From positions 1 to 53,201 of IMG/VR virus record IMGVR_UViG_3300044797_000084: 53,201 nucleotides of DNA; one strand, 5' to 3'. Below, in pieces: positions 1-53,201 of this stretch. The notes beneath the pieces were generated by a model. That model searched no databases and was not told where the DNA came from. It was given only the letters and a program-made list of their open reading frames with translations. Both the position numbers and the translations under genes were made by a program. Position 1 is the first letter of the stretch; every line of letters starts with the position of its first letter. This DNA is from a virus.

Positions 1-77
1 TCCACGTGCTCAGCGCGATGGTTCTGCGCCAACTCGGCGATGCGCCGATCCATCTCGGCGTTGGTGATGACGTTCAT
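1..77 (-). CDS. hypothetical protein, N-terminal fragment
   Basis: Only the first 25 residues are inside the window (starting MNVITNAEMDRRIAEL); the gene runs off the left edge. The ATG at 77 is preceded by a modest purine-rich site (AGGACC). It is the next leftward gene after the ParB-like gene and is separated from it by 193 bp of non-coding DNA, so it may begin a new transcription unit. No function can be given. Confidence 0.5.
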   Translation of the reverse strand, partial: MNVITNAEMDRRIAELAQNHRAEHV

Positions 78-270
78 AGCTGGTCCTGTCGCTCACTGCG
101 TCCTGACCATTGGACTAGCCGCTTGCTGAAAAGGTGCTTATTTGCAGGGCTTTTGGGAGCAGTATTCCGATGGCTGTTCTAACGCCATAATACCATAAAT
201 GGACCAACGAGAGCGCGGGTCGCAGGCCCCGCGAAACTAATGGACCAGCTATAAGAGTTGCGGCCCGACT
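78..270. promoter_or_regulatory. intergenic region with repeated TGGACCA motifs and a hairpin
   Basis: This gene-free stretch is AT-richer than its surroundings. It holds ATGGACCA at 199-206 and 240-247 and a related ATTGGACTA at 109-117. A perfect 9-bp inverted pair, AGCTGGTCC (78-86) and GGACCAGCT (242-250), brackets it. A 6-bp-stem hairpin (CGCGGG/CCCGCG, 214-233) lies inside. On the minus strand a TATTAT-like box near 190 could serve the gene starting at 77. I infer promoter/operator function from arrangement only. Confidence 0.4.
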
Positions 271-1176
271 CTAGTAGCCGAGCCGCTTGAGGATGGCCTC
301 GGGGTAGCTGTGGCCATCGAGAAGTGGGAAGCGATCAGGCTTCGCGCCGCCCGGCTTGTAGCGGAAGATCACGCGGTCCTGGCCCTGACGATAGGAGTTC
401 CACGCCATGATGAAGAAGGCCGAGAGCACGCGCGGCGTGATCGGGCTGATCGTGCGGCGCTCTGCGTCAATCAGGCGATTCCGCAACAGCAGCCTGACGT
501 CACCATCGCCGAGGTCGACGCCCTCTCCCACGCCGAGGAAAAAGGCTTTGGCGTCCTCCGGATCGATGCGCCAACAGAGCAGCCAGAGTAGGGTTGTGGT
601 GGCAGGACTGATCGCGGGCACCTGCGGATACTGCGCTACGGCATCGCGCACGTCGGGGTTGACATGCAGCAGCTTGACGGCCTGGTGGGGCGAGAGGCGC
701 GTCGAAAACTTTGCGGCCGGTTCTCCTGTCTGCTCAAACGCGGCGAGGCGTGTGAGCACGGCGGCGATCCGCGTGTAGTGGGCCTCTCCCCGTGCGCCGA
801 GAATCTCACCAAGTGTGCGAATGGCACCGCGATCACCCGCTGAAACCTCGGGTTCTGGCAGACCTTCCAGGACAACCAGATCCATAGAGACGCCAGACTC
901 CACGATTGCTTCGAGACGATGCTGACCGTTTGGGCCAAGAGTGCCGTCCAGTTCGATCACGATGGCGTCCCAGCCCAGATGGCCCTCGCCGCGTCGAAGG
1001 GCGTCGGCGAGTTCATGCACCTGCCTTGGTTTGATCCCACGCGGATTACGCCTGTCGGCGAGAAGCGCCATTGCTTCCACGGGATGGATGCGCCGCACGG
1101 AGACGCGCAGATCGGGGTAAGCCTCGGCAATCTCAGCCGCGATCACACTGTCAGCCGGGCTCGCTACGGTTGCCAT
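271..1176 (-). CDS. ParB-like phage protein
   Basis: The 301-residue protein carries a ParB/sulfiredoxin-like core: an arginine-rich start, then a G-x-L-G-x-N-GQHRLEA element near residues 78-90, the variant of the DGQHR signature seen in many actinophage ParB-like proteins. The C-terminal half (conserved-looking FLGVGEG and SPITPR segments) is characteristic of this phage family and lacks a clear DNA-binding HTH. The start has an excellent Shine-Dalgarno (GTAGGAGGTATCGAG-ATG), unlike most genes here, and follows a hairpin. Relatives may act as CTPases/nucleases or partition-like factors; the role in this phage is unknown. Confidence 0.75.
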   Translation of the reverse strand: MATVASPADSVIAAEIAEAYPDLRVSVRRIHPVEAMALLADRRNPRGIKPRQVHELADALRRGEGHLGWDAIVIELDGTLGPNGQHRLEAIVESGVSMDLVVLEGLPEPEVSAGDRGAIRTLGEILGARGEAHYTRIAAVLTRLAAFEQTGEPAAKFSTRLSPHQAVKLLHVNPDVRDAVAQYPQVPAISPATTTLLWLLCWRIDPEDAKAFFLGVGEGVDLGDGDVRLLLRNRLIDAERRTISPITPRVLSAFFIMAWNSYRQGQDRVIFRYKPGGAKPDRFPLLDGHSYPEAILKRLGY

Positions 1177-1204
1177 CTCGATACCTCCTACATAGGTGTT
1201 GAGC

Positions 1205-1236
1205 GGTGCCCGAGCGTTTTAGGCGCTGCGGGCACC
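1205..1236. terminator. strong hairpin before the ParB-like gene
   Basis: GGTGCCCG and CGGGCACC form a perfect 8-bp outer stem. An inner AGCG/CGCT extends it to 12 bp with one bulged base and a 7-base loop. It lies 30 bp before the ParB-like start codon in leftward mRNA, between that gene and the end of the helicase/methyltransferase block. No long T-run follows on either strand, so an RNA-processing or attenuating structure is as likely as a terminator. Confidence 0.5.
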
Positions 1237-1237
1237 T

Positions 1238-1285
1238 TTACTTCCCCCATCTTCGCCCACGCGGCGGATAGAACCGGCCGCTCAT
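1238..1285 (-). CDS. 15-residue basic minicistron
   Basis: The ORF encodes MSGRFYPPRGRRWGK and stops with TAA. Its ATG overlaps the TGA of the preceding 13-residue minicistron (ATGA), the same coupling used by the larger genes of this operon. There is no homology basis; support is the overlap and the strongly basic composition. It may be a coupling relic and not a functional peptide. Confidence 0.3.
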   Translation of the reverse strand: MSGRFYPPRGRRWGK

Positions 1286-1323
1286 TGCGCTGGCTCCAGG
1301 GTGTCGAACAGGGACGGCGTCAC
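1282..1323 (-). CDS. 13-residue minicistron, LFDTLEPA copy 1
   Basis: A GTG overlapping the methyltransferase stop (GTGA) opens a 13-codon ORF reading VTPSLFDTLEPAQ. A near-identical cistron (MTLSLFDTLEPAT) sits at 4159-4200, again directly after a larger gene and again coupled by a 4-base overlap. The DNA identity covers about 44 bp, including the last codons of the upstream gene. The xLxLF core resembles the bacterial sliding-clamp-binding motif; that is a hint only. Confidence 0.4.
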   Translation of the reverse strand: MTPSLFDTLEPAQ

Positions 1324-2282
1324 GCGAGGCTCTCAATCACCTGCTGCTCGCGTGCGTCGGTCTCCGCGGCCTGCACATTCTTGACCGCCTGCCGGTAGTA
1401 GGACGGCTTGAGCTCCACGCCGATCCCACGCCGGCCCGCACGCACCGCGGCGTAGACCTCCGAGCCGACGCCCATGAAAGGCGTCAGCACGTTCTCGCTT
1501 GGGTTCGACCAGAGGACCAGGCAGCGGTCGATCACGTCGAGCTGGAGCGGGTGGACGTGGCGCTCGTCTTCGTCGTCGCGCGCCTCGCGGAACGGCAGCA
1601 CCCGGTCGATCCGCACGTCATCCCAAAACGCGCTCGCGTACTGGCGCCAGATCCAATGGCTGTAGCGGTTCTCGGTCTGCTTGCCCGTCCAGCCACGGTA
1701 GCGCAGCAGGTCCTCGGGCACCATCCGCTCGCCGGCGTACTCCATCAGGCCCTTGGGGTGCTCGACCGGGACGGGGTTCTCGCCGTGCCTGCGGAAGGCC
1801 AGCAGATAGTCTGCTGAGGCGACCGAGCAGCGCGTGGAGTCCTCCACGATCGTGCGGTGCGCGAGGTCCTTCTTCATCGTGCGGTTGCGGACGGCCAGTG
1901 GCTCCTTCCAAACGTGATACCGAGCCACGTAGTCCCAGCCGCGCTCGCGGTGCAGGCGAATGATGTCGCCGGGGAAGTCCCGCAGTGCGTCGCCACCGCT
2001 GTTGCCGGTCGGCGTGTCCATGCAATGCACGCATGACATTCGACCGGGCATCGTGAGCCGCGCGAGCTCGTCGACCACGAAGCCGTAGTGCTCCATGAAC
2101 TGCTCATAGCTCGCGTTGTTCGACAGGTCCCGTGCGCTGCTCGTGTAGTGGTAGAGCCCGGCGAATGGCGGCGAGTAGACCGACAGGTGGATCGAGCCAT
2201 CGGGCAGCGTGGGCATGACCTCCATGCAATCCCCGAGGTAGAGCGCGTACTGGTCGGTCACGGTCTGCTCGGCTACAGCCAT
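1320..2282 (-). CDS. site-specific DNA methyltransferase (beta class)
   Basis: This 320-residue enzyme should transfer a methyl group from S-adenosylmethionine to an amino group of adenine or cytosine in DNA. The catalytic motif IV is SPPF at residues 37-40, preceded by the usual GDCMEVMPTLPDGS lead-in. The SAM-binding motif I (TPFMGVGSE) comes late, near residue 267, giving the motif IV-before-I order of beta-class N4/N6 methyltransferases. SPP favours N4-cytosine, but this is not decisive. I chose the ATG at 2282, which overlaps the helicase stop by 10 bp; an in-frame extension upstream is just helicase sequence in another frame. With the adjoining helicase it forms a pair common in actinophages. 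Confidence 0.85.
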   Translation of the reverse strand: MAVAEQTVTDQYALYLGDCMEVMPTLPDGSIHLSVYSPPFAGLYHYTSSARDLSNNASYEQFMEHYGFVVDELARLTMPGRMSCVHCMDTPTGNSGGDALRDFPGDIIRLHRERGWDYVARYHVWKEPLAVRNRTMKKDLAHRTIVEDSTRCSVASADYLLAFRRHGENPVPVEHPKGLMEYAGERMVPEDLLRYRGWTGKQTENRYSHWIWRQYASAFWDDVRIDRVLPFREARDDEDERHVHPLQLDVIDRCLVLWSNPSENVLTPFMGVGSEVYAAVRAGRRGIGVELKPSYYRQAVKNVQAAETDAREQQVIESLA

Positions 2283-3652
2283 GCGGGCACCTCCGCCGCG
2301 GTGTCGTAGCGCTCGGCCGTGTCGATCGCCAGCGCTTCGTTCATGTGCGCCACCAGCGTCTCGAACATCCGGTCGGCCTGCTTGGCCTTGCGTTGCAGGT
2401 TCTTGAGCGCGTTCGCGCCGCCCTCGGTGGTCACGATGTCCACGGTCACGGGCCGCTGCTGCCCGAACCGCCACGACCGGCGCACCGCCTGGTAATACTG
2501 CTCGTAGCTGTGGCTCGGGAAGAACGCCATCCGGTTGCAGTGCTGCCAGTTCAAGCCCCAGGCGCCGATGATCGGCTTCGTGACCAGCACTCGAATCTCG
2601 CCGCGGCCGAAGGCCATCAGCACGTCCTCCTTGCGCTCCACGGAGTCAGAGCCGGATAGCTGCACCGCGCCGTCGATCAGGCTGGTGAGCAGGTCGCCCT
2701 CGTCATTGAGCTGACACCACGCCACGGCCGAGTCGCAGTCGCGCAGCAGCTCGGCGCTCATCTCGCAGCGCTCGGCGATCGTGCGCCGCGACTCCTGGCG
2801 CTCCTCTTGGATGCCCTGCGCCGGCAGGTCAAACAGCGTGTCTTCGCGGGCGGTCCTCGCCGCAATGACGTGCTCGCGGACGTTGAGCACCGGCAGCACG
2901 AAGTCCGCATCGTCGAAGCCGAGGTCCGATGGCCTGCGCATCGCTCGAGCCCATGACGCGACCCACCGCCAGAAGGCGTGCTCGGCGTGGCCCTTGAAGC
3001 GCCACTGGTCGCCACCCTGCGCACGCCAACGACCACCGATGGACTTCGAGGTGCGCTCTTTGTTCGTGAAGAACCGCGAGAGCATGTCCATGTGGCCGAG
3101 GTAGCCCAAGGCCTCCGAGGATGTGCCGAGCTCGATGTAGTCGTTCGGCGCGGCCGTCGCCGTGCATAGCAGCCGGTAGGGCATCTTGCGCATGAAGTCC
3201 GTCACCAGCGCGCGGCGCACCCCATCGAAGGACTTGATCGCGCTGGACTCATCGCAGACCGCGCCGCCAAAGTCCTGCCGCTGGAACAGGTGCAGGCGCT
3301 CGTAGTTCGTGACCGTGATCGGCGCTGCGATCGCCCCGTCGCGGGACACCTGCGCCTCGATGCCGAACTTCGCCGCCTCCGCGCACGTCTGCGCCCCCAC
3401 GGCCAGCGGCGTCACGATCAGCACCGGCCTGTCCGTATGCCGGCGCACGCCATCGGCCCACGCGAGCTGCATCGGCGTCTTGCCGAGCCCACAGTCGGCG
3501 AACAGTGCCGCGCGCCCCTTCCTCGTGGCCCACGCGACCAGCTCTCGCTGGAAGTCGAACAGGAAGTCGGGCAGCGACTCGGGCTCAAACCCATGATCGC
3601 TGCCGTCCTGCGCCTTCTCCCGCAGGAAGCGGTCGTAGACGGCTACGGTCAC
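2273..3652 (-). CDS. SNF2-type DEAD/DEAH helicase
   Basis: The 459-residue protein is a superfamily 2 ATPase expected to act on phage DNA. Visible motifs are a Q-motif-like DFQRELVAWA near residue 33-42, Walker A ADCGLGKT (52-59), motif II as CDESSAIK (133-140) with DESS replacing DEAH as in phage SNF2 proteins, TATAAPND (motif III) and a motif VI QAVRRSWRFGQ. The GTG at 3652 is preferred because it overlaps the preceding stop as GTGA; upstream in-frame residues belong to another gene's antisense frame. A methyltransferase follows with a 10-bp overlap, suggesting joint work in DNA modification or replication. Confidence 0.88.
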   Translation of the reverse strand: MTVAVYDRFLREKAQDGSDHGFEPESLPDFLFDFQRELVAWATRKGRAALFADCGLGKTPMQLAWADGVRRHTDRPVLIVTPLAVGAQTCAEAAKFGIEAQVSRDGAIAAPITVTNYERLHLFQRQDFGGAVCDESSAIKSFDGVRRALVTDFMRKMPYRLLCTATAAPNDYIELGTSSEALGYLGHMDMLSRFFTNKERTSKSIGGRWRAQGGDQWRFKGHAEHAFWRWVASWARAMRRPSDLGFDDADFVLPVLNVREHVIAARTAREDTLFDLPAQGIQEERQESRRTIAERCEMSAELLRDCDSAVAWCQLNDEGDLLTSLIDGAVQLSGSDSVERKEDVLMAFGRGEIRVLVTKPIIGAWGLNWQHCNRMAFFPSHSYEQYYQAVRRSWRFGQQRPVTVDIVTTEGGANALKNLQRKAKQADRMFETLVAHMNEALAIDTAERYDTAAEVPAWL

Positions 3653-3984
3653 GACGGCACCGGCTCGACGGTAGTCGTCCCGCAGATAGCGCACCGCAGG
3701 CTCCGCAGGTCTTCGCGCGAGCCGACGGCAAAGCGGTGGGAGTGAGCGCACGTGAAGATGCGGAAGCTCGACTCGGCTGGGGCACGAACCACACGCAGGA
3801 CGTGGCCGCCGGGGCGCATGTACGGTGAGCACCATCCTTCCGCTTTCCACCGGAGCCATTCCACCGGGTCTCCCTGCTCAACGTTCTCAATGCTCACGAA
3901 CTGGCCAAGCAACGGCTCGAACACGCGGTCACCCTCGCGCACCTCGTCGGCGCGCACGACCTCGACAAGTAGACGCTCAGCCAT
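3649..3984 (-). CDS. hypothetical zinc-binding protein
   Basis: The 111-residue protein begins MAERLLVEVV and has an early DEVREGDRVFEP segment like a small beta-barrel. A C-terminal Cys/His set (CAHSHRF, then CAICG) could hold one zinc ion. It overlaps the upstream 61-residue gene by 8 bp and the helicase by 4 bp. I do not recognise the family; position suggests an accessory to the helicase/methyltransferase pair. Confidence 0.65.
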   Translation of the reverse strand: MAERLLVEVVRADEVREGDRVFEPLLGQFVSIENVEQGDPVEWLRWKAEGWCSPYMRPGGHVLRVVRAPAESSFRIFTCAHSHRFAVGSREDLRSLRCAICGTTTVEPVPS

Positions 3985-4162
3985 CGTGGCCTGGGCCTTT
4001 CAGGGCCGGTTGCGTCTCCCCGTCGGCGAGCCGTTCCCGCTCGCCGCACACGCAGACGCAGCGATCCTCGCCGCTCGGGAACCAGTGCATGCTTGCCTTA
4101 CCGATCATCTTGCAGGCAGGCGGCTCGCCTTTGCGGCCAAGCAGGCTCTCCATCGCGCTCAC
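3977..4162 (-). CDS. hypothetical Cys-rich small protein
   Basis: This 61-residue ORF starts with a GTG that overlaps the TGA of the minicistron at 4159-4200 (GTGA); an internal ATG is three codons later. It contains CVCVCGERE in its middle and an early PPACKMIG, so zinc binding is possible. Overlaps on both ends match the operon style. No family recognised. Confidence 0.55.
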   Translation of the reverse strand: MSAMESLLGRKGEPPACKMIGKASMHWFPSGEDRCVCVCGERERLADGETQPALKGPGHDG

Positions 4163-4200
4163 GTCGCTGGCTCCAGGGTGTCGAACAGGGACAGCGTCAT
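4159..4200 (-). CDS. 13-residue minicistron, LFDTLEPA copy 2
   Basis: ATG overlaps the HNH gene stop as ATGA and the ORF reads MTLSLFDTLEPAT before TGA, which itself overlaps the next GTG. It is the duplicate of 1282-1323 (peptide identity 10 of 13). TLSLF is close to the clamp-binding consensus QL(S/D)LF, with T for Q. Two copies in the same coupled context make a translated peptide more credible than chance. Confidence 0.45.
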   Translation of the reverse strand: MTLSLFDTLEPAT

Positions 4201-4760
4201 GCGAGCCTCTCGTACGCCAGTAGCTCATCAAGTCGCGCCTCGGCCTCAGCGCGGGTGATGTCGCGTCCCTCGTACTTCGCTGCGTAGTGTCCAGCTGCGT
4301 AGACCTTGAACCAGTCGGAGTGCTCGAAGGGATAGAGCTGCTCCATGTTGACCTTCCCTTGAATCTCAAGATGGCATCGCTGGCAAAGGGCCACGAGCTG
4401 ATGCCAGCGGCAGTCGAACTTGCGCGTCGGGCCGCCGAGGTGGTGGACGGTGAGGATGCGCCACTGGGCCTCGCGCGTCCAGAGACCGTGGACGAAGACA
4501 TGCACGTGCCAGTTGGGTTGCCCGTTCGCGATTGACGCGACCAGCGCGCCGTCCTCGTTGCGGACGCGCATCGGTCCTTCGTGCTTGCACCGCTTGTCGC
4601 ACGCTGACCACTCGCCGTCGCCGGACGCGTACGGATGCAGGCAGCGGACGCAGCGGTCACCGGCGAGCACCCGAGCTTCATGCTTGATTCGCTCATGCCA
4701 CTCCGGCGGGTAGCCGTCGGGGCCGACCTCGTCCGGCTCGTACAGGCGAAACACGCTCAC
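4197..4760 (-). CDS. HNH endonuclease
   Basis: The 187-residue protein has a treble-clef HNH core: CVRC (residues 37-40), then a second Cys pair, ILTVHHLGG, and LVALCQRCHLEIQG. The HH followed by CxxCH arrangement matches HNH nucleases that cut or nick DNA using one metal ion. Its GTG start overlaps the upstream stop (GTGA). It lies inside the early operon in frame with its neighbours' coupling, so it may be a domesticated phage nuclease and not a free homing element. Confidence 0.8.
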   Translation of the reverse strand: MSVFRLYEPDEVGPDGYPPEWHERIKHEARVLAGDRCVRCLHPYASGDGEWSACDKRCKHEGPMRVRNEDGALVASIANGQPNWHVHVFVHGLWTREAQWRILTVHHLGGPTRKFDCRWHQLVALCQRCHLEIQGKVNMEQLYPFEHSDWFKVYAAGHYAAKYEGRDITRAEAEARLDELLAYERLA

Positions 4761-4918
4761 GCTGCTTGCTCCCTAGCCAGCGCGTGACGAATGAGCTTGA
4801 CCGCTCCCATGCTGCCTGCCCTAAGTGCGCGAGCGAGACAGTCCGCTAGGCCGTGGCCGTCAGCACGGTTCCAGCCGCAGTAGGCGCATCGCACGAGCCG
4901 AGGGGGATCAGGTTTCAC
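4757..4918 (-). CDS. small zinc-ribbon-like protein
   Basis: The 53-residue product begins VKPDPPRL, followed by CAYCGWNRADGHGLADC, giving a CxxC half-ribbon plus one more Cys. GTG overlaps the preceding TGA, and the stop overlaps the GTG of the HNH gene. The spacing points to translational coupling. Function unknown. Confidence 0.6.
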   Translation of the reverse strand: MKPDPPRLVRCAYCGWNRADGHGLADCLARALRAGSMGAVKLIRHALAREQAA

Positions 4919-5349
4919 GCCGCACGCTCCCCGTAGGTCTTGTCCAACCAATAGACAAGCCCGTTCTCAGCAGCCCACAGCTCTGTCTCTGCCGGGATTG
5001 CCTCACGGGGTATCCGCAACGTCTTGGCCTGGTCGAGCTGGCCATGGTGAGCATGGCAGGCCCAGCGACAGACGGCGTTGCACCACACCACTCGCTCGTC
5101 GCGGCTGACCTCCTTGCGGATGACTTGTGCCCGGATCAGGTGCGCGAGTTCGAGCCGGCCAGCACATGGCGAGTCGCTGAACTGCGCGAGGAAGCAGGTC
5201 GGCGTCTCACCAGGCAGGAACCCGTAGGTGTAGAGCGCAGGACGCTCACGCTCGCGTCGGCCCTTGGGTTGGCGCTCGGGTTTGGGCACCGGAAGGACGC
5301 CGCTCTTGGCCTGATGGGAGAGCGTCCGGCTCAACAGTTCGCCTCGCAT
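4915..5349 (-). CDS. HNH-like nuclease (phage DNA metabolism type)
   Basis: About 144 residues if started at the ATG at 5349; a TTG at 5334 would give a TTGA overlap instead. The sequence carries CAGRLELAHLI, then WCNAVCRWACHAHHGQLD, a pattern of paired Cys and His ending in a tyrosine/tryptophan-rich tail (WLDKTYG) seen in phage HNH proteins of the recombination-nuclease type. It overlaps genes on both sides. Endonuclease activity is inferred from the motif only. Confidence 0.6.
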   Translation of the reverse strand: MRGELLSRTLSHQAKSGVLPVPKPERQPKGRRERERPALYTYGFLPGETPTCFLAQFSDSPCAGRLELAHLIRAQVIRKEVSRDERVVWCNAVCRWACHAHHGQLDQAKTLRIPREAIPAETELWAAENGLVYWLDKTYGERAA

Positions 5350-5606
5350 TCGAAGTCGGCTGGACACTCTGCCTTCCCGAAGCCCACCCGCCGGAACGCA
5401 TACTCCGCTTCGTGGGCTTCGATGCCGCATTTGCGACATGTCTCCGCAGCACCAAACCACTCGCCTACACGCAGCCACTTCGAGAGCGGCAGTCGCAGCT
5501 TGCGTCCGATCCACCACGGGATTTCGCTCTCGCGTTCGACATCCCAGCCAAAGCCACGCTTGAGCCATCGCTTGGCCTTGGCGGCTGCGGAGTCAGTCGG
5601 CGTCAT
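5331..5606 (-). CDS. hypothetical protein with C-terminal Cys pair
   Basis: The 91-residue protein starts MTPTDSAAAKAKRWLKRG, a basic amphipathic segment, and ends with CRKCGIEAHEAEYAFRR and two more Cys. The ATG overlaps the upstream stop (ATGA). It could be a small nucleic-acid-binding zinc protein; no family is recognised. Confidence 0.55.
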   Translation of the reverse strand: MTPTDSAAAKAKRWLKRGFGWDVERESEIPWWIGRKLRLPLSKWLRVGEWFGAAETCRKCGIEAHEAEYAFRRVGFGKAECPADFECEANC

Positions 5607-5776
5607 CGCGCTCTCGCTATGTCGAGAAGCAGCCGCTGCCCCGCGCCAATCGCCTTACGTGTGGCTGGGCGCTCCGCAACCAACGCCTGGACGACGGTCT
5701 CGGCGCGGTCTGCCTGCACCATGAGCTGGCCCGCGATCCACATTGGCTCGTCAAGCTCCTTGATTTCGACGCTCAT
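5603..5776 (-). CDS. hypothetical small protein
   Basis: A 57-residue, mostly helical product beginning MSVEIKELDEPMWIAG. The ATG overlaps the stop of the gene before it and its own TGA overlaps the next ATG, both as ATGA. This is strong support for translation despite the small size. Function unknown. Confidence 0.65.
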   Translation of the reverse strand: MSVEIKELDEPMWIAGQLMVQADRAETVVQALVAERPATRKAIGAGQRLLLDIARAR

Positions 5777-6087
5777 GCGAACAGCACCCGCTCACCACAT
5801 TCGATGCAGGTGCGGACCTGCAGGAGCAGCGGCGCGCCCGTCCGCTGCCATGCGTCATATGCCGGCGCACCTTCGGGCGGGATCATCGTGTAGTGGACGT
5901 GAACCTCGGGATCGTCGAGAGCCGCGATGACCTCCGGCGCCTGCTCGATCGTGTCGTCGGAGAGCTTGACGCCGGTCACGTGCCTCGTGCGGGCAGCGTG
6001 CGCGAGGTCGAGCATCGCCTTGCAGTCCTCATGACGGACCGCGACGACGCGCTTCTCGTGCTCCGTGGGTGGACGCCCGGCGCTCAA
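5773..6087 (-). CDS. hypothetical protein
   Basis: The start is best placed at TTG 6087, which overlaps the preceding TGA (TTGA), giving 104 residues. The chain has a conserved-looking centre (HVTGVKLSDDTIEQAP) and ends CIECGERVLFA, a lone CxxCG. TTG use is unusual compared with the GTG/ATG of its neighbours. Not recognised. Confidence 0.55.
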   Translation of the reverse strand: MSAGRPPTEHEKRVVAVRHEDCKAMLDLAHAARTRHVTGVKLSDDTIEQAPEVIAALDDPEVHVHYTMIPPEGAPAYDAWQRTGAPLLLQVRTCIECGERVLFA

Positions 6088-6134
6088 CAGCCCAGCTCCC
6101 GGGCCTTGGCTTCGTGAGAGGGGGAGACGGTCAC
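6084..6134 (-). CDS. 16-residue minicistron
   Basis: GTG overlaps the TGA of the 71-residue gene, the ORF reads VTVSPSHEAKARELGC, and its TGA overlaps the next TTG. The peptide may exist, or the cistron may simply pass ribosomes on. No homology evidence. Confidence 0.3.
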   Translation of the reverse strand: MTVSPSHEAKARELGC

Positions 6135-6346
6135 GGACAGCATGCCATTAGAAGCTCGCGGGCGTGCTCTATCTCCAAAGCCGTGTTGTACTGGTCCTCA
6201 AGCAATTGGTCGTACTCGCGCTGCTGCCGCGTCTCGGCTGCCCGGCGTTCGTACTCCCGGTCCTCCATGTCACGCTCGTAGTCACGCTCGCGCCTCAGTC
6301 GTTCATCGCGCATCCGATCACCCGTCCACTCGCTCCCCGCGCTCAC
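6131..6346 (-). CDS. charged coiled-coil protein
   Basis: The 71 residues are dominated by Arg and Glu in heptad-like order (RDERLRRERDYERDMED and similar), predicting one long helix or coiled coil. The GTG start overlaps the upstream stop. It could be a dimeric scaffold or nucleic-acid-binding helix; the low complexity prevents a family call. Confidence 0.6.
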   Translation of the reverse strand: MSAGSEWTGDRMRDERLRRERDYERDMEDREYERRAAETRQQREYDQLLEDQYNTALEIEHARELLMACCP

Positions 6347-6633
6347 GCCCGTGCCTGCCTCTCGGGCTTCGGTGTCCAGCCTGTGATGACCCGGTAGTGG
6401 CTGTTGTGGCCGTCGTCGTCATCGACTGTCGCGCCCCACTCGGCGAGAGCGGCTTGGACGACCTTGCGCGCTTTGAGCCGCCATGCTTTGCCGATGACCG
6501 GGTGGTCTTGAATCGCCTCCCACGGCACCACATCCTCGCCGCGATCGAAGCGCTGCGCGTGCTGCCTATCAACCTCGTACATGGCCCTCGCTGCCGCCTC
6601 AACCACGTTCTCAGGTATGGCGAGCCCGCTCAC
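6343..6633 (-). CDS. phage hypothetical protein with VEAAARA motif
   Basis: The 96-residue protein opens with PENVVEAAARAMYE and later has AWRLKARKVVQAALAEWG. This bipartite helical pattern recurs in small actinophage proteins of unknown role, often beside replication genes. The GTG overlaps the nuclease stop. Cytoplasmic; function unknown. Confidence 0.6.
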   Translation of the reverse strand: MSGLAIPENVVEAAARAMYEVDRQHAQRFDRGEDVVPWEAIQDHPVIGKAWRLKARKVVQAALAEWGATVDDDDGHNSHYRVITGWTPKPERQARA

Positions 6634-7571
6634 GTCCTCACCGCCCGGTTACGCGCCCCGCAAGCGCGGTCAGCCTTGCGTTGGGCGGCCATCGCCGCAT
6701 TGACCCTTTCGCGTGCGTGAAAGACGTGCACGAGTGCGGCGCAGTCCTCGGCTGTCGCGGCGCAGTCCTCGATCTCGACGTTCCCGCCGTCATCTATTGC
6801 GACGATCACGATCCGGCCGGGCGGCTCAATCGAGCACGGCTCGAACGCCTCGGCGTACAGTCTCGTTTGCCAATGGGCCTGCTCGAAGATGCGCCCCTTG
6901 GCTGATGTCTTCCAGTCGATGAGCGTGCGCTGGCCGCGCGACCAGCACAGCAGGTCCGGGCGTCCCGCGTAGCCCAGCGCCGGGTTACAGACCGTGAACT
7001 CCACGAACCGCTCACGGTCGTAGGGGTCGATCGGCTCCGGGCGCAGCTTCAACCACGCCTTTGCACAGCCCTGCACCCACGGCGCCCAGGCCTCTGGGTA
7101 GTCCGAGAACCGCGGCGGCTGGCCCGTCACGGCGAGCGTTTGGAACGCCTGATGGATCGCCTTCCCACGTTCGCTGGCCTCATCGCGCACGGCCGCTGCG
7201 CCAAGGCCAAGCGAGCGGATCCGCTTCACGACCTGGTCGAGCGCAACGCCATCAAGCTCACCAGCCATCATCGCTTGCACCGCGCCGCGCGCCCCGTGGT
7301 CTTCATGCCAGTAGTACAGCGCCTCCTTGGAGAGCAGGCCGACGATCGAGGACACCGAGTCCAGTTCCTCACCGTCCAGTAGGTAACGCCGACGGCGCGT
7401 CTTCGCGGGCTCGCCCCGCAGGGTCAGCCATGCTCCAGCGGGTAGGTCTTCAAAACGCAGCAGCCCGACGCCCGGGATCTCCCGCTCGAGCACGTCGCCA
7501 TCGACTACCAGCGTCTGCTCCATCGCACATGGGACGAGCGACAGGTCCTCGACGGCCAGGTCGGGGGTCAC
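6630..7571 (-). CDS. PD-(D/E)XK nuclease, Cas4/RecB-like
   Basis: This 313-residue protein has the order of a RecB-family exonuclease: H140 in ASERGKAIHQAF, E191 in RFVEFTV, D206 in GYAGRPDLL, the D219-x-K221 pair in LIDWKT, and the QxxLYAEA motif at about 236-242. These residues coordinate metal for DNA hydrolysis. No four-Cys iron-sulphur cluster set is apparent, unlike many Cas4 proteins. The GTG overlaps the preceding stop (GTGA); the longer in-frame extension upstream is not coding-like. It probably processes phage DNA ends during replication or recombination. Confidence 0.85.
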   Translation of the reverse strand: MTPDLAVEDLSLVPCAMEQTLVVDGDVLEREIPGVGLLRFEDLPAGAWLTLRGEPAKTRRRRYLLDGEELDSVSSIVGLLSKEALYYWHEDHGARGAVQAMMAGELDGVALDQVVKRIRSLGLGAAAVRDEASERGKAIHQAFQTLAVTGQPPRFSDYPEAWAPWVQGCAKAWLKLRPEPIDPYDRERFVEFTVCNPALGYAGRPDLLCWSRGQRTLIDWKTSAKGRIFEQAHWQTRLYAEAFEPCSIEPPGRIVIVAIDDGGNVEIEDCAATAEDCAALVHVFHARERVNAAMAAQRKADRACGARNRAVRT

Positions 7572-7774
7572 AGAACTTCGCCTTTCGCACGATGCCAGAT
7601 GTAATGAACGTCGAGCGGTGAGACATCCTCCCGAGGGTCGAGCAGCAGCGCGGCGCCACAAACGCGGCACGTCGTCAACCCAATGCGCGCGCCCTCGACC
7701 GGGACGGCTGTCGGCGCATCATGCGGGAGGGCATGGGAGACGCCGACGGTGACTCGGTGTCCCACATTAGCCAT
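7568..7774 (-). CDS. hypothetical protein with CxxC
   Basis: The 68-residue protein has a LTTCRVCGAALL half-ribbon near residue 36 and ends PLDVHYIWHRAKGEVL. The ATG overlaps the upstream TAA (TAATG). Likely a small zinc-binding protein, perhaps as a dimer sharing the site. Function unknown. Confidence 0.55.
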   Translation of the reverse strand: MANVGHRVTVGVSHALPHDAPTAVPVEGARIGLTTCRVCGAALLLDPREDVSPLDVHYIWHRAKGEVL

Positions 7775-8028
7775 TAGTCCCGCACCGCGTACTCGTAATC
7801 CTCGACCGCCTCGGCCGAGACGCCCCGTTCATCCGACCACTCCACCAGCGGCAGATCGAGCGAGGGGTCATACCCGACGACCACGCCTCGTGCCCAGCGA
7901 CGCTGGCCATCCTTGCCGCACACACTGCGCACGCGGGATTCGACTCGCGTGCCGACCGCTACCCGACGGCGCATCCCCGAGACCGCTGCCAGCTTCTGCG
8001 TCTCGTCGGGTGACTGGATGGCGCTCAC
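7774..8028 (-). CDS. hypothetical protein, SH3/KOW-like
   Basis: Started at GTG 8028 (GTGA overlap) it has 84 residues. The middle reads as a small beta-barrel: VAVGTRVESRV, then ARGVVVGYDPSLDLPLVEWSD, a pattern common in proteins that bind nucleic acid or peptides. The family assignment is tentative. Confidence 0.5.
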   Translation of the reverse strand: MSAIQSPDETQKLAAVSGMRRRVAVGTRVESRVRSVCGKDGQRRWARGVVVGYDPSLDLPLVEWSDERGVSAEAVEDYEYAVRD

Positions 8029-8420
8029 CCTGAGCACCTGCCCGGGCAGCCCGTGTCATCGCACTCGGGGCCGTTGTCCTCGGACTCAAGCGGGCCACCG
8101 CAGACGGTGCAAAGTCGAAGCTGTCGGCGAATCGCGTCGGCAAGTCCACGCCCTTCCGCGCCGCTCGCCGCGTGCGTGGACTGCGTCGAATCGAGGATGA
8201 CCAGCGCGCGCCGCCATTCCTCGCCGTGAAGCGTGACGCTTTGCTCGCCCGCAGTCGCCGGGGAAAGCTCGGCGAGCACCGTCCGCAAGTCCTCGGGGCT
8301 GAGGCGCAGGCCGAAGAGCGCGTTGGAGATCGCGATCTTGCCCTCCGAGTCAAGCCAAGCCTGCAAGCTCACCGGGCCGTCCTTGATCCTGAGCCGTCGC
8401 CCCGTCTCGTGAACGCTCAC
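8025..8420 (-). CDS. hypothetical zinc-ribbon protein
   Basis: The 131-residue product has an N-terminal part with alternating strands (LQAWLDSEGKIAISN) and a C-terminal ribbon made of LCTVCGGPL and a later CDDTGCPG. The GTG overlaps the stop of the gene before. It may be a cytoplasmic nucleic-acid-binding protein; not recognised. Confidence 0.6.
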   Translation of the reverse strand: MSVHETGRRLRIKDGPVSLQAWLDSEGKIAISNALFGLRLSPEDLRTVLAELSPATAGEQSVTLHGEEWRRALVILDSTQSTHAASGAEGRGLADAIRRQLRLCTVCGGPLESEDNGPECDDTGCPGRCSG

Positions 8421-8911
8421 CGTCCCACCCCCGCCATGTACCCAGCGAGCGCCTCCCGAAACGCGGGCAGGCTGGCCTGGGTCAGTTGGTCGATCGAATC
8501 CACGCCTGCGGCTACGGAGAGCATCGCTACTGCGTTGTCGTCGAGACCAGCGGTTTCGGCGACGAGGTCAGTGAGCTGCCCGTTAGTGAGCGGAGCGAAG
8601 CCCGAGTGCTCATTGGCGCCCCGGATCCCGGCCGCTTTCGCTGGCCGCTTCCGTCTCGCTGGGGCGGCTGACGCCAGCCAGTCCCAGGCTGCCACATGCG
8701 ACCCGACAACCTCGGGGGCCGAGCTTGCTCGCCAGCCTCGTTTGCTCAGTCGGAAGGTCGGGTGGTTGTCGTTGCCGCTGACGGCCCGCTCGAATTCCCG
8801 CCGGTTCACCGTGCCGTAAAGCCAGAGGCCCGACACGAGCACGCCGATCTTCCCGCGTGCCCCGACGCGTTGCCGAGGAGCACGGCCGTTCGCTGAGGCT
8901 GGGGCGCTCAC
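8417..8911 (-). CDS. hypothetical protein
   Basis: The 164-residue product from GTG 8911 contains a compact segment (GLWLYGTVNRREFERAV) and a C-terminal helical stretch (LTNGQLTDLVAETAG). The GTG overlaps the upstream TGA. It resembles no family I know; the position between zinc-ribbon proteins and the nuclease suggests DNA metabolism. Confidence 0.5.
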   Translation of the reverse strand: MSAPASANGRAPRQRVGARGKIGVLVSGLWLYGTVNRREFERAVSGNDNHPTFRLSKRGWRASSAPEVVGSHVAAWDWLASAAPARRKRPAKAAGIRGANEHSGFAPLTNGQLTDLVAETAGLDDNAVAMLSVAAGVDSIDQLTQASLPAFREALAGYMAGVGR

Positions 8912-9414
8912 GAGAACGCCCCGAAGATGCCCGGCAGACGCACGGCCACAAACTCGCCGTCCTGGTCGAGCGTCCAGCGCCCCCCGCAGTCGCACGCGTG
9001 AGGTCCGTGGTGGCCATATGGCAACGCACAGACGCAGCTTGCCTCCCGCTCGTCGCAGACGACAACGGCTTGCCCTTGCCGCGGAGGCCGAGCCCCCGAA
9101 CCTCCAGGGGCATCCCGCGGCTGGCTGGGCGCGACCGTACCCTCAGAGCGGTCTACACCAGCGGGCGCGATTACGGCGCTCCCGGCGGCTCGCGCCTCGG
9201 CTATAGGTAGGGTGTGCGCGGGCGACTCGGCCCGGGTCCGGTAGCTAGGGGAAGCCACCGGGATTGGGGGCTGGGCGTCAGCATCGCCCGCGCAGTCTGG
9301 TGTGCTCGGCTCGCCGTAGACGTCAGCATCGCTCCAACCGTCCCGAAGTGCGTCAGTGAGGCTGACTGGCCCGTCGTGGTCTTGGAGCGGGGGGCACGGG
9401 TCGGGCATGCTCAC
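8908..9414 (-). CDS. hypothetical protein, proline-rich linker and Cys/His tail
   Basis: This is a 168-residue protein with an acidic start (VSMPDPCPPLQDHDG), a long low-complexity Pro/Ala/Ser middle, and a C-terminal CVCALPYGHHGPHACDCGG motif. The CxLPxGHxGPHxC pattern is widespread in actinobacterial and actinophage proteins and probably binds zinc. The GTG start overlaps the preceding stop. Role unknown. Confidence 0.55.
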   Translation of the reverse strand: MSMPDPCPPLQDHDGPVSLTDALRDGWSDADVYGEPSTPDCAGDADAQPPIPVASPSYRTRAESPAHTLPIAEARAAGSAVIAPAGVDRSEGTVAPSQPRDAPGGSGARPPRQGQAVVVCDEREASCVCALPYGHHGPHACDCGGRWTLDQDGEFVAVRLPGIFGAFS

Positions 9415-9626
9415 CAGCCCTCCGGTAGGCAACCCTGGCTCAACGCCTCACATGCAGTCACCAGTTCGGTCCCAGTGACACGCTTGAGGCGGCTCGTGGC
9501 GTGGCCATCCGCTTTGCTCGCCAGACGCACCTTCTCGGCTACCGCGCGCTGGCGGAACGACAGGATCTGACGAGGGTAGCTGCGCGAGCCGACCCGGAAT
9601 GCATAGACCTTGACGGGCGCACTCAC
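9411..9626 (-). CDS. hypothetical small basic protein
   Basis: 71 residues with a basic, arginine-rich centre (RVGSRSYPRQILSFRQ) and a C-terminal helix. GTG at 9626 overlaps the upstream TGA, and the stop overlaps the next GTG. Possibly nucleic-acid binding. Not recognised. Confidence 0.5.
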   Translation of the reverse strand: MSAPVKVYAFRVGSRSYPRQILSFRQRAVAEKVRLASKADGHATSRLKRVTGTELVTACEALSQGCLPEGW

Positions 9627-9718
9627 TCGTCCTCACGTCCCTTCGCGGCACGAGCGAGAGCGAACGCGAACAGCACGGCCAGCAAGAGGACGCAGCCGAT
9701 GACGAGCAACACGATCAC
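9623..9718 (-). CDS. 31-residue single-span membrane peptide
   Basis: A GTG overlapping the previous TGA opens a 32-codon ORF whose first 24 residues are almost entirely hydrophobic (VIVLLVIGCVLLLAVLFAFA), followed by ARAAKGREDE. The charge pattern predicts a single transmembrane helix with the C terminus inside the cell. Stop-start overlaps on both sides support translation. A membrane-active phage micropeptide (host takeover, lysis timing or superinfection exclusion) is possible but unproven. Confidence 0.6.
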   Translation of the reverse strand: MIVLLVIGCVLLLAVLFAFALARAAKGREDE

Positions 9719-9993
9719 GCTGCCTCGATCGCGCGGTCGAAGGCGGCGAGGACCTCGGCTTGTGAGTGGGTGTCGTTGAACGCCCCAATCGAGCCTTTCC
9801 CGACGGCCTCGTAAAGCAAGTCGTAGGCTTGATCGTAGAGGCCACTACCGGGCTCCTGGGCATGCGCGAGGGCCGTAAGCGCGCACTCCTGCGGGTGGAA
9901 GGGCTGGTGGTTCACCCAGACTGCCGGGTCTGCGCACGTGCGCCGTGCAGCTTCAAGTACCGCCTTGGCGTCTGGTGTGGCTGGCGCGCTCAT
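9715..9993 (-). CDS. hypothetical helical protein
   Basis: From ATG 9993 (ATGA overlap) this gives 92 residues, starting MSAPATPDAKAVLEAARR. It is acidic and helical, with a central DPAVWVNHQPFHPQEC segment. No family recognised. Coupled to the 37-residue gene upstream and the membrane peptide downstream. Confidence 0.5.
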   Translation of the reverse strand: MSAPATPDAKAVLEAARRTCADPAVWVNHQPFHPQECALTALAHAQEPGSGLYDQAYDLLYEAVGKGSIGAFNDTHSQAEVLAAFDRAIEAA

Positions 9994-10103
9994 GCCTCGC
10001 GCTCCAACTCCATCTCGGCCTGAACCACCAGCGAAGCAACGCACGTGAAGTACAGCTCGCGCAGCGTCGCCAGCAGCATCCGGCGTGCCTCGTCTCGGCT
10101 CAT
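9990..10103 (-). CDS. 37-residue helical peptide
   Basis: The ORF begins MSRDEARRMLLATLREL and ends EMELEREA, one amphipathic helix with charged ends. ATG overlaps the HTH gene stop (ATGA), and its own TGA overlaps the next ATG. Coupling is the main support. Confidence 0.5.
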   Translation of the reverse strand: MSRDEARRMLLATLRELYFTCVASLVVQAEMELEREA

Positions 10104-10324
10104 GCCTTCCCCTCCGGCGGCCAGAGGGACTTCATGCTGACCTTGAGCACCCTGGCGATTGTCTTGCGGTAGCGGACCGGCACTTTTCGGCTGCCGCACT
10201 TCCACTGCGAGACCAAGCTCTGACTCACGTTGCACGCGTCGGCGACCCGCCTGCCGTCGCCGGCCTCATACATCGCTTCCGCAAGCGGCGAGCGGCGAGT
10301 CGTCCGGGAGCGGCGGCGCGTCAT
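10100..10324 (-). CDS. Cro/YdaS-like helix-turn-helix regulator
   Basis: The 74-residue protein carries a clear HTH: DGRRVADACNVSQSLVSQW, with the recognition helix in SQSLVSQWK, followed by RKTIARVLKVSMKSLWPPEG. The tail matches YdaS/Cro-like phage regulators. It is the second gene of the leftward early operon and could repress that promoter through the tandem repeat at 10980-11007, or a divergent one. DNA binding is well supported; the target is inferred. Confidence 0.75.
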   Translation of the reverse strand: MTRRRSRTTRRSPLAEAMYEAGDGRRVADACNVSQSLVSQWKCGSRKVPVRYRKTIARVLKVSMKSLWPPEGKA

Positions 10325-10950
10325 CGTTCGGCCCTCCGCTCGGCGACCTCGACGATCGCTTGAGCGAGTGCGACGTGCCCGGCGTCATGCTCGTAGATGT
10401 CGCGGTGGTCGAGGAATCCGGCGGCCACGCGGACCTGCTCGGCGGTAGGCCACCACGCGCGCCACTGGTCCTTACGGCCGCCAGGATCTTCGCCCGCTCG
10501 TGCTCGCTCCGTGCGTAGCTGGGCCTCGTCCAGGGCTTCGTCGCGGTCGGCGAACAGGTCCTCGACGTAATGGACGCTGCCGCTGCCCACGCCCGTTGAC
10601 CAGCACATGTAGTCCTCCGCGTCCGCGCCGCCTACGCGCTCGGCTCGCGCCGGGTTCATGTTGTCCGCGCGCTCGCCGTTGTCGGCTCCGTGATCGACCA
10701 CGCGCATCTGGATCATGCCGATCTGCAGGGGCGCGGACTCAACGCGCCACTCGGGCCATGTGCCGAGCGTCACGGTAGCGTTGACGCCGCACTCGGGGCA
10801 CTTCACCGAAAGCGCCTCCCCGTTCGCGGCCTGCGTAGCGAGATGTCCGCGCCCACGGCAGAAACGGCACGGCAGGTTGATCGCCTCCCTGGTCGCGGAG
10901 ACCTTCCAGACCCGATCGCCAAGGCTGAACTTGCTCGTGAGCGTGGCCAT
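10321..10950 (-). CDS. first gene of early operon, zinc-finger protein
   Basis: The 209-residue protein has a zinc finger (LPCRFCRGRGHLAT, then KCPECG) and a later GVGSGSVHYVEDLFADRDEALDEA segment typical of a phage/plasmid family of unknown role. It starts at ATG 10950 with no Shine-Dalgarno; TAGGGT ends 6 bp upstream, so the mRNA is predicted to be leaderless. All genes to its left down to 1238 are coupled to it or to one another. Confidence 0.7.
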   Translation of the reverse strand: MATLTSKFSLGDRVWKVSATREAINLPCRFCRGRGHLATQAANGEALSVKCPECGVNATVTLGTWPEWRVESAPLQIGMIQMRVVDHGADNGERADNMNPARAERVGGADAEDYMCWSTGVGSGSVHYVEDLFADRDEALDEAQLRTERARAGEDPGGRKDQWRAWWPTAEQVRVAAGFLDHRDIYEHDAGHVALAQAIVEVAERRAER

Positions 10951-10956
10951 GGCCTA

Positions 10957-10986
10957 ACCCTACCGGCCACGTCGGCGCCACGTCAA
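10957..10986 (-). promoter_or_regulatory. early leftward promoter
   Basis: On the minus strand TTGACG (10981-10986) is separated by 18 bp from TAGGGT (10957-10962). The expected transcription start coincides with the A of the ATG at 10950. The -35 box lies within a tandem repeat, which makes regulation likely. The same TTGACG/TAGGGT pair is found with a 17-bp spacer at 52285-52313. Confidence 0.75.
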
Positions 10987-11007
10987 GACTTTTACGTTAA
11001 GACTTTC
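10980..11007 (-). repeat. 14-bp tandem repeat, candidate operator
   Basis: Two adjacent units, ACGTCAAGACTTTT (10980-10993) and ACGTTAAGACTTTC (10994-11007), match at 12 of 14 positions. The first contains the -35 box of the early promoter, so a bound regulator would block or recruit RNA polymerase. The HTH protein encoded at 10100-10324 is the nearest candidate ligand. Confidence 0.6.
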
Positions 11008-11165
11008 ACGCTATTTGCGGAGTCCTTCGCCCCGACAGCCTCAAGGAACCATGTGCCCCCCGTCGATACCCAGCACATGAGGTTTGCTGAGACGATGATG
11101 CGCAACGGTCAGGTCACGGCCGAGCTACTGCTGGTGTTGCGGGCTGCGGAGGAACGCGTCGAACG

Positions 11166-11318
11166 CTATTCGACTTTGACGCCCGGCTTCTTGCCCGATG
11201 CCAAGAAACGCCCATCCGGCGGATAGTGCAGCTTGCCCTCACAGTCGGTGCGGTTCGGCCTAGTGACGCCTTCGCGGCGTAGGCATTCGTAGCAGTCGCA
11301 GGGCTTGTCGGTCGGCAT
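11166..11318 (-). CDS. 50-residue Cys-rich protein
   Basis: The ORF begins MPTDKPCDCYECLRREG and continues with DCEGKLHYPPDGRFL. The spaced Cys residues suggest a zinc knuckle. There is no Shine-Dalgarno. TGGTAGCTT (an extended -10 form) ends 7 bp before the ATG, suggesting a leaderless transcript of its own. It stands alone between the terminator at 11429 and the early promoter. Confidence 0.6.
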   Translation of the reverse strand: MPTDKPCDCYECLRREGVTRPNRTDCEGKLHYPPDGRFLASGKKPGVKVE

Positions 11319-11428
11319 CGCCGAGAAGCTACCAGAACCGACGAACGCCCCGCCTCAGCCCCGAACGGGGGGCCAATGCGGACCGAAGAGGGTCAGTCGG
11401 GATCTTACGCCCGCGTGCTCCTGAACGA

Positions 11429-11467
11429 CGAAAGCCCTGCCCAGCGCATGGCCAGACAGGGCTTTCG
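11429..11467. terminator. bidirectional hairpin terminator
   Basis: CGAAAGCCCTG (11429-11439) and CAGGGCTTTCG (11457-11467) form a perfect 11-bp stem with a 17-base loop. The A/T-ending arms give short T-containing tails on both strands. It lies downstream of the 75-residue gene at 11544 and upstream of the solitary gene at 11318, so it likely ends leftward transcription from the tRNA/peptidase region. Confidence 0.75.
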
Positions 11468-11543
11468 AGCGTGAATGGGGCCGGGGTCTTGAAGCGTTTA
11501 GACCGACCACATCATCGGCGTTGGTAACGCGGACGCCGCCCCG

Positions 11544-11771
11544 CTAGATCCGTTCGGACCCCCTTGGCATGTGGGGAAGCCAGTGGGCGACATCGACCGG
11601 CGCGTGGAGCAGCCGACATGCTGGCGCGGGCGCGAGCGGCTGCGCGGGCGGCTCCCACATCCACGGCGGCACGATCCGGCACATGATCTGCTTGACCTCG
11701 CGCTGCGTGCGGATCACCCAATGCAGGGCTTCGTCGAACGCCGGATATGACCACAGAGACAGCGGAGCCAT
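11544..11771 (-). CDS. hypothetical proline/tryptophan-rich protein
   Basis: The 75-residue protein starts MAPLSLWSYPAFDEALHW after a good Shine-Dalgarno (GGGGAGGTGAGC-ATG). It is rich in Trp and Pro (IVPPWMWEPPAQPLAPAPAC). It follows the tRNA in the same direction. No family recognised; the Shine-Dalgarno site is the main evidence. Confidence 0.5.
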   Translation of the reverse strand: MAPLSLWSYPAFDEALHWVIRTQREVKQIMCRIVPPWMWEPPAQPLAPAPACRLLHAPVDVAHWLPHMPRGSERI

Positions 11772-11793
11772 GCTCACCTCCCCGATTCTGGCA

Positions 11794-11890
11794 TGCGCCC
11801 GACGTGAATCGAACACGCGACCTGCGGCTTGAAAGACCGCTGCTCTTCCCGCACCCCGAAGGTTACGGTTAACCACTGAGCTACGAGCGC
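11794..11890 (-). tRNA. tRNA-Glu (UUC) with a 24-nt D-loop insertion
   Basis: Acceptor GCGCTCG pairs with CGGGCGC and has discriminator A. The D stem is GCTC/GAGC, the anticodon stem GCGGT/GCCGC with loop CTTTCAA (anticodon UUC, Glu), and the T arm has loop TTCGATT. CCA is not encoded. Removing 11846-11869 leaves a standard 73-nt tRNA. The 24 extra bases sit in the D loop and can fold into a hairpin with a UUCG tetraloop (ACC/GGT next to the loop). The gene directly follows the papain-like peptidase and is co-oriented with it. The cloverleaf is clear; whether the insertion is removed or tolerated is unknown. Confidence 0.8.
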
Positions 11891-11905
11891 ATCTGCGATC
11901 CTACC

Positions 11906-12664
11906 TCACGCCTCTACATAGACCCCGGCTTCTCCGCCTTCGGAAAGCAACTGAGCGAAGGTGGCGACAGGCATCCAGACAACCGAAGTCTCAGCCGAGG
12001 GATAGGCCAAGCCCCAGGAGTTCTCGAACGGGATCGCTGAGGCAGCGGGGCGCGCGAGTGCGGCCAGCACTTCCTCGACCGTGGTGGCCCACCGGATCGC
12101 TTTGATGCCATCGATGAGCGATGGTGCGGCGTCGCCGACATCTCGGGTGCAGACCTGCTCGCCGGCCTGGAGCCGGTGGCCTTTGGTGAGCAGCACGTCA
12201 GCACCAGCCTTGACGCTCGCGCCTTCGCCCGACGGGTAGGTGCCTTCGAGGATGCGCGCCTGGTCGTAAAGCCAGAACGCGTCGAAGAACTCGTCTTCGC
12301 CGTCGGGCTTCGCGGCCTTGTGGATCGTGATGGCTCGGCTGTTGCCGAACCCGACGCACGCGCCTTCCTGGCCCTGGTTGTAGAAGACCTGCGCTGGGCG
12401 TCTGTCGAGCACAACCGATCCGTTCGGCTCAAAGCAAAAGCAGTGGCCTCCCCGGATCGAGCCGAGCGGTTCGCCCTTCGCTACATCGGGCAGGTGGAAG
12501 CTGCCGTCGATCGCTTTGGGCGTATCGAAGCTGGTGAACCAGTTGAAGCCGACCACCACGGGCACACCCGTCGGTGCCCCACCTGGCGTCGCCGCGAGGG
12601 GCATCGCATCTATGTGCGGTTTGTCCTTGGGGATGATGCAGCCGAGAGAACCGCTCATGCTCAC
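11906..12664 (-). CDS. papain-like (C1) peptidase, phage type
   Basis: The 252-residue protein has the catalytic Cys at 103 in YNQGQEGACVGF and the supporting Asn at 215 in ENSWG, both papain (C1) signatures. The only GGH motif (SIRGGHCFCF, His 74) lies before the Cys instead of between Cys and Asn, as I recall for an actinophage family that looks circularly permuted. There is no signal peptide. The GTG at 12664 overlaps the holin-like stop. The position after a membrane protein suggests either an endolysin-type enzyme or a structural/maturation peptidase. Confidence 0.7.
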   Translation of the reverse strand: MSMSGSLGCIIPKDKPHIDAMPLAATPGGAPTGVPVVVGFNWFTSFDTPKAIDGSFHLPDVAKGEPLGSIRGGHCFCFEPNGSVVLDRRPAQVFYNQGQEGACVGFGNSRAITIHKAAKPDGEDEFFDAFWLYDQARILEGTYPSGEGASVKAGADVLLTKGHRLQAGEQVCTRDVGDAAPSLIDGIKAIRWATTVEEVLAALARPAASAIPFENSWGLAYPSAETSVVWMPVATFAQLLSEGGEAGVYVEA

Positions 12665-12975
12665 ACTCCTGCTTTCGGCGCATTAGAGCCACCGCCGAGT
12701 TTCTCTGCGATACCCGACGGTTTCCACACCAACAGGTGGGCACCGAAGGCAGCGACGATCGCGCTCAACACGAGCTGGAGCGTCGCGTCGTTCAGCCCGA
12801 AGATGCTCGTTTCGATCGCCGTATAGAGCGCCGCTACGACCGCGGCGACGATGGCGAGCACGAGCGCCTTGACGGGTTCCGTAACCCACGGGGCAAAGTG
12901 ATTAATTATGTAAGTCGCTAGCGGCACCAGCGCGCCGAGTAGTACGACCCAAACCTGTGGAGATCCCAATAGCAT
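12661..12975 (-). CDS. holin-like membrane protein
   Basis: The 104 residues include three likely membrane spans: about 8-25 (VWVVLLGALVPLATYII), about 36-55 (ALVLAIVAAVVAALY) and about 65-84, followed by a polar C terminus. Size and topology suit a phage holin that permeabilises the inner membrane. It is coupled by GTGA to the papain-like peptidase, supporting a lysis pairing. The upstream site (GGAACGAG) is a weak Shine-Dalgarno. Confidence 0.6.
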   Translation of the reverse strand: MLLGSPQVWVVLLGALVPLATYIINHFAPWVTEPVKALVLAIVAAVVAALYTAIETSIFGLNDATLQLVLSAIVAAFGAHLLVWKPSGIAEKLGGGSNAPKAGV

Positions 12976-12976
12976 A

Positions 12977-13342
12977 TTATTCTCGTTCCGTTTTTTGTTG
13001 GTGGTTGTCGCGGGCTCTGCGGCGATTGCAGGCCCGACATAGCCGCGTTCCCCGCTTGGTGATATGCGTATTCAGCAGGTCAAACGCGTGCCCGTACTTG
13101 CAATGTGTCTGTCGCGAGTGTTTCGCAGAGGTGCCCTCTCCGCGCAGCACATTCTCGCCGCGCGTCACCGGCTCCATGTGCGCTGGATTCACACAGGCGC
13201 GCACACGACAAAGATGGTCTATCGATAAGTCGCCGATAGGGCCGACTATCCGTTCATAGGCAAACCTATGCGCCTTTGTTGGCTTGAATTGCCCGTAACC
13301 GTCAGCATCAAGGCTTGCCGTCCAGAGCCAGCACGGTCCCAA
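12977..13342 (-). pseudogene. HNH endonuclease lacking a normal 5' end
   Basis: The coding frame carries a classic phage HNH: GPCWLWTASLDADGYG, AHRFAYERIVG, IDHLCRVRACVNPAHMEPVT, then CKYGH and CRAC zinc pairs. The recognisable protein begins earlier: in the same frame upstream reads DPAERFWAKVNKDGPVPEHR (to about 13413), typical of the family, but no ATG or GTG lies before an in-frame stop near 13463. The only start left is the TTG at 13342, which omits that conserved region. The 5' end appears lost where it meets the rightward fragment at 13429-13593. Confidence 0.6.
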
Positions 13343-13428
13343 CTCGGGGCGGTGCTCAGGGACGGGACCGTCCTTGTTGACCTTCGCCCAAAAGCGCTCG
13401 GCTGGATCGCGGGCCGCAACGCAAGAAA

Positions 13429-13593
13429 GTGCTCGCCCTGATGGAGCTGGGGATCGTGTTCAAGACTCGTGCCCGTGACGGCAAGACGGCAACGGTTTCG
13501 GCTGTCAAGTGTGACCGCTGCAAAAGGAAGTGTCTGCGGACTCACCCCGACATGTCGAAGGCCGATGACCTCGACAACCTGGATCAGTTCTAA
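13429..13593 (+). CDS. fragment of a rightward zinc-binding protein
   Basis: The frame encodes VLALMELGIVFKTRARDG, KTATVSAVKCDRCKRKCLR and an acidic tail ending DNLDQF. CDRCKRKC suggests zinc binding. GTG 13429 and ATG 13441 are possible starts, but neither has a Shine-Dalgarno site. The open frame continues upstream into the antisense of the HNH gene, so this is probably a 3' remnant of a longer gene. Its stop overlaps the stop of 13590-13865 in convergent orientation. Confidence 0.4.
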   Translation: MLALMELGIVFKTRARDGKTATVSAVKCDRCKRKCLRTHPDMSKADDLDNLDQF

Positions 13594-13865
13594 TCCTTGA
13601 AGTACACGACACGCTGAGGTTCTATGCGCCGGGGTATCGGGTACAAGGGGAGCGGAGTATCCGAGGTCGGATGCGCCTGATGCCCGAGCGCGATGGCAAT
13701 TGCGTGAGCGACGAACGGGACGACGGACTCAGCCCTTCTGGCCGTTAGGGCCATACCGAAGCGGTTGTCGAGCAGCAGCGCCACCTTCTTGTCGTATGTG
13801 TGAGCGCGCATGAACGGCACGGTGTAGCCCGATACGACCACGTCATGCCATGAGACGGAGTCCAT
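13590..13865 (-). CDS. conserved-looking hypothetical protein
   Basis: The 91-residue protein begins MDSVSWHDVVVSGYTVPFM and has an ordered alpha/beta pattern (KKVALLLDNRFGMAL, then VVPFVAHAIAIALG). This looks like a genuine small domain, but I cannot name its family. There is no clear Shine-Dalgarno. It ends tail-to-tail with the + strand fragment, sharing CTA/TAA bases. Confidence 0.5.
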   Translation of the reverse strand: MDSVSWHDVVVSGYTVPFMRAHTYDKKVALLLDNRFGMALTARRAESVVPFVAHAIAIALGHQAHPTSDTPLPLYPIPRRIEPQRVVYFKD

Positions 13866-13960
13866 CTACGCCGCCACGGCAGCCATCGCGGGACGATTCA
13901 ACGCTGATGTCAGTTGCGCGAGGAAGATCATGGCGACGCGCCTTATGGCAGTATCCGTGC

Positions 13961-14260
13961 GTGGCACCGGAGCCGGAGGAACCCGAGGCGAAGCTCGACG
14001 GGAAAGGGCTCGGCCAAGAGCGGCCCGAAGTTCACCCGCTCGCCTCCGACCAAGACATCCGTGCCCAGCTCGACCGGGCGGGAGCGAGTTGGAAGTGCCC
14101 CGTCTGTGAACACAGCGCGTGGAGCATCGCGGTGCATCCCTTCGCGCTTGCCCCGATCAGGGGCGGCGTGGTCGTCTCTCACGAGGGGTCGCCGGTTCGC
14201 GCCCTCGTCTGCGACAACTGCCGATTCGTCCGCCTGCACGCGATCGACACCCTGATCTAG
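13961..14260 (+). CDS. zinc-ribbon protein, paralogue of 25345-25599
   Basis: From GTG 13961 the protein has 99 residues: an acidic start (VAPEPEEPEAKLDG), then WKCPVCEHSAW and VCDNCRFVRLHA, two CxxC knuckles separated by about 40 residues. The last strand (VRALVCDNCRFVRLH) matches AVVCDDCGLVCFY of the gene at 25345. The 34 bp spanning the start are 97% identical between the two loci although the genes have diverged. No Shine-Dalgarno site; possibly leaderless. Confidence 0.65.
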   Translation: MAPEPEEPEAKLDGKGLGQERPEVHPLASDQDIRAQLDRAGASWKCPVCEHSAWSIAVHPFALAPIRGGVVVSHEGSPVRALVCDNCRFVRLHAIDTLI

Positions 14261-14367
14261 CATGGCTCCCTCCTTGGGGTAGCGTTGGCCTGAAAGTGAG
14301 GTACAGCCGATGCAAGCACCCCGAGATGGATCGTGGAGAACCGGGTCGGGACGAGGCGTTTCCTCAT
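14257..14367 (-). CDS. 36-residue ORF, uncertain
   Basis: The ATG overlaps the TGA of 14364-14531 and has a strong Shine-Dalgarno (CACAGGAGGCGAAGCA-ATG). The product (MRKRLVPTRFSTIHLG...) resembles nothing known and lies antisense to another candidate small gene at 14296-14403. At most one of the two is likely real. Confidence 0.3.
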   Translation of the reverse strand: MRKRLVPTRFSTIHLGVLASAVPHFQANATPRREPC

Positions 14368-14403
14368 TGCTTCGCCTCCTGTGGTTGGTGCCTTCGACAG
14401 TAG
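14296..14403 (+). CDS. 35-residue Cys/His-rich ORF, uncertain
   Basis: GTG opens VRYSRCKHPEMDRG, ending HCFASCGWCLRQ. The C-x2-H and HC/C/C spacing would suit a zinc site. A TAGCGT box lies 10 bp upstream of the GTG. Antisense to 14257-14367, so it remains tentative. Confidence 0.35.
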   Translation: MRYSRCKHPEMDRGEPGRDEAFPHCFASCGWCLRQ

Positions 14404-14531
14404 CCCGTCGGCGCCATTTCGTGGCGCCAGCATCGGCGGGCGTTGCATGACCAATGTACCCTCAGCCCGAGCAGCCCGAGGACACAGGCCAGCACCTCGA
14501 CGGCTTCGCCCCATGATGAGACGAGTCTCAT
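14364..14531 (-). CDS. small membrane-anchored Cys/His protein
   Basis: 55 residues: a hydrophobic helix (AVEVLACVLGLLGL) followed by HWSCNARRCWRHEMAPTGYCRRHQP. The C-x4-CWR and C-x2-H spacing is typical of phage membrane-associated zinc proteins near lysis genes. ATG overlaps the preceding stop (ATGA) and falls in a perfect inverted repeat, ATGAGAC-GA-GTCTCAT (14516-14531). Confidence 0.55.
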   Translation of the reverse strand: MRLVSSWGEAVEVLACVLGLLGLRVHWSCNARRCWRHEMAPTGYCRRHQPQEAKQ

Positions 14532-14614
14532 GGCCGGTCGATGCCTTGACGCTGCTCTGCTTCGGGCATCGCAAGCTCGGGAAGCAGCAGAAACCGAGCG
14601 CCCGGCCGTCTCAT
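14528..14614 (-). CDS. 28-residue minicistron
   Basis: ATG overlaps the stop of the membrane protein upstream, and its own TGA overlaps the next ATG. The peptide reads MRRPGARFLLLPELAMP with a polar tail. It may mainly carry ribosomes between genes of the lysis set. Confidence 0.35.
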   Translation of the reverse strand: MRRPGARFLLLPELAMPEAEQRQGIDRP

Positions 14615-15039
14615 GCCAAGGCCAGCGTCACGCCGAGCGCCCCGCACACGCAGACGACGAACCCGCCGTAGGTCTTGGCCACGCTCGCCCAGCCTGTCTC
14701 GGGGCGCAGTCGGGCGATCACACCGCACAGCACGAGCGCCACGGCGACACAGCCGAGGATCGGCACGGTGCCAGCACCGGCAAGTAGGGGAAGCGCGGGC
14801 GCGATCGAGCAGGCCAGGGTGGACAGGCCCATCGCGACCGCCGGACGCAGCTTCGCTCCGCTGTCGCTGAGCCACTCGCCGGTGCTCATGCTCAACGCGG
14901 CGCCGAGTGCTCCAGTCAGCGCGCCCGCGAGCGCTGTCGCGGCGCCGTGCTCGATCGCAAGGTAGAGCACCAGGCCCATCAGGGAGCACAGGCCGTCAAA
15001 ACCGCCGAAAACCGCTTGCTGGCGGTCGTCGGGCGTCAT
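14611..15039 (-). CDS. VIT1/CCC1-like membrane protein
   Basis: The 142-residue protein has four hydrophobic segments and the sequence GGFDGLCSLMGLV followed by ALSMSTGEWLSDSG. This resembles the membrane signature (MA-GEYLS) of the VIT1/CCC1 family of iron/manganese transporters. It is shorter than full-length VIT proteins (about 230 residues) and appears to lack the cytoplasmic metal-binding domain. It is embedded in a lysis gene set by ATGA overlaps, so it may have been recruited as a pore or holin-like protein. Confidence 0.6.
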   Translation of the reverse strand: MTPDDRQQAVFGGFDGLCSLMGLVLYLAIEHGAATALAGALTGALGAALSMSTGEWLSDSGAKLRPAVAMGLSTLACSIAPALPLLAGAGTVPILGCVAVALVLCGVIARLRPETGWASVAKTYGGFVVCVCGALGVTLALA

Positions 15040-15368
15040 GTCGACTCGCCGTGCGCGAGCCGGTCCGCGTGCTTACGCCTGTGGCGAAGCTGGAGCTTGC
15101 GGTGGTGCTTGACGGTGTGGTGGAAGTGGCAGACGCTCGCGGTGGTCCCGTCCACCTTGTGGTGTGCCCACATCGGGCACCACCAGCAGCCCTTGCAGTT
15201 GTGCTGCTTGTAGATCGCGAACGCGCCGGCGAGCAGCGTGACCTCGCTGATGTCCGAGGCGATCCCTGACCACCAGTTATAGGACCGGCACCGGGCGACT
15301 TCGTGGGCGGTGCCCGCGCACTGGCCGAGCGGGTGCCAGAACATCGACAGGAAGGCCAGGTGGATCAT
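15036..15368 (-). CDS. membrane protein with Cys/His tail
   Basis: The 110-residue protein has a helix (SDISEVTLLAGAFAIY) then KQHNCKGCWWCPMWAHHKVDG, TTASVCHFHH and a basic tail. The HNC..C..C..H-x-VDGT..C..HH pattern is well known in actinophage membrane proteins near endolysins. It probably sits in the inner membrane with a cytoplasmic zinc site. ATG overlaps the preceding gene. Confidence 0.6.
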   Translation of the reverse strand: MIHLAFLSMFWHPLGQCAGTAHEVARCRSYNWWSGIASDISEVTLLAGAFAIYKQHNCKGCWWCPMWAHHKVDGTTASVCHFHHTVKHHRKLQLRHRRKHADRLAHGEST

Positions 15369-15718
15369 GGCCGCGTCTGCTCGGCGACCCGTCGCTTGCA
15401 GTTGTAGGTCGGCGCGATGACCTCTGCGAATTCGTCAAGCGCCTGGCGCTGGGCGAGAACGCGCGCGCGCGTCAGCTGTCCCGCGGGGTTCCGGGCGATC
15501 AGGCGCTCGAGTCCGATGACCGCCTGGGCGTGACGTTCGTTGCCTTCGCGGCAGCTGCGCATGCTCGACGACACCCGCGACTGCTGGACTTCTGAAATGC
15601 GGTCGCCGTTCTCGACGAGCACCCAGACGGACAGCGCGATGATGGCTCCGACGAGGCCTCCGAGAACGATGGCGAGCGCGAGCCGCTCCCTGTGGTGCAG
15701 GCGTTTTATTGGCGTCAT
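15365..15718 (-). CDS. single-span membrane protein, possible spanin/antiholin
   Basis: The 117 residues begin with a basic leader (MTPIKRLHHRERL), then one strong transmembrane helix (about 14-36) and a helical periplasmic domain with SRVSSSMRSCREGN. This type-II layout occurs in lysis cassettes of actinophages. The exact lysis role is inferred from position between the holin-like gene at 15715 and further membrane genes. Confidence 0.55.
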   Translation of the reverse strand: MTPIKRLHHRERLALAIVLGGLVGAIIALSVWVLVENGDRISEVQQSRVSSSMRSCREGNERHAQAVIGLERLIARNPAGQLTRARVLAQRQALDEFAEVIAPTYNCKRRVAEQTRP

Positions 15719-16017
15719 GGGTGCACCCCCGCGAGCACCCCGACGATTGCGCCGACACTTCCCGTCGCGATCCCCGAGATGACCCCGACGATGATCAGCT
15801 TGTTGCGCTCCCTGCGCTCCTGGTGGGGGTGACCGCCGACCGCTTCGAGGTCTCTGTTGACATCGTCGAACTGGGTACGCAGGCCTTTGATCTGCTCAGC
15901 GAGCACGCCCACGTTTCCGAGGGTCTCGTGCAGCCTGCCGACCGATGCCCTCAGCTCACGGACCTCTACTTGGAGATCGTCGAGGCGCCCGTCGTTCCAG
16001 CGCTCAAGTGCGGTCAC
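15715..16017 (-). CDS. XhlA-like holin/hemolysin
   Basis: Started at GTG 16017 behind AGGAAGGTGCCCACC, the protein has 100 residues. It has an N-terminal coiled coil (RLDDLQVEVRELRASVGRL), a charged RRERNK stop, and a C-terminal membrane helix (LIIVGVISGIATGSVGAIVG). This is the architecture of XhlA-type phage proteins that cooperate with a holin and endolysin. It leads the leftward membrane/lysis gene set. Confidence 0.65.
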   Translation of the reverse strand: MTALERWNDGRLDDLQVEVRELRASVGRLHETLGNVGVLAEQIKGLRTQFDDVNRDLEAVGGHPHQERRERNKLIIVGVISGIATGSVGAIVGVLAGVHP

Positions 16018-16141
16018 GGTGGGCACCTTCCTGTGGGTTGTAGGATCGGGGCTGCGCGGCGAGCGGAGGACCACCGTACTTACCCAGAATGCGGGGCTGC
16101 CTCACGGTGGGAAACGACCAGGCAGGCGCCGCGCCCCCGAT

Positions 16142-16147
16142 TAGACT
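16142..16147 (+). promoter_or_regulatory. -10 box of the AAA+ gene, leaderless start
   Basis: TAGACT ends 8 bp before the ATG at 16156, and no Shine-Dalgarno site is present. The transcript is predicted to begin at or next to the start codon. No good -35 hexamer is visible. Confidence 0.45.
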
Positions 16148-16155
16148 CTTGGCCG

Positions 16156-17205
16156 ATGAGCGACACCGACCATCAGATCGTCTACTCGATCGAAAACGCG
16201 CCGCTGGTGCGCTTCGCCACGCTCACGCGCGATCTGCCCTACGTCGTGGAAGCGACCTGGGCATCCGACCCACTGGTGCCAGACGAGGCCGTCGCGTGCG
16301 TAGTCGAACACGACGGAGACACTCGGTACATCCTCGCACCTTCAAGCGGTGTGGCGATGGTCCGCTGTGCGGGTGGCAGCGTGTACGTGACCGGATGCGG
16401 CCAGACGGTGTCCGAGGCCGAGGCCCTGATCGCGCTCGTGCGCGAGCTTCAGCCACTCACCGAGCACGAGGACGGGATGGTGCCGGTCACGTTCTGGGCA
16501 TACGGGCCGAACGGCCCGTTCAGCACGCGCCGCAAGGTGGCAGCGCCGACGTGGGGCGAGATCGCCGACAACTACGCCACCGTCACGCTCGGACGGCTGG
16601 CAGCCCTGACTGATGGCTCGTTCGCCCCGAGCGTCGGCGGCCAGCTCCTGCTTTGGTCAGGCGACGCAGGCACCGGCAAGACGACCTTGCTCCGCGCGCT
16701 TGCCCGCGAGTGGGAGGACTGGTGCGAGCTGCACTACATCACCGACCCCGAGAGGTTCTTTGGCACCCAGGCGGACTACATGATCCAGGTGCTACTCGGC
16801 GGCGGGGGGAAGGACGGGCCGGGCAGCGAGCCGCCGCCGTGGCGGCTGCTGGTCCTTGAGGACGCGGGCGAGCTGCTGCGCGCCGACGCGGGCGAAGTCA
16901 CCGGCAAAGCACTGTCACGGATGCTGAACACGGTTGATGGCCTGATCGGCCAGGGCTTGCGCGTGCTGGTGCTCGTCACCACGAACGAGGAAGTCGGCAA
17001 GCTGCACCCGGCGGTCGCGCGCCCCGGCCGCTGCGCCGTCGAGGTCGAGTTCGAGGCGCTAGATCGTGAGGGAGCCGCAGCGTGGCGCGAGCAGCATGGC
17101 ATCGACTCCGCGACGGATGGCGGCGCAACGCTCGCCGAGCTGTACGCCGAGCTTGAAGGGTTCAACGGCGCACGACAGCGCCAGCCAGTCGGCTTCGCCG
17201 CGTAG
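16156..17205 (+). CDS. AAA+ ATPase
   Basis: This 349-residue protein has an N-terminal beta-rich domain (1-120), then a AAA module: Walker A GDAGTGKTT (169-177), Walker B LLVLEDAGEL, a sensor-1 TTNEE and an arginine-finger region HPAVARPGRC. It resembles actinobacterial DUF5925-type AAA proteins and is distantly like CDC48/proteasome ATPases. It is a lone rightward gene between two leftward gene sets and starts without a Shine-Dalgarno site. A chaperone or remodelling role on a host target is plausible. Confidence 0.75.
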   Translation: MSDTDHQIVYSIENAPLVRFATLTRDLPYVVEATWASDPLVPDEAVACVVEHDGDTRYILAPSSGVAMVRCAGGSVYVTGCGQTVSEAEALIALVRELQPLTEHEDGMVPVTFWAYGPNGPFSTRRKVAAPTWGEIADNYATVTLGRLAALTDGSFAPSVGGQLLLWSGDAGTGKTTLLRALAREWEDWCELHYITDPERFFGTQADYMIQVLLGGGGKDGPGSEPPPWRLLVLEDAGELLRADAGEVTGKALSRMLNTVDGLIGQGLRVLVLVTTNEEVGKLHPAVARPGRCAVEVEFEALDREGAAAWREQHGIDSATDGGATLAELYAELEGFNGARQRQPVGFAA

Positions 17206-17214
17206 CCCCGCCGC

Positions 17215-17418
17215 CTACAACACCAGCCCGGCCAGCGCCACCTCGTCTGCTGGCGCGAGTCCGTCACGAGGCAGTCGTCGAGCTTTGGCTGGCGAGGGGT
17301 TGCCGCGCTGCTCACGCTCATAAAGCCGGTCGGCTTCCTCGACTGCCTTCGACGCGCGCCAGACAACCATCGATGCTGAGTCCTCGCGCAACGGCCGTCC
17401 ACACTCAGCGCCGGTCAT
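17215..17418 (-). CDS. hypothetical small protein
   Basis: 67 residues from ATG 17418, which overlaps the stop before it (ATGA). The sequence starts MTGAECGRPLREDSASMV and has a helical centre (ASKAVEEADRLYEREQRG). It converges with the AAA+ gene 10 bp away. Function unknown. Confidence 0.55.
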   Translation of the reverse strand: MTGAECGRPLREDSASMVVWRASKAVEEADRLYEREQRGNPSPAKARRLPRDGLAPADEVALAGLVL

Positions 17419-17720
17419 GCCACGTGATTTAGCAAGTCCAGCGCCGCCGCTTCGAGGTCGCCGTCGCCGATCCAGGCGCAGGCGAGGGGCGTGCCGCCAT
17501 AGTGCTGCAACCCATGAACGCCCGGCAGATGTGTCTCCCACAGCTCGATGCGGTCAAGCGGCCAGTACAGCTCGCCGCCGCACCGATCGCCGACTCGGCT
17601 CGGGTCTGCCCTCGCGTGTAGTCGGACCTGTAGCCCGACCCTCTTGGCGTGGTCGCACAGCTCATCGAACGCCGGGAGATGCCGCGCCCGCTGGATTGCT
17701 ACTTCGCGTTCGGGTTCCAT
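17415..17720 (-). CDS. hypothetical protein
   Basis: The 101-residue protein begins MEPEREVAIQRARHLPAF and contains DRCGGELYWPLDRIELWE, an alpha/beta composition with conserved-looking aromatic residues. It follows the TM-containing gene at 17723 by 5 bp. It resembles small metalloprotease-like domains only vaguely, and no HExxH is visible. Unassigned. Confidence 0.5.
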   Translation of the reverse strand: MEPEREVAIQRARHLPAFDELCDHAKRVGLQVRLHARADPSRVGDRCGGELYWPLDRIELWETHLPGVHGLQHYGGTPLACAWIGDGDLEAAALDLLNHVA

Positions 17721-17722
17721 GT

Positions 17723-17917
17723 TCAGGAACAGAATGGCAGGCGACGCAGCAGCGGCAGCACCGCAAGGGCGAACGCGAGCTTGAGCTGGCGCACCGCGTT
17801 CTCGAGCTCGATCTGCTGGTAGGCAAACGTGCGGTCGCCCCCGGGCTCTGCGGCGTAGGGGTTCTCGACTGGCCCCCAGCGCTGGCGTGCCTGCTCGTCG
17901 CTGATGAGTCGCAGCAT
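17723..17917 (-). CDS. small membrane-anchored protein
   Basis: 64 residues: a soluble start (MLRL, ISDEQARQRWGPVENPY), then a C-terminal hydrophobic helix (QLKLAFALAVLPLLRRLPF). ATG overlaps the GH25 stop (TGATG). Co-translation with the lysozyme suggests a lysis accessory such as an antiholin, but no family match is claimed. Confidence 0.5.
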   Translation of the reverse strand: MLRLISDEQARQRWGPVENPYAAEPGGDRTFAYQQIELENAVRQLKLAFALAVLPLLRRLPFCS

Positions 17918-18975
17918 CAGGCGAGCGGCCGCCTCAGCTCGTGTTCGAGGGCGGCGATGGCCGCATCCACGGTGCGCCCCTGCCCTAGCCACACGTCGCA
18001 CGCGTGACGATACGCCTTCGTGTCGGGCGTGACGTGTTTGCCGCCGCCCGGTCGGCATTCGTGGCCGCTGTCCTTCGCATCGCCCTCAAGCACCCGCAGT
18101 AGCCCGCGTGTCTTGATGTCGCTGCGCAGCTCCTTCCTGAGCTTCCCGGGCGTGGGCGGCTTGGGCTTGGGCTTGGGTTTCGGAGGCTTCTGGTCGAGTT
18201 CGATCAGCCCGCGGTTCTGGTCAAGGTCAATCGTGACGCCAAAGCGCGAGCACGTCCCGCAGTATTGCCAGAGCACGATCGCCGACGCTGGGTAGCCCCC
18301 GAACGGCGACGGACCGCCGACGCCCCACTCGCTCGCCCACAGATAGCCCGCGCAGTGCCCACCGCCACCAGCCGCATACCCGCCGGGGTAGGAGAACACG
18401 CCGAAGATCGGCAGGCCAAGATCCTGCGCCTCGCTGGTGAACTCGCACGAGCGCCAGAACACGCCGGACACCTCGGCGTCGAACCAGTAGCCCAGTGGGG
18501 CGTGAGGCACGAGCTCGTGCGTGTACGCGGCCTCCGAGGCTCCTGAGATCCCGGGCTCGCCGAAGTCATAGACGCCGAACGGGATGCCGTGCTGCTCAGC
18601 GTCACGCTCCTGTTCTCGCAGTGAGGGCTCTTGGTTGAGCCCGTAGGCCGCCTGGATGACGACGCAGTGCAGGCCGACCGTCTGGGGATACCAGCCCTGC
18701 CACTGCGACCAGTCCGCGCACTGCGACTCCGTGGCCGTGAGCGGGGAGACGAGACCGAGCTTGCCTTCGGCCTGCATCGCCTGGTGGACGCATTCACCGG
18801 CAGAGGGAGGCACGCGGGTGACGCACTTCGGGCCACTCGGCTCCGAGAAGGTGAGTGTGCCCGCTGGCTTGGAGGGGTGCTGGCGCGGTGGGGTATGGGG
18901 CGACGCGCCAGAACAGCCAGCGAGCACGAGGGTTGCCGCCAAGGCGGCGAAGACAGCAGTGCGCATTTTCCTCAT
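17917..18975 (-). CDS. secreted GH25-like lysozyme lipoprotein
   Basis: The 352-residue protein has a lipoprotein signal: MRKMRT, a hydrophobic core, and lipobox LAGC at 18-21. The mature part resembles glycoside hydrolase 25 muramidases: DWSQWQGW, GIPFGVYDFGEPG, GYWFDAEVSG with the DxE catalytic-type pair, and IVLWQYCG near the barrel end. A Lys/Pro repeat (KPKPKPKP) links to a C-terminal helical domain of about 70 residues, perhaps for wall binding. A self-secreting phage endolysin would not need a holin hole; alternatively it is a host-surface modifier. ATGA overlap with the gene before. Confidence 0.75.
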   Translation of the reverse strand: MRKMRTAVFAALAATLVLAGCSGASPHTPPRQHPSKPAGTLTFSEPSGPKCVTRVPPSAGECVHQAMQAEGKLGLVSPLTATESQCADWSQWQGWYPQTVGLHCVVIQAAYGLNQEPSLREQERDAEQHGIPFGVYDFGEPGISGASEAAYTHELVPHAPLGYWFDAEVSGVFWRSCEFTSEAQDLGLPIFGVFSYPGGYAAGGGGHCAGYLWASEWGVGGPSPFGGYPASAIVLWQYCGTCSRFGVTIDLDQNRGLIELDQKPPKPKPKPKPPTPGKLRKELRSDIKTRGLLRVLEGDAKDSGHECRPGGGKHVTPDTKAYRHACDVWLGQGRTVDAAIAALEHELRRPLA

Positions 18976-19166
18976 GAGCCGATCTCTCCCGCGTACGGAT
19001 TCGACTCGCCCGACGTGAAGGCGAAGAAGTCCTCGACGCCACGGCGCGTGTAGCCGAGCACGAACTCGCGCTCGGGATCGGTCAGCTCGAAGCTCTCGAT
19101 CGGCTCGCCGCCGAGGATGCGGTCTCCGATGTCGGCCAGCCTCTCCATGTCGGCGCGCAAGCTCAT
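18972..19166 (-). CDS. hypothetical small acidic protein
   Basis: 64 residues beginning MSLRADMERLADIGDRILG, with a TDPEREFVLGYTRRGVEDFF segment. It has a good Shine-Dalgarno (GGGGAGGAAGCG-ATG) and its stop overlaps the lysozyme ATG. Possibly a cytoplasmic regulator of lysis; not recognised. Confidence 0.55.
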   Translation of the reverse strand: MSLRADMERLADIGDRILGGEPIESFELTDPEREFVLGYTRRGVEDFFAFTSGESNPYAGEIGS

Positions 19167-19378
19167 CGCTTCCTCCCCGGTAGCGGCTGCCCGCATCCCT
19201 GGCCGGATCGGCATTCCCGCTCGTCGCTTTCTCGCAGACCCCGGCAGACACTGGAGCTGACGCCGCCGCATTCCTCGTGTTCATGGATGACGTGGACGAG
19301 CGCGAAACAGCCGACCACGATGAGGTAGATGGAGACGGCGACGAGCGCCACGAGGGCGATGGCACGGTTGCGGGTCAC
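19163..19378 (-). CDS. membrane protein with Cys-rich exterior
   Basis: From GTG 19378 it has 71 residues: a transmembrane helix (IALVALVAVSIYLIVVGCF), then five Cys in a short polar domain (EECGGVSSSVCRG, ECRSGQGCG). The spacing suggests disulphides outside the cell. No Shine-Dalgarno site; TACGCT ends 8 bp upstream, so the second lysis set may start with a leaderless mRNA here. Confidence 0.5.
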   Translation of the reverse strand: MTRNRAIALVALVAVSIYLIVVGCFALVHVIHEHEECGGVSSSVCRGLRESDERECRSGQGCGQPLPGRKR

Positions 19379-19446
19379 GACATCCCAGCGTAGACCAGCG
19401 GGTCGCCCGCGCCCACCCAGAGGCACGGGCGACCGCCAGACGGTTG

Positions 19447-19902
19447 CTACTCGGCTGCGATGGCGAGAACGACGGTCGCGCTCGTTTCCGGCGTGGCACC
19501 GACGATGAGCAGCTCCGTGGTGTCCGGCTCGATCGTGGACGCTTCGAGCGTTGCCGTCCCGGTCGTCGGCCCCGTGGTGATCGAAAGCCGCGAGGCCGCG
19601 AACTGGACCGCGACCGAGCCTTCGCCGTTCGCGCCGATCGGCACCGTGACGGTTTCGCTGGTCGGGGCGACCGGGCCGGGGTCGTCGCCTTTGACGGTCG
19701 CGTCGGCCGCGTCGACGCTCGTGCTGAGCGATGTCAGGCTGTCCTTGATCGGGCCGAGTTCGGCCGCGGTGATCGTGCCGCCGTTGGCCTCTTTGGCCTC
19801 GATGTCGGCGATCGTCTGGTTCACGTCCGTGGCGAACGTGTTGAAAGCTGAGGTGAGGGTGGTGACGGCCTCGGTGAGTTCCGCCACGGTTGCTTCGGTC
19901 AT
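19447..19902 (-). CDS. phage structural-type protein (coiled coil plus beta domain)
   Basis: From ATG 19902 with Shine-Dalgarno AAAGGAAACAGCGC the product has 151 residues. The first 75 form a coiled coil (MTEATVAELTEAVTTLTSAF...), the rest a beta-rich Thr/Val domain like a head or tail decoration fold. An in-frame ATG at 20010 (MDDDHHDTPEPILIG) would add 36 residues and has an extended -10 (TGGTAGCTT) upstream. A decoration or fibre-like role is likely. Confidence 0.55.
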   Translation of the reverse strand: MTEATVAELTEAVTTLTSAFNTFATDVNQTIADIEAKEANGGTITAAELGPIKDSLTSLSTSVDAADATVKGDDPGPVAPTSETVTVPIGANGEGSVAVQFAASRLSITTGPTTGTATLEASTIEPDTTELLIVGATPETSATVVLAIAAE

Positions 19903-20071
19903 GCGCTGTTTCCTTTCGAGGTTTTTGACGCGTTGCTCAAGCTCGCGGAAGTCGATCGGCGGTCGGCCAATCAGAATCGGCTCTGGCGTGTCATGGTGGT
20001 CATCGTCCATGTCTGCTGCTCAAGCTACCAGGACTGCGCCGCTCCCGCGCTCGAACGCGTAGTTGACCGCG

Positions 20072-20100
20072 TTGACATGTTGTCAGAGTCGGAGTAGTCT
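20072..20100 (+). promoter_or_regulatory. consensus promoter with overlapping dyad
   Basis: TTGACA (20072-20077) and TAGTCT (20095-20100) are 17 bp apart. This is the strongest sigma70-type promoter in the window. TGACA-TGT-TGTCA (20073-20085) is a perfect dyad over the -35 box, and a TTGAC half-site lies just upstream at 20063. It drives the DnaA-like gene after a leader of about 65 nt. Confidence 0.75.
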
Positions 20101-20117
20101 GGCAGCAGACGTAAAAA

Positions 20118-20143
20118 GGCCGCCAGTTCTCAGGCTGACGGCC
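20118..20143 (+). promoter_or_regulatory. 5' leader hairpin
   Basis: GGCCGcCAG (20118-20126) pairs with CTGaCGGCC (20135-20143) across an 8-base loop, with one internal mismatch. It lies within the untranslated leader of the gene at 20172. It may stabilise the mRNA or attenuate transcription. Confidence 0.45.
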
Positions 20144-20171
20144 GGCCACCACAAACTGATCGGAGTTCGTG

Positions 20172-20498
20172 ATGACAGCAGCCAGCCTAGCCGAAGCACG
20201 CGATGACATCGTCGCCAGTGTCGCGCGGGAGACGGGCATCCCGGCGAGCGAGATCAGCGATCTGCGTGCGCGCGGGCGGCGAGCCGTCGATGCCCGACAC
20301 GTAGCGATGTGGGTCGTGCGCGAAGTCGGCGAACAGGGCTACGAGGATGACGAGACTGAGGTCTACGAGCTGTTCGGCACGAGACTAAAGACGATCGACG
20401 ACGCATGCTTGCGGGTGTACGAGGCACCGGCTCTGCGTGAACTGGCGCAGCGGCTTCTCAGCGAGCACCGGCCAGCCAAAAGCCTCGGGGTCGGGTAG
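20172..20498 (+). CDS. DnaA domain IV-like DNA-binding protein
   Basis: The 108-residue protein matches the C-terminal DNA-binding domain of DnaA: ISDLRARGRRAVDARHVAMWVVRE corresponds to the DnaA helices with RxxxxxARHxAMY, followed by VYELFGTRLKTIDDACLRV in place of the FGGRDHxTVxHA signature. The Asp-His-Thr residues that read DnaA boxes are altered, so specificity has probably changed. There is no AAA+ domain. ATG 20172 follows CGGAG at a good distance. As the first gene behind a strong promoter with a dyad, it is a candidate repressor or replication modulator. Confidence 0.7.
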   Translation: MTAASLAEARDDIVASVARETGIPASEISDLRARGRRAVDARHVAMWVVREVGEQGYEDDETEVYELFGTRLKTIDDACLRVYEAPALRELAQRLLSEHRPAKSLGVG

Positions 20499-20587
20499 CG
20501 AATCGTGGTACTTCCATGGCGCGCCAAACCGGAGTTTGCGAGGGCCTTGGCCGGAAGATGCGGAAACGGCTCGAAGATCCACACACT

Positions 20588-20629
20588 ATGAGTACAAGCC
20601 ATACACAGAGAGAAGAGGTGGAGCAGTGA
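20588..20629 (+). CDS. 13-residue minicistron
   Basis: MSTSHTQREEVEQ followed by TGA, which overlaps the next GTG. The coding sequence contains the Shine-Dalgarno (GAGGTGGAG) of that next ORF. It may be a leader peptide. Confidence 0.3.
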   Translation: MSTSHTQREEVEQ

Positions 20630-20697
20630 GACAAGCGAAGACGCAGAGCGGAGGAGGGACCCTGACGAGGGTTCATCACGGGGTTGAGAGACGCTGA
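20626..20697 (+). CDS. 23-residue basic minicistron
   Basis: GTG overlaps the preceding TGA and has a strong Shine-Dalgarno (AGAAGAGGTGGAGCA). The peptide reads VRQAKTQSGGGTLTRVHHG plus a short basic end. Its TGA overlaps the ATG of the 69-residue gene. Confidence 0.4.
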   Translation: MRQAKTQSGGGTLTRVHHGVERR

Positions 20698-20906
20698 TGA
20701 GGGCGAGGCTGACAAGTCCCTATCGGGAGACACACTGGAAGGTCCAGCGCATCGTCGGTCAGCGCGACATTCGGAATGGCAACGCCTATGTCGAGATCCT
20801 GGAGTGTGGCCACGAGGGCCGCTCGTGGTGGGTTAGGGCCGACACTCCCCACGATGGCGCGCGGTCCCGCCGGTGCTTCGAGTGCACCCGTGAGGCATGT
20901 CGATGA
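20697..20906 (+). CDS. hypothetical zinc-binding protein
   Basis: 69 residues beginning MRARLTSPYRETHWKVQRIV, with EILECGHEGRSWWVRAD and CFECTREACR. The CGHE...C-x2-C...C arrangement is common in small phage proteins that bind zinc. ATG overlaps the preceding stop (TGATG). Function unknown. Confidence 0.6.
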   Translation: MRARLTSPYRETHWKVQRIVGQRDIRNGNAYVEILECGHEGRSWWVRADTPHDGARSRRCFECTREACR

Positions 20907-21070
20907 CGCTGTGGGACTCCGGTGTTTGCGCGATTGGACCGGACGCGCGGCATGGCCTAGGAGGGTTTGGCGAAACTCGAACCCCCGCTCCTAGAGCGGG
21001 ATCGAGGTCGGCGGATCACGGTCGATACCTCACGTCTGAGCCGAGCGTACCCCACGGGGATGCCCGATGA
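20903..21070 (+). CDS. 55-residue ORF, uncertain
   Basis: ATG overlaps the stop before it (ATGA), beginning MTLWDSGVCAIGPDARHG. The rest runs through the structured element at 20957-20994 and has the look of translated non-coding DNA (GETRTPAPRAGSRS). Coupling is the only support. Confidence 0.25.
   Translation: MTLWDSGVCAIGPDARHGLGGFGETRTPAPRAGSRSADHGRYLTSEPSVPHGDAR
20957..20994. repeat. nested inverted-repeat element
   Basis: CTAGGAG (20957-20963) and CTCCTAG (20988-20994) form perfect 7-bp arms. Inside lies GTTT-GGCG-AAAC, and on the right flank CGCTC-CTA-GAGCG overlaps the outer arm. The unit contains a TTCGA-like T-arm sequence on the minus strand but does not fold as tRNA. It may be a terminator, recombination site or tRNA remnant. 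Confidence 0.4.
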
Positions 21071-21075
21071 GTGGG

Positions 21076-21948
21076 CTACGGCGGCGGTTCCCAGGCGTAG
21101 ATGGCGTCGAGGGCGTCGAGGTCGATCCCGATGCTCCCGATATTCGGGGGCATCTCAGAGAACTCGGTCAGAAGTTTCTGCCCCCAGAATATGCTGGTGC
21201 GAAGCCACTCCCGGACCAGCAGATGCACTTGGACCGCTGGCTCCGCGAAGAGGTGCGGTATCACCTCAATGTGGGGATTCGGCCCCTTTTTCCGGGCGCG
21301 AATAAACACAAGCTCTGTATCCACCTTCAAGGGACCCCGCTTGGACGGGACGTTTCGATCCGGCACAACGCAATCCCGACTATCGCTGATCTCGATGGCG
21401 GCGTGAATGGGGAGCGCCCAGACTGGCTCCATCGTCCGGTGCTTGTCGCTGGTGTTGACTTTTGCCAAGACCGACGTCCAGTACCACGCGCGTATCCCCC
21501 GAGCGTGTTTGTATGGCTGACATCGACGGACTCGTGCGATGTCTGCGCGCGTCGCACCGGGGAGCTTCGTGGGCAGCGATCCGTTGAAGCCCGCTCGGCT
21601 ATCCGAGATCGGGAAATAGATTTTCCGCTGCGCCTTCTTCGAGAGGGCGTCGGGGGGCGTTCGACCGCGCGTCACGATCGCCCAGGCGGTCTGGTCAAGC
21701 GCGCTGCGCAGGTTGTTCGCTATGTCGCCGATGAGCAGACCCCAGGTGGGCGGCATGGGATCGATGTCGGTGACGATCACGGAGAAGCCGTGGCGTTTTG
21801 GCTGGTATTCCGCCTCTACGGTGAAGGTGGGCTGACAGTCGGGGTCAGATGTAACGGCGTCGAGGTCAACTTTGAGCGTCTGAGCGTGGACTACAGCGCG
21901 CCCCCACTTGAGCCACGCGCTCTCGAACAGCGGATCGGGGTCGTCCAC
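21076..21948 (-). CDS. hypothetical protein, isolated accessory gene
   Basis: The 290-residue protein has an N-terminal helical part, GLLIGDIANNLRSALDQTAW at about 90-109, then FPISDSRAGFNG, a basic RRCQPYKHA and NTSDKHRTMEPV. This NLRSALDxxAW...IxDKHR pattern occurs in many bacterial proteins of unknown function. Local GC is lower than that of the flanking genes. It starts at GTG 21948 without a Shine-Dalgarno site, directly behind a -35/-10 pair. It is a candidate moron gene. Confidence 0.65.
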   Translation of the reverse strand: MDDPDPLFESAWLKWGRAVVHAQTLKVDLDAVTSDPDCQPTFTVEAEYQPKRHGFSVIVTDIDPMPPTWGLLIGDIANNLRSALDQTAWAIVTRGRTPPDALSKKAQRKIYFPISDSRAGFNGSLPTKLPGATRADIARVRRCQPYKHARGIRAWYWTSVLAKVNTSDKHRTMEPVWALPIHAAIEISDSRDCVVPDRNVPSKRGPLKVDTELVFIRARKKGPNPHIEVIPHLFAEPAVQVHLLVREWLRTSIFWGQKLLTEFSEMPPNIGSIGIDLDALDAIYAWEPPP

Positions 21949-21955
21949 GCAGACG

Positions 21956-21985
21956 AGCCTATGCCCGTCACGCAGCGAGCGCCAA
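21956..21985 (-). promoter_or_regulatory. promoter of the isolated leftward gene
   Basis: TTGGCG (21980-21985), an 18-bp spacer and TAGGCT (21956-21961) precede the GTG at 21948 by 7 bp, predicting a leaderless mRNA. The promoter lies inside the 3' end of the transposase remnant. Confidence 0.55.
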
Positions 21986-22378
21986 GGATCGTCCCTGATT
22001 CAACGCCGAAGTCAACTGAGAAAGAATCGTGAGGTCGGCGTGAAGCCGCACTCGCTCGATCCGGCGCACGCGCAGCGGAGTCAAGCTCCATTCGTTCTTG
22101 AGCCTTCCGAAGCCACGCTCGACGGACGCGCGGCCACGGTACAGACCCTTCCATCGCAACGTCTCGCGCGGTATCAGCGTGTGGAGACGGTCGGCCTTTA
22201 CCCACTTCGATTTTGTGTCACATTCACCTGTCGGACAGCGCCACTTGGTTGCTTTGCGCTTGTGGTCCGCCCCGGCGAACCTCCACTCGCCATGCTCACA
22301 CGTCGGCGGCTTGTGCTCGCCGCGCTTGACGGCAGGTGTTTCGCGCAGCGGGATCACCGGGGAGATGACCGAGGTCAT
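21968..22378 (-). pseudogene. IS transposase, C-terminal remnant
   Basis: The frame encodes the C-terminal third of a DDE transposase: VIPLRETPAVKRGEHKPP, ATKWRCPTGEC, LIPRETLRWKGLYRGRASVE and GRLKNEWSLTPLRVRRIERV ending in LAA. The RGRASVERGFGRLK segment carries the final catalytic Glu region. The first two-thirds of the protein and both IS ends are missing; upstream DNA becomes non-coding after about 22390. No functional transposition is expected. It marks an old insertion in the accessory region. Confidence 0.75.
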
Positions 22379-22471
22379 GGAGGCGCAATCTCCTTGATCC
22401 AGACCCCCGGAGGTTCCAGCCTCGCGGGGGTCAGTTTTGGCTTTATTACAGGGAAAACTACAGGTCGGGTC

Positions 22472-22488
22472 GGACGGAAAAACCGTCC
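22472..22488. terminator. short hairpin GGACGG-AAAAA-CCGTCC
   Basis: A 6-bp perfect stem with an all-A loop precedes TTTGC on the plus strand and lies between the transposase remnant and the gene at 22516. The stem is short and the T-run minimal, so termination would be weak. Confidence 0.3.
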
Positions 22489-22515
22489 TTTGCGGGCTTC
22501 CGCGAAGATGCCCAA

Positions 22516-23118
22516 ATGCGCACCTTTCGGAACGCGCTGGCGCAGCGCATCGCCTTTTGGGGGCGCGCGATGAGCGCTGGCGCGCGCTGGATGTGGGACG
22601 TGCTCGACAAGAGCGCCCGCATCGGCGCGGTACTCGCGTTTCTCGCCGTGTCGATTGGCGGTGTGCTCCTACACCAGCCCGCAGCGGTGATCGGCGCGGT
22701 CGTCGGCCTACTTGTGCTCTTTGCGTTCGCGGAGGGCACCTATCGGGTGGCCCGCGATGCCGAACAGCAGCGGGTAGCTGCCGAGCAGCAGCAGGTGGAC
22801 ACCCAGCCCGATGCCAATGCGCTCTGGCTCAGCGGACAGCTATCCGTAGGGAACGATCTGCTGGCACGCTGGCGCCTTGATACACCGAGCTATAACGCGC
22901 GCGACGAGATTGACGAAGCGGCCGTTTGGGAGAACAAGACGCGGGGTGGCCTCGCAGCAAAGCTGCCCGTCTACAGCGGACACTTCGGGTTGGACGTAGG
23001 GCTTGGGCAAGAGTTCATCTTCTCGCCCATCGAGGCAGGGGAGCGAACGAGGCTACGGCGTCGGCTTCATCGACTCGGAGAGATTGCCGACCGCTACAGC
23101 ATGGAGCAGTCGAAATGA
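22516..23118 (+). CDS. two-span membrane protein
   Basis: The 200-residue protein has two hydrophobic helices at about 37-54 (GAVLAFLAVSIGGVLL) and 57-75 (AAVIGAVVGLLVLFAF), then a Gln-rich stalk (AEQQRVAAEQQQVD) and a soluble C-terminal domain of about 100 residues. It could be an inner-membrane protein with both ends in the cytoplasm, as in some superinfection-exclusion proteins, but no family is recognised. Start codon choice is uncertain because no Shine-Dalgarno is clear. Confidence 0.55.
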   Translation: MRTFRNALAQRIAFWGRAMSAGARWMWDVLDKSARIGAVLAFLAVSIGGVLLHQPAAVIGAVVGLLVLFAFAEGTYRVARDAEQQRVAAEQQQVDTQPDANALWLSGQLSVGNDLLARWRLDTPSYNARDEIDEAAVWENKTRGGLAAKLPVYSGHFGLDVGLGQEFIFSPIEAGERTRLRRRLHRLGEIADRYSMEQSK

Positions 23119-23159
23119 GCGCCACGCCCAGCACTGCGACGTGGCGCTCAGCGGGTGCG

Positions 23160-23420
23160 TCAGGAAACGCGGCCGACCAGTCCGACCATCCGGTGGGCGG
23201 AAGGCGTGGCGAACACGAACCCGTCCGTAGTCTTGTGGATCAGACCCGCGTTGCGCAGCGGGCGAAGGACGGCCATCGGGTCCTCGGTTTCCATCTGGCG
23301 TCCGATGTCAGCGACAGACCAGATCGGCGGGTGCTCGTCCGGGTCGGTCAGCAGATAGACGATCTCGCGTTCCATCGTCTCGTACTTTTGCAGCGGGTCC
23401 TGGATAGGCTCATCGGGCAT
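23160..23420 (-). CDS. winged-helix DNA-binding protein
   Basis: From ATG 23420 behind GAAAGGGTGG the product has 86 residues. It reads as a winged helix: EREIVYLLTDPDEHPPIWSV, ADIGRQMETEDPMAVLRPLR as the recognition part, then AGLIHKTTDGFVFATPSAH as the wing. I recall very similar small regulators in Thermoleophilia genomes, which is the main host clue in this window. It is flanked by rightward genes on both sides. Probably a transcription regulator. Confidence 0.7.
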   Translation of the reverse strand: MPDEPIQDPLQKYETMEREIVYLLTDPDEHPPIWSVADIGRQMETEDPMAVLRPLRNAGLIHKTTDGFVFATPSAHRMVGLVGRVS

Positions 23421-23581
23421 CGGAAGGTCCACCCTTTCGGTGTCACGGCCGGGGGGCCGCTACAACGGTCGCCCCGGCCAATCTGTATGGAGCCGCCGAC
23501 GCTAGGCTTCCCCGATCATGCCGTCAAGGGCTTTCGCCAATCGTTTCGCCAAGCCCTCCTAGCGCTACCGTCGACTGTCCG

Positions 23582-23842
23582 ATGCCTGAGCGCAGGACGT
23601 ACCGCGAGCTCGGCCCCGAGCAGAAAGCCAAGGCGATCGCGCGCGGCAAGCTCAACCTCGCGGTCCACCACGGCCGGGTCAAGCGCCAGCCGTGCGAAGT
23701 CTGCGGCGCGCCGAAGGCCGAAGCACACCACGAGGACTATTCGAAGCCGCTTGATGTCGAGTGGCTTTGCCCTACCCACCACAGAGAGCGCGAGCGCGCC
23801 AAGAAGGAGAGAGCCCAATGTGCCCCACAGGCCATGAACTGA
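23582..23842 (+). CDS. small HNH-like zinc protein
   Basis: The 86 residues contain RQPCEVCGAPKAEAHHEDY, SKPLDVEWLCPTHHRERE: a CxxC...HH...CxxHH treble-clef core of a minimal HNH module. Such proteins are abundant in phages and may nick DNA or only bind zinc and DNA. The gene heads a rightward coupled group (23582-24906) and overlaps the next by 25 bp. Confidence 0.65.
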   Translation: MPERRTYRELGPEQKAKAIARGKLNLAVHHGRVKRQPCEVCGAPKAEAHHEDYSKPLDVEWLCPTHHRERERAKKERAQCAPQAMN

Positions 23843-24327
23843 TCAGTCCCGACGTGGTCCAGCGCTACCGAGAGCAGGACCAGCGACCGACTAGCGCGGC
23901 TCTCAACCACTACTCGAACATGCTCGACGCAGCGATCGGCGAAAACGAGGCCGCGCTTGAGCGCCGGCTCGAACTCCTGCGGGACGCTGAGGCCGACGTC
24001 GCCCTTGAGCAACGGCAGGACGCCGAAGAACGGGCCCACGGTCAGCCACGACGCACTGGGGGCGTTGGCCTCCGCTCTCGCAGTGGAGAGTCCAGCATGA
24101 TCGTTGTCCGCTTCTACTGCGGCAACTGCGACTACGGCCCGCTCGACGTGGATGACAACCGTGAGGCGCCGATCCCGTTCGCCGCGGCGCCCGTCAGCGT
24201 CTTTGATCCCGAGAACGACGGGCAGACCGTCAGCGAATGCCCCGCTTGCGGCGACTGCCTTCCCGACTTCGTCCAGCCTGGGCGCGGGCTCCATCATCGC
24301 GGCATGCCGGCTGAGGACCCGCGATGA
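23818..24327 (+). CDS. hypothetical protein with C-terminal zinc ribbon
   Basis: ATG 23818 follows GGAGAG and gives 169 residues. The first half is helical (ALERRLELLRDAEADVALEQ); the second half, from M93, is a separate domain with FYCGNCDYGPLDVDD and CPACGDCLPDF. An ATG at 24097 has its own Shine-Dalgarno (GGAGAGTCCAGC), so the C-terminal domain may also be made alone. Likely two genes joined by loss of a stop, or one with an internal start. Confidence 0.55.
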   Translation: MCPTGHELISPDVVQRYREQDQRPTSAALNHYSNMLDAAIGENEAALERRLELLRDAEADVALEQRQDAEERAHGQPRRTGGVGLRSRSGESSMIVVRFYCGNCDYGPLDVDDNREAPIPFAAAPVSVFDPENDGQTVSECPACGDCLPDFVQPGRGLHHRGMPAEDPR

Positions 24328-24503
24328 CCGCAGACGACGCACACGCCAAGTTGGTGGCGGCGCTTGAGCAATACGCCGACGCCGACGAAAAGAAGCTGGT
24401 CTACACCGCCGCGTATCTCGTCGCGCCGCTCGCGTTGGCCGCAATCGCTCTGGAGATGCGGGAGCTTCGAGAGGCGCTCAAGCCCGTCACGGTGCCGAGA
24501 TGA
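24324..24503 (+). CDS. hypothetical small protein
   Basis: 59 residues, MTADDAHAKLVAALEQYADA, with a hydrophobic helix (VYTAAYLVAPLALAAIALEM). ATG overlaps the stop before it, and the TGA overlaps the next ATG. It could insert weakly in membranes. Unassigned. Confidence 0.55.
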   Translation: MTADDAHAKLVAALEQYADADEKKLVYTAAYLVAPLALAAIALEMRELREALKPVTVPR

Positions 24504-24682
24504 CGCGTTTGGCCGTCGTCAGCTACGCCGTTGCAGCCAGCCCCGAGGGCAAACGCAGGGCATGTCTTGAGGGCCTCGAGGAATGCGCCGCGCGAGCGCT
24601 CGAACATGGCGCGACGGTCCCGGAGGTCGTGGCCCGGCTCGAACAAGTGGGCAACGATGCTGAGCAAGGCGAGTTGTCGTGA
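24500..24682 (+). CDS. hypothetical small protein
   Basis: 60 residues, MTRLAVVSYAVAASPEGKRR, two Cys and an amphipathic helix (TVPEVVARLEQVGNDAEQ). Coupled on both sides by ATGA/GTGA overlaps. No function suggested. Confidence 0.55.
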   Translation: MTRLAVVSYAVAASPEGKRRACLEGLEECAARALEHGATVPEVVARLEQVGNDAEQGELS

Positions 24683-24906
24683 CCCGCGACGCAGCCATCC
24701 TCGAAGCCGTCAAGCGCGCCATGGCAGCCGCCCCAGGCAACGACCGCGTCAGCGCCAGGCACATCGCCAAGGAGCTCCCGGACCTGAGCCTGCGCACCGT
24801 CGAGCGTGAGCTCGCCCGGCTCGCCCGCGAAGGACAGCTCACCAGGATCCAGCATCGAGGCGAACCAATCCGGTATCGCATCCCAGCGGCGAGGAAAGAG
24901 GACTGA
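24679..24906 (+). CDS. winged-helix DNA-binding protein
   Basis: From GTG 24679 (GTGA overlap) it has 75 residues: VSARHIAKELPDLSLRTVER as helices 2-3 of a winged helix, then LARLAREGQLTRIQHRGEPI as the wing. It is the last gene of this rightward group and probably a small transcription regulator. A long hairpin follows 14 bp after its stop. Confidence 0.65.
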   Translation: MTRDAAILEAVKRAMAAAPGNDRVSARHIAKELPDLSLRTVERELARLAREGQLTRIQHRGEPIRYRIPAARKED

Positions 24907-24919
24907 GGTGAGTCTCGCG

Positions 24920-24976
24920 AAGCAGCCGCCTGGCGACAGGCACAAGGCCATTTCCTGGGTCGTCGGGCGGCTGCTT
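24920..24976. terminator. long inverted repeat after the winged-helix gene
   Basis: AAGCAGCCGCC (24920-24930) and GGCGGCTGCTT (24966-24976) are perfect 11-bp arms. Inside, GCGAC-AGG pairs with CCT-GG-GTCGT, extending the stem to about 19 pairs. No T-run follows, so it may act as a Rho-type/structural terminator, an mRNA 3' stabiliser or a small structured RNA. Confidence 0.5.
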
Positions 24977-24997
24977 GACGGGACTCATCGGCGCCAT

Positions 24998-25018
24998 AAC
25001 ATGCATTATCGCGCGTTG
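24998..25018. repeat. 21-bp repeat, copy 1
   Basis: AACATGCATTATCG-C-GCGTTG matches 28729-28749 at 20 of 21 positions. Both lie in intergenic DNA. On the minus strand the unit contains GATAAT, a -10-like hexamer. Confidence 0.5.
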
Positions 25019-25164
25019 CGAAAAGCGCGTGTTTGCAGGGGATTCTCGCGGTCGGTTTACATAGTCCTGGCGAACGGTCGTCCGCCCTGGACGCCGAAGC
25101 TCGCGGGCTCGCTCGCGTCCGAGTGCCGTTCCACATGTAAGGACGAGTTTCCGGCTTCGTCTTG

Positions 25165-25240
25165 TAGGATGCTCCGCCACACAGCGCCCCCGGCAGCGCC
25201 ACAGACGTCACCGGGGGCTCACACCAGGAGGTCAGTCCTG
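25165..25240 (+). promoter_or_regulatory. structured leader with occluded Shine-Dalgarno
   Basis: TAGGAT (25165-25170) could start a rightward RNA. GCCCCCGG (25186-25193) pairs with CCGGGGGC (25211-25218). Next, CAGGA (25225-25229) pairs with TCCTG (25236-25240), burying the AGGAGGT that precedes ATG 25241. The ORF from that ATG has no credible protein, so the ribosome site may serve a leader peptide upstream of the zinc protein at 25345. Confidence 0.4.
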
Positions 25241-25344
25241 ATGCGCAGTCGAGTCTACGCCCTCGTTCCAGCTACCGCAGCGCGCATGCGCGCCCCGGCG
25301 AGAAGGCGCCGACATGTTCTCGGCTGCTATGGCAGTATCCGCGC

Positions 25345-25599
25345 GTGGCACCGGAGCCGGAAGGGACCGACCCGCAGCTCGACGCGAAGCGGCTCAGGCG
25401 GCGGCAGATCGACCACGAGGCCACCCGCGTATGTGTGGGATGCAGCGGTCGTCGACGCCGCGTCATCGACGATCCGATCACCATCCCCCTCACGGGCCAT
25501 CCCCTCTTGCCGAAAGCGATCAGCATCCTGGCGGTCGTCTGCGACGACTGCGGTCTCGTCTGCTTCTACTCGACGCAAGAGAGTTCTCCTTCCGGCTAG
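25345..25599 (+). CDS. zinc-ribbon protein, paralogue of 13961-14260
   Basis: The 84-residue protein starts VAPEPEGTDPQLDAKRL, has VCVGCSGRRRRVIDD and later AVVCDDCGLVCFYS, again two CxxC knuckles. Alignment with the 13961 protein supports common descent: same start, same spacing, same final strand. The start region is nearly identical at the DNA level. A nucleic-acid-binding or RNA-polymerase-binding role is possible; no evidence decides. Confidence 0.65.
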   Translation: MAPEPEGTDPQLDAKRLRRRQIDHEATRVCVGCSGRRRRVIDDPITIPLTGHPLLPKAISILAVVCDDCGLVCFYSTQESSPSG

Positions 25600-25630
25600 T
25601 AGTGTAGTTGCGCGGGCAACCGCGCAGGGT

Positions 25631-26107
25631 CTAGGCGTCGCCGAGCACCAGCCGGAGCTGGCCTACGAGCGCCTGCAACTCGCGTGGGTGCGTGAAGCAA
25701 TCGACGGGCAGCAGGATGCCAATCATGGGGTCCTCGGGGGCGATCTTCTTCGCCTGCTCGAGCAGCGTGTTGTACACCTCCGCGAGAGCCCCTATCTGCG
25801 GCACGCTGCTCTCTGCGAGCCTCCCGAGGTCCTCGTAGAGCTGGACTGCCTGGGCGCGCGGATCGGTCAGCGACGCCGTCGAACCTCCTGTATCGGCAGC
25901 GGCGCCTGCGCGCACCAGAAACCAGCCGAGTTCTCGAGCATTCGCGGCGACGTCACTCGGGTTCATGCCGTACCGGTTGATAACGAGCCCGGATCCGGCG
26001 TAGGTCGTCTTTGCGCGAGCGGGCTCGGGCTCGTCGGCCACAAGACCGGCGGGAACCGCCGCGCGTTGCTCCCAACTCATGTGGCGGCTGTCGTCGTCGG
26101 CTGACAT
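25631..26107 (-). CDS. phage protein sharing the tape-measure C-terminal motif
   Basis: From ATG 26107 with AGGAGGCATCG the product has 158 residues. Residues about 34-70 (TTYAGSGLVINRYGMNP, then ANARELGWFLVRAG) closely match the last 40 residues of the tape measure protein (VQYAGSGLVVNQYGMNP, ANASELGWVLRQL). The rest is helical (VQLYEDLGRLAESSVPQIG). The shared segment probably binds the same partner, such as a tail-tip or chaperone protein. It is separated from the tail genes by rightward genes and diverges from 26146 with a 38-bp gap. Confidence 0.65.
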   Translation of the reverse strand: MSADDDSRHMSWEQRAAVPAGLVADEPEPARAKTTYAGSGLVINRYGMNPSDVAANARELGWFLVRAGAAADTGGSTASLTDPRAQAVQLYEDLGRLAESSVPQIGALAEVYNTLLEQAKKIAPEDPMIGILLPVDCFTHPRELQALVGQLRLVLGDA

Positions 26108-26145
26108 CGATGCCTCCTGTTGATCGAAAAGGAAAGGACTCTCAG

Positions 26146-26373
26146 ATGAACAAGCCTGGTCAAGCAAAACCGAAGCGTGCGCGCCGTCAATACGCCGCTT
26201 TCGTGCTCAAGGCGTGGACCAAAGAGACGCTAGCAATACGCATTTGCACGACACTCGACCCATACCCGGCTGACGCGATCGTCAGCATCACGAGCAACGT
26301 TGACTTTCAGTTCGGCTGGCCGTTTCGTCGCAACTGGGCTCTAATCATCGTGAGGCGCCCCGATGCGGAATAG
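26146..26373 (+). CDS. hypothetical small basic protein
   Basis: 75 residues starting MNKPGQAKPKRARRQYAAF, a basic leader then beta-rich sequence (AIRICTTLDPYPADAIVSI). It has a Shine-Dalgarno (AAAGGACTCTCAG). Possibly nucleic-acid or membrane associated. The gene reads divergently from 26107. Confidence 0.5.
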   Translation: MNKPGQAKPKRARRQYAAFVLKAWTKETLAIRICTTLDPYPADAIVSITSNVDFQFGWPFRRNWALIIVRRPDAE

Positions 26374-26403
26374 CGCTTCGCTCCACCAAAGAAAGGCCTC
26401 ACC

Positions 26404-26607
26404 ATGATGTTGTTCGCGCTGCTATTTCTGCTCGTGCTTACTTCAACCATCTGGGTCGGCTTCGATGCTGCTGGCCGTGACTGGACCGAGCACCGACATG
26501 GCCACAATGTTGTCGAGTGGGTGGTCGGATGCTTGCTGGTGTGGATCATCGTGTTCCCGATGTATGTTGCCACGCGCTCTCATGCACCACTCAAGAACCA
26601 GCGTTAG
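26404..26607 (+). CDS. two-span membrane protein
   Basis: 67 residues with helices at about 3-22 (LFALLFLLVLTSTIWVGF) and 41-57 (VVGCLLVWIIVFPMYVA). AAAGG precedes the ATG pair. This hairpin-type small membrane protein recurs in bacteria next to phage genes. Function unknown. Confidence 0.6.
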   Translation: MMLFALLFLLVLTSTIWVGFDAAGRDWTEHRHGHNVVEWVVGCLLVWIIVFPMYVATRSHAPLKNQR

Positions 26608-26674
26608 GACCCTGGCGAATAGCGACAACATCGCGGTCGTGGCTCAATAGGACTCCGCGAGGACCACTGAGCGG

Positions 26675-27796
26675 CTAGAGCTCGTAGTAGCAGACTCCCA
26701 CATTTGTCAGCGAGCCTTCCGTTACATTCAGTTTCCACGCCACGCCCGGTGGAATGATTGGTACGGATAGCGAGAATATCTGTTCGTTGGTACTAGGTTC
26801 CACTCTCAGAGATGCAACGCCTCCACTGCCGATTTTGATCGTTACCTCCACCCGTTCTGATCTGGCCGTCGTGAGGTTGAACACTGCGGCGACCGGACGG
26901 ATAGCGTTAGGCGTCTTGCCCGCGACGCCTTCGGCCTGCGTGTAGTTGTTTTGCAGGCCCCATGGTTCTGGACGCTGAGGTTCACCTGCCACGATAAGCC
27001 AGTTAAGCCCGTCGGAGATGAATTCAACGTGCTGGCGTACCGCGAGCGAGCAGCTAGTAACCCCTTGCAGGAAGTCGCCGAAAATCTCTTCGCCGTTGAC
27101 GCATTCCACCGTGACGGCCCCCCCGCCAGCAGCAGCCCCGACGCGCTGGGAGACGGCTCCTGCTGCGGCCGGGAGTTTCACCGTGATCGGCCCGGAGGAC
27201 TCGATTAGCTGGCCATATTGGGCGGTTACATTGCTAGCGGCGATTACGACAGCGAGTTGCACCAGGCTACCGAGCACACGGCTGGCCACGTTCCTGATGT
27301 CGGTGTTGGTGATGGTCGTGGCAGCAGCGGGCACGAGCACGTAGGCCAAGGTGATGCTGTTTTTCGGTGCGGCGGCGACCCCTTCAAGGTTGGTCAGGGT
27401 GGCGCCGGCTTTCGCGGTGCCTTCCTTGACTTCGATCTTGGCTTCGTTTTTTGAGCCTTCATAGCTTTCGTCGAAGACCGTGGCGACGATCCGTTCGATG
27501 CGCGGGTTAGACCCGTTGGCTGCGGCGAGCGTGAACGTGGCGGCAGCGGTGTTGCGGAAGTAGTAGCCCGATTGTGTGGCTGACACGTTGCCGGGGATGA
27601 TCGCCTCGCCTTGGGCGACTTCGATTTTCAGCCCGGACCCTTGGTAGGTGACCTGGAGGTCGGTCGCGGCGACCAGGCCGCCGAGCACCGAGCCGATCGT
27701 GGCTCCTCGGGCGAGCATGAAGTTGATCGCCCTTCTCGTTCGCTCGGCGGATTCGCCCGCCGAGTTATCTTGCAAGCCGAACGCTTCTTGCGTCAT
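26675..27796 (-). CDS. minor tail / fibre protein
   Basis: The 373-residue protein has an N-terminal helical part, then beta-rich Thr/Ala/Gly sequence typical of phage receptor-binding or fibre subunits (IPGNVSATQSGYYFRN, ITVKLPAAAGAVSQRVG). The C-terminal lobe (about 285-373) looks like a compact beta-sandwich. It has a good Shine-Dalgarno (AGAAGGGAGTCAGCC). It is the last gene of the leftward tail module, the usual place of receptor-binding proteins. Confidence 0.65.
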   Translation of the reverse strand: MTQEAFGLQDNSAGESAERTRRAINFMLARGATIGSVLGGLVAATDLQVTYQGSGLKIEVAQGEAIIPGNVSATQSGYYFRNTAAATFTLAAANGSNPRIERIVATVFDESYEGSKNEAKIEVKEGTAKAGATLTNLEGVAAAPKNSITLAYVLVPAAATTITNTDIRNVASRVLGSLVQLAVVIAASNVTAQYGQLIESSGPITVKLPAAAGAVSQRVGAAAGGGAVTVECVNGEEIFGDFLQGVTSCSLAVRQHVEFISDGLNWLIVAGEPQRPEPWGLQNNYTQAEGVAGKTPNAIRPVAAVFNLTTARSERVEVTIKIGSGGVASLRVEPSTNEQIFSLSVPIIPPGVAWKLNVTEGSLTNVGVCYYEL

Positions 27797-27850
27797 GGCT
27801 GACTCCCTTCTCGGCTAAAGCGTTGGTGCGCGTGGGTCGATGCGCTCGCG

Positions 27851-28084
27851 ATGGAAACCCTGCGCGACGAAATCAAAGAGCTGCTAGACGCGCCCGTCAG
27901 GCTGACCGAGTTCGGACGCACCAACTGGCTCGAAGGCGCAGACGCGATCGATCGCGTCGCAGAGGATCTGGACTTCGAGACGTTTCATCTTGAGTTTCGC
28001 CTGCTTGTCTTTGCGCTTGATGAAGGCAAGCGGGCCGCGATTCTTAGGCTTGCCCGTGAGATTGAGCATCTGCGAGATAACTGA
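27851..28084 (+). CDS. hypothetical protein, competing with an antisense gene
   Basis: The 77-residue frame METLRDEIKELLDAPVRL has a plausible acidic helical composition. It is antisense to most of 27884-28225, whose third-codon-position GC is higher and which has a recognisable zinc-ribbon domain. No Shine-Dalgarno site. I consider it the less likely of the two. Confidence 0.3.
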   Translation: METLRDEIKELLDAPVRLTEFGRTNWLEGADAIDRVAEDLDFETFHLEFRLLVFALDEGKRAAILRLAREIEHLRDN

Positions 28085-28225
28085 GTGCGCACATGCCCAG
28101 TCGCAGAAGTGCAGCGACCGCCCCGACCGCCCCGTGATCGTGACGAACCGGCCGACCTTATCCTGGTGATTGCATCCCGCGGCGTCGCAGCGGAAGAGCG
28201 GTTCGGCGCCATCCTCTTGCGTGAT
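27884..28225 (-). CDS. zinc-ribbon protein with ATC or shifted start
   Basis: The frame encodes LFRCDAAGCNHQDKVGRF, RSLHFCDWACAHSVISQ, then a basic tail, and is paralogous to 28485-28688 (YCDAEGC...LHFCTWNCA). There is no ATG or GTG before an in-frame TGA. A near-perfect Shine-Dalgarno (GGAGGTGAT) lies 5 bp before the codon ATC at 28225. The alternative is a one-base insertion after ATGACC at the true start. Giving ATC as start yields 113 residues. Confidence 0.5.
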   Translation of the reverse strand: MTQEDGAEPLFRCDAAGCNHQDKVGRFVTITGRSGRSLHFCDWACAHSVISQMLNLTGKPKNRGPLAFIKRKDKQAKLKMKRLEVQILCDAIDRVCAFEPVGASELGQPDGRV

Positions 28226-28330
28226 AGGTCATCACCTCCGTTCCGTTGTAGACGCGGCTAGCCAGAGCGCAGCGCCGTGTTCGAGACTGCTCTGCGCAAT
28301 GTCGACCCCTTCAATGCGAGGTGACAGCCG

Positions 28331-28507
28331 ATGTATTTCCTGATCGTGAAAACCGAGCATGGCTACCACGCTCGCCTCTATGACGAGAACAACAAGCTGC
28401 TGTTCTGGAGCAAGGACTACCCGTCGGAACGAGCAGCGGTCGCTATCTGCTCGACCACTCGGCAAACGATGACGCCCGAGACGCCTATCCGCACGGAATC
28501 ACGGTAG
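28331..28507 (+). CDS. DUF1508/YegP-like small protein
   Basis: The 58-residue product MYFLIVKTEHGYHARLYDEN followed by KLLFWSKDYPSERAAVAIC has the beta-strand/turn/helix pattern of YegP-type (DUF1508) modules: an N-terminal strand, a G-YxxRL strand, then a SKDYxS turn. GAGGTGACAGCCG precedes the ATG. It overlaps 28485-28688 tail-to-tail. Function unknown. Confidence 0.55.
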   Translation: MYFLIVKTEHGYHARLYDENNKLLFWSKDYPSERAAVAICSTTRQTMTPETPIRTESR

Positions 28508-28688
28508 GCGGGGGAAACTTCGCTGCGTACTTGAGGGCGCAGTTCCAGGTGCAGAAGTGCAGGACGTGGGGCTTGTGCCCCGTTTCGGTTACGAGTAGCC
28601 AGCCGGGGCACTCTGGCTCCGTGTAGAGCGAGCTGACGTTCGTGTTGCATCCCTCGGCATCGCAGTAGAAGACGCGCTCGATGCTCAC
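28485..28688 (-). CDS. zinc-binding protein
   Basis: From GTG 28688 it has 67 residues: VSIERVFYCDAEGCNTNVS and VLHFCTWNCALKYAAKF make two Cys pairs as in the neighbouring paralogue at 27884-28225. A G-rich stretch rather than a clear Shine-Dalgarno precedes the start. The 21-bp repeat at 28729 lies just upstream and may provide its promoter. Confidence 0.6.
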   Translation of the reverse strand: MSIERVFYCDAEGCNTNVSSLYTEPECPGWLLVTETGHKPHVLHFCTWNCALKYAAKFPPPTVIPCG

Positions 28689-28728
28689 TGTGCCGACCCC
28701 CCGGTGGGGGAGGGAGGCAGGTCTCCAG

Positions 28729-28749
28729 AACATGCATTATCGAGCGTTG
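28729..28749. repeat. 21-bp repeat, copy 2
   Basis: AACATGCATTATCG-A-GCGTTG, the partner of 24998-25018. On the minus strand it offers GATAAT about 40 bp before the zinc protein start. It could be a mobile regulatory unit or protein-binding site. Confidence 0.5.
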
Positions 28750-28772
28750 ACAGTTGCGCCACGAGCGGTCTC

Positions 28773-29321
28773 CTATTCCGTGAGGCTGAATGTGATGCCG
28801 TCAAACCCGTAGTAGTCGCCGGTCGAGAGGTTGCTGTTGGGCTGGCATTCGCCGGAACTGAGAACGATGAGCGATGGTGCGCTAGCGGTCGAGATCGGAG
28901 CGATCGGCATGAACCGGTTGAACGACGGCCGGTAGCCCACAGGGAGCGTGAAGATGGTGGTGTTGGCCGGGACTTCAGCAGTCGTTTTGATTGCGCCGGT
29001 GAACCGCACGTTGGCGCCCATCTCGCGTCGGACCGCCACTCCGCCTTCGATTTTCGCCGAGACGTTTTCCACACCGACCCACGGTCCGACCCCCGGCAGC
29101 TCAACCCACAAGCTGTCTACCAGCACCGCGATCCCGAAGCCCGTCAGGCCCGTGCTTTCGCCTTTGGGGGTCGATGCGAGGTTCCCGATGATCGCTCGGC
29201 AGACGCCTTCGCTATCGACGATGTATTCGGTCTGGCCTGCCTTGAGTGCTTGGACGTCGCCGGAGAGCTGGGCGAGCTTTTGACCGAGCCACTGGCCTGC
29301 GGGTTCTGCGTAGCCGGGCAT
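28773..29321 (-). CDS. minor tail protein
   Basis: The 182-residue protein opens with a helix (GQKLAQLSGDVQALKAGQ) then beta-rich sequence (VAVRREMGANVRFTGAIK) and ends LSTGDYYGFDGITFSLTE. This is the fold style of small siphophage fibre or tail-tip subunits with a trimerising helix. ATG overlaps the stop of the tail protein before it (TAATG), indicating coupled expression. Confidence 0.6.
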   Translation of the reverse strand: MPGYAEPAGQWLGQKLAQLSGDVQALKAGQTEYIVDSEGVCRAIIGNLASTPKGESTGLTGFGIAVLVDSLWVELPGVGPWVGVENVSAKIEGGVAVRREMGANVRFTGAIKTTAEVPANTTIFTLPVGYRPSFNRFMPIAPISTASAPSLIVLSSGECQPNSNLSTGDYYGFDGITFSLTE

Positions 29322-30796
29322 TAGATCGTCGGGTTCAGGGCTTGGAGAAGCGGGGGGCGACCGAGCGTTAGCTTGACCACGGCGTCGCCCTGGTCGGCTA
29401 CTTCGCAGCTCCAGGCGATGATGCGGAACTCCCGTTCAAGGCCCTGCGGGAATCTCGGGTCGTACACTTCGCCTGTGGGCGCCGTTTCGGGGATGAACAA
29501 CTTGATGTCGTCGCCGACGGTGAACGAGCCGAGCGGAAGGTTTGGGTCGTTTACACCGATCGTGATGGTGGGCGTGACCGGCGCGTAGCTGTAGATCGCT
29601 AGGTCTGAGAAGCCGATCTGTTCGAGCAGCCCCTCGATGTTCTGGGACTGGATGCTCGCCCGGGAGATGACGCGCTCCCACAGCGGGTAGCCCTGTTCCT
29701 GCGTGGCAGGGTTGAATTCGCTGACGCTGATTGCGCCGGAGCCTCCAAGCTCGTAGATTCGGTTGGCGGTCTGTGTGCCGTCCTCGGGGAATTCGTAGCC
29801 CCGTGCTGTGGTGACATCCACCATCAGCCCGTTTTGGGCGAACGTCCGGCCGCGTCTGGGGTAGCTGATGTTGATCGTGCCGACCGGCGGCGAGCCTGGG
29901 CCTTCGCTGTAGGCGACGTCGACCCCGAAGTCAAAGCCGACGCCCAACCCGAGCTGGGCGAGCTGGGAGACGATCGTGTCAACGGTCTGCATCGACGTGA
30001 ACGGGTAGCTGACCGCGATGTAGTCGCCCACCCCCGCGGCTGGTTCGGAGCCGGATGGCACTTGGCCGTTAAGCTTCAGTTCCAGGCCGCCAAGGAGATC
30101 TCCGTAGGGCTGCAGCGACCCGTCTGAGTAGCCGATCGCGTCCGCGATGATCTGGCAGGCGATCAGCGAGGCATCCCATGGGGTCTGTGTCCAGTAGGAC
30201 ATGGGGGAGCTGTCGCCGGTGATCCCTGAGTAGGGCGGGCTTGAGTAGTCGGTCGCCTGCACCCTGTTTTGAAAGTAGAACCAAGCCTCCGAGCAGGACA
30301 CTTCCAGCAGGCCCGTCGTGGACTGCAATGAGGCTTCGACCTTCCATTTGCGGGGCAGCACGATGCCTCCCCACTGCACCGACTGCAGATAGTCCACCAC
30401 GATCAACGTCCGGTTGGGCACCGTGCAGTTGAGCGGTTCAGTCGTCTGCACCCGCGGGTCACGCAAGTCGAGCGTGCTCTGAAACGTGCCGGGCGTGTTG
30501 AGCTGCTGGCCGAACGTCACACCCCGCAGCGGGAGCTGGCCCAGAAACCGGCCGGTCAACAGGTCATAGGCCAAGTAGCTGAACGGGTTGCCGTGGACAG
30601 CGACGCCGGTGGCGGCGACTTCCGAGACGGGTTCCGGGCTAGGTTCAGGTTCGGGCGCCAAGCCGGGCTGGCCGCCGCCGTAGTAGTAGCCGCCGTAGAG
30701 GGCCGCTCCGAATGGCGCCTGGTTGTATTCGCCGGCTCCGTCGACGGTGAAGTCGCCAACGATCAGGCCGTCGCCGACGACCGGCCCCGAGGGCAC
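29321..30796 (-). CDS. minor tail protein (tail tip)
   Basis: The 491-residue protein starts at GTG 30796 behind AAGAAAGG. After a Gly/Tyr- and Pro/Glu-rich leader (GGYYYGGGQP, PEPEPSPEP) comes a domain with GRFLGQLPLRGVTFGQQLNT and PRKWKVEASLQSTTGLLEVS, typical of the siphophage tail-tip protein that follows the distal tail protein (gp27-like hub). Further domains are beta-rich. It likely forms the baseplate hub that carries fibres. Confidence 0.7.
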   Translation of the reverse strand: MPSGPVVGDGLIVGDFTVDGAGEYNQAPFGAALYGGYYYGGGQPGLAPEPEPSPEPVSEVAATGVAVHGNPFSYLAYDLLTGRFLGQLPLRGVTFGQQLNTPGTFQSTLDLRDPRVQTTEPLNCTVPNRTLIVVDYLQSVQWGGIVLPRKWKVEASLQSTTGLLEVSCSEAWFYFQNRVQATDYSSPPYSGITGDSSPMSYWTQTPWDASLIACQIIADAIGYSDGSLQPYGDLLGGLELKLNGQVPSGSEPAAGVGDYIAVSYPFTSMQTVDTIVSQLAQLGLGVGFDFGVDVAYSEGPGSPPVGTINISYPRRGRTFAQNGLMVDVTTARGYEFPEDGTQTANRIYELGGSGAISVSEFNPATQEQGYPLWERVISRASIQSQNIEGLLEQIGFSDLAIYSYAPVTPTITIGVNDPNLPLGSFTVGDDIKLFIPETAPTGEVYDPRFPQGLEREFRIIAWSCEVADQGDAVVKLTLGRPPLLQALNPTI

Positions 30797-30799
30797 GGG

Positions 30800-31129
30800 C
30801 TAGCCTTTCTTGGGTTTGGCGCGTCTCTGAGCCCGGTTGGGCTGAGCGGCGTCCAGCTCGCCCTGCCATTTGCGCATCTCCTCCGGGAACGTCTTAGACA
30901 CGTAGGTCTCCCAGTTGTCGACGGCGATCCGCACCGCCGGATGCTCCACCTTCTCCAGTGTCTCGCCGTCGTCGTAGACGATCTCGGGCTGGATGAGGTA
31001 GTGGCTGGGCTGCCCCAGAGGCTGCTTGTGGTAGGTCTTCCAGTCCTTGGGGGCGACCGCGACCGGCTCGAACTGGGGTTGGACGTGCATCGTGACCAAA
31101 CGCACGGTCTTTTTGCGTGGTGTGGTCAT
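30800..31129 (-). CDS. hypothetical tail-region protein
   Basis: 109 residues, mixed alpha/beta with DWKTYHKQPLGQPSHYLIQP and a basic C terminus (NRAQRRAKPKKG). The NRAQRR tail is common in phage proteins encoded next to tail genes. ATG overlaps the preceding stop. May be an assembly factor. Confidence 0.5.
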   Translation of the reverse strand: MTTPRKKTVRLVTMHVQPQFEPVAVAPKDWKTYHKQPLGQPSHYLIQPEIVYDDGETLEKVEHPAVRIAVDNWETYVSKTFPEEMRKWQGELDAAQPNRAQRRAKPKKG

Positions 31130-31455
31130 GACGCACCTGCGTCTGACGCCATGCGTTCGAGCCAGCCTTCTGTGCTGAGATCAATGAACTTGCGGAGCGC
31201 CGCATACATGTCCTCAGCTAGCGTCTTGTCTTCTAGCCGCACTCCCGCGATCTCAACGATGCCATGGCCGTCGATGACCCCCTCTAGGGCGCGCTCGCCG
31301 ATGCCGATGCAATACGACGCCGTAGACCCCGGACCGATATCTGGTCCCGCGTCCACGCCGATCAGGATGTTGTGGTGAGCCGCGCCATCGGACTCCACGT
31401 GCTGACCCGCTCGCAGCCCGATGAAGATGTTGTGCCCCCTGGCTTCTGTGCTCAT
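31126..31455 (-). CDS. short fibre-like protein with NxxIG..AG repeats
   Basis: From ATG 31455 (ATGA overlap) it has 109 residues: HNIFIGLRAG, HNILIGVDAG and YCIGIGERAL are beta-roll repeats shared with the large fibre before it. The C-terminal 45 residues form a helical cap (LAEDMYAALRKFIDLS). It looks like the fibre's repeat-plus-cap tail made as a separate chain, perhaps exchanging with or capping the fibre. Confidence 0.6.
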   Translation of the reverse strand: MSTEARGHNIFIGLRAGQHVESDGAAHHNILIGVDAGPDIGPGSTASYCIGIGERALEGVIDGHGIVEIAGVRLEDKTLAEDMYAALRKFIDLSTEGWLERMASDAGAS

Positions 31456-33455
31456 GCCGTCAGCCCGCTTTCGTGTGCCCATTTGGAGAACTTTTCGCAG
31501 AACTTCACGACCGCCAACGCCTGCGCTTCCGTTTCAAAACCATAAGGCGTGACTTTGGTGGCTTTCAGCGCCCCGGTTTCCAGGCTTTCGGCGACGAGCG
31601 TCGCGGGCGCTTTGCCATTGAACCCGAGCTTGGCGGCGTTGAGCGCAAGTTCCGCGTTGGGGAATTTACCGGTGATGAGCCCCGCCGCTTCTGAGTTGTG
31701 CGCCCCCATCGAGATGATCAGCCGGTTTTCGTAGGACGCTTCCGCCGTGCCGGTGCCGGCGAACGTGCCGATAAACACGTTTTTGGATTTCGTGTTGGCC
31801 TGCCCGGCGTTGCAGCCGATGAAGATGTTCTGGCTGTTAGCGCTGCCACCCGCTTCGTTGCCGAGGATCACATTCAACGCGCCTTCGCCCGTCGGCGTCT
31901 GCAGGGTGCTGACCCCGACCGCCACGTTGTCTGACCCCTGGGCGCCTTTGCCGGCGTAGGTCCCGACGAACACGTTGCGGCTCGTCGCGGTGCCCGCAAA
32001 CCCGGACTGCCAGCCAATCGCGACATTAGCGAACCCGGCTCTCAGTTCCGCGCAGGATTCATGGCCGATCGCCACGCAGTTGCTTGTTTCCGTACCGCCG
32101 CGCAACGCTTCGGTGCCGAGCGCGATGTTTTCTTCCCCGCGAGTGATGCCGAACCCGACCCGCTCGCCGATCAGGATGTTCCCACCCCCGGTGGTGAGGC
32201 TGTTCGCGGCGGTGCGGCCGATGATGATGTTGTCTTCGGTGGATTCCGAGACCTGCATTCTCGTGGTCGCGGGTTTCATGGTGCCCGCCAAGGTCACGAG
32301 TTTGGGCATTTCTGATTTAGCGAGGCCGGCTTCTTCCAGGGCTTTTTCTTCGGCGCTTGAGAACGTGCCGTTCGCTACCGCGATCACGTTGGTGTAGGAG
32401 ATCGGGTAGCCGCGTCCCTTGACGAGCTTGAATTTTGTGCCCGTGAACCCAGTCCAGCTCTGGCGAACTTCATGCGTGACGCCGACACACCAGTACAGCA
32501 CTTCGGTTTCCAGGCCGCACCCTGGCGTGACTTCGGTGAAGGTCACGTTCGGCACGTTGTCGAGGTGCCAGTTTTCTTCGTTCTGGCCGGAGGGCGTCGT
32601 GAATTCGGTTTTGCCGCTCGCGAGTTCCGCCCCAGGCGCAATAGGGCCAGCGATGATGCCGCTCAGGTGCTGCCCGGCGTTTTCGCCGATCAGGATGTGG
32701 CTGTTGTGTTTTTCCTGTTCGATGCGCGACAGGCCGAGCAGCGTTTCGCCTGCGCCCGGGCCGATCGCCATGCTTCCGCCCTGGAAGCTGTAGCGCAGAT
32801 GCACTTTGCTTTCGATTTCGCTTGAGCCGACCGTGCCGCCCGCGCTGTTGGTGTTCCATACCTGGGCGGTCGTCCCGACGATCACCCGCGTTTTGTTCTC
32901 GAAGTCCCAGATCGAGCCCTTGTATTCTTTGCCTTCCGCGACAGCGACCGTCACGCCCAACGGCAGTTCTTTCCCCGTTTCAAAGCCTGCCGGTCGCACC
33001 CACGCCCCGGACTTCACTTCCCATAGACCACGTTCTTTTTCGTTGGTCTGAAACGGCACAAGGACGATGTTCCCTTCGATGATCGCCACTTCGTCGGTCT
33101 GGCTTTTCGCGGGGATGCCGGAGAGCGTGGAGTTGACGGTCACCACGGCGACCGCGCCGGGTAGTTCGGCCTTTTTGACTGCTTCCTGCGCGAGCGTTTC
33201 CGCTTCAGCTTTGCTGAGCCCCGCGCCCGTGCTCCATTCCGCTGTCCCGTTTTCTTTCCACTTCAGATACTGCCCCGTGGAGCCGCCCGTCGGGACGAGC
33301 CGTTTAGAGACGGCCGTTGCTAGCTGGCTTTCGGTGATTGCCCCCGTGCCAAGCATCGTGTTGGCGATCGTTTCGAGGTCGTCGCCGTATTCGTTGAAGA
33401 GTTCGGCATTGGCTTTCGTGACGCCGTTGACGACGACAGGCTTGAGAAGCGTCAT
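31452..33455 (-). CDS. tail fibre with YadA-like beta-roll
   Basis: The 667-residue protein starts at ATG 33455 with AGGAGGTTGGTC. N-terminal 70 residues likely attach to the tail (PVVVNGVTKANAELFNEYG). A beta-rich middle follows, then at least 11 repeats of the type N-(I/V)-x-(I/V/L)-G-x-x-A-G (NVAIGWQSG, NVFVGTYAG, NIFIGCNAG, NVFIGTFAG), like the left-handed beta-roll of trimeric YadA adhesins. A C-terminal module (AEALALNAAKLGF...) ends with a helix. It is expected to be a trimeric host-binding fibre. Confidence 0.7.
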   Translation of the reverse strand: MTLLKPVVVNGVTKANAELFNEYGDDLETIANTMLGTGAITESQLATAVSKRLVPTGGSTGQYLKWKENGTAEWSTGAGLSKAEAETLAQEAVKKAELPGAVAVVTVNSTLSGIPAKSQTDEVAIIEGNIVLVPFQTNEKERGLWEVKSGAWVRPAGFETGKELPLGVTVAVAEGKEYKGSIWDFENKTRVIVGTTAQVWNTNSAGGTVGSSEIESKVHLRYSFQGGSMAIGPGAGETLLGLSRIEQEKHNSHILIGENAGQHLSGIIAGPIAPGAELASGKTEFTTPSGQNEENWHLDNVPNVTFTEVTPGCGLETEVLYWCVGVTHEVRQSWTGFTGTKFKLVKGRGYPISYTNVIAVANGTFSSAEEKALEEAGLAKSEMPKLVTLAGTMKPATTRMQVSESTEDNIIIGRTAANSLTTGGGNILIGERVGFGITRGEENIALGTEALRGGTETSNCVAIGHESCAELRAGFANVAIGWQSGFAGTATSRNVFVGTYAGKGAQGSDNVAVGVSTLQTPTGEGALNVILGNEAGGSANSQNIFIGCNAGQANTKSKNVFIGTFAGTGTAEASYENRLIISMGAHNSEAAGLITGKFPNAELALNAAKLGFNGKAPATLVAESLETGALKATKVTPYGFETEAQALAVVKFCEKFSKWAHESGLTA

Positions 33456-33465
33456 GACCAACCTC

Positions 33466-34356
33466 CTAAATGATCCACGCGCTCGCGTATTCGCAAAACA
33501 AGGTGCCTTGGCTGGCGAGAAACTGGATCGTCGAGACGCCAGGGTTGAGCGTCCACCACTTCGAGCCGGAGACCAGCAGTCCGGTCCTGGTCGACCCGGC
33601 GGTGCTTCCCGACGAGTACAGGATCGCGGTGTGCATGTCGGTGTCGACCACGAGTTTTTCGCCGGCATTCAGCGTCAAGTTGAAGGCGAGCGTCGGCCCA
33701 CCAGTCGCGGTGGCGTTCTGGATCGCCGGGTTCACGCACGGCCCTTCGACCGTCAGAATCGGCCGCGTCTCAATGTTTCCGGCGTTGTTGACCGCCAGCG
33801 CACCCGTGTAGCCGCCGCCGCCCCATTTCAGATTCCATTTCAGCGGCCACGTAAAGCCGCCCACACTCGTCGGCGGTTTGACCGACAGCTGCTGCGTCGG
33901 CGCATACCAGCGGGGGTCAGTGCCGGCGAACAAGAACATCACCTTCGCCAGGTTCCCCAGCGTAAACGTGATGTCCACCGGCATCTGGCGCTTACGGACA
34001 CGCACTAGCGTCGCCAGCGTTCCCCACGTGGTGGTGTTCAGAAACAGCGGGTACTGGATCGTGCCGCCCGGCACTGTGGCGTCTGAGCATTCCTGCCACG
34101 CCGCGGTGAACGTCCCGGTCGCGTTGTGCAGGTCGGCTTTGACGATGATTTCGCGCTCGCCCAACACGTCCAGGCCAGCGAACGCCCCATGGTCTCGTGC
34201 CCTGCCTGCGTCTCCGCTGCGCACGGCGGGCATGTCGATGCCTTCGAGCCCCGTGAGCTCCAGGTTCGTGCCGGGTCCGAGGCTCAACGCGTTGTTGAAG
34301 TTCATCTGCCACGCCGAGAGCGTCGGGATCGTGGACCCGTAGGGCAAGAATGCCAT
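33466..34356 (-). CDS. distal tail protein
   Basis: The 296-residue protein follows the tape measure directly, the canonical place of the distal tail protein (Dit). N-terminal GLEGIDMPAVRSGDAGRARD and REIIVKADL match the Dit beta-barrel, the C-terminal half (GPCVNPAIQNAT, FNLTLNAGEKLVVDTDMHTA) the galectin-like domain. Shine-Dalgarno GGGAGGTCAC-ATG. It should form the hexameric ring joining tail tube and tip. Confidence 0.75.
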   Translation of the reverse strand: MAFLPYGSTIPTLSAWQMNFNNALSLGPGTNLELTGLEGIDMPAVRSGDAGRARDHGAFAGLDVLGEREIIVKADLHNATGTFTAAWQECSDATVPGGTIQYPLFLNTTTWGTLATLVRVRKRQMPVDITFTLGNLAKVMFLFAGTDPRWYAPTQQLSVKPPTSVGGFTWPLKWNLKWGGGGYTGALAVNNAGNIETRPILTVEGPCVNPAIQNATATGGPTLAFNLTLNAGEKLVVDTDMHTAILYSSGSTAGSTRTGLLVSGSKWWTLNPGVSTIQFLASQGTLFCEYASAWII

Positions 34357-34371
34357 GTGACCTCCCGGCCT

Positions 34372-37300
34372 TTAGGGCAGCGGCATGAGCTGGCGCAGCA
34401 CCCACCCAAGCTCAGACGCGTTCGCTGCGGCGTCTTCCGGGTTCATCCCGTACTGGTTGACCACAAGCCCCGAGCCGGCGTACTGCACCTGCGAGCGCTC
34501 CTTGGTGACGTCGACTTCTTTTTCGAGCTTGGCCTCTTCCTGGGCGGCCGTGTCTTCCAGTTTCTGGAGTGCCAGGGCGGCCCCTTTGAGCGTCAGTTCC
34601 GATTCGCCCTTTGCCTTCGCCAACGTCTGTTCGGCATTCTTGATCGCTTCATTCCAGTGGTTGGTGACGTTTTCCATCGCCTTCGCGGCTTCCTCGCTCA
34701 TCGTGGCCGCGCCCTGTTCCACCTTCTTGAGATTGGCGGTGGCCGCCGCCTCCTGGTGTTCGGCTTCGTGTTCCGCGAAGCTCAGGCCAGAGGCGGCAAG
34801 GTTCTGTTGTTCCTTGCTCTTGTTCGCGGCGGCGAGCACCTTGAGCTCGGCGTTGCCGATCTTCTGGTCCTGGGCGAGCTGGACGTTGTCCACTTGTTCC
34901 TGCGCCGCAGCGATTTCGCCCGCAGCCTTGATTGCCACCGCGTCGGCGTGCGCCTGCGCCATAGCCTCTTGCGCGTCGGCCTGGGTTTTGTCGTCGTCGA
35001 CGAGTTGCTGATCCTGTGCGAGGACGCCCTGTTCCGTCGCAGCCAGTTCGTCCTCGGCGATCTTCGCCTGCTGGATCTGCTGGTCATAGCTCGCCTTCAT
35101 CTGGCCGAGCTGCACTTCCTCCTTCTGTGCGATCAGGTTCAGCCCATACAAGCCCCGCTCGCCGAGGATCGCGACTTCGATGTTGGTCTGGTCCTTGATT
35201 CCCGTGACGACTGCGTTCGACGAGTCGGCCATCACCTTGCTCTGCGCTTCGATCGACTGCGCCAACGCAGCGAAGCTGTCGGACATCGACTGGGTGGCAT
35301 CCCCGATCGCTGTGGCAGCTGCCTTCATCGCGTCAGTCTGCTGTGCCTGTTCGGCCTTGACGATGTTCAACTGGTCTGTCGCGGTGTGTTCGGCCTGGGT
35401 GGTGCGGTCCTTTTCCTCGGTCGCCTGGATCTTCAACGATTCGCCGAGCTTCGTCGTCTCGGTTGCGACCATCTCCTCGGCGAGCGTGGCGAGCGCCTGC
35501 TTGTGAGCGGCCTCTAGTTTGGAGGCAAGCTCCTCGAGCTTCTTCTGGTGCGTCGCGTTCAGTTCGCTGACGAGCTTCGACTCCTGCTTGCCGGCGACAG
35601 ACCCTTGCGCGCTCTTACCGAGCGCTGCGATCAGGCTGCTCATCGACCCGCCGCCCGCCGTCACGGCTTCGACCATCCCGCCGATAGCCGACGGGCGTGT
35701 CGTTTTCTGAGCGATCGAGCCGGGAATGCCCTCATGCACTGTCGCCGGCCCTAGCGCCCTGGTCGAGACCCCTAGGGCTTTCTCCATTGCGGCCGGCGTT
35801 GAGTTCTGGATCTCGGCTTCATATTTTTTGAGTAGTGATTCGCCGCCGGTGGTGATTTTTTCGATATGCCGTTTGAGTTCTTCGCCTGCTTTTTTCGCCG
35901 CCTCTTCAAGCTTCTCTTTCGCTTTTTCTGCGGCTTTTTCGAGCTTCTCCCCTGCTTTTTCTGCGGCCTTTTCCTGCTTCTCTTTCGCTTTTTCCTGCGC
36001 CGCAGTAGGGGGTTCCGCAGTGCCCTTGCCGTTCTGCTGGGTCTTTGCAAGCGCTTCCGCTGCGGCCTGTTCGCGGCGTGATTGCTGATCGGTTGTAGCG
36101 GTTTCCCCCGGCTGCGATCCTGCCGGCTGCTCGTAGTCTTTCATGATGAGGTTGGCCGCTTCGGTGGGCGACTTGGTCTTCTTCAGCGCAGCGACGAGGC
36201 TTGGTGACAGGTGTTCCAACACCTGCTGCGACTGCTGCGTGACGCCGCCCGTGCCAAGCCCGGGGTAGCCGGACTGCTGATACAGGCCGCCACCGGGCGT
36301 GCCCGGAACGAGGCTCGACTCTGCTGCGGCGTTGCCGACAAACCCGGCCGCCGCAGTAGCGGAGAAGCCCTTGCTCTCGAAGAACCGCATGATCTGCGCT
36401 TCGACGCTGCCGCCCTTGCTCGTGGCGCCTTCGGAGAAGTTTTCGGCTGCTTCGCGTTTGCTGATGTTCTGGTTGACGCCGGGTTCGGTCTTCGAGTAGC
36501 GGGGTGCCTTTGCTTCTTCTGCGACCGTCCTAAGTTTTTCGATCTCAGGAATACTGCCCGTGAGTTCGCCGATCGTTTCGTCGTACGCCCGGATGATCTT
36601 GTTTAGGTCATTGATAATGGCGTTGCCGACGGTCTTTGTGACCGATTCCATCGCTGTCATCACGGTCGACCAGTGCTGCTCAAGCTCTAGCGCCGCGAGA
36701 CCGAGAATCCCGAGGACTGCACCGATGCCGGTGGCTCCCATCGCAGCATCTACCCCGACGGCTGTCTCGTCTGCGCTCTCGACGATCGCCGCGTTGGCGG
36801 TCTCGACCTCGCCTGCTGCGGCTGTGGCTGCGTCGGACATGCTGCCGTAGGCGCCGGCCATCGCCTCGGTCTCGGTCGTCGTCGTCGCTGCGGCTGTCGC
36901 GACGGCGTCGTCCTCGATGGCGAACTTGCCGACGATCGTCGAGACGGCGCTCGTGACCCCGGACGCGAGGGTCTGCATCCCGCTCCACATTTTCTGTAGG
37001 CCGCCGTAGAACGCGACGGCCTTCTGCGCCGCGAACGCTCCGACCGCCGCACTGAGCACCCCGGCGACGGTCAAGCCGAGCGCCTCAGCCGCGACCTTGT
37101 TCTTTTCAAACCACTGGATCACTTCGCCCGTGGCCTTCCCGGCTGCCTGGAGCTTGGGGATCAGGAAGAACCCGAGCCGGTCCGCGTCCGCGGAGATGCT
37201 CGCCTTAAGTTGGTCCATCTGGAAGGACAGGTTTTCGGTACGTTTCTGCCAGTCCGAGCCGAAGTTCGAGCCGCCCTGCGAGACATCTTTGACCTTGTCC

Positions 37301-38715
37301 TTGAGCCGGTCGAGCTGGGCGAGCAGGATCTGCACGCCCATTGCCTGGCGGCCACCGAACGCGTTTGACAGCACTCGCATCTGCTGTGTGGCGGTGTCGC
37401 CCGAATCCTGAAGATGCTTCTTGAGGTCTTCTAGGGCGTCGACGAGCCCATGGCTGCGAATGTCGTCGCCAAGCTCGGTCGCGGAGATCCCGACTTCCCC
37501 TAGATAGCCCGCGGCCGTCTTGGACGGCGCCGCCATGATCCTGATCGCCGAGGTGAGTTTCGTTGCTGCCGCCGCGCCGCGCAGGTTGTTGTCGCCGAAC
37601 ACTGCGAGCGCGCCGCCGATGTCCTGCAGGGAGACGCCGAAGTTCTTCATCGGCGCGAGCAGCCCGGTGCCGAGCGCGTCGGCGAGCTGCTGCATCGTCA
37701 TATCCCCGGCGCCGACGATGGTGTTCAGGTCGCCCATCGCATGGCTGTAGGAGCCCAAGCCCGGCAGACCCGAGATCACCGCTGCATCGAGAGCGTTGGT
37801 GACATCGACGATGTTCGCGCCGCCGATCTGCGCGCCCTCGGCCGCCGCCTTCATCACGCCGTACTCCGTGGACACCCGTTGCGCCGGCGCGGTCGTGGCG
37901 TTCAGCGCGGAGACGACGTGATACATGCCTTCGGCGAGCTCCTGGGGCTTGGTGCCGACTTCGCCGGCCATCCCGAGGATGCTGCTCGTCAGGGTCTTGA
38001 CCTGCTTACTGGACGCCCCGGCCTGGGTTTCCAGCATCGTCATCTGCTTCTGCAGGGCCGAGGCGCCTTTGACGCCCTCGACAGCAGCGACCCCGAACCC
38101 GGCGAGCCCGGCAGTGACGGCGAGCTTCCCGCCCGACGCGAGAGCGGACCCGAACTTCCCGGCCTTGCTGTCCGCTTCGTCGAACTCCTTGCCCATCTTC
38201 GTAAGTGATCCTGAGAGCGGTATCCCCCACGATGCGCCCGTCTGTCCGAGTTTGGTCAGGGCGCTCCCGGCCTTGTCGCTTCCCTTCTCAAACGCACTAC
38301 CGATCCGTGCACCCGATGCGGCGGCAGCCACGGCGGTCTCCTCCGAGGCGCCCTGTAGGAGCTTCTGCGCCTCGACCGCCCGCGCGGCCGCCGCGACCTG
38401 CTCGTCTGCGGATGCGCCGGCCGCCTCGGCCACCGCCGCAGCCGAAGCCGCAGCGGCCTTCTGGGACTGCGTCATCTTCTCCGCGCCGTCCACATAGGCG
38501 GCTGCTGCGCGGCCGGCGGCGGCGGCCTGCTCGTCGGCTGAGGCGCCCATAGCCTCGGCCTGCTTGGCGGCTGCATCACCTGCGGCCGCTGCACCATCCG
38601 CAATCGTCTTCGATGTTTGCTCGTAGATGACGCCAGTGCGAACTAGTTCGGCCTGAAGCTGGCGAAAGTCTCCGAGGCCCGCAATCGTGACCGTACGCGC
38701 TGCGCCGGGAGGCAT
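34372..38715 (-). CDS. tape measure protein with tail lysozyme domain
   Basis: At 1447 residues this is the longest gene and sets tail length. After an Ala-rich coiled region (1-190) it has the TP901-1-type core (GMAGEVGTKPQELAEGMYH, about 230-480), hydrophobic segments near 552 and 665, and an embedded phage tail lysozyme-like domain at about 770-860 (IMRFFESKGFSATAAAGFVG, NAAAESSLVPG). A very long Lys/Ala/Glu coiled coil follows (EKAKEKLEEAAKKAGEELKR). The last 40 residues (YAGSGLVVNQYGMNP...) recur in the protein at 25631-26107. Starts just after the stop before it (TAAATG). Confidence 0.9.
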   Translation of the reverse strand: MPPGAARTVTIAGLGDFRQLQAELVRTGVIYEQTSKTIADGAAAAGDAAAKQAEAMGASADEQAAAAGRAAAAYVDGAEKMTQSQKAAAASAAAVAEAAGASADEQVAAAARAVEAQKLLQGASEETAVAAAASGARIGSAFEKGSDKAGSALTKLGQTGASWGIPLSGSLTKMGKEFDEADSKAGKFGSALASGGKLAVTAGLAGFGVAAVEGVKGASALQKQMTMLETQAGASSKQVKTLTSSILGMAGEVGTKPQELAEGMYHVVSALNATTAPAQRVSTEYGVMKAAAEGAQIGGANIVDVTNALDAAVISGLPGLGSYSHAMGDLNTIVGAGDMTMQQLADALGTGLLAPMKNFGVSLQDIGGALAVFGDNNLRGAAAATKLTSAIRIMAAPSKTAAGYLGEVGISATELGDDIRSHGLVDALEDLKKHLQDSGDTATQQMRVLSNAFGGRQAMGVQILLAQLDRLKDKVKDVSQGGSNFGSDWQKRTENLSFQMDQLKASISADADRLGFFLIPKLQAAGKATGEVIQWFEKNKVAAEALGLTVAGVLSAAVGAFAAQKAVAFYGGLQKMWSGMQTLASGVTSAVSTIVGKFAIEDDAVATAAATTTTETEAMAGAYGSMSDAATAAAGEVETANAAIVESADETAVGVDAAMGATGIGAVLGILGLAALELEQHWSTVMTAMESVTKTVGNAIINDLNKIIRAYDETIGELTGSIPEIEKLRTVAEEAKAPRYSKTEPGVNQNISKREAAENFSEGATSKGGSVEAQIMRFFESKGFSATAAAGFVGNAAAESSLVPGTPGGGLYQQSGYPGLGTGGVTQQSQQVLEHLSPSLVAALKKTKSPTEAANLIMKDYEQPAGSQPGETATTDQQSRREQAAAEALAKTQQNGKGTAEPPTAAQEKAKEKQEKAAEKAGEKLEKAAEKAKEKLEEAAKKAGEELKRHIEKITTGGESLLKKYEAEIQNSTPAAMEKALGVSTRALGPATVHEGIPGSIAQKTTRPSAIGGMVEAVTAGGGSMSSLIAALGKSAQGSVAGKQESKLVSELNATHQKKLEELASKLEAAHKQALATLAEEMVATETTKLGESLKIQATEEKDRTTQAEHTATDQLNIVKAEQAQQTDAMKAAATAIGDATQSMSDSFAALAQSIEAQSKVMADSSNAVVTGIKDQTNIEVAILGERGLYGLNLIAQKEEVQLGQMKASYDQQIQQAKIAEDELAATEQGVLAQDQQLVDDDKTQADAQEAMAQAHADAVAIKAAGEIAAAQEQVDNVQLAQDQKIGNAELKVLAAANKSKEQQNLAASGLSFAEHEAEHQEAAATANLKKVEQGAATMSEEAAKAMENVTNHWNEAIKNAEQTLAKAKGESELTLKGAALALQKLEDTAAQEEAKLEKEVDVTKERSQVQYAGSGLVVNQYGMNPEDAAANASELGWVLRQLMPLP

Positions 38716-39177
38716 TTAGAGTCGCGCCCCGAGCGCCTCGTGGATGGCCGTCGCCAAGCGGTCTGCGATCAGCTCGAGGATCGCCTCCGTCTCATCCTCA
38801 AGCGCAGGCGAGAGGAACGCCGGATGGCTGTTCTTGTCCGTCCAGCCGACCCTTTCGGGCACGCCCGGCCGCGGCGAGTAGGTGGGGTGGCGCACAAAGC
38901 CCTTCCCTTTGTTCTCGATCGGTGCGGCGTTCGGTGCCGCGTCGCCGCCGGCGCTCACCTTGAAGTTCACCGCGGTCGCACGCGCTTTCAGCGAGCCCGC
39001 GACACGCGACGAATAGCCCACCCGGCCTGCGGCGTTGACCTTGACCAACTCGGCGCTGTCACGCAGGGCACCGCGCACCGCCAGCGCACCCGCCGCCCCG
39101 GTCGCCCGGATACCACGCGTGAGAGCGGAGAACTGCTTGGTGTCGATGACGATCGGTACCCCGGTCTTGCCGGCCAT
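38716..39177 (-). CDS. HK97 gp10-like tail protein
   Basis: The 153-residue protein resembles the gp10-like tail-completion family: VRGALRDSAELVKVNAAGRV, RPGVPERVGWTDKNSHPAF, then a C-terminal helix (ILELIADRLATAI). ATG at 39177 overlaps the stop of the shifted chaperone frame (TGATG), so it is coupled to frameshift translation. The position between chaperone and tape measure is unusual for gp10-like proteins, which usually sit in the neck; a tail-tube or chaperone-associated role is possible. Confidence 0.55.
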   Translation of the reverse strand: MAGKTGVPIVIDTKQFSALTRGIRATGAAGALAVRGALRDSAELVKVNAAGRVGYSSRVAGSLKARATAVNFKVSAGGDAAPNAAPIENKGKGFVRHPTYSPRPGVPERVGWTDKNSHPAFLSPALEDETEAILELIADRLATAIHEALGARL

Positions 39178-39299
39178 CACAGCCCTCCGCTCTTAGCCTT
39201 CATCTCCATCACCCCCTCGGCGAACGTCAGCAGCCCGAGGAAGTCCAGCCACGTCAGTCCGTCGATATCTCCGGGTCGGTAGGAGAGGACGTATCCGAG
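39177..39299 (-). CDS. tail assembly chaperone GT, frameshift extension
   Basis: After a -1 shift the frame reads LGYVLSYRPGDIDGLTWLDF then LGLLTFAEGVMEMKAKSGGL, 40 residues ending at 39177. It has no start codon of its own. The WLDFLGLL..A..V...K composition is typical of the T part of gpG-T chaperones, which recruit the tape measure and tail tube proteins. The full fusion would be 168 residues. Confidence 0.65.
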   Translation of the reverse strand, partial: LGYVLSYRPGDIDGLTWLDFLGLLTFAEGVMEMKAKSGGL

Positions 39300-39682
39300 G
39301 GGGGCGAGGGCTCCTGCTCGGAGCTCGGCGGGGTCTCCGTCGAGTCGGGGGTCGGGGCTGGTGTAGCCCCCGAGGTAGGGTCCGCCTCCGGTGTGGCAGT
39401 GTCGAAGCCCTTCTCGAACAGCTCACCGACGCGGAAGTCGTCCATCTGGTCGGGCCTTTCCGGCACAGCCTCGCCGACTGCCTTGCGCGCCAGCCAGAGC
39501 GCACACAGCGCTGCCTGCGGGTCCTGCTGGAGCAGCGCGCCTTGGAAGGTCATGTAGCGCCCGATTTCTATCCCGTACCACTCCTTGATTTGGGTGAGCG
39601 CAGAGACGGTCAGCATCTTCTTTGGGTCGAAGATGTACTCCTTGTCTCCGTACGTCAGCTTCCACTGCAGCCTGTCGGCCAT
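39254..39682 (-). CDS. tail assembly chaperone (gpG-like)
   Basis: The 142-residue protein begins MADRLQWKLTYGDKEYIFD, with KKMLTVSALTQIKEWYGIEI and a QQDPQAALCALWLARKA helix, a common actinophage chaperone pattern, and ends in a Pro/Ser/Thr-rich acidic tail. It lies between the major tail protein and the tape measure. Shine-Dalgarno AAGGAGCACGCAC. A fraction of ribosomes should shift at 39299-39304 to make the GT fusion. Confidence 0.75.
   Translation of the reverse strand: MADRLQWKLTYGDKEYIFDPKKMLTVSALTQIKEWYGIEIGRYMTFQGALLQQDPQAALCALWLARKAVGEAVPERPDQMDDFRVGELFEKGFDTATPEADPTSGATPAPTPDSTETPPSSEQEPSPPSDTSSPTDPEISTD
39299..39304 (-). promoter_or_regulatory. -1 frameshift slippery site
   Basis: Six C residues occupy two zero-frame codons (TCG-CCC-CCC-TCG). 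Re-pairing back one base puts ribosomes into the frame of 39177-39299, which stays open from here to its stop. The zero frame ends 15 codons later. The C6 slip is inferred from frame geometry and the conserved gpG/GT arrangement. Confidence 0.6.
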
Positions 39683-39788
39683 GTGCGTGCTCCTTCCGCC
39701 CCTATGCCGGGCGGCTTTTTCCAGTTGACGCGGCGTCAGGGCATAGCTGCCGCCGCGCTCAGCGCCCGAAGGCGCCAAGTCCTAGCTC

Positions 39789-40499
39789 TTAGACCGTCTG
39801 AAACGGCCAGGTCGCCGACTTGCGACGATTGCATGGCACGCACGCGGGGCGAAGGTTCGCCAGACAGTGCGCGCCGCCCTTGCTCAACGGCTTGACGTGA
39901 TCCCACTCGACCGCCTCGCCGCTGCACATCCAGCAGCGGCCAGCCCAGTAGTCCCACTTCGCGGCGAGCAGCTCCATGGTCGGCTCGACCAACGTCAGTT
40001 CACGCACGCGCGCTCGTCGCCGCCTCGCGTACTCGCTCGTCAGCTCAGCGTTTGCCTTTCGCCACCGATACCCATACGCCGCCTGATATGCGCGCACTTC
40101 CTCTCGCCGGCGCGGGTTCGCCGCATAGAACGCCTTGCGCTGGGCGCCCAGCCGCTCCCGGTTCCCGCGGTTGTAGGCACGGCGCTCCGCCAGTCGCTTC
40201 TCGCGGTGTCGCTCATAGCTGGCTTTCGCCTGCGCCTTGTGCTTCTCGGGATGCGTGCGACGCGCTGCTGCTTTTTGGGCGAGTAGCCGCTCGCGGTTGG
40301 CAACTCGATAGGCAACTTGATGCGCGCGCTGGTACTCGGCGTCCGCCTCACGCTGGCGACCTCGGCACTCCTTACAGCGTCCGCCGAAGCCGCCCTTTCG
40401 CGCTGGTTCGTGAAACCAGGCGTCTTGCGGTAGAAGCCGCCTGCAGCCCGGACACGGCCGATGCGGCACTCCGGCAATCTCGATGATGGTGCTCCGCAC
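39789..40499 (-). CDS. HNH homing endonuclease
   Basis: The 236-residue protein has an N-terminal zinc finger (CPGCRRLLPQDAWF, CKECRG), a basic repeat region with many HREKR/NRERL units that should track DNA grooves, and a C-terminal HNH: CWMCSGEAVEWDHVKPLSKG, then PACVPCNRRK. GTG start, no clear Shine-Dalgarno. It sits as an insert between the major tail protein and the chaperone, a common homing site class. Likely a free-standing mobile gene. Confidence 0.8.
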   Translation of the reverse strand: MRSTIIEIAGVPHRPCPGCRRLLPQDAWFHEPARKGGFGGRCKECRGRQREADAEYQRAHQVAYRVANRERLLAQKAAARRTHPEKHKAQAKASYERHREKRLAERRAYNRGNRERLGAQRKAFYAANPRRREEVRAYQAAYGYRWRKANAELTSEYARRRRARVRELTLVEPTMELLAAKWDYWAGRCWMCSGEAVEWDHVKPLSKGGAHCLANLRPACVPCNRRKSATWPFQTV

Positions 40500-40581
40500 T
40501 ACGCGCTACCGTCCTGCACGTCAACCTCCGCATTAGGTTGGCCTGCCCCCGGTCGTTAGCGCGACGTGGGGGCACTTACGA

Positions 40582-41847
40582 TTAAAAGGTCGTGTCAGAA
40601 GTTATCAACTTCGCGGACACGACAGCGTCATTGGTGGCGTCGATGGTCGCCCGGGCGCTCAGCGTATTCTTCACGAGGTCCGGCCCGTCGATGGGGGGTT
40701 CGGCGCCTGAGTTGATGAATACGTTCGGCATCGTGAAGCTGAACAGGTTTCTCTTGCCGGACGACCCGATTTCCGCGCCGGTCGCGATAGCTTCGATCTT
40801 GAGTGCTTCGTTTTTCAGGAACGCTGCGAACACGCTTTTCGCGGATTCGGTGAAGTCGGCTTCCATCGAGACGGTGATGTCGACCAGTCCGTTTGAGACG
40901 GGCAGCGCCTTTTTTTCTTCGCCGAGGTAGATACGGTCGGTGGCGAACTTGTGCTCCAGGGTGACCGTCATCTTGCGCACTCCCTGTAGCGCCGTGATGC
41001 CGCCCGAGGCGAGGCCGATCTTGAATTCCGATGAGCCTTCGTTCATCGCGAACGGCACGCCGTTGGTCGTGAACACTGGTGTGATGAGGGCCGTGTTGTT
41101 CTCGATTTCGCGGAAGTCGATGTCGTAGCTGTAGCTGCACAGCCCGATGCGGTCGAAAACGAACTCGGCCTTTGTGACGACCCCGGAGTGGTAGTTGTAC
41201 GGGACGACTTCGGCGTTGGTGTAGGGGATGCCGACCTGGAGGTCGAGGAACGGCGATTCGCTGATCGTGATCGTCTCGGACGCGACCGCTTCTTCGGCGT
41301 TGGCGCTGATTTCGAGTTCGTTGGATGCCTGCCCCGCGACCGATGTGACGGTCGTGCCCGCTTTGATCTTCGGGCCAGTGACGAGTGCACCGACCTTGAT
41401 CGACCCCGCTGTGTACGTGATGTTTTTGACTTTTTTGCCGACTTCGAGTTTCACGCCTGCGTATTCCGTGCCGTTGTGCTTCTCGGAGGCTTCGAGGTTG
41501 ATCCCCGACGCGCCCCCGAGTTCGTAGGCGGTTGTGGTGCCCGCCTGTTCCAGGATGCCGTTGGAGCCGAACGCGGCAGCCAGTAGCAGCGCCTGCCCGG
41601 AGGTCATCACGTCACCAGTGAGGGTCGCCATGGCGTCGGTGTACATCTTGATGTGCGCCGAGCTGATGTCCGCGATACGGCCACCTGCCAGGTAGGGGCC
41701 ACCCTGGACGATGTGAGGGTTGTGCGTCGGCTTGAACGTCTTGAAGTAGAGGGTGCGCGTCGGTGTTTCAAACGTTTCGCCGTACTTCTTGCAGCGGGCC
41801 ACGGCCGCAAATGCGCCAAGACCCGAGCCAGCCGTGATGGTGGTCAT
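40582..41847 (-). CDS. major tail (tube) protein
   Basis: The 421-residue protein follows the small acidic gene and tail terminator, in the canonical slot. It begins TTITAGSGLGAFAAVARCKK and has long beta strands throughout. Residues about 130-200 (VGKKVKNITYTAGSIKVG, VTSVAGQASNELEISANAE) look like an inserted beta domain on the tube surface. Shine-Dalgarno AAGGAGCAGCAAGC. It polymerises into the tail tube around the tape measure. Confidence 0.75.
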   Translation of the reverse strand: MTTITAGSGLGAFAAVARCKKYGETFETPTRTLYFKTFKPTHNPHIVQGGPYLAGGRIADISSAHIKMYTDAMATLTGDVMTSGQALLLAAAFGSNGILEQAGTTTAYELGGASGINLEASEKHNGTEYAGVKLEVGKKVKNITYTAGSIKVGALVTGPKIKAGTTVTSVAGQASNELEISANAEEAVASETITISESPFLDLQVGIPYTNAEVVPYNYHSGVVTKAEFVFDRIGLCSYSYDIDFREIENNTALITPVFTTNGVPFAMNEGSSEFKIGLASGGITALQGVRKMTVTLEHKFATDRIYLGEEKKALPVSNGLVDITVSMEADFTESAKSVFAAFLKNEALKIEAIATGAEIGSSGKRNLFSFTMPNVFINSGAEPPIDGPDLVKNTLSARATIDATNDAVVSAKLITSDTTF

Positions 41848-42077
41848 GCTTGCTGCTCCTTGTCCTCCGGCTCAGCCGGGTCGGTTGTCTGCTCGTCGTG
41901 CGCCTGCTCGAACGCGGGCTGCTGTCTGGCCCCTCCACGGGGGTCGTTCTCCGACCAGAGACCGGCTATGCCTACGGCTACCTGCTCGTCGGTGAAGTCA
42001 TACGCGTCGCCCGGTGCCACGGCGGGGCCGTTTTCCACACTGGCGGGACTGTGATCGATGTTGTAGAAACGCGGCAC
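41844..42077 (-). CDS. small acidic tail-region protein
   Basis: 77 residues from GTG 42077 with AAAGGAGAGAGAACC. The first half reads PRFYNIDHSPASVENGPAVA and PGDAYDFTDEQVAVGIAGLW; the second half is Gln/Glu/Pro-rich. Short genes of this kind between tail terminator and tube protein are common in actinophages. Its stop overlaps the tube protein ATG. Confidence 0.6.
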   Translation of the reverse strand: MPRFYNIDHSPASVENGPAVAPGDAYDFTDEQVAVGIAGLWSENDPRGGARQQPAFEQAHDEQTTDPAEPEDKEQQA

Positions 42078-42090
42078 GGTTCTCTCTCCT

Positions 42091-42609
42091 TTAGCCGAGC
42101 TGTGGGCTCGGGGTGATGATCGCCTTGAACGTCAAGGCCCAGTCGATGACGCCGCCCCAGCCGCTGGGCTGGCCGGCCATGATGTCCAGCCCGGCCTCGT
42201 AATTGGCTTCGATCGGGAACATGACTTGGGCGTTGGGGCCGCTCGTGCCGAACGTTGGAGCGTCGCGGTTGGCGATCGCCGGGCCGGCCACGCATTCCCC
42301 GAACAGCGCAAAGGTCTGCGCCATCACTTCGGCCGCCAGCGACTGATTTGTGGCCGCGCTGTCGCCGCTGAACACGGTCACTTTCCCCTGGATCTCATAT
42401 TCCTCTGCGAGCTGAAGTGGGATCGCGTGCCAGTCATACCGTGGCCCCTTGATCGGGCCGACGATGATGTAGCGGGCGGGCTCGAACTGGGCCAGCGCCG
42501 CCGGGAACACGCTCACTGGCTGTGACTGTTCGGCTGCGGCTTCGCGGATGAGCTTGAGCAGTCCTTCATAGATGCCAGGGACACTGCTGACGAACGTGCC
42601 TTCGCTCAT
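42091..42609 (-). CDS. tail terminator protein
   Basis: The 172-residue protein has the alpha/beta layout of siphophage tail terminators: GIYEGLLKLIREAAAEQSQ, EYEIQGKVTVFSGDS and SLAAEVMAQTFALFGECVAG, then IEANYEAGLDIMAGQPSGWG. It lies between the connector and the tube protein, the standard place. It caps the tube and docks it to the head. Confidence 0.65.
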   Translation of the reverse strand: MSEGTFVSSVPGIYEGLLKLIREAAAEQSQPVSVFPAALAQFEPARYIIVGPIKGPRYDWHAIPLQLAEEYEIQGKVTVFSGDSAATNQSLAAEVMAQTFALFGECVAGPAIANRDAPTFGTSGPNAQVMFPIEANYEAGLDIMAGQPSGWGGVIDWALTFKAIITPSPQLG

Positions 42610-42629
42610 CGCGCGGCGCGATCTAGTGG

Positions 42630-42635
42630 TAGGAT
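42630..42635 (+). promoter_or_regulatory. extended -10 of the rightward HNH gene
   Basis: TGG-TAGGAT is an extended -10 form. It ends 7 bp before GTG 42643, predicting a leaderless mRNA. It lies within 25 bp of the tail terminator start codon on the other strand. Confidence 0.45.
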
Positions 42636-42642
42636 GTTAGGC

Positions 42643-43263
42643 GTGTCCATCTGCTCAGTCGACGGGTGTGGGTCGAAGGCGAGGGGCCGCGGCCTTTGCA
42701 GCAAGCACTACCAGCGCTGGTTCAAGCATGGAGATCCCCTCGTCGTGCTCTCGCCCCCGGCGGTCGTCGTCGCGGGCGAGCGCTATGGGCGCCTTGTCGT
42801 GATCGGCGACGCGGGCAGTACGGCACGCGGGCAACGGCGATACAAGGTGCGGTGTGACTGCGGCAAGGAGACGACGGTGGTCGGCGCCTCGCTTCGCGGG
42901 GGTGCCACGCAGTCCTGCGGCTGCCTGCACCGTGAGCGCTTCCGCCACGAAGCACATGGGCGCAGCGGCACGCCGGAGTACCGCACCTGGCAGGCGATCA
43001 TCCAGCGCTGCACGAATCCGAAGGATCGTGCCTATCGGTATTACGGCGCGCGCGGGGTGAAGATCTGCGAGCCCTGGCGGAACTCGTTCGCGACGTTCCT
43101 CGCCGACATGGGAACGAAGCCTGGGCGCAGCTACAGCATCGACCGCATCGACGAGGATGGCGACTACGAGCCGGGCAACTGCCGATGGACGACGATCAGC
43201 GCGAACTCACGCCGCGCCCACCTCGGCAAGCCGCACATCGATGGCCACTCCCACCGCCGCTAG
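42643..43263 (+). CDS. HNH homing endonuclease, opposite orientation
   Basis: From GTG 42643 the protein has 206 residues. It has an N-terminal zinc region (CSVDGCGSKARGRGLCSKHY), a beta DNA-contact domain (CDCGKETTVVGASLRGG, CGCLHRERF) and the C-terminal module TPEYRTWQAIIQRCTNPKD, YYGARGVKICEPW, SIDRIDEDGDYEPGNCRW typical of phage homing nucleases. It is antisense to all tail genes, sits between connector and terminator, and its stop shares CTAG with the connector stop. ATG 42634 is an alternative start. Confidence 0.8.
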   Translation: MSICSVDGCGSKARGRGLCSKHYQRWFKHGDPLVVLSPPAVVVAGERYGRLVVIGDAGSTARGQRRYKVRCDCGKETTVVGASLRGGATQSCGCLHRERFRHEAHGRSGTPEYRTWQAIIQRCTNPKDRAYRYYGARGVKICEPWRNSFATFLADMGTKPGRSYSIDRIDEDGDYEPGNCRWTTISANSRRAHLGKPHIDGHSHRR

Positions 43264-44240
43264 CCCAAGCCTACCTGCGAAAAACTGGACAACCGCGCTT
43301 TGACCTCGGGCAGCATAAACGGAAGCAGCCCAGGCTCGACCTCGCCGTGCTCGCCCGCCATCTGCGGATCGCCGCTGCGTGATGCCTGCTGCTCTTTGCG
43401 CCACTCGAACGCGATCTGTTTCAAGGCGGCGTTGCGGACCGGCGGCGGCAGAGGATCAAAGCCAGCGGTCCAGACCACCTCGATGTTTTTCACACCGGGA
43501 AACCAGGGGCGCCCGACAAGGCCCTGAAAGGAGCGCACGAGATAGCCACGCAGCGGGTCCACCGTGTACATTTCGTTTGACCCCTGGTGCTCGGGTGTCT
43601 GTTCTTCGAGCACGTGTTCGCCGTTGACTCCCCACCACTCCGCGACGCGTATCGGCGACCCAACGACCGGGTAGTAGGGCAACATCAGCGTGTTGCTGTT
43701 GAAGACCGAGAACCGTTTGGCGAACGTCGTCGGGCCGAGCGGGCGCCCCAACTCGTCTTGCAGCCACCAGCACACGTCGTCTACGACTTCCTTCAGCTTC
43801 GTGTCTTCGCCCGCGACAGGCACGTCGTCCATCTGCAACCAAGGGCGAACGTCGGCGTCCACATCAAGGAACGTGGACCACTGCGGGGTCGTGTCGTAGG
43901 TGTAGGCGTTCCCGGGGTCTGATAGGGGCAGCAGCGAGTACAGGTCTGTCGTGCCGGGGCCGGTCGGGACGGTGATCCAGAATGTCTGCGGGTCTTGGCC
44001 GACGACGCGCAGGTCGAGCCGGTATTGCGTGTTGCCGGGCGTCGTTTCGCTATCGCGATTGGAGGGCAGTTCGACCGACATTTCGCCGGCGCTGTTGAAG
44101 GCGGCCGTGACGGGTTCGGGCAAGATGCTTTGGCCAGGCTGGCTCATCCTTTCGCTGAGCGTGAACTCAGCGGCGCCCGCGAGCGCGGCACCCGACGGGC
44201 TGGCGAACTTGTGCGTGATCGTGCGGCGTGAGAACGCGAT
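43260..44240 (-). CDS. head-tail connector protein with probable ATC start
   Basis: The 326-residue form has an N-terminal beta domain (AFSRRTITHKF, SPSGAALAGAAEFTLSER), then VTVPTGPGTTDLYSL-like strand regions and a helical connector part: DDVCWWLQDELGRPLGPTTF, PVVGSPIRVAEWWG, GYLVRSFQGLVGRPWFPGV and ALKQIAFEWRKEQQASR, as in gp6/gp15-type adaptors. The first ATG is at 44147, but the frame upstream is clearly protein and is preceded by CAGGAGGTGCATC directly before the codon ATC at 44240. In relatives I recall, this position is the initiator Met (MAFSRRTITH). The gene should join portal and tail. Confidence 0.7.
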   Translation of the reverse strand: MAFSRRTITHKFASPSGAALAGAAEFTLSERMSQPGQSILPEPVTAAFNSAGEMSVELPSNRDSETTPGNTQYRLDLRVVGQDPQTFWITVPTGPGTTDLYSLLPLSDPGNAYTYDTTPQWSTFLDVDADVRPWLQMDDVPVAGEDTKLKEVVDDVCWWLQDELGRPLGPTTFAKRFSVFNSNTLMLPYYPVVGSPIRVAEWWGVNGEHVLEEQTPEHQGSNEMYTVDPLRGYLVRSFQGLVGRPWFPGVKNIEVVWTAGFDPLPPPVRNAALKQIAFEWRKEQQASRSGDPQMAGEHGEVEPGLLPFMLPEVKARLSSFSQVGLG

Positions 44241-44257
44241 GATGCACCTCCTGCGAG

Positions 44258-44263
44258 TAAGCT
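44258..44263 (+). promoter_or_regulatory. -10 box of gene 44271
   Basis: TAAGCT ends 7 bp before ATG 44271, with no Shine-Dalgarno site. A leaderless transcript is predicted, divergent from the connector gene with only 30 bp between start codons. Confidence 0.45.
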
Positions 44264-44270
44264 GCTGGCG

Positions 44271-44603
44271 ATGAGGAAACGGCTGGAGCCAAAGGACACA
44301 GCCCTCCTGTGGGCGCAGTCCGAGGTTGCCTACTCGCTGAACCTGTTCTTGTTCGGCGTGGATGGCAAGGATGACCCCGGCAAGCTAGACGCAGGCGCGC
44401 GAGAGCTAGCAGCGTTTCTGCTCATGCGCTCAACGAACCAAGCATGGTTCGCCGCGTTGGCTCAGCACGGATGCTCGGGGCGAGAGCCCGATGGCAGCTT
44501 CCCATGCAAGTCCTGCAACGAGATCAGCACGCTTGGGACGGAGCGTCTGTGGCCCGTCCTTTATCCCGAGCTTCCATTCAGCGGGCTCACCCCCAGGACG
44601 TAG
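44271..44603 (+). CDS. hypothetical protein
   Basis: The 110-residue protein is helical at its start (ALLWAQSEVAYSLNLFLFG), with a DAGARELAAFLLMRSTNQAW segment and a Cys trio (HGCSGREPDGSFPCKSCNE). A lone rightward gene ending convergently, with a 17-bp overlap, against the first glycosyltransferase-like gene. Perhaps a moron. Not recognised. Confidence 0.55.
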   Translation: MRKRLEPKDTALLWAQSEVAYSLNLFLFGVDGKDDPGKLDAGARELAAFLLMRSTNQAWFAALAQHGCSGREPDGSFPCKSCNEISTLGTERLWPVLYPELPFSGLTPRT

Positions 44604-45207
44604 TGCCCTCTGATCCTCGAAGGGCATGGTCGAGATAGAAGCGGGTCTCTGCGTCGGGCTCGCGCTGATACCAGCCCATGTGCCTGGCTTGGAATGGGGC
44701 GCCCGTGCGGATCGCTTGGTAGCCGAACCCCGTCCCGGCGCGGTAGAGCGCGAACGTGGTGTCGATCAAGCTCCCGTAGACGCCGGGCTCAAGCTGGCGT
44801 GCCTCACAGACCAGCTCCTGCTCGTGGGCGAGTGACGGGATGTCTCCCACGTCGTCCAGGTAGAGGCCGACGCCGGCCTTTGAGAACTGCGGGTAGCGGT
44901 CGAGAAGCTCGTGCAGGTGCTCGACTAGGTCCAGCGGGCAGTCATCGGTTGGGACGACATCAGGGTCTGTGTAGACGTAAGGAGCGTCTGGCACGAGCCC
45001 GGCGTGCCACAGCGCGCGCGAGCCGAGATTGCGCCCCAGCTTGACCACCTTGTGGGGCGACTGCGACAGGTAGTCCAGTAGCGGCGGCCACGAGCTGGCG
45101 TTATCGAGAAGGGTCAGATTGTCGTAGCCCGCGCGCTCTAGCCACTCCACAAGGGCGCGCAGGTCAGTTAGACGATCACGAACATTGATTAGGACCGGGC
45201 AGTCCAT
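44587..45207 (-). CDS. glycosyltransferase-like protein
   Basis: 206 residues from ATG 45207, which overlaps the preceding gene. VLINVRDRLTDLRALVEWLE, NLTLLDNASSW and the metal-binding DxD in YVYTDPDVVPTDDCPLDLVE fit a GT-A fold family 2-like enzyme that moves sugar from a nucleotide donor. The C-terminal lobe (TTFALYRAGTGFGYQAIRTG) is the acceptor region. It is the last gene of the leftward sugar array. Confidence 0.7.
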   Translation of the reverse strand: MDCPVLINVRDRLTDLRALVEWLERAGYDNLTLLDNASSWPPLLDYLSQSPHKVVKLGRNLGSRALWHAGLVPDAPYVYTDPDVVPTDDCPLDLVEHLHELLDRYPQFSKAGVGLYLDDVGDIPSLAHEQELVCEARQLEPGVYGSLIDTTFALYRAGTGFGYQAIRTGAPFQARHMGWYQREPDAETRFYLDHALRGSEGTTSWG

Positions 45208-45806
45208 AGGTGGTGGCGCCGGTTGAACAGTTCGGTGTCCTCGTCCCAGGCCGCGCGCCCAATCTGATACACCCAGTCGTCCTCGCCCTTCCCGGCCGCA
45301 GGGTGCAGGTGCTCGACGATCGACTCGGGACACTCGACGAGCCGGCCACGGTGGCGGGCGGTCCCGAAAAACTCACCATCGGTGTAGTTATGTCGGTATC
45401 CCTCGTGCAGAATGCCGGGGCCGTCGATCGTGCCGAGGTCCGCGTAGGCGCGTGCGACGAGGGCCATCGTGCCATGCGGGTTGTGCAGGTCGTTGACGAC
45501 GACGACGCCCTCATCCATCACCGCGAGTGCTGCGGAAAGCCAGCCCGAGTGGAACAGCACATCCTCGGCACCGAGGAACAGGCAGGGCTCGCTCGTCTCT
45601 CGGTAGCCGAGGTTGATGCGCTTCGCCCATGAGCCGCCCTCGTCACGGATCACCTGCGCGCCCGTGAGCTGCGCGAAGTCGGCGACCTCTCCGGTTGCGA
45701 TCAGGTAGACGGTATGCGGCTCGGGGGTCGCCTGCTCGATGTTCTCCACCAGCGGGGCGAGCTTCGCCGGGCGCATCGCCGGGATCAGGATGGCGGTGCT
45801 ATCCAC
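45189..45806 (-). CDS. glycosyltransferase-like protein
   Basis: The 205-residue product from GTG 45806 (overlapping the gene before) starts DSTAILIPAMRPAKLAPLVE and has GSWAKRINLGYRETSEPCLF followed by LGAEDVLFHSGWLSA, where AEDV takes the DxD place. The C-terminal NNLHNPHG-like region and HPAAGKGEDDWVY suggest substrate contacts. GT-A family 2-like; donor and acceptor unknown. Confidence 0.65.
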   Translation of the reverse strand: MDSTAILIPAMRPAKLAPLVENIEQATPEPHTVYLIATGEVADFAQLTGAQVIRDEGGSWAKRINLGYRETSEPCLFLGAEDVLFHSGWLSAALAVMDEGVVVVNDLHNPHGTMALVARAYADLGTIDGPGILHEGYRHNYTDGEFFGTARHRGRLVECPESIVEHLHPAAGKGEDDWVYQIGRAAWDEDTELFNRRHHLWTARS

Positions 45807-46404
45807 AGATCTGCCCTGGGGTCTTGCCGTAGGTCCAGGTGGCGACGGGCACACAGCGGAACATCGGGTAGCCAGACACAAGGCGCTGCCAGAGTGCCCA
45901 ATCCTCCCACCTTGCGTTGGTCCCTGCGTAGTGGCCGCCCTCCCATGGTCCCGGCCCCTCCCAGTCGGTCGGGAAGCCGCCAGCCTGCTCAAGCAGCGAG
46001 AGACGGATCAGGCAGTTGCCATCGATGAAGTTCGTCTCGGCGAACGTCTCGGCGAGCTTCTCATGCGACCAATCGTTGCAATCGACTCGGGGCTTTGAGC
46101 CGCTCGCGTCGTAGGTGTAAACGACATCGGCGTCGTGGAGGTGGGGGAGCACCGTCTCGACGTGGTGCGGCAACCAGGAGTCGTCGTCGTTGAGGACCGC
46201 AACCCAGGGCGTCCTGACGGCAGGCAGCAGCGAGTTCTTGGCCCGTGCGTACTGCACCATTGGCTCGTCGTCGCCGACCGGATGCGAGCAGACGAGCTGG
46301 GCCGTGACAGGGATGGTCTGGGCGTTGACTGAGGCGATGTTCTCGGCCAGCAGTGCCTCGCGGCCCTTGATGGTGGCCGTCAGGACTGTGATCGGGGCCT
46401 GCAT
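45799..46404 (-). CDS. family 2 glycosyltransferase
   Basis: 201 residues. It opens APITVLTATIKGREALLAEN, has AVLNDDDSWLPHHVETVLP with the DDD motif that binds the nucleotide-sugar metal, and NFIDGNCLIRLSLLEQAGGF then WEDWALWQRLVSGYP, the classic ED of GT2 enzymes. This is the clearest GT2 in the set. Overlaps the gene before by 25 bp. Confidence 0.8.
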   Translation of the reverse strand: MQAPITVLTATIKGREALLAENIASVNAQTIPVTAQLVCSHPVGDDEPMVQYARAKNSLLPAVRTPWVAVLNDDDSWLPHHVETVLPHLHDADVVYTYDASGSKPRVDCNDWSHEKLAETFAETNFIDGNCLIRLSLLEQAGGFPTDWEGPGPWEGGHYAGTNARWEDWALWQRLVSGYPMFRCVPVATWTYGKTPGQICG

Positions 46405-47117
46405 GTGCTCCTGCTCGGGATCGGGTCATACACGGTCGGCACGGCCAGCCATGCCTCGTACTCTGCGCGGAGCTCGTCAGGGGCCATCCCTTCCAAGCGG
46501 GTGTGGTGGCTGGCGTCGCCGCGCGCGCGAGCGGCCGGGTCCAGCGTGGCGTTGCGTTCGCTGACCTTACGCAGGAAGTGCTCGAAGCCTCGGTAGTGCA
46601 GCTCGCGGATCTCGAGGACGTTGACCAGCGTCGTGAGGCCAAGGTCGCTGACGGCGTGGTTGCCGTTGGTCAGCACCCGGCCGGGGCGCGGACGGAAGGC
46701 GATCTTGCCCAGGCGCTCGGGCTCGACACGCCGATGATTCCAGTCATGGTGGAGGTAGCGTTTGACGTGAAGCGTGTCGTAGGGGCAGCCGGTGAGCAAC
46801 GCCGCGATGGACTCGCCGTTCGTCGTGGCCCAGAACTCATCGATGTCGGAGGCGAGCACCCAGTCTGCACCGGCCTGGCGCGCGCGCTCCGCGAGCTCGT
46901 TCATCAGCTCGGGCTGGCGATGGATCGGGCCGGGTGCGTCCTGCCAGTAGACGCAGCCCCTCTCGCGGGCCAAACGGATCAGCCTCCCGCGGGTGCCCTC
47001 GCCAGGGTCCGAGCTGTCGGCGACGAGGATTAGGTCGACGCCCTCGGCGAGCATGTGTCGCAGCGAGCACTCGACGATATCCGACTCATTCTTCGACGTA
47101 TAGATGGCGGCGATCAC
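46380..47117 (-). CDS. glycosyltransferase (GT2-like, DIDEF type)
   Basis: From GTG 47117 (GTGA overlap) 245 residues. VIAAIYTSKNESDIVECSLR begins like family 2-related enzymes with a KNE motif. GADWVLASDIDEFW holds the DxDEF metal site, and YLHHDWNHRRVEPERLGKIA follows. Resembles DUF23/Glyco_tranf_2_4 proteins. Probably cytoplasmic, acting on a phage or host glycan. Confidence 0.7.
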   Translation of the reverse strand: MIAAIYTSKNESDIVECSLRHMLAEGVDLILVADSSDPGEGTRGRLIRLARERGCVYWQDAPGPIHRQPELMNELAERARQAGADWVLASDIDEFWATTNGESIAALLTGCPYDTLHVKRYLHHDWNHRRVEPERLGKIAFRPRPGRVLTNGNHAVSDLGLTTLVNVLEIRELHYRGFEHFLRKVSERNATLDPAARARGDASHHTRLEGMAPDELRAEYEAWLAVPTVYDPIPSRSTCRPRSQS

Positions 47118-47800
47118 GGCACCGCAACCACGTGCTCCCAACCCCCGAGCCGGCCCTCCAGCTCCGAGAAGCCAGCGAACCACGCCGGGTCAACAGGGTT
47201 AGGCCAGAACGGCTCGTGTGTGGAGAGATGCAGCGGGACGCCCTTGGCGGCGAGGAACGGGGCGACGCTCTCCAAGACGAGCGCCTCCGATCCCTCGATG
47301 TCCATCTTGACCAGGCAGCAGTCCTCGATCTGGTAGTCGGCGAAGATCCGCTGCAACGTGAAGCACGGCACCGTCTCGCTTTTCTCGCTGTCGGCGTAGC
47401 GGAGCACCGAGGACATCGAGGATGCCCAGCCTTGGGGGTGGCTGGAGATCGTGCAGGTGCCGTCGTAGTCGGCGACCGCGGCGCGCACGCAGCGGACCTT
47501 GCCGGGCACGTTGCGCTCGCAGTGACGGACGAGATACTCGTAGGCGACGGGGTCGGGCTCGACAGCGACCACGTTCGCGCCGTGGCGCGCGGCCCACATC
47601 GACAGAGCACCGATGCACGCGCCGAGATCCACGAACGTCTGGCCGGGCTTGACGAACCGGGCCATCACGTCCAGCGTGTCGCGCTCCCAGTTATCGGCGC
47701 CCCATTCGTTCCAAAAGCCGGGGGTCGGGCCTTCGGTGTAAGGCGGGTCGAAGGGCGGTTCGTCTACGTCCCAGGTGACGCCGCGTCTGGTGATCTTCAT
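47114..47800 (-). CDS. FkbM-family methyltransferase
   Basis: The 228-residue protein shows the SAM-binding motif VDLGACIGALSMWAARHG, the acidic VVAVEPDP loop, an N-terminal PGQTF and KMDIEGSEALVLESV, all marks of FkbM methyltransferases. These add O-methyl groups to sugars or small molecules. It is coupled by ATGA and GTGA overlaps to the acyltransferase before it and the glycosyltransferase after, so it likely caps the glycan. Confidence 0.85.
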   Translation of the reverse strand: MKITRRGVTWDVDEPPFDPPYTEGPTPGFWNEWGADNWERDTLDVMARFVKPGQTFVDLGACIGALSMWAARHGANVVAVEPDPVAYEYLVRHCERNVPGKVRCVRAAVADYDGTCTISSHPQGWASSMSSVLRYADSEKSETVPCFTLQRIFADYQIEDCCLVKMDIEGSEALVLESVAPFLAAKGVPLHLSTHEPFWPNPVDPAWFAGFSELEGRLGGWEHVVAVP

Positions 47801-48345
47801 GTCGCCGGGACCCCTCTCACTGTCTCGCCCGCGGGCACGTCATGGATCACCACGGCGCCGGCGGCGATCGTTGCCCCGTCGCCGATCTTCAGCAGGTTGC
47901 AGATCGTGGCGCCCGCGCCGATGAACACGGCCTCGCCGATCTCCACGTCGCCGCAAATCGTCACGCCCGGGGCGATCGTCGTGAACGCCCCGACGGAGCA
48001 GCGGGTGAGCGTGGACGCATAGTTGATGTGGACGTGCTGGCCGAGGGTCGCCTCCCTGAGCAGGATGGCGTTCGGGGCGATGACGCAGCCGATGTCGATC
48101 TCGCTGTCGGGGTTGACGATGGCCGCCGGGTCGATCAGCGAATCTGCGGCATGCGGCCAGCGTTGTGCGACCTGCTGTCTGGTCTGGGGGTCGTTGACCG
48201 CGATCAGTACGGCTGGGCCCGCACCACCCCAAGGGAATGATCTCAGGACCGTCTCATCGAGCACCGATAGCTTGCGTCCACATCGCTCGGCGACGGCTTG
48301 GATGTCCCGGCTGTGCGAGCCGGTCCCGATCAGCACGTCTACCAT
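47797..48345 (-). CDS. PglD/NeuD-type sugar acyltransferase
   Basis: The 182-residue protein has an N-terminal nucleotide-like fold (DVLIGTGSHSRDIQAVAERC) and a left-handed beta-helix of hexapeptide repeats: IGCVIAPNAILLREATLGQH, GAFTTIAPGVTICGDVEIGE and IGAGATICNLLKIGDGATIA. A His in the HVHINYAST loop is the likely catalytic base. PglD/NeuD relatives acetylate amino or sialic sugars. Shine-Dalgarno GGAGGGCTATCG. Confidence 0.8.
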   Translation of the reverse strand: MVDVLIGTGSHSRDIQAVAERCGRKLSVLDETVLRSFPWGGAGPAVLIAVNDPQTRQQVAQRWPHAADSLIDPAAIVNPDSEIDIGCVIAPNAILLREATLGQHVHINYASTLTRCSVGAFTTIAPGVTICGDVEIGEAVFIGAGATICNLLKIGDGATIAAGAVVIHDVPAGETVRGVPAT

Positions 48346-49013
48346 CGATAGCCCTCCGATCGACGGACGCCGATGTGCTCGCACCGCGGGGCGTCCTTGC
48401 GCGCGCCGAGGTAGGCGAATGAATAGCCGTGCGCGAGCAGCGTGTCGGTGATGCCGCGCTCAAGGCCGTCGCCGGGCTCGGCCAACGCCAGCTCGATCGC
48501 CTCGCGCCGGATCAAGCTGGGATTCAGGCTGAACAGCCGCCGGTGTTCGACAAAGCCCTGACGGTCGGTGTACTCGTTCGGGGCGACCTCGATCTGGCCG
48601 CCGGCGGCGATCTCCTGCTCGCCCCATGGCTGGCGCTTGAGCACCACCTGGGCTAGATGCGGGTTCTCGTCGAGCAGTCGGGCCATGCCCGCCAGGTCCA
48701 CGGGCTCGCGGTAGATGAAGTCGTCCTCGGCGTGGAAGACGTAGCGAGCGGGGGTTGCGAGTGCCAGCGTCCAGGCCAAGCGGACGGCGGCAGCGAGCCC
48801 GCGACGCGACGAGTGCGGACAGATCGTGAAGTCCGGTTCGTAGCGCCGATGCAGCATGATGCTGTAGGCCGAGTCGCCCGAGTCATCGACCACGACGCGC
48901 CACTCGGGCCACGGGTTCAGCGAGACGCGCAGACTGTCGATGGCCTGGAGCAGATAGTCGCCGCGGCCGTCCGTGGTGACGGTCAGAGCGAATGCCAAGG
49001 CGGCATCCCGCAC
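48339..49013 (-). CDS. glycosyltransferase-like protein
   Basis: 224 residues from GTG 49013. It has FALTVTTDGRGDYLLQAIDS, LNPWPEWRVVVDDSGDSAYS and YVFHAEDDFIYREPVDLAGM; the EDDF is the metal motif of GT2-like enzymes. A C-terminal half with RQPWGEQEIAAGGQIEVAPN would bind acceptor. Coupled to the acyltransferase by a 7-bp overlap. Confidence 0.7.
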   Translation of the reverse strand: MRDAALAFALTVTTDGRGDYLLQAIDSLRVSLNPWPEWRVVVDDSGDSAYSIMLHRRYEPDFTICPHSSRRGLAAAVRLAWTLALATPARYVFHAEDDFIYREPVDLAGMARLLDENPHLAQVVLKRQPWGEQEIAAGGQIEVAPNEYTDRQGFVEHRRLFSLNPSLIRREAIELALAEPGDGLERGITDTLLAHGYSFAYLGARKDAPRCEHIGVRRSEGYRW

Positions 49014-49017
49014 CGGA

Positions 49018-49149
49018 TCATCCAGGCAAGCTCTCAGACGAGAGCTCCTTCATGGCCTGCACGATGAAGTCCAGGCAGCGTTGCTGTCGTTCGCGCTCTC
49101 GCTGTCGCCGCCCGCAGCGCCAGCGGATCAATGCTGCCACCCGTCTCAT
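49018..49149 (-). CDS. 43-residue basic helical protein
   Basis: ATG overlaps the stop before it. The sequence MRRVAALIRWRCGRRQRERE is strongly basic and ends QAMKELSSESLPG. It could associate with the membrane or nucleic acid. Minor gene inside the sugar array. Confidence 0.4.
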   Translation of the reverse strand: MRRVAALIRWRCGRRQRERERQQRCLDFIVQAMKELSSESLPG

Positions 49150-49340
49150 CAGATCGAGCCTTCCGACACGCGCCGCAGCGCGAGCCGTGCCGTGCGCAGG
49201 TTCGCCTCCGCCCGCTCCTTCGTAGCCTGGGCACGGTCGAAGACCTCCGCTGCTTGCGCGTGCTGGCGTACGGCGTCCTGGAACTGGCGCAGCGCTTCCT
49301 GCTGGTGCTTCTCCTGTGCCGTGGGCCTGCCGAGCTTCAC
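49149..49340 (-). CDS. coiled-coil protein
   Basis: 63 residues from GTG 49340 (GTGA overlap), nearly all one helix: EKHQQEALRQFQDAVRQHAQ, RAQATKERAEANLRTARLAL. The N terminus VKLGRPTAQ is basic. Probably dimeric. No function known. Confidence 0.5.
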   Translation of the reverse strand: MKLGRPTAQEKHQQEALRQFQDAVRQHAQAAEVFDRAQATKERAEANLRTARLALRRVSEGSI

Positions 49341-49522
49341 GCTGGCCTCCAACGGCCAAGGCCCTCGCACCAGTTCCGCACGCCAGCGAAGATGCGCTCG
49401 ATGGCCGTCTCCAGTTCGACGACTGTCATCTCGTCTCTGATGAAGCACTCGCGTGCCTGCGCCAGCGCCCAGTCTTGCGCGCGCTCGCGCTCAATGAGCG
49501 GGTGCGCCCTCACCGCCAGCAT
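49337..49522 (-). CDS. hypothetical helical protein
   Basis: ATG 49522 gives 61 residues; GTG 49513 would give the GTGA overlap typical here. The protein (LIERERAQDWALAQARECFI, VVELETAIERIFAGVRNWCE) is helical and acidic. It and the next two small genes split the sugar array into two parts. Confidence 0.5.
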   Translation of the reverse strand: MLAVRAHPLIERERAQDWALAQARECFIRDEMTVVELETAIERIFAGVRNWCEGLGRWRPA

Positions 49523-50037
49523 CCGTGCGCCGGCGCGATCGCCCAGGGTGCCGATGGCGAGAACTCGTCCCTGATGTGCCTCAGCGGTGGCCCATGCACA
49601 TGCATCGTCTCGCCTCCAGGATTCAACACATGGGACTGTAGCCAGGTATCCAGTCGGCACCAATGCTTAGGTTCGTGCCCCTCGTCGGATAGCTCGGCGA
49701 TCGTGTCGAGCGCGTCCGGGTATCGGGCGAGCAGCGCGGCCGAGAACTTCGCGCACGAGAGCCCCGCATACAGCCGGCCGACGTAGGGCACCTGGAACGA
49801 GCACCATGGGTGGTGACACTGCTCAAGCTCGTCGAGAGAGTCGGGGCGGACAACTACGTCCTGCTCGACGTTGATGAAGCTGGCGCCCTTCGCCCAAAGT
49901 CCCGCCAGTAGCTCCCAGTACGCCTCGTCGCTCCCGGACACATCGACGAACGCCACATCCCAGCCTGCGAGTGCCTGGACTACCTCGGGGCGTAGCCGGG
50001 TGTAGGGCTGAACGACGGGAGTCTCGTGGCCCCGCAT
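49510..50037 (-). CDS. glycosyltransferase-like protein
   Basis: The 175-residue protein has a Shine-Dalgarno GTAGGAGGTGCG. VVQALAGWDVAFVDVSGSDE and ASFINVEQDVVVRPDSLDEL mirror INVEHDHEVSDDLIQ of the gene at 50719, an E-x-D metal-like motif; PWCSFQVPYVGRLYAGLSCA follows. It is short for a GT and may be a single GT-A domain. Assignment rests on the motif and neighbours. Confidence 0.55.
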   Translation of the reverse strand: MRGHETPVVQPYTRLRPEVVQALAGWDVAFVDVSGSDEAYWELLAGLWAKGASFINVEQDVVVRPDSLDELEQCHHPWCSFQVPYVGRLYAGLSCAKFSAALLARYPDALDTIAELSDEGHEPKHWCRLDTWLQSHVLNPGGETMHVHGPPLRHIRDEFSPSAPWAIAPAHGCWR

Positions 50038-50055
50038 CGCACCTCCTACGCCAGC

Positions 50056-50679
50056 TCATACGAACAGCTCCGCCGCCGGCCATCCTTTGTTCAGGTCCTT
50101 CACGGTCGGCTGGCCCAGCCCAATCCACCGCTCAGCATCGAACCGTGATCGTGTCGAAGGCTCAGGCAACGTGCGCAGGTAGTCGCAGCGGGCCATCCAG
50201 AAGTTGCCGCCGAAGAACGGGGTGCCGTCGGAGAACTCCTGCTCGAAGCCTTTGGGACCGTAGACCTCGCGGGTGAGCCAGTGGCAGCCCACAGCGTCGA
50301 AGCGCTCAAGGTGCTTGAGGTTGATCCGCCAATCGCGCACGACCAGCTTCGTCATGCTCCGGCGCCATTTGGCCCGGAAGTCCGTCACGTCCTGGGCACC
50401 CTTGGTGTGGGCGTAACAAACCGCGCCATCATGCTCCAAGGCGTACTCGCGGACTGCTTTCAGCGTGACCTGCTCGAAGCCTTCATCGGCCTCGACTGCT
50501 ACGCGCACGTCCAGCGGGTCGAAGGCGTCGCGCGCCGCGTCGCGCCAGAGCTTCGCCCCCACCAAGCCGAGATAGACCGGGGCGCTCCAGTCAGCGGCGA
50601 GCAGTGCGTCTACATGCTCTAGGACGGGCTCGGTCCAGGAGCCGCCTGTAAAGCAGTGGTAGAAGTGCGCGACGTTCAA
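50056..50679 (-). CDS. glycosyltransferase-like protein
   Basis: The 207-residue product starts at TTG 50679 (NVAHFYHCFTGGSWTEPVLE). AVCYAHTKGAQDVTDFRAKW, RSMTKLVVRDWRINLKHL and TPFFGGNFWMARCDYLRTLP are typical of bacterial glycan-synthesis proteins with an H-x-KG and GGNFWW-like signature. Donor unknown. TTG is an unusual start and no strong Shine-Dalgarno is visible. Confidence 0.55.
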   Translation of the reverse strand: MNVAHFYHCFTGGSWTEPVLEHVDALLAADWSAPVYLGLVGAKLWRDAARDAFDPLDVRVAVEADEGFEQVTLKAVREYALEHDGAVCYAHTKGAQDVTDFRAKWRRSMTKLVVRDWRINLKHLERFDAVGCHWLTREVYGPKGFEQEFSDGTPFFGGNFWMARCDYLRTLPEPSTRSRFDAERWIGLGQPTVKDLNKGWPAAELFV

Positions 50680-50718
50680 GCGGGCGGTCGTTGGGCTGAC
50701 TCCATGGTGCCGGTTCTC

Positions 50719-51480
50719 CTATCGGTGGAAGTGCTCGACACCGACGAGGTTACCGTCAGCATCGGGTTTCCAATGCACGTGCACTCGCTCATCGACTGCT
50801 TGGAACACCGCGATGTCCACGAACTGCCAGGTCTGCTCAGGCAACGGCCGCACGCGCGCGCTCGGCTCGATCTTGCAGAACCCGATCCCGCCGAAGTCCG
50901 CCCACTCGTCTCCCGTCTCGATCCACACTCCGCCGCACGGGGGCTGTTTCCCGGTGCGGTGAGCCCAATGCGGGCCGCCCGACGGAATCCCCAGCCAGTA
51001 GGCCCAGGTCCCGAGTGCACAGTCGCAGTCGAGAAGCTGCTGGATCAGGTCGTCTGAGACCTCATGGTCGTGCTCCACGTTGATGATTGTTCGGTCGGAG
51101 TCCCACCAGCGCGCGACCCCGGCGTGGTAGTCGAGCGGGTCCTCGCAGCAGATCGGCACGACCTCGAAGCGCTGCGACTCGAAGATCGGCTCATCGGGCA
51201 AGTGGCTGGCGAGAACAACCGGCTCGGACATTCGCCCGAACCTTGCCACACCGCACCACACCCGACCACACCCGACCGTGCCATGCCCCGCCTTGCCCGA
51301 CCTGAGCACGCCGTATGAAGGATCCAGACGGGTGACGCGAACCAATGGGAGTGGCTCAGCTCGTCTGGCCTGCGGGTCATCGGCAACGTCTGACCCGTTC
51401 GGCACGTACCGCCCGCTTGGGGGATTGTGGCACCGGAGATATGCCAGCCCAATACGCGCCTTCTCGTCAGCAGTCAACAT
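50719..51480 (-). CDS. glycosyltransferase-like protein with N-terminal extension
   Basis: From ATG 51480 (GGGAGGGCCGT) the chain has 253 residues. The first 60 (MLTADEKARIGLAYLRCHNP...) are followed by a stretch encoded by the 10-bp repeats (GTVGCGRVWCGVARFG), then at M84 the enzyme proper: SEPVVLASHLPDEPIFESQR, TIINVEHDHEVSDDLIQQLL. Start at ATG 51231 would give only the 170-residue domain. The fusion may have arisen by repeat expansion over a lost stop codon. Confidence 0.5.
   Translation of the reverse strand: MLTADEKARIGLAYLRCHNPPSGRYVPNGSDVADDPQARRAEPLPLVRVTRLDPSYGVLRSGKAGHGTVGCGRVWCGVARFGRMSEPVVLASHLPDEPIFESQRFEVVPICCEDPLDYHAGVARWWDSDRTIINVEHDHEVSDDLIQQLLDCDCALGTWAYWLGIPSGGPHWAHRTGKQPPCGGVWIETGDEWADFGGIGFCKIEPSARVRPLPEQTWQFVDIAVFQAVDERVHVHWKPDADGNLVGVEHFHR
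51245..51280. repeat. 10-bp tandem repeats
   Basis: Units CCGCACCACA (51251-51260), CCCGACCACA (51261-51270) and CCCGACCGTG (51271-51280), with a partial unit before, form a short tandem array inside or just upstream of the glycosyltransferase-like gene. Such slippage-prone repeats could change the reading frame. Confidence 0.5.
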
Positions 51481-51502
51481 ACGGCCCTCCCGTGGTTGTC
51501 GG

Positions 51503-51733
51503 TTACAGGCCGGCGCGCTGCCAGAGTTGCCAGGCTGGTACGCCGAGCGCTTTGGAGACGGTCATGATCGTCTCGATGGTCATGTTGTATTCGCCGCGCT
51601 CTAGGGCGCCGTAGTAGGAGCGGTCGATGTTGGCCTTGAGGGCGAAGGATTCTTGTGTGTAGCCCTTCTCGGCTCGTGTCGCGCGGAATGCTTTGCCGAG
51701 GGCGCGGCTGGATTTGGTCTTCTTGCGCGACAC
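51503..51733 (-). CDS. XRE-family HTH regulator, paralogue A
   Basis: The 76-residue protein is one HTH domain: ALGKAFRATRAEKGYTQESF, ALKANIDRSYYGALERGEYN with recognition helix SYYGALERG, ending LGVPAWQLWQRAGL. It is about 60% identical to the 76-residue protein at 52331-52561 on the other strand. GTG start without Shine-Dalgarno. The pair is likely a regulatory switch. Confidence 0.8.
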   Translation of the reverse strand: MSRKKTKSSRALGKAFRATRAEKGYTQESFALKANIDRSYYGALERGEYNMTIETIMTVSKALGVPAWQLWQRAGL

Positions 51734-51805
51734 CGCGAGAAGCCTGTCCGAACGACGCGCCTTATTCCACTGTGTTTAGCTACACCTGGCATAGCTCCCA
51801 CGCGG

Positions 51806-52009
51806 CTACCCTTGGACGAGTTGCAGTCGCTGGCGGCGCTCCCAGGCGCGTTGATCCTCGCGGCATTGGTCAGCTTCGCGTTTGCAGAGCAGGTAGAACC
51901 GTTGGGCGGCTTCATCGCGTCGAAGGTGGGCGTCGCGCAGCTCGTCTTCGGCGTGTTGTAGCTCAGCCATCGCCCGCAGCTCGGCGCTGCTCATCGGGCG
52001 AGCAGGCAT
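51806..52009 (-). CDS. coiled-coil protein
   Basis: 67 residues: MSSAELRAMAELQHAEDELR and DAHLRRDEAAQRFYLLCKRE form one long helix rich in charge. It follows the winged-helix gene by 3 bp and is likely co-transcribed. Function unknown; may dimerise with the regulators. Confidence 0.5.
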   Translation of the reverse strand: MPARPMSSAELRAMAELQHAEDELRDAHLRRDEAAQRFYLLCKREADQCREDQRAWERRQRLQLVQG

Positions 52010-52012
52010 CCG

Positions 52013-52258
52013 CTAGACGGCGATCAGGTCGAGTTGTTCGAGGCAGGCCAGTGCGGGGGTCGCCACGACGCGCTCGCCACTCGTGGTCAACACGCCAGCC
52101 TCGACTAGGCCGTCGATCGCGGCATCGACTACGGCGGGTTCGTAGTGGCCGAGGTGCCGATACAGCGCGGGGCGGGTCCGTCCTCGTGCCCGCGTCAACA
52201 TGCCGATGACGACCAGGCGTTCGGCGTTGTCGCGCGTCTGCTTGGATTCTCGGAACAT
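52013..52258 (-). CDS. winged-helix regulator
   Basis: 81 residues from ATG 52258: NAERLVVIGMLTRARGRTRP, ALYRHLGHYEPAVVDAAIDG as helices 2-3, and VEAGVLTTSGERVVATPAL as the wing, ending in a hydrophobic tail. DNA binding is likely. It is expressed from the promoter at 52285-52313 after a leader of about 20 nt without a clear Shine-Dalgarno. Confidence 0.65.
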   Translation of the reverse strand: MFRESKQTRDNAERLVVIGMLTRARGRTRPALYRHLGHYEPAVVDAAIDGLVEAGVLTTSGERVVATPALACLEQLDLIAV

Positions 52259-52284
52259 GAGCGCAGGGAACTAGACCCCGTGGA

Positions 52285-52313
52285 ACCCTACATGGTGGAA
52301 CAAGAGGCGTCAA
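52285..52313 (-). promoter_or_regulatory. promoter in the XRE control region
   Basis: On the minus strand TTGACG (52308-52313), a 17-bp spacer and TAGGGT (52285-52290) lie 27 bp before the winged-helix gene. Two direct GTGGAAC repeats (52280 and 52295) flank the -10 box and may be operator half-sites. The rightward XRE gene starts 18 bp away on the other side. Confidence 0.65.
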
Positions 52314-52330
52314 TCGGAAAAGATCGCTAG

Positions 52331-52561
52331 ATGCCGCCGAAGAAGTCCAAGGCCAACCGCGCGCTAGGCGAAGCGATCCGCGCCATCCGCAGCGACCAGG
52401 GCGAGACGCAGGAATCCTTCGCCATCAAAGCGGGGATCGACCGCAGCTATTACGGAGCGTTGGAGCGAGGCGAGTTCAACATGACCGTAGACACGCTGAT
52501 GAGCGTGGCCGATGGCCTGGGCGTCTCGGCCTGGGAGATTTGGAAGCGCGCAAGGCTCTAG
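52331..52561 (+). CDS. XRE-family HTH regulator, paralogue B
   Basis: The 76-residue protein MPPKKSKANRALGEAIRAIR, with DQGETQESFAIKAGIDRSYY and GALERGEFNM, is co-linear with the leftward XRE protein over its full length. A GGAAAAG site precedes the ATG. It reads away from the promoter at 52285 and would sit opposite it, like the CI/Cro geometry but with paralogous proteins. Ends in a 4-bp overlap with the leftward gene at 52558. Confidence 0.8.
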   Translation: MPPKKSKANRALGEAIRAIRSDQGETQESFAIKAGIDRSYYGALERGEFNMTVDTLMSVADGLGVSAWEIWKRARL

Positions 52562-52707
52562 CGCGCAGGCTTCGGCGTCTGCTTGCGCGTCGAGTCCTCA
52601 GACTCCGGCTCGACCTTCAAGAGCGCCCGCAGCGCGACCTCGGGATCAAGGTCGATCTTGACCGGCTCGTCCATGTCGCGCGCCTTTGGCTTCTTGTCCT
52701 CGGGCAT
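52558..52707 (-). CDS. small acidic conserved-looking protein
   Basis: 49 residues: MPEDKKPKARDMDEPVKIDL followed by DPEVALRALLKVEPESEDS. The KIDLDPExALRALLKV core occurs in small proteins of actinobacterial phages and prophages. The ATG at 52707 is close to the divergent gene at 52744. Function unknown. Confidence 0.55.
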   Translation of the reverse strand: MPEDKKPKARDMDEPVKIDLDPEVALRALLKVEPESEDSTRKQTPKPAR

Positions 52708-52730
52708 CGCTCCAGACGATAGCGGCGGTA

Positions 52731-52736
52731 TAGGCT
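52731..52736 (+). promoter_or_regulatory. -10 box of the HEPN gene
   Basis: TAGGCT ends 7 bp before ATG 52744 and no Shine-Dalgarno is present. It matches the leaderless pattern of the other solitary genes here. Confidence 0.45.
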
Positions 52737-52743
52737 CGCGCTG

Positions 52744-53201
52744 ATGGCACCATGGAGCGAGGCCGACCAGGAAAAGCACCACCGGGAGACGAACGACGCC
52801 TACCGCGCCATCGGCCGATACGTCGTGGCGTTCGCGGAGATGGTGCGCGAGATGCGCATCCTTGTAGGCCTCTACATAGCCGGTGGCACCCGCTGGATCC
52901 TGGTAGACATGGCCTTTGGCGAGGCGACCGCCCAGCCGGTGTCCGTCGCCTTCTTCTCGCTCTGCCGAGACGCCGGAGAGTTCACCAAAGCGGAGGAGGA
53001 AGTGGCCGATGCGCTCAGCAAAGCCGTGGCGAAGACGATCCGCGAACGGAACGACATCGCGCACGGTGACTGGACCGTAGGCGCGACCACGTTTGATGAG
53101 CACCGAAACCCGGAGACCATGACGCCGCGCCTGTTGCGCGCCACCCCGCGCGGCAAGACGCCTTACAAGGTCGAAGCCCTCAAACCGTCGGAGATCGACG
53201 A
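52744..53201 (+). CDS. HEPN-domain protein, 3' end beyond the window
   Basis: At least 152 residues are encoded before the right edge. The sequence is helical (YVVAFAEMVREMRILVGLYI, EEEVADALSKAVAKTI), then carries RNDIAHGDW, an R-x4-H motif as found in the catalytic site of HEPN ribonucleases used in toxin-antitoxin and abortive-infection systems. A tail with TPRLLRATPRGKTPYKVEAL follows. Family resemblance is by motif only. A lone gene beside the XRE control region would fit a superinfection defence function. Confidence 0.55.
   Translation, partial: MAPWSEADQEKHHRETNDAYRAIGRYVVAFAEMVREMRILVGLYIAGGTRWILVDMAFGEATAQPVSVAFFSLCRDAGEFTKAEEEVADALSKAVAKTIRERNDIAHGDWTVGATTFDEHRNPETMTPRLLRATPRGKTPYKVEALKPSEID

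Follow-up and report, generated by a model that had tools for sequence, protein, structure and literature searches.

The fused virion protein gene and its start region

The window analysed here is the whole stretch of 53,201 bases that makes up the virus record IMGVR_UViG_3300044797_000084 of IMG/VR. Its minus strand carries, at 43260..44240 including the stop codon, a gene for a fused virion protein, in which an N-terminal tail-fibre-like domain is joined to a head-tail adaptor (connector). The N-terminal domain covers about residues 1-112 (43905..44240, minus, with an approximate right-hand limit) and matches the tail fibre family phrog_14726 at aa 8-109, resembling the N-terminus of tail-fibre proteins. 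The adaptor part (43263..43904, minus, its left border with the N-terminal domain being approximate) matches the head-tail adaptor family phrog_442 at 2.9e-11, with aa 130-287 aligned to positions 92-228 of the 270 in the profile. No PDB match was found by sequence. Two AlphaFold models reached a mean pLDDT of 39 and 55, and at this low confidence they point to two strands ahead of Met32, at residues 5-11 and 23-30.

With its end at 43260, the frame stays open over 374 codons, and between the upstream stop and the ATG at 44145..44147 (minus; codon 32, Met32) the window offers no in-frame ATG, GTG or TTG. The putative start is an ATC at 44238..44240 (minus), codon 1 of a 326-codon frame, with 48 of the open codons lying upstream of it. 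Around this site the minus strand reads CTCGC AGGAGG TGCATC ATC GCG TTC TCA CGC CGC ACG ATC ACG CAC, in which AGGAGG occupies 44252-44247 and ATC 44240-44238, separated by a spacer of 6 nt. The AGGAGG belongs to an extended Shine-Dalgarno (SD) sequence, AGGAGGTG, at 44245..44252 (minus), whose duplex with the anti-SD has an energy of -13.9 kcal/mol. The SD also contains a GTG (44247-44245), which is not in this frame. The original prediction had stated that no ATG, GTG or TTG precedes the ATG at 44147, which holds across the frame including the 48 codons upstream of ATC, and that ATC follows AGGAGG by exactly 6 nt, a spacing we confirmed on the minus strand. It had also boxed the feature at 44238-44250; the site is correct, but the box omits two nucleotides of AGGAGG.

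Related contigs and probable host

A scan of IMG/VR returned four related contigs from other records. The alignment of the N-terminal region begins at residue 1 in all four, the outcome that the original prediction had asked of homologues. Three of them align from residue 1 to the end of the protein, at 89% identity in G001 (L002), 84% in G002 (L003) and 78% in G003 (L004), while the fourth, G004 (L005), has about 60% identity in the N-terminal region and encodes this domain as a separate ORF. A single frame holds both the phrog_442 and the phrog_14726 part in four contigs; in the remaining one they are split. All five members match phrog_14726. All counts out of five given below refer to the window plus these four contigs, which form the entire known set; scans of viral contigs with the L004 and L005 proteins, the N-terminal domain and the neighbouring tail gene gave no further relatives, and scans of genome contigs gave no prophage relatives. 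Since the neighbouring tail protein is nearest to those of Arthrobacter and Streptomyces phages, the host of these little-known phages is likely to be actinobacterial.

Conservation of the ATC codon and its Shine-Dalgarno sequence

The pattern GGAGGTGC-N-Y-C-ATC-GC stands at the N-terminus in 5/5 contigs. The invariant columns run from -11 to -4 (GGAGGTGC) and from -1 to +4 (C ATC GC), and identity upstream of the SD drops to 23-36%, about random. The invariant C of ATC says little by itself, because DNA this rich in GC uses ATC for nearly every isoleucine. None of the five contigs has a canonical start near the conserved N-terminus; an in-frame GTG lies 28 codons upstream of ATC in G001 alone and is not common to the others. 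A degenerate DNA scan permitting ATC or ATG returned the four contigs, all with ATC, and no ATG form of the gene; it also returned one unrelated phage gene (L037), in which GGAGGTGCGCC is followed by ATG at the identical spacing. The original prediction had named phage relatives whose protein begins MAFSRRTITH. None came to light: ATC stands in all close relatives, and no close homologue with an ATG start was found. Streptomyces and other actinobacterial phages contain distant relatives of the N-terminal domain, which there form the beginning of minor tail or collagen-like proteins. Their N-termini read MLPEG..., MTQPV... or VPWSN..., and the annotated ones use ATG or GTG. In the phrog_14726 alignment, profile position 12 falls on residue 8, so relatives would start within a few residues of the ATC.

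In codons 2-31, pN was lower than pS in 10/10 contig pairs (for example 0.05/0.33 and 0.31/0.71), which indicates that this segment is under purifying selection. The 31 codons before the first ATG had been described as protein-like, and this comparison bears that out. Between the most distant contigs pS reached 0.6-0.76, meaning that substitution is near saturation and that there was ample opportunity for reversion to ATG, GTG or TTG. Recurrence in independent contigs marks the arrangement of ATC and SD as conserved rather than an artefact of sequencing. The original prediction had named a misread ATG as an alternative, and this is excluded on the same ground. The broader idea of a sequencing or assembly error, or of the decayed start of a dead gene, draws on nothing except the oddity of a single sequence; we consider it extremely unlikely, given an identical codon in five contigs with differing upstream sequence, a frame under purifying selection and four relatives that contradict it.

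ORF finders place the start at the Met32 codon, the first canonical one, which would leave the 31 upstream codons untranslated. We judge this ATG to be internal, and a start there very unlikely. The protein-level conservation of codons 2-31 reaches across the whole segment that it would leave out, the strong SD is located at the ATC, the first two predicted strands (in the low-confidence models) would be deleted, and Met32 is missing from G004, where the ORF of the domain has no ATG. The original prediction had allowed that homologues might start at this internal Met (44147); none do.

Two further readings place the start beside the ATC, and both are improbable. Translation might begin out of frame, at the GTG in the SD (44247-44245) or elsewhere, and enter the frame by a +1 shift; this GTG is present in 5/5 contigs, and wrong annotation of such a GTG start is known from sigR (PMC5472188). 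However, it belongs to the SD itself, so no SD is left to serve it, no slippery site is present, with CAT, CGT or CGC as the variable codon preceding the shift point, and the invariant columns are better explained by a simple start 6 nt from GGAGG. Alternatively, the codon preceding the ATC might be used: it is GTC in three contigs and ATC in the window, and GTC is the codon with which sigR starts (PMC5472188). Against this, the codon is variable (ATC, GTC or GCC, the last in G002) and lies only 3 nt from GGAGG, while the ATC next to it is invariant.

Split arrangement in one contig

The connector of G004 is encoded by a shorter ORF that starts at an ATG of its own, preceded by GGGGGTG; 0.6 kb upstream of this ORF sits that of the N-terminal domain. 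Between the two, at about 6160-6745 (L024), lies an HNH-like gene on the opposite strand. The domain ORF has 111 codons and no ATG anywhere, with its first GTG 39 codons in, and an in-frame stop occurs only four codons before the ATC (CGG AGG TGC GTC ATC). Given the position of this stop and the lack of an ATG, the domain could be made only from a start at or next to the ATC, or through a frameshift. As the ATC of this contig governs the N-terminal domain alone, the constraint follows that domain. The earlier suggestion that the start codon sets connector dosage is only partly supported: it suits the fused gene of four contigs, but in G004 the connector relies on a separate ATG and SD.

Strength of the ribosome-binding site and RNA features

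SD pairing at the ATC ranges from -12.9 to -13.9 kcal/mol in 5/5 contigs. Among 121 other genes the mean was -5.6 (sd 3.4) and only one reached -13.1, although for these genes the start was chosen automatically as the candidate with the best SD, which if anything flatters their values. The SD before the ATC is among the strongest ribosome-binding sites of these genomes.

A structural RNA at the start was rejected, since folding was no better than in shuffled sequences. Conservation of the ATC might also stem from a divergent promoter. A -10-like hexamer is present upstream of the gene, but by eye no -35-like hexamer lies over the ATC at normal spacing, and this candidate was also set aside.

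ARAGORN found no tRNA in the window. Rfam gave one at 11794-11890 (minus, 59 bits) that ARAGORN had missed; its anticodon, read by eye, is TTC, its D-loop is unusually long, with about 20 extra nt, and the copy in G002 is nearly identical. Because this sole Rfam tRNA reads TTC, no altered initiator tRNA explains the AUC. Rfam also placed a CyVA-1 RNA, an sRNA family of unknown role, at 14532-14607 (minus).

Neighbouring genes and other flagged starts

An automatic start check flagged other ORFs shared by these contigs, most of which proved to be shadow frames or to carry a canonical start close to the conserved N-terminus, and no other gene among the common ORFs clearly has such a start. For this reason the ATC looks like the property of one gene rather than a sign that start codons are relaxed throughout these phages. 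The one possible exception is the HNH endonuclease ORF at 12977-13459 (minus), where a conserved RFWAKV region lies before the first canonical start; this may reflect a frameshift, decay of the gene or a second unusual start.

The five contigs differ in the opposite-strand ORF that lies immediately upstream of the ATC gene; every one of these ORFs has a TANNCT hexamer ahead of its start, at a distance of 6-8 nt. In the window this is a divergent ORF of 110 aa at 44271..44603 (plus), probably a leaderless accessory gene, with the -10-like hexamer TAAGCT at 44258-44263. The position appears to be a hot spot of insertion, and the ORFs that occupy it appear to be leaderless accessory genes. Farther upstream of the connector, 44587-51480 (minus) holds a row of roughly eight ORFs, several of which resemble glycosyltransferases or a methyltransferase; a Pfam scan of one of them returned nothing.

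Proposed initiation at AUC

We estimate a probability of about 85% that translation initiates at the AUC codon at 44240-44238. This estimate rests on the conserved ATC, the strength of the SD, the selection on codons 2-31, the domain ORF of G004 and the unremarkable folding. The original prediction of an ATC start is thereby strengthened: the codon is kept in five contigs behind a very strong and well-spaced SD, the codons that follow appear selected, and no homologue starts at Met32. The extended SD (GGAGGUG, with the AUC 6 nt after GGAGG) would hold the 30S subunit in place and compensate for the codon-anticodon mismatch with fMet-tRNA, and the mature protein would begin (fM)-A-F-S.

In bacteria, IF3 discriminates against AUC. 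The yield would hence be expected to stay below what the SD alone would give and to rise at lower IF3, in the manner of infC in actinobacteria and sigR in Streptomyces, and by this analogy output is probably limited by host IF3. The control by IF3 level that the original prediction had proposed would be consistent with this. The ATC arrangement is kept by selection, most likely because it keeps the N-terminal domain, together with the adaptor where the two are fused, low in amount or responsive to IF3; that a limited dose is of benefit is our conjecture. As a tentative extension, which we put forward with considerable reserve, this lineage of actinobacterial phages may keep an IF3-gated AUC with an extended SD so that the dose of the adaptor-linked tail-fibre-like domain is tied to the free IF3 and the ribosome state of the host during infection, as a translational timer or dose control in a structural gene.

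Comparison with known systems

To our knowledge, very few natural start codons of the AUC type have been established, chiefly in infC, with sigR (GTC) as the actinobacterial precedent. In the literature searched we found no report of a phage gene with an ATC start. If the AUC reading is true, viruses have adopted the design of a weak codon with a strong SD, and in a structural gene, and this gene offers an easy way to find out whether phages make use of IF3. It would also follow that gene finders restricted to ATG, GTG and TTG truncate such proteins, by 31 residues here, or overlook them entirely, the split domain of G004 being a case in point.

The infC gene of Streptomyces begins with ATC (PMC5472188). 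The infC (IF3) genes, with AUU or AUC, share with the phage gene the class of start codon that IF3 discriminates against; infC, however, is a host gene autoregulated by its own product, whereas a phage virion gene would be under outside control only. The closer parallel is Streptomyces sigR, an IF3-repressed gene whose GTC start follows the extended SD AGGAGGTG; this start is conserved across species and was proved by mutation, Edman sequencing and IF3 mutants (PMC5472188). While sigR is a regulatory gene with an experimentally proved GTC, the phage gene codes for a virion protein and has a predicted ATC start. Their anatomy is nearly identical, with the same extended SD before a non-canonical start, conservation, and a likely actinobacterial setting. 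A weak start with a strong SD is already a known design, and by the sequence comparisons above what these phages add is a conserved non-canonical start in a virion gene.
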